Of a stretch of 14,947 nt of DNA, positions 1 through 14,947 are shown one piece after another. The DNA is from Leucogyrophana mollusca (taxonomy: Eukaryota; Basidiomycota; Agaricomycetes; Boletales). Location of the stretch: the NCBI GenBank assembly GCA_021014945.1, contig MU266777.1, forward strand, positions 1 to 14,947, in the 5' to 3' direction. Positions within the stretch are counted from its first letter, which is position 1, and each line of letters starts with the position of its first letter. The notes beneath the pieces are model-generated. The model saw nothing but the letters and a program-made list of their open reading frames with translations, ran no database searches and was not told the DNA's origin. A program made the translations under genes and the position numbers.

Positions 1-1
1 G

Positions 2-229
2 TTCCTGCAGACGGTAGCTCACGCTACCAGCTGTCCGCAGTGCACGGCATACATCGAGCACCTCAGCGAGGTCGATAGTACGTCGGGCAGCTTTGCGGCC
101 GCCATCGAGGCGCGCGACAGCTTCTACGCTGATCGCGCAAATCGTGGCATGCTGCCCGGATGCGATGTCGCCCTCTTGGAGGACGACGTGCGACGTTTTC
201 GTCGCACTATGGAGGAGGCGATCTGTTGA
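2..229 (+). pseudogene. 3' fragment of an unrecognised ORF, cut by an LTR insertion
   Basis: One frame is open from base 2 to a TGA at 227-229, giving about 75 residues with a Cys pair and aromatic motif (SCPQCTAYIEHL) followed by an Ala/Arg/Asp-rich, probably helical tail ending RRFRRTMEEAI. It is GC-rich, unlike the AT-rich sequence that follows. The last codon and the stop lie inside the LTR that begins at 224, so the native C-terminus is missing and the stop is supplied by the inserted element. The 5' end is off the window. The SC-x2-CTAY-x2-HL pattern recurs in the gypsy polyprotein near 13340-13370, so this may be the tail of a related retroelement Gag-region protein rather than a host gene. 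No function can be given. Confidence 0.55.
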
Positions 230-473
230 ACATGTAGCATATGATTTCTCATTTATCACATGTTTGTATATGACTTATCATAGCCGGTACGGACTACTGG
301 AACATTCTAGTATCTTAGATATACTTAGATAGATTCCTTTTATGCTTTCCATACGTAGTAGAAACAACTCATACATATATGCTCACCTGGTCTGTGCACC
401 ATCTTCATTCACTATATATAATGTGTAGTTATAGTCGAATATACTCTAAGATTTATACCTCATATCTTCGACA
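224..473 (+). repeat. Copia-type long terminal repeat (5' or solo LTR)
   Basis: This 250-bp AT-rich block starts TGTTGA and ends TCGACA, imperfect terminal inverted repeats with the usual TG...CA ends. It is followed at once by a copia-type primer-binding site, which fixes the right edge at 473. It has a TATA-like run at 411-420 and a short direct repeat, CTTAGATA, at about 314-331. Five bases before it are CGATC (219-223), a candidate target duplication. No second LTR copy was found in the window, so the left edge rests on the terminal repeat alone. Confidence 0.72.
411..421 (+). promoter_or_regulatory. TATA-like element in the LTR
   Basis: An ACTATATATAA run lies about 60 bases before the LTR end. 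This is a plausible core promoter for transcription into the primer-binding site and the ORF at 515. It is supported by position and composition only. Confidence 0.4.
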
Positions 474-490
474 GGTTATGAGCCCCGCGC
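474..490 (+). other. Primer-binding site for a half-tRNA initiator Met primer
   Basis: GGTTATGAGCCC (474-485) is the exact complement of the fungal initiator tRNA-Met anticodon-loop sequence GGGCUCAUAACC. The following CGCGC continues the match to the tRNA 5' half with small differences. Drosophila copia and relatives prime from this internal tRNA fragment rather than the 3' CCA end. Starting directly after the LTR's terminal CA, it marks the upstream LTR as belonging to a copia-type (Ty1/copia, Pseudoviridae-like) element. Confidence 0.8.
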
Positions 491-514
491 TCTAACTACT
501 TCATATTAATCATC

Positions 515-1653
515 GTGGATCAACTAGCAACCGCAGCTTCACTCTACTTCTTCACTCATCGCACTCATCGAGAACAGCGACTACAACGCTCAGTTAACCC
601 AGACACAGTCGAACAAATTCTGTCTGACTCTGACTCGACAGAACACTGGTTAAACATTCGGTATTTTGTCAATCATCGTACTCTACCCCGTCCAGATCCA
701 CCACCCTATCTTGCTGATTCTTCTACGCCTACGCTTCAAGTTCTTGGTGCATTTCCAGAAGACATTATTGACTGGGAAACTCTTCCAGAGTACTCAGATA
801 CTCGTCATCTCACGCATTTTGAATCTACTGCACCCTATCTGGTTTTTAATCAGCAAACAGTTCTTTTTGACAGGGATTCCAATCCAGGATACTACGACCG
901 CTTACATCTATTTTAGGCCAACTCCACATAGCCAATCAAGTTCGCCAACGCCTTATAGAATACGAAGTCTTACCTCAGCAGTATTACGACTTTAGCAGGT
1001 TCTTATTTGGCGAGTATCCAACAGAGCACGATCATCGCGCTTCTTACCTTCAAGTTCGCGAGTGGCGAAGAGACCGCATAGTCCGTCTTGCCACTACTGT
1101 CAACCAGTTCAATTACGACACCTTCGAACCCTATCAGTCCGGGGATCCACGGGATATTGATAGCGTCTTCCCAGACCAACCCTCTAACACCACTCCTTGG
1201 CCCGTCTTTTATATCTTCATTCGTCTCATTGCAACTTATGGTGACATCGGAGCTCGCAGTGATCCTTACGGATTTAACGAAGACTCCGACGTCGAAACTG
1301 GTTATCTAAACGACAATTGGACTTTCGTCCCTGTCGATAGAGGTGTTCCTCATATCATCGAGGAATTTGTACCAGGAAACCTCACTTACGACTCCGACTT
1401 TGCAGACGCAGAAGACAACATCTCAACGCACTCCTCCGATCAAGAACTAGAGCTTATCCAAGAGTTCGCCATCTGGTTCAACAATCAGTCAGAAGACCGT
1501 CAACGAGAACTTGTCTTTGCAGAAGTTCTCAAAGAAATTCGCTCCCGCCGCGTCGTCACTCCTATTCCTGAAGTGGAGGTAGACGAAAACGGTAATCTAA
1601 ACGACGGTTATCCTTCTGATTGGGACGGAAATTACTCAACCTCAGATCTTTAA
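515..1653 (+). pseudogene. Acidic ORF of unknown family directly behind the copia primer site; one frameshift
   Basis: Two abutting open frames make one protein of about 379 residues. The first runs from 515 to a TAG at 914-916. The second is open from 871 to the TAA at 1651-1653 and has no ATG. One extra T in the run at 911-914 would join them smoothly (...YYDRLHLF into LGQLHIANQVRQ...). The first codon is GTG at 515 with no in-frame ATG upstream before a TGA at 479, so an ATG may have mutated or the start is unusual. The product is rich in Asp, Glu, Tyr and Pro. It has a basic helical stretch (THREQRLQRS), an FxIRLIATYGDIGARSDPYGF segment in the middle and a strongly acidic C-terminal third. 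No zinc knuckle, protease, RT or membrane span is visible. It begins 24 bases after the primer site, where a retroelement would normally encode Gag. It could be a divergent Gag, an extra ORF, or cargo of a non-autonomous element. Confidence 0.6.
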
Positions 1654-2022
1654 TAGATCGTCCCACGTTTTGAGTAATCAACGTGTGGATTTGGTTGTTG
1701 TGCTGTCACACGTTGATACGGGTATCCTATCAACGCGGGATTCAAGGAGCACCTCTGTTTGGATCGAGGCAGCCGCTTGCGGAAGGGGCCTCTCGCCAGA
1801 GTAATTCATAGATGTTCGGATTGATCCACGACTCTTCGGAGCGGGGGGGTCTCGTTGTCTCTAAAACAAAATTTCTTCCACTTCTTCCACGGCAGATTGG
1901 ATCGAAAGCGATTGGCGAAGCAACTATAGGAACACCGTCGTTGCACACGATCATATTCCCGTTACCTATTCATCTCTGACTTCTTCGCTTCCTTATCATC
2001 TCGAACTCCTTCTCTATCTATA
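1654..2022 (+). other. Non-coding spacer and leader before copia gag
   Basis: No convincing gene is present in this stretch. It holds the inverted repeats at 1677-1735, a run of seven or more G at about 1843-1849, and a C/T-rich stretch ending CTCTATCTATA just before the gag ATG, typical of a fungal transcription-start leader. It may contain the 3' end of the element with the 515-1653 ORF and the 5' leader of the copia gag, but no LTR copy or second primer site could be recognised. Confidence 0.4.
1677..1735. repeat. Three-armed inverted repeat
   Basis: ATCAACGTGTG (1677-1687) is perfectly complementary to CACACGTTGAT (1707-1717). The ATCAACG core occurs again at 1729-1735 and can pair with the same 1711-1717 arm. 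GATAC/GTATC forms a further small palindrome between the last two arms. The middle arm can thus form either of two mutually exclusive hairpins. It lies just after the stop codon of the 515-1653 ORF. Confidence 0.6.
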
Positions 2023-2733
2023 ATGGCATCTTCCACGGATCTTTCCAAAGCCCAAAATCAGCTCATCGCATTTGATGGCACAAATTACGAAACCTGGGCA
2101 TCTGCCATGAGGGGTTACCTCCGAATGTCAGGTTGCTACGTAGCTATCACTGATCATGGGAACACTTCAAGCGAACAAAAGGAACAAGCCTTAGGCGCAC
2201 TGGAACTTTATATGAAACCCACTCTCCGATTCAATGTTGGAAGTTCCTCTAGCCCAAAGGATGTTTGGGACAAACTCAAGTCCGAATACGGAGCGAAGGG
2301 CGCCCTAGGCGCATTTGTATACTATAAAGAACTCACGGAAATGAGATTCGACGCAAACAAGAGCATGCGGAACCAGATCTCCGAAATGGAGAATAGAAGA
2401 TCTCTAGCCAAAGACGGCGGGATCGAAATCTCCGATCAGCTCATGGCGTTGAACATTTGCAATGCCTTACCTCAAAGCTACTCGTCAGCAATATCCTCGC
2501 TGATGGCTACGCTTACGGTATCCTCAATTAAGCCGTCTGACGTAATTCCTAAAATCATCGAAGAGGAATCACGCAGGTCAGCTAATAAAGTCCAGATCAA
2601 TAGGGTGTCCAATACTAACCCTATAAAGAAAAAGTGCGAAAAGTGTGGGAGAACGAACCACACCACAGAGCTGCCATGGGCTGGCTTTGAAACCTGCCCA
2701 TTTAGAAATGCCCCAGATTTGTGCAATTACTGA
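2023..2733 (+). pseudogene. Truncated copia-type Gag (UBN2-like) with a damaged zinc knuckle
   Basis: The ATG at 2023 follows a pyrimidine-rich leader, and the frame is open for 236 residues. Residues about 15-35 contain LIAFDGTNYETWASAMRGYL, the start pattern of copia Gag (UBN2/DUF4219 type). Residues about 60-190 contain the helical Gag body, with DVWDKLKSEYG and LTEMRFDANKS typical of the family. Near residue 207 a knuckle begins, CEKCGRTNHTTE, but the fourth ligand is lost (LPW follows). Shifting to the next frame at about 2673 gives ...CHGLALKPAH, so loss of two bases there would explain both the missing Cys and the early TGA at 2731. No copia protease, integrase, RT or RNase H follows. 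The copy is cut off near the 5.6-kb transposon. In an intact element this Gag would form the cytoplasmic virus-like particle that packages element RNA. Confidence 0.78.
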
Positions 2734-2774
2734 ATCTGACAGTTGCCATATTTTCGATCAAGTGGTAATGTGGT

Positions 2775-2782
2775 ATATGCCA
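2775..2782. repeat. Left target-site duplication (8 bp)
   Basis: ATATGCCA lies directly before the left terminal repeat. The identical 8-mer directly follows the right terminal repeat at 8390-8397. Confidence 0.9.
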
Positions 2783-2832
2783 CAAGGGGCAACCAAGATT
2801 AGAATCCCAGACACTCACTCCCCGAGTTGCAT
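2783..2832 (+). repeat. Left terminal inverted repeat
   Basis: The outer 14 bases match the right end perfectly, followed by about 35 bases of partial similarity. The sequence starts with CA, as in hAT and P elements. Confidence 0.85.
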
Positions 2833-3114
2833 TTGTTTGTGCGCTTCCGGGGTCCCATTTCTGACTTTTTGGCTATCTTTTTGTCACACACATATTTTGA
2901 TATAAGCTTGCGGAGAGAAGTGGTCGTACATATACAATAAGGAACTAATCACGAGCGAGGAGAATACTTTAGAAGTGCGATCTGCTACAGTTACCTTGGG
3001 CAACTTTCCGAACAGTTCACAAAAGTGATTTACCAAATCCGGTGAAGTGGCTGTCAGCAACTGCTAGTAGGATCGACTCCGAACATTTTCGACGTCGTGT
3101 TCTTGTGTCAACCC
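2833..3114 (+). promoter_or_regulatory. 5' region of the transposase gene
   Basis: No ORF of note lies between the left terminal repeat and the chosen ATG. A TATA-like GATATAAGC at about 2897-2905, some 210 bases before the ATG, is a possible core promoter. Transposase binding sites would be expected in this stretch, but no clear repeated motif was seen. Confidence 0.3.
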
Positions 3115-4284
3115 ATGTCGCAAGGATGGCCGTCTAGCCCTGCAGTCACATACTCAGCCCGCAGGTCCAGAATCCTCAGTGGTTACTGGAATTCCGACCA
3201 CTCATATGATTATGAGCCTGAGTCAAGTCCTGGCCCAGAGAACAGACTCGGAGAACACCCACTGGCTAGTGACAGCATTGCACGTTACAATCCCGCTCCA
3301 GTGGCTGCAGAGGTTATTGGTCTCATAGGTGACAGTGGTCCAGGTCAGTTGTCAGCTGACAGCCACTCATCACACTGGGCCGACTCGGAGGCCTGCTACT
3401 ACTATGAGCCTCAGCTCGGCATGGGCGTGGACATGGATGAGAGGGAGGATTCTCCTGTGGATCGAAACAGCCCAGTGGTCAGCACCGAAATAGAGATTCA
3501 CGTGAATGCGAAGGGGAAAAGGGAATGCTGGTGCAAGAGTTGTGAGCAGTGGGTTGGTCTGGGGCAAAGTAAGACATCCCTGTATCAGTTCGACAAGCAC
3601 CGTGGCTCTACTTCTTGTAACGCAAAACGAGTCAGGCTTGACAGAGAAAGGATTCGAAAAAAAGAAGCTCATACCCGCGAGCAGCTCTTCGGATTGACCT
3701 CCAGAGCATCCCCCCATTACCAAATCACTGCATCAGGATCTAGCACACCGTCCAGCTTGCGATCGACACCAGCGGGCTCCATGGCATCCCTGCGACAAGC
3801 CTCCATAACCTTCTCGTCAGCTTCACGTTCGCCATCACGAGAAGGTTCCAGCTCACCTGAACCACACTCTCCCTTCCTCCCTCCACAACCTGACTCGGAT
3901 ATCAACAACAACGGCCCCCAGTCGTATAGTCCACCTCCTTCATGCAAGGGGGTACCACTCGACTGGCCCGTTGGAACTATCTTCGACACATACCCATGGA
4001 CTCAGCATGAATATGGTGCGAGGGGGTTGGGATATCATTTCTGCGCTGTGGAAAAAGATGGTAGATCATTTTGGATCCGATCAAACAAATGCACTGGGAC
4101 TCCTACCAGGGGAGGGGACGCTTGTATTGAATGTCACAGTGCGCAGACCACGAAAACACGTTGTGAGATCGAGGAACGTGCAAGAGCAGCGTTGCCGCGC
4201 ACACCCCACAAATTTCTCACGCACCAGCAACTGCGGCAGTTGCTTAAGCTCACAGCTGAGCAGTTGAACGAATACAAGCTACAG

Positions 4285-4342
4285 GTAAATATTTCAAGCC
4301 TGAGCTGTTGAACTTGCTAACTTATCCGCTGAATTTTGATAG
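4285..4342 (+). other. Transposase intron 1
   Basis: This intron has a GTAAAT donor, a CTAAC branch-like motif near 4317 and a TAG acceptor; it is 58 bases, phase 0. Splicing skips the stop at 4309-4311 and joins EYKLQ to TLNLTRKL, which extends a helical segment. Confidence 0.8.
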
Positions 4343-5306
4343 ACTCTGAACTTGACCCGAAAGCTCAGTACCATGATTAGGCGCTTGGACGATTCCAAGC
4401 GATTCTTGATGACTGTGGCTGATTGCGACTGCCTGCGGCTAGGGAAGCTCGTTGGCGTTGCTTTGCGCCAAGGTGCGGGCTGGAGGGCGATTACCCTGAT
4501 GGTACAGAAGTCTATCGAGTCGATTTGTCAGACACGCCAATATACTGCGAAGGATTTCGACATTGCACGGCTGATCCATACCATTGGCGGCCGCAAACTA
4601 GGCCACGCAATGAATCATGCACTTGGACTTCCTTCAGTCACTGCGACACTACGGAAATTTGACTGCCGGCACCTCCTTGCCAGCTTAGGGCCCGTGAAGG
4701 CTGCGGAGATTGACGAGAACATTTCCACTTTTTTCGGAAAGCTCCCCTTTCGTCCAAAATGCGGCCATAACCTTCAGATGGACGAAGTTGCCATTAACGA
4801 GGAGGCGTACTATGATAAATGCCGCAACTCCATTGGCGGGCTTTGTCGGGATCATTCGGGCTGTATTGATCTGAAGGCCACTGATTACGACTCCATTCTG
4901 CATGCATCAGAAAGCGTTCATGGTGACAACCCACCTTGTCACTATGGAAGGGAAGCCACAGTCACTGTGATTGCAGCATTTTCGCAAACCAAATACAGCC
5001 CCCTTCCCGTCCTGGTATCGCCGACATGCAAATCGGAAACAGCTGATTCCGCAGAGGTCCTGATACAGCAACTGCTGGATTGTTGGCACCAGCACCCGGA
5101 CGGCAAGGCACGGTTTGGGCCAGTCTGGTGTTTTTCCACAGACGGTGATGCAACTCGACGGCTCGCATGCTACAACCTTTTCATGGGTCAAAAACTCGGT
5201 TTTTCAAGCAGTTTGTACCCAGATTTATCACGACTTCCAGGATCGAACCTGCAAACAGGAGTTTACGAGATTACCATGGACTTCGATCCAAAACACCTGG
5301 TTAAAA

Positions 5307-5358
5307 GTGCGTGTTTTATTCTCCGTGCATTGCTGTAACACTCACATGTCTGCCTAAG
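5307..5358 (+). other. Transposase intron 2
   Basis: This intron has a GTGCGT donor and an AAG acceptor; it is 52 bases, phase 1. Splicing gives KHLVKRHATLLRS, restoring a basic motif that follows the second Asp block, and leads into the ORF that continues at 5472. Confidence 0.8.
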
Positions 5359-7296
5359 GACATGCGACGTTATTACGCTCACCCCAAGGGATCGTCATTT
5401 CGGACATTGTCATCACGCGCGAGATTCTCGCTCAGCATTTAATTTGCCTTAACCATCTCTCAGCGAAGGAGGTGGATGATCTCCTTTCCCAGGGCGACGC
5501 GCAGAACGTTCCCCGTGCCGTCAAACTCCTCCGCAACATTGCAATGCTACAAGCACTGGGCCCTGCAACTTCACAATATAACCCGACCAAACGAAAGCTA
5601 TATGGTGCTTTGAAAGTGCTTGGTGTCTTATGTGAATCCCTCGTCGAGCCTTTCTTCAACATCAAAATGTCTCTAAAGGAACAGCTCAAGTCGCTTTCAA
5701 CCTACGCTCACCTCTCCTTCACGCTCTATCGACAACATACAACATCATTCATGTCAAATCAACTCTACGGCGACACTCAAGCTATGATCAAGAACATTTT
5801 CTTCACCGTCGCAAAACAGAGGTGCTTCGATGATACACAGCCTGTCTACATTATCCAGGATGACTCAGATTGTCTGGAAGGCTTGTTTGGCGACACACGG
5901 ACTCAGGACCACAATCCAAACATGGGTGTTGTCCGACTTTGCGAGAGGCTCTCTTCGAGTGCTGATCGCGCTGATATCTTTGAGCGTCACCCTGATTGGG
6001 ATCGAGGACATCGCAGGTTGCAGGGAGAAGGGAAGCTCGGCGCAGATCACACCAACCCGGCGTCGTGGAAAGGCTGTGTAATTGCTGGCGAAGTATCGCT
6101 GCAGACGGAGTGGCACCGTGGAGCGCTCTCGGCAAACGCTGTGCTGGACACACTGGATATCAACATCGATTTCAACGCCATCTTTACCAGTGATGCAGTA
6201 GACTTGATGAAACCTATTGGCGACGGAAAATTCCCAGGTGTTGCTCAAGACACTGATCGATCAGTCGCAGATCCGGCCCCCACTGTCGGCCACCTTACAG
6301 AGGGTACCATTAGCACAGTCGCTGGTGTTGCTGGTCCACCCGATAACGATAGCGTGGAAACAAACATAGAAATCGAAGGTAATCCTGCAGACGAGAACGA
6401 AGAAGAAGCCGATTCAGACGAGCTTGGATCAGATGGACTTGTCTTTGAAAGCGAAACAGATGGACAGACTCAGCGTACAGATGACGATCCTGAGGATACA
6501 CCAGCAATCACACTCGAAGACTTACTGCCAGAGCCAGGCGACTCTGAGGAAACGATGGGAAAACGCGATTGGGTCCTCTTCGAAGGGAAAATGATCCACA
6601 AAGCATCCGTCATACGATGCCTCTTTTCTTCGGATAAGAAGAGGAAATCGAGAGAGCGGCTGTTGAGGGTGCGAGGCTACACGCGGGACTTTTCCCCAAA
6701 GGTGAACCTCAATAACAACGACCTCACTGGCGAGCAGTTTCTTGTCGGAGATCTAGCTGCCATTCTTATCCGCTGTGATAAGACCATCGCTGTCGGTATC
6801 CTTCAAGTTACGTCGATCGAACAGAACAGGCAACGTGTCTCGGGTATTGAAGAGGAGTCACTCAGACTCTCAACGACCGAAACATTCGTCTCTGGACAAG
6901 TCTTGCAATTATGCCCATCAGCCACACACGACACTTCTGGAAATCCGCAGCCCAACCACCTTCAGCACGACTGGCTCTGGACAGGATCGTATTGCAAGTT
7001 CGCTCCATTGAAGGCTTCCAAGTCTTTGGCATCCACTGGCAAAGTCTCGCGAAAGGCACTCGTACTCCGTGTCCCTGGTCACGCAGTACACCCATTGAAT
7101 CTTCGAATTGAATCAACTAAGTTCTTGCCCTCGGAGCATCAGTCACCACGCCGACTCGAAACATGGGCGATCTCTGGTACCAACCTCGCAGCCGCTGTTG
7201 ACGCCCTCTGGGAACTCACGGAACTCAACGAAGCGTCTGCATCAGTGCCAAAGTGTGGATCTTCAACTGTTGGCTTTCCCTACGTCAATAATGACG

Positions 7297-7345
7297 GTAA
7301 GCTTGGCTTGTAGCATGGCAAATCAAAACGACTTACAGCTCACAG
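7297..7345 (+). other. Transposase intron 3
   Basis: This intron has a GTAAGC donor and a CACAG acceptor at 7345; it is 49 bases. A second acceptor, TTACAG, at 7338 would lead into a different frame that stays open to 8057 without another intron. The 7345 acceptor is preferred because its frame yields CGKSIKHKAL and HMGGHILRA. Confidence 0.6.
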
Positions 7346-7530
7346 GTATCCCTACCTTTGTCGCGGAGAATGCTACTCGAGCGCTACTATCAAACACGAT
7401 CAGTCCGGACGGAAACATTACCTGGAACGCATGTGGCAAAAGCATCAAGCACAAAGCGCTCTGAAGTCACATGGGCGGTCACATACTTCGTGCACAGTTG
7501 GGTTGTTCGGAGGAGGGCTTGAAGATGCCT

Positions 7531-7580
7531 GTGCGTTTGCCCTTACAATTTCTGGATGTCGGTCATTAACGCCTAACCAG
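7531..7580 (+). other. Transposase intron 4
   Basis: This intron has a GTGCGT donor, a TAAC branch-like motif and a CCAG acceptor; it is 50 bases, phase 0. It joins SEEGLKMP to VSPIDPCGFCG. It is needed only if the HMGGHIL frame is the true one upstream. Confidence 0.6.
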
Positions 7581-8091
7581 GTTTCTCCGATCGACCCATG
7601 CGGCTTTTGTGGCCAGTCGGGCCACCCGGTGAAGCTTGTCAGAACTGGACGAAAAAATACCTCTCAGCCCATTTCATCATGCCCGCAATCCATTTCGTTT
7701 AGCCTTGGAGCGGCCGCAAAAAGCACGAAGGCCTCACCATCAACCAACACACCTATTCAATGTGGTCTTTGTCCTGCTACCTCGGGTGATCGCGCAACAG
7801 TCTGGAAATATAACCTGCCTTTTCACCTCAGTACGGTCCATGCTTCCCGTGATGACTCCCTGCCGTTGCCTGCTAATGTATCGAAGGAGCTCGTGATCTC
7901 CCGCTTCGAACAGCGCGAACTAAAAATCCCCGAGCAACTGATTGTAGTGAGCGGTGAGATTTCGGGGCCTGCCGTGGGTTTCAACGGTTCCACGTCTGGC
8001 GCGAGCACTGGGAGCACGGGAAAGAGAAAGGGGGGGGGAGAGACTTCAAGGTGGTAGTAAATCAAAACGCTCGAAGAACACTGTCACATAG

Positions 8092-8340
8092 TTTACTCGC
8101 AGTACTACTAGTTGACTCTAATAGGACCTCGTATTAATTCCCTACTGTAGCATATTACTATCTAGTCCCTTCTAATCAATGTTTCTCGACTTTGCATATC
8201 CTTTGCACGGCTTGACCTGTAGACACAATCTTACTCAGACGACGTTCAACGTTGGTACTTGCGAGACTTAGTGAAAATTTTGCGTCCAAGTATTGTCCAA
8301 TATTGTATAGTATTCAACCCGATTTCGGGGTCCTACAGGC
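8092..8340 (+). other. 3' non-coding part of the transposon
   Basis: This is AT-rich sequence between the alternative transposase stop at 8089-8091 and the right terminal repeat. No ORF, clear polyadenylation hexamer or repeat was recognised. Confidence 0.4.
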
Positions 8341-8389
8341 TCAACTTTTCCGGGTCAGTGTCAGTAACTTTTATTTTGGTTGCCCCTTG
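8341..8389 (-). repeat. Right terminal inverted repeat
   Basis: The reverse complement from 8389 starts CAAGGGGCAACCAA, identical to the left end for 14 bases, then partial similarity including GACACTGAC. Confidence 0.85.
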
Positions 8390-8397
8390 ATATGCCA
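8390..8397. repeat. Right target-site duplication (8 bp)
   Basis: ATATGCCA is identical to 2775-2782 and abuts the right terminal repeat. Confidence 0.9.
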
Positions 8398-8547
8398 TCT
8401 CTATTAGGTCAAAAACTACAACCTGGGCTGCTATGGCAGGATCAATGGATGTGACTCGGAGACGTCCCACATACGCAAGAAACGTGCCGGAGAGATTGGA
8501 CAAAGAGATGGGGCGGAAGATTAGCCTTAGATGAGCGACGAAGTGAC

Positions 8548-8596
8548 CTGTAGATAACATCGGGCAATTGTAGCATAGAATGATAATACTACTCAC
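8548..8596 (-). other. Intron in the Plavaka relic (3' side)
   Basis: On the minus strand it starts GTGAGT and ends CTACAG; it is 49 bases, phase 1. Its removal gives ESGLEGHFVAHLRLIFRPI, a conserved Plavaka segment. Confidence 0.8.
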
Positions 8597-10395
8597 CTTC
8601 AAGGCCGCTTTCTGGCCAGTTGAGCTGAGAGTCGGCATTGACAATGACACTGTCATATTTGCCCGAAGGTTAGAGTTGGGACGGCGGGAACACATTGATA
8701 GACTGGGGTTTTTCAATGATATCTGGGTGGTGGAAATTATGGAGCTGCAGGCGAAGTGTGCACCACACCTGGATTCGCTTGAACGCAAGTGGGCATCCGG
8801 CCTGTGCTCTATGTCTGCCTCCGACATCGTGATGGGCGCTCCCATGCTTTGCCCACTCAAGGAAGTCACCAATGGTGGGACGGAAATCTTGAAGGCCGAA
8901 ATCTTCGGCAGCGCTGTCCACTGTCATACATGTGAGGGGGGGATTGTACCTCAAATGAAAGCCGGTGATGGGAGTGGCGAACGTTCTGAAGGGACGGGGG
9001 GCGTCGGGGTATATGCTGAGGATCAAGTCACAAGCGTGGGCGAAGTAGTCGACAACTTCTCGACGAGGCTGAGCACCATCTCCAGCATTGTCATTGTCGT
9101 TGACCTCGCTTCTGTCTTCCAGCTGTGCCTCCTGTGTCTCTTTGTGCAGGCTTGTCGCCAGATTGAAGTGAATGCATTTGTCCAGATGGTCAAGATAACG
9201 GCATATCTGTGGGTTGTAGTCCTTCTTATTTCTGGAGCATGCTGGAACTTTGATGATGTCAATGTGTGCGTGTTCGGTAACATCCGCCGTCCACTGCATG
9301 AGAGCCCCATGTGAGCAGATAGATGGGACCACTCCCTGAAGGAGTTCGAGTTTCGGAATATGCCAGTTGTTGATAACCCCCTTCTTGCCTCAGCGTCCTT
9401 TGGCGTCAATGATGGCCTGCTTATGAGTGTGGAGCTCCTTGAATGCAGAATCAACTTGTTGAATGTCATTCTCAGTGAATCGAAGGGCTTGTGCGAGGTA
9501 ACAGAAATCCATGAGGGGCACAGATTGCGATGACAAAGTTTGTGGGAGCGGTGCCAGCGACAACACCAATGAGGTAACGCTGGGAATTGCGGTGATCCCA
9601 TCCCATTGCTTTCTTCAGCTTTGCTATCCCCTCTCTAAATGCCCAGTACCCTGTGCACATTTGTAACAGGGAGCACCGATAGTCAAGCTCTGCAGCACCA
9701 ACTACAGCAATGCACCAGTTATGCCCATGGTCCCAAAAAAACTTGTGAAGGTGGTGCAATAGTTCAGGGAGAAGAAATAGAGAGGGATTTCCTGCACCCC
9801 AATCCCTCCAGAAGGGCAAGTCCACTGCGTTCAGTTGCAGATCTTTGCACACCTTGAAAAACGCTTCTAGTTGGGAGGGGGAAACAGCAGCCATGGTGGT
9901 GGCGATCTTCTCGAGTGTCGACTTGCCTGTACGGAGCGTGTGACAAAATGGGTCCCCGAAATTCTGGTATATCGCCGTAGTGACCGGTGACGTTTGACCA
10001 GCGACAGCGGATATGGTGAGTTGCTACGGAGTATCTGCGATGTATATCACAAGGGGGGTGAAGCAGTAACATAACTGACCAGCAGGATCACTAAGCATTA
10101 TGCCAATGCTTGCTGCAATCTTGAGCGGTTGGAGGACGAGGTCAAGACTCTGATGGAGTAGGCGGTCTCCAAGGATACCTCGCATGCGTGAGTTTGGATG
10201 AGTGAATTTTGCCACAGGGAGGAGAGCCAGGAGTAAGTACGCATTGTCAGATGACTTGTTCCAAATGGTGACGTCGAGATTCGTGAGGCTGAGAAGAAGC
10301 GGGTGAGTGCTGTGGTCGCCAGTCATGTTGGTGATCTGGGTCTTATCTGAAGACAGGATAATTCCCAAAAGCGAGGCTCCATCAGGAATCGACTG

Positions 10396-10446
10396 CTGAT
10401 GGCGATGGCGTTAGCTGTGGTTTGATTAATGACATTCTCAACTAAC
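10396..10446 (-). other. Intron in the Plavaka relic (5' side)
   Basis: On the minus strand it starts GTTAGT and ends ATCAG; it is 51 bases, phase 0. It joins NRAWELQ to QSIPDGASLLGIIL. An acceptor three bases later (CAG) is also possible. Confidence 0.7.
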
Positions 10447-10670
10447 CTGTAGTTCCCAAGCACGATTGCTGGTCATCCAAGAACTATATACATGCGACAA
10501 ACAAGCTTCACATTCGTATACCTTGCGAGGGACGAATTCAATGTGTTCTGAAAAGGGAGGGTGGGAAAGGATTGCCTGAAGGCACTCGACGGGGTCACAA
10601 TAGTATATGTGTAGGGGGCGCGTTGTTGGGTATTCAGTGGTTACGTGTAAGGCACAGCCACATCAGTGGC

Positions 10671-10680
10671 CTATAAATAT
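10671..10680 (+). promoter_or_regulatory. TATA-like box upstream of the gypsy element
   Basis: CTATAAATAT lies about 180 bases before the gag ATG at 10851, next to where Plavaka coding similarity ends. It is probably what remains of the gypsy 5' LTR promoter. TTACA and CATACA further on could be LTR ends, but no LTR copy is available to define it. Confidence 0.4.
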
Positions 10681-10768
10681 TTGATTAAGTAATTAGTTAC
10701 AGGTAGCTTTTACACTACATACATACACCATTGGAATAGATGCTGGGTCACGTTCCTTGGTGTGAAGT

Positions 10769-10810
10769 AAGTCAAGAGTCAATTGACTTTTCTGTAAGAG
10801 CCCCTTACAG
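10769..10810 (+). repeat. Two adjacent perfect hairpins in the gypsy leader
   Basis: AAGTCAA (10769-10775) pairs with TTGACTT (10783-10789) around a 7-base loop, overlapping the 12-base palindrome AGTCAATTGACT (10777-10788). Right after it, CTGTAAG (10792-10798) pairs with CTTACAG (10804-10810) around AGCCC. They lie 40-80 bases before the gag ATG, where retroelement packaging or dimerisation signals are often found. Confidence 0.5.
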
Positions 10811-10850
10811 TTTTTTGAAAACCCACAAAAAGTGCGCTAAACCAATCAAT

Positions 10851-11720
10851 ATGTCCAATACACAGACATTGAGGCCTTTGGCAAAAAGAGGCCCAGTGCC
10901 TCTGGGTGACCAAGTGTCATCCGGAAAAGATCCCACCCCATCAGGTGGGCAAAAAGGCAAGAAAAAGGAGCAACCAGCTTCTACCGTCGAAACCCCGGAG
11001 CTGATCAGTGCTGATCCCGAGATCGACGCAGATAACTTGGAGATGAACACAGGGCCTACTGACCCTACAGCTAAAAATAGCGAAAGCGCCCAGGAAGGGG
11101 TGCCCAAGCAAAGCTCGAAGGCCGCGGGAAAGCAGCCAGAAGTGGTGCAAGAGAGCACCGTGGGGGAAGTAGAGAGTGCACAGTCAACTGTGCGACAACC
11201 ATCAGAATCAATGGAAAACCAACTCCGGCGTACGCTGGAGCAAGGGCTCGAAAATGAGCTAAGAAGAAGTCAAGTGGAAGCACTAGCTCCTGCAGAAGTA
11301 CTGGCAAATGCCATTGATAACTTCCTACAGGATGTAGGGGACCAGTGGAGGTCGAGAGACAGAGGGGACGCACTTGTGTCCAGCCATGGGGTAAACCCCT
11401 ACCGGCAGAACACCGATGCAATAGAGCGCATGTGCACTGCAGTTCACGAGGTAACATGCCAGGAGGCGGAAGACCCTCGCGAAGCAGCCAGAAGACTGGC
11501 TAGACAGCGGCGCGCTGTAGAAAATAATGCACCCTACCTTAGCGGTAGGGACAGTGACATAATGTGTCACATACAAAACATAGAGCGACGAATGTTGCCA
11601 CGGGAGTTAGACGTCCACGGCGCACGCCGTGATGGAGTGCGCGTAGAGTCACGACAGCGAGAGCATCGGGGCTATGAGCGCCAATACGAAGATAACCATG
11701 GACTACCACGAGCGGGATAA
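10851..11720 (+). pseudogene. N-terminal part of the gypsy Gag polyprotein
   Basis: The ATG at 10851 starts MSNTQTLRPLAKRG; an in-frame ATG at 10740 is less likely because it would translate the hairpin leader. About the first 110 residues are low-complexity Lys/Gln/Ser/Pro-rich. A Glu/Arg-rich helical segment follows (MENQLRRTLEQGLENELRRS, then LANAIDNFLQDVGDQWRSR), probably a coiled coil. Residues about 180-280 are strongly Arg-rich. The frame ends at TAA 11718-11720, but the natural path leaves it near 11700, where one surplus G shifts reading to the frame used by the Gag core (DNH to DYHERDNHHD). I see no enzyme domain. It is interpreted as the N-terminal extension common in basidiomycete gypsy Gags. 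Confidence 0.6.
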
Positions 11721-13056
11721 CCACCACGACCGTGGTGACTGACGGGGCTGGTATGACAAAGGCCAATATGGCCAAGGACGTGGAGGAGGCAGTCCGCCCC
11801 CTCCAGACAATCCCGGAGATGACTCCAACGAGTACCATAGCGACCGACTACCGTTGGAGGATGACCGTCACAACGGCGACAACAGGAGAGGCGGCCCAGG
11901 CTGCTACAACAGATGAGAGAGTTACGCCAGGTCTGAAGTAATGGAACCCCCTTACAGAGAAGGGAGCTACGCTCCCACAAGGCACGAACGCGAGGGACCT
12001 CGCATATACAAGAACGACTCGCTAGAGCGAATACGCTCCATGATAATGGATAGGATCAGAACCGATCCAAGGAACCTCCCCGAGATAAAGGGGCTTAAGG
12101 CAACAAAGTTACCTGACCCATATGAGGGTGTGGACAACATCGCCGCATTCGAAGGGTGGGTCCAATCTCTATTGAGTTGGTTCCGATTGGCCAGAATGAC
12201 TGGCCACAAAGCCAACGCAAGCTGGCTAGACGTGATGCAACTGTGCCTCAAAGGCCCAGCCAAGGAATGGTTCAGACAGGAGGTCCTGTGCCTGGATCGA
12301 GCGATTCGGAAGTGGACCTTCCGAGGGGCGGTTCTTGCCATGCATAGGCACTTCGTACACGAAGCAATGGCCCAACAGGCCACTGACCAATTTCATGTGT
12401 TGCGTTATGACCACAAGACGGGCGCAACCGCGTTCTTTAATGGTCTGTGGGAGCGTGCCCCCCGCATGGTCCAACGACCAGACAAATATACCTTCAGACG
12501 AAGGTTCTTGGATGGACTTCCCCATGCGTTGGTGGAGGACGTCCTCAAAACTTGGGGGATATCCACCAAATATTTGAGGATCGAAGATATTCTTCGAGAG
12601 GTCAAGGCAATGGAGAACGTACATAAGTACATTAGCCATCACCGTAAACAAGCGACGGACTTGTTGCACTCTAGTCGACTGCCTGGCCCACACAATGCAG
12701 CGAGCTCTAGCTCGAAGAGGGTTGAAGATAGCAGGGGTCCCCCGCGAGCGTTCAAGGTAGTCCGGGCATCCGGATTGAGAACATACGGCGATAGGCCGTA
12801 TAGGACGGATTACCGTCCCAAACAGAACCAGGAGCGAGGGCCCCCGAGGGCAAGCAAGCCCCACAGTCACAACCACTGCCTGGCAAAGCCTGACAGGAAG
12901 GTGCCAGCGGCGCCAATGGACATGAGCAAGATGACTTGCTACAGATGCAAGGGAGTCGGGCACATAGTGTCCGAAAGGGACAAGTGTCCCAAAGCCAAGG
13001 GCGAACCACAGCAGCTATTCGCCACCCAAGAAGTCGACGAAGACGTCGAGATGTGA
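11701..13056 (+). pseudogene. Gypsy Gag core with zinc knuckle
   Basis: The frame contains TGA at 11740-11742 and 11914-11916, then is open from an ATG at 11941 for 371 residues. Residues about 65-195 (from 11941) form a retrotransposon Gag core: AAFEGWVQSLLSWF, LKGPAKEWF, and FNGLWERAPRMVQ through RRRFLDGLP. The region after it is basic and Pro-rich. A knuckle, C-x2-C-x4-H-x7-C (CYRCKGVGHIVSERDKC), begins at 12937; the last spacing is longer than the usual x4. The TGA at 13054-13056 interrupts a frame that continues in register (DVEM, stop, DETEKSPIEE), so Gag and the next segment were probably one polyprotein. The intact protein would assemble the particle that packages element RNA. Confidence 0.85.
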
Positions 13057-13830
13057 GACGAGACTGAGAAGAGCCCCATTGAGGAGCCCATGGAAGAGCC
13101 CATGGAAGGGGGCGACCGAGAGAACTCGGAAGAGGAGGACAAACGGGAACCTTATGGCTCCCAATACTTGTCAGAAGACGAGTACCTGCTAGAGCAGTAT
13201 GAAGACGACATGCGAGACGATGACAGTGACGTCGTATACTTACGCGCAGCGTGCGTGGAGGAATGCGACTTGCCCAGGCAAGAAGACGATGACGCACCAT
13301 GGAAGTGGGTTTACGAGGACAACCACGGCGTGGTGCACAATCACAGTTGTGAAATTTGCACAGCATATAAGGATCATCTGGCTGTCGCCAGGGAAACAGG
13401 AGATGACCTATCGGTCGAAAACGCGATTGGCATTGGCCAACAGCTACTTCATGACAAATACATCCAAGGATGGGATGCGTACGAGCGTACGCTAGGCGCT
13501 ATGGAGGCAAATGGAGGGCCTCCAATGTGGGAGCACAGCCAAGAGGCACCTGATGCGCATCAACATGCCGCTTATGCGGGTAGGCTATGTAGTCTGGAGC
13601 CGCCAGACACATCACTACGGATGCAGACTGAGGAGGATGTAGGGATGATAACATCCCTAATGGAGGGAGACCACCTCCTAATGGAAGCATTCACTTCCAA
13701 GCTCGATGAGCTCAAGGCAATGGTGCGAGTCCAGCGACTAGCAGTAGATACCATGGTGTCGCCAGGTGAAGCCACACGGGCAATGACCGATGAACCGCCT
13801 CCCAGTAGGGAGTTTAGGTACACTCTGTGA
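13057..13830 (+). pseudogene. Acidic Gag-Pro linker region with a Cys motif
   Basis: This segment is in the same frame as the Gag core and open to TGA 13828-13830. The first 80 residues are very acidic, with a repeated EEPM (IEEPMEEPMEGG). A Cys-rich motif follows (HNHSCEICTAYKDHL, near 13335-13370), then a helical stretch and a leucine/methionine-rich coil (LMEAFTSKLDELKAMVRVQRL). It is not a recognised catalytic domain. The position between knuckle and protease suggests a spacer in the polyprotein. The SCxxCTAYxxHL motif resembles the ORF fragment at 2-223. Confidence 0.6.
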
Positions 13831-13978
13831 AAACCTGAAGTGGTCAGGGTGAGACCACCTCGCGACAAGGCGTTGCAACAATGCCTAGTGGTGTTCGTTG
13901 AAATGAACGGCTTCAGGGCATACACCCTGTTTGATTCGGGGAGCACGACGGACTCGGTGAGTCCACAGACCACGCGGG
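13831..13978 (+). pseudogene. Truncated retroelement aspartic protease
   Basis: In frame after the TGA at 13828, the sequence reads ALQQCLVVFVEMNGFRAYTLFDSGSTTDSVSP. This contains the LFDSGST active-site motif of a retropepsin-like protease (catalytic Asp codon 13933-13935). It stops about 15 residues later (PQTTR), where RT sequence begins in another frame. The flap and second half of the fold are gone. The intact enzyme would mature the Gag-Pol polyprotein. Confidence 0.75.
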
Positions 13979-14304
13979 ACGTACCTGAGCCATGTTATGC
14001 AACAAGGCAACTGTAACGCTCCCGCTACATTTCAACGTCTAATCACGGCAATTTTCCGAGATTTCATCGGAATATTCCTACACGTCTACTTAGATGATAT
14101 GTTCATGTTCAGTGACACGGTAGATGACCACGAAAATCATCTATCTCTCGTATTCGAGAGACTAAGGAAGGTACAGATGTACCTTGAACAGGACAAATGC
14201 AACCTGTACTCAGGCAAGATGGATTGTCTTGGTCATCTGATCGACAATAAGGGACTCCATGCTGATGGAGACAAGATGGCTCGCATACGCGAGTGGAGGA
14301 CCCC
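13976..14304 (+). pseudogene. Reverse transcriptase palm fragment (motifs B and C)
   Basis: In the second frame, similarity to gypsy RT begins at about 13976 (GTYLSHVMQQGNCNAPATFQ, motif B). It continues to HVYLDDMFMFSDT with the catalytic YLDD at 14087-14098, then LYSGKMDCLGHLID and MARIREWRTP. Fingers and motif A, including the first catalytic Asp, are missing because the fragment is fused directly to the protease start. A missing C in the run 14301-14304 then throws the frame. The intact enzyme copies element RNA into cDNA. Confidence 0.9.
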
Positions 14305-14947
14305 TCTGTCCAAGACGACATCCAGAGGTTCCTGGGGCTAATCGAGTATATCTCAAGATTCATGCCGGACCTATCGTCCTATACAGGACCACTGGCCAGG
14401 ATGACCTGGAACGGACACCCGTTCCATTGGAGACCGTTGCACGATAAGTGCTTCGAGGCCATCAAGGTGATGGCCTGTCGATTCCCGATCCTATGCCCGA
14501 TCGATCCAAGGCTCGACGAGCCTATCTGGGTAATCAGTAATGCATCCATCACTGGGCTGGGAGCAATGTACGGGCAAGGGCCCGATTGGAAATCATGCAG
14601 GCCGGCTGGCTTCATGTCCAAAAAGCTGACAGACGCTCAGCATAACTATCCTGTTCACGAATGTGAAGTGCTTGCAATGCTAGAAGCACTGCTGAAATGG
14701 GAGGACAAGCTCCTTGGCTACAAGGTACACCTGGTCACCAACCATGAGTCCTTGGAGTTCTTTAAGACGCAACCGTGTCTATCAAGCCGACAAGTCCGTT
14801 GGATGGATTACCTCAGTCAATTCAACTATGAGGTCCATTACGTGCAGGGGCACGAAAATATTGTAGCGGACTGCTTGTCACGCTATTATGAGAGCAATAC
14901 GTGGGAGGACTATTGTCCCCCTGATCATCTAGCACAAGTCGACGTGA
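14305..14947 (+). pseudogene. RT thumb/connection and RNase H, partial at the window end
   Basis: The first frame is open from 14305 to the window end with no stop, and starts SVQDDIQRFLGLIEYISRFMP, continuing the RT after the frameshift. GPLARMTWNGHPFHW and DKCFEAIKVMACRFPIL follow, then RNase H: WVISNASITGLGAMYGQGP, RPAGFMSKKL, HECEVLAMLEALLKWEDKLLG, HLVTNHESLEFFKTQ and ADCLSRYYES. Two positions normally Asp in this fold read Asn (AAT at 14539-14541, AAC at 14740-14742), so RNase H should be inactive. The Glu in HECEVLAM remains. Integrase would follow beyond the window. Confidence 0.9.

What the first reader, a model, noticed from the sequence alone, without database searches (positions are those of the whole stretch)
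2775..8397. Complete 5.6-kb TIR transposon with perfect 8-bp TSD and a transposase I cannot assign
The ends (14 identical bases), the duplicated ATATGCCA and a single spliced gene filling the element define a full transposon. Candidate acids D537, D657 and E885 suggest an RNase H-like DDE fold, flanked by fingers at both ends. I recall many agaricomycete hypothetical proteins with the MDE(I/V)AI, SDGDA and LExLFG blocks, but no superfamily name. KDZ signatures are absent. If these proteins are not yet linked to element ends, this copy supplies them.
Basis: partly seen in the sequence, partly recalled or inferred. Interest (0 to 1): 0.8.

Follow-up and report, generated by a model that had tools for sequence, protein, structure and literature searches.

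The report
P-element-type transposon in a mushroom
This stretch is a complete jumping gene of the same broad superfamily as the fruit-fly P element, found here in what looks like a mushroom-forming fungus, where its many relatives are still filed as proteins of unknown function.

The parts
2775..2782 (+). Target-site duplication, left copy (ATATGCCA)
   Evidence: present once in the empty site on C538
2783..2796 (+). Left terminal inverted repeat CAAGGGGCAACCAA (14 of 14; imperfect to 2818)
2849..2855 (+). Subterminal GGGGTCC, 66 bp inside the left end; candidate transposase-binding site (inferred)
   Evidence: same position in the 678-bp copy on C156; GGAGTCC 68 bp inside the left end of the divergent C79 element; 58-61 bp inside three other left ends
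3115..8057 (+). Transposase gene; exons 3115-4284, 4343-5306, 5359-7296, 7346-7530, 7581-8057
   Evidence: 15 of 77 relatives show both the N-terminal finger pattern and the C-terminal PCGxCG motif, for example P0014, P0020, P0029; most others lack one or both, many being partial
3532..3618 (+). N-terminal C2HC finger (C-x2-C-x(n)-H-x(n)-C), where animal P transposases have THAP
   Evidence: pattern, in 24 of 77 relatives; zf-BED match in 1 of 38 relatives
4057..4137 (+). Stretch with a second cysteine cluster (C-x10-C-x2-C)
   Evidence: A1/A2 consensus; coordinates
4343..4522 (+). Helical region before the core, inferred dimerisation segment
   Evidence: model helices before residue 60 of P0001; inference
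4541..4675 (+). Helix-turn-helix segment aligned to DmTNP from about residue 153 on
   Evidence: HHalign starts at P0001 62 / DmTNP 153; VIA-align starts at 61 / 152
4781..4783 (+). Catalytic D537 = DmTNP D230
   Evidence: D in 64 of 64 relatives with a residue there (6 of 70 have a gap)
5141..5143 (+). Catalytic D657 = DmTNP D303
   Evidence: D in 68 of 68 (2 gaps)
5285..5296 (+). D705-x2-H708, the P-superfamily [C/D](2)H motif = DmTNP D339-x2-H342
   Evidence: D in 67 of 68, H in 66 of 68 (2 gaps)
5297..5876 (+). Helical insertion domain inside the RNase H fold (position of the GTP-binding domain of P transposase); interrupted by intron 5307-5358
   Evidence: secondary structure of the model; VIA alignment over 382 residues
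5877..5879 (+). Catalytic E885 = DmTNP E531
   Evidence: E in 67 of 67 (3 gaps)
6732..7295 (+). C-terminal beta-rich domain, fold not assigned
7462..7464 (+). In-frame TGA, codon 1397
7596..7841 (+). C-terminal cysteine/histidine fingers (PCGFCG; C-x2-C..WKY..H..H), downstream of the stop in this copy
8327..8333 (+). Subterminal GGGGTCC in the same orientation, 56 bp inside the right end
8376..8389 (-). Right terminal inverted repeat
8390..8397 (+). Target-site duplication, right copy (ATATGCCA)

Best explanation
A complete cut-and-paste DNA transposon of the P superfamily, belonging to a lineage spread through Agaricomycetes. Shown: ends, 8-bp duplications in four copies, an empty site, internally deleted derivatives, and a transposase core with (as modelled) the P fold and the P signature residues. 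Inferred: the N-terminal finger and the helix-turn-helix bind subterminal and terminal sites; a dimer pairs the two ends; the D537/D657/E885 site cuts the DNA with divalent metal ions and joins it to target strands 8 bp apart; gap repair gives the duplication. Short copies with the same ends are moved in trans. This copy is probably defective, because of the stop at codon 1397.
Against: None of 43 relatives scanned reaches a curated Pfam cut-off for a P domain, nor does the window core; in 38 of them no P-domain match appears even at E 0.1, and the family consensus gives none at E 10. No THAP domain was detected. Of eight DmTNP residues reported to contact GTP, only D528 and V401 have conserved counterparts in the alignment. 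Single-sequence and profile searches of PDB sequences did not find P transposase. The core model was made for a relative, not for this copy. No profile of KDZ or hAT was at hand as a negative control for HHalign.
Confidence: 0.93

Rival explanations
1. A separate, unnamed superfamily of DDE transposons that only shares fold and 8-bp duplications with P.
For: No curated Pfam P family is reached. The two searches with this family list, among hits with an organism name, only agaricomycete proteins and no P transposase. Much larger protein, no THAP detected, divergent insertion domain.
Against: The P signature string aligns in full, in order, with a profile score over four times the shuffled maximum. 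The structural match to P stands 11 Z units above Transib.
Confidence: 0.05
2. A member of KDZ (Kyakuja-Dileera-Zisupton), whose Zisupton branch also makes 8-bp duplications and occurs in Agaricomycetes.
For: Duplication length and host range fit (PMC12730594, passages read).
Against: No KDZ or CxC model (their presence in Pfam is recalled) among Pfam matches at E 0.1 or better in 38 relatives. The P signature is met. Two Kyakuja families are reported with 7-bp duplications and no TIRs.
Confidence: 0.01
3. A member of hAT (8-bp duplications, ends beginning CA).
For: Duplication length and CA..TG ends. An RNase H survey places P and hAT in one clade (PMC3985635, passages read).
Confidence: 0.01

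Closest known systems
Drosophila P element and its transposase (6P5A), including THAP9 of vertebrates
   Same: Fold (modelled), catalytic D-D-E, D-x2-H after beta 5, helical insertion domain, helix-turn-helix before the core, 8-bp duplications, internally deleted derivatives, subterminal motifs at unequal distance from the two ends
   Different: Element about twice as long (5.6 against 2.9 kb); 1,577 codons against 751 residues; C2HC finger and no THAP detected; long C-terminal extension with fingers; six of eight GTP contacts not evident; 14-bp instead of 31-bp perfect terminal repeats; the subterminal motif is my candidate and untested
P elements of rust fungi (Repbase P-1_MLP, P-2_MLP, P-N1_MLP, P-N2_MLP, P-1_PSt; PMC3164196, passages read)
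   Same: P superfamily, Basidiomycota, 8-bp duplications, autonomous and short copies
   Different: Sequences not available here, so whether they belong to this lineage is unknown; no protein named after a rust appears among the listed relatives
Zisupton / KDZ elements
   Same: 8-bp duplications (Zisupton), agaricomycete hosts
   Different: No KDZ Pfam match; P signature instead

Membership tests
P superfamily | Signature string: D..D..[C/D](2)H..E, as described for the superfamily (PMC8230255, passages read) | tested here: met
   D537, D657, D705-x2-H708, E885 align to D230, D303, D339-x2-H342, E531
[quoted passage not shown]
P superfamily | Sequence homology to P transposases beyond chance | tested here: met
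   HHalign E 3e-13; best of 59 column shuffles scores 22.7 against 104.4; reciprocal HMM searches
P superfamily | Curated Pfam P-domain cut-offs reached | tested here: not met
   Best PF21787 E 0.017, 15.8 bits against cut-off 24.6; no P model at E 0.1 in 38 relatives. Taken as an annotation threshold, not as a defining feature
P superfamily | 8-bp target-site duplication and terminal inverted repeats | tested here: met
   Four copies with perfect 8-bp duplications
Animal P element / THAP9 clade | N-terminal THAP domain | tested here: not met
   No THAP match in window residues 1-1005 at E 1 or in 38 relatives at E 0.1, of which only 13 show the N-terminal finger pattern, many being partial. 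THAP is said to be absent from fungi (PMC7776569, passage). So it is not filed in this clade
Animal P element / THAP9 clade | GTP-binding insertion domain (D528, K385, K400, V401, S409, F443, D444, N447) | tested here: inconclusive
   Two of eight conserved in the alignment; the insertion-domain alignment is loose, and at K400 the family's N is also found in 26 of 116 P proteins
P elements | Transposase-binding sites at unequal distance from the two ends (9 and 21 bp from the TIR in Drosophila) | tested here: inconclusive
   GGGGTCC 66 bp inside left, 56 bp inside right end in two copies; related motifs at 68 and 50 in the C79 element; no exact GGGGTCC near the ends of C437; 58-61 bp in three left-end fragments; binding untested
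P elements | 17-nt staggered cleavage | not testable with these tools
   needs biochemistry
KDZ | KDZ transposase or CxC-cluster Pfam models | tested here: not met
   no such match in 38 relatives at E 0.1
hAT | hAT transposase fold | tested here: inconclusive

The most novel reading that the evidence does not exclude
The mushroom lineage is a deep branch of the P superfamily in which THAP was never present, or was replaced by a C2HC finger, and in which the insertion domain kept its fold but lost the GTP pocket, so that it transposes without the GTP cofactor that sets P transposase apart. Its beta-rich C-terminal domain may read chromatin.
Probability: 0.3. Interest if true: 0.75.

Novelty: new variant of a known kind. 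Interest (0 to 1): 0.55.

Why it matters
It gives a superfamily name, ends and duplication length to a set of agaricomycete "hypothetical proteins" for which no curated Pfam transposase family matched here, which would improve repeat annotation of mushroom genomes. It extends P elements, best known from animals and reported in rusts, to a second basidiomycete class, with a different architecture. It also makes testable whether GTP and THAP are core to P transposition or additions of the animal branch.

Tried and rejected
No curated match to a transposase: Pfam on residues 1-1005 and on 38 relatives; NCBIfam on three; phmmer and profile search of PDB sequences. Fold and profile comparison were needed.

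C51:84002-84518 first looked like another copy, but its flanks are inverted repeats of each other, not a duplication. It is not counted. Left ends on C392, C388, C459 and C356 had no matching right end with a duplication in the stretches scanned. The terminal pattern with 2 mismatches is not enriched in the genome (78 and 90 against 74 and 76 for the reversed control), so it was not used to count copies.

Paralogous genes on C397 and C210: no TIR plus duplication recognised around either; looser settings gave only scattered weak pairs.

Literature: ten searches showed no report of P elements in Agaricomycetes. Three of them listed only part of the papers found (10 of 139; 20 of 29; 15 of 94), and I saw most papers as listings only. 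The library lacks most subscription papers; the survey of fungal cut-and-paste transposons that I wanted (identifier recalled) was not held, and Repbase could not be searched.

Dropped rows: 7 of 77 family proteins and 4 of 120 P homologues failed the coverage or length filter before the HHalign test.

Full report
Observation. The element spans 2783-8389 (5,607 bp). Its ends share 14 identical bases, with weaker inverted similarity to 36 nt, and ATATGCCA flanks it exactly. In 200 dinucleotide shuffles of the region no pair of this quality arose. The flanks joined with one ATATGCCA match C538:9576-9720 at 144 of 145 bases without a gap, so an unoccupied version of the site exists and the duplication is real. 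The match is short: it covers window 2671-2782 and 8390-8430, beyond which the two places share no match in the stretch compared.

Other copies. A 678-bp element on C156 (43957-44634) has similar ends (72-78% over the matched terminal parts) and the duplication GAATGTAC. A transposase 39% identical to P0001 (about 33% to the window protein) sits on C79 inside a 6,210-bp element (26261-32470) with ends CAAGAGGAGGGC and the duplication CAGTAGCC. A 1,658-bp internally deleted relative of that element on C437 (pieces 86-89% identical) has the duplication TCCTCCAA. So four insertions of two subfamilies carry four different perfect 8-bp duplications. Joined flanks of C156 and C79 found no empty site. 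The terminal pattern without mismatch was found at five places, two of them the ends of this element; copy counts from these searches are lower bounds.

Gene. Five exons from ATG 3115 to 8057 give 1,577 codons before the final stop, one of which, codon 1397, is an in-frame TGA. The protein as read would end after 1,396 residues. No stop or frame break lies in the core.

Relatives. A search with residues 400-1004 gave 50 proteins, and a second with alignment A1 gave 34, 27 of them new; in both, only the roughly 8,000 candidates sharing most words were scored. In the first, 40 of 50 bear an organism name; I recognise all as genera of Agaricomycetes (from Suillus to Exidia and Ceratobasidium; taxonomy recalled). 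They are named hypothetical or uncharacterised (one source calls P0009 C2H2-type domain-containing), and none of the 50 has a precomputed Pfam domain.

Profile comparison. From 77 family proteins 70, and from 120 P homologues 116, passed a filter of 60% coverage and a length limit. HHalign gives probability 98, E 3e-13, 375 columns. With the P profile cut to its reference columns the score is 104.4; 59 column-shuffled versions reach at most 22.7 and the reversed one 19.4. The alignment puts D537, D657, D705, H708 and E885 on D230, D303, D339, H342 and E531 (P0001 itself has Y in place of the H; 66 of 68 relatives have H). In the reciprocal test, with small databases of real and shuffled sequences, the P HMM gives E 4.8e-6 for its best family member against 0.21 for the best shuffled decoy; the family HMM gives 6.2e-11 against 0.02. 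PF21787 or PF21789 appears, below cut-off, in 4 of 5 relatives; these five were chosen because they scored well. The family consensus shows neither, and at E 0.1 none of the 38 members of A1 does.

Differences from animal P. No THAP was detected in window residues 1-1005 or in 38 relatives, of which 13 show the N-terminal finger pattern. A C-x2-C..H..C pattern stands near the N terminus of the window protein and of 24 of 77 relatives; 15 of these also have the PCGxCG motif. Of the GTP contacts listed in PMC7776569 (passage), V401 (V in 69 of 70) and D528 (D in 65 of 66) have conserved counterparts. The other six are not evident: the columns aligned to K385, K400, S409, F443 and D444 are variable or keep another residue (K is the commonest at the K385 column, but in only 13 of 70), and N447 falls in a gap. 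All eight are the commonest residue in the P set, but at K400 26 of 116 P proteins have the N that is common here. The alignment is weak in this domain, so loss of GTP binding is a hypothesis. The beta-rich C-terminal domain has no assigned fold.

Ends compared with P. GGGGTCC occurs in the same orientation 66 bp inside the left and 56 bp inside the right end of both the window element and the C156 copy. The C79 element has GGAGTCC 68 bp inside the left and GGGGTCC 50 bp inside the right end; C437 has no exact GGGGTCC there, and three solo left ends have it 58-61 bp inside. Drosophila P has binding sites 9 and 21 bp from its two terminal repeats (PMC7776569, passage). The likeness in asymmetry is suggestive only.

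What is known. Cantu and others (author name recalled) reported P elements in Puccinia and Melampsora, intact ones in Melampsora with 8-bp duplications, as previously unknown in Dikarya (PMC3164196, passages read). None of my ten paper searches showed them in Agaricomycetes (limits under Tried and rejected). Kojima's 2025 survey of TET-bearing fungal transposons (PMC12730594, abstract and passages) names KDZ, hAT, Plavaka and others; its abstract and the passages I saw do not name P.

Verdict. A real transposon, a member of the P superfamily by its defining catalytic signature, not a member of the animal THAP-bearing clade, and a new variant in architecture and host.

Noticed in passing
1930-2733: Copia-type gag ORF (Retrotran_gag_2, E 7e-24) ending 49 bp before the insertion; the empty site on C538 matches the end of this ORF and what follows, so the element landed beside or in an old copia fragment.
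   Followed up: partly
8670-10023: Minus-strand ORFs matching DUF6830 (E 1.8e-34) and Plavaka transposase (E 1.7e-17), perhaps one Plavaka element to the right of the insertion.
   Followed up: no
11917-14341: ORF with sub-threshold gag and zinc-knuckle matches, and farther on a reverse transcriptase match (RVT_1, E 6e-18): probably a retroelement. The window looks like a nest of transposons.
   Followed up: no
L051 503-1019 (C51:84002-84518): Similar terminal sequences flanked by inverted repeats instead of a direct duplication, like a fold-back structure.
   Followed up: partly
L004, L006, L008 around 1471-1600: Three left ends with nearly the same flanking 30 bases, so probably duplicated together as part of a larger repeat.
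   Followed up: no
L049 and L052 (C397, C210): Further paralogous transposase genes, without recognised ends; the aligned translation contains a stop in each, which may be decay or an intron edge.
   Followed up: partly
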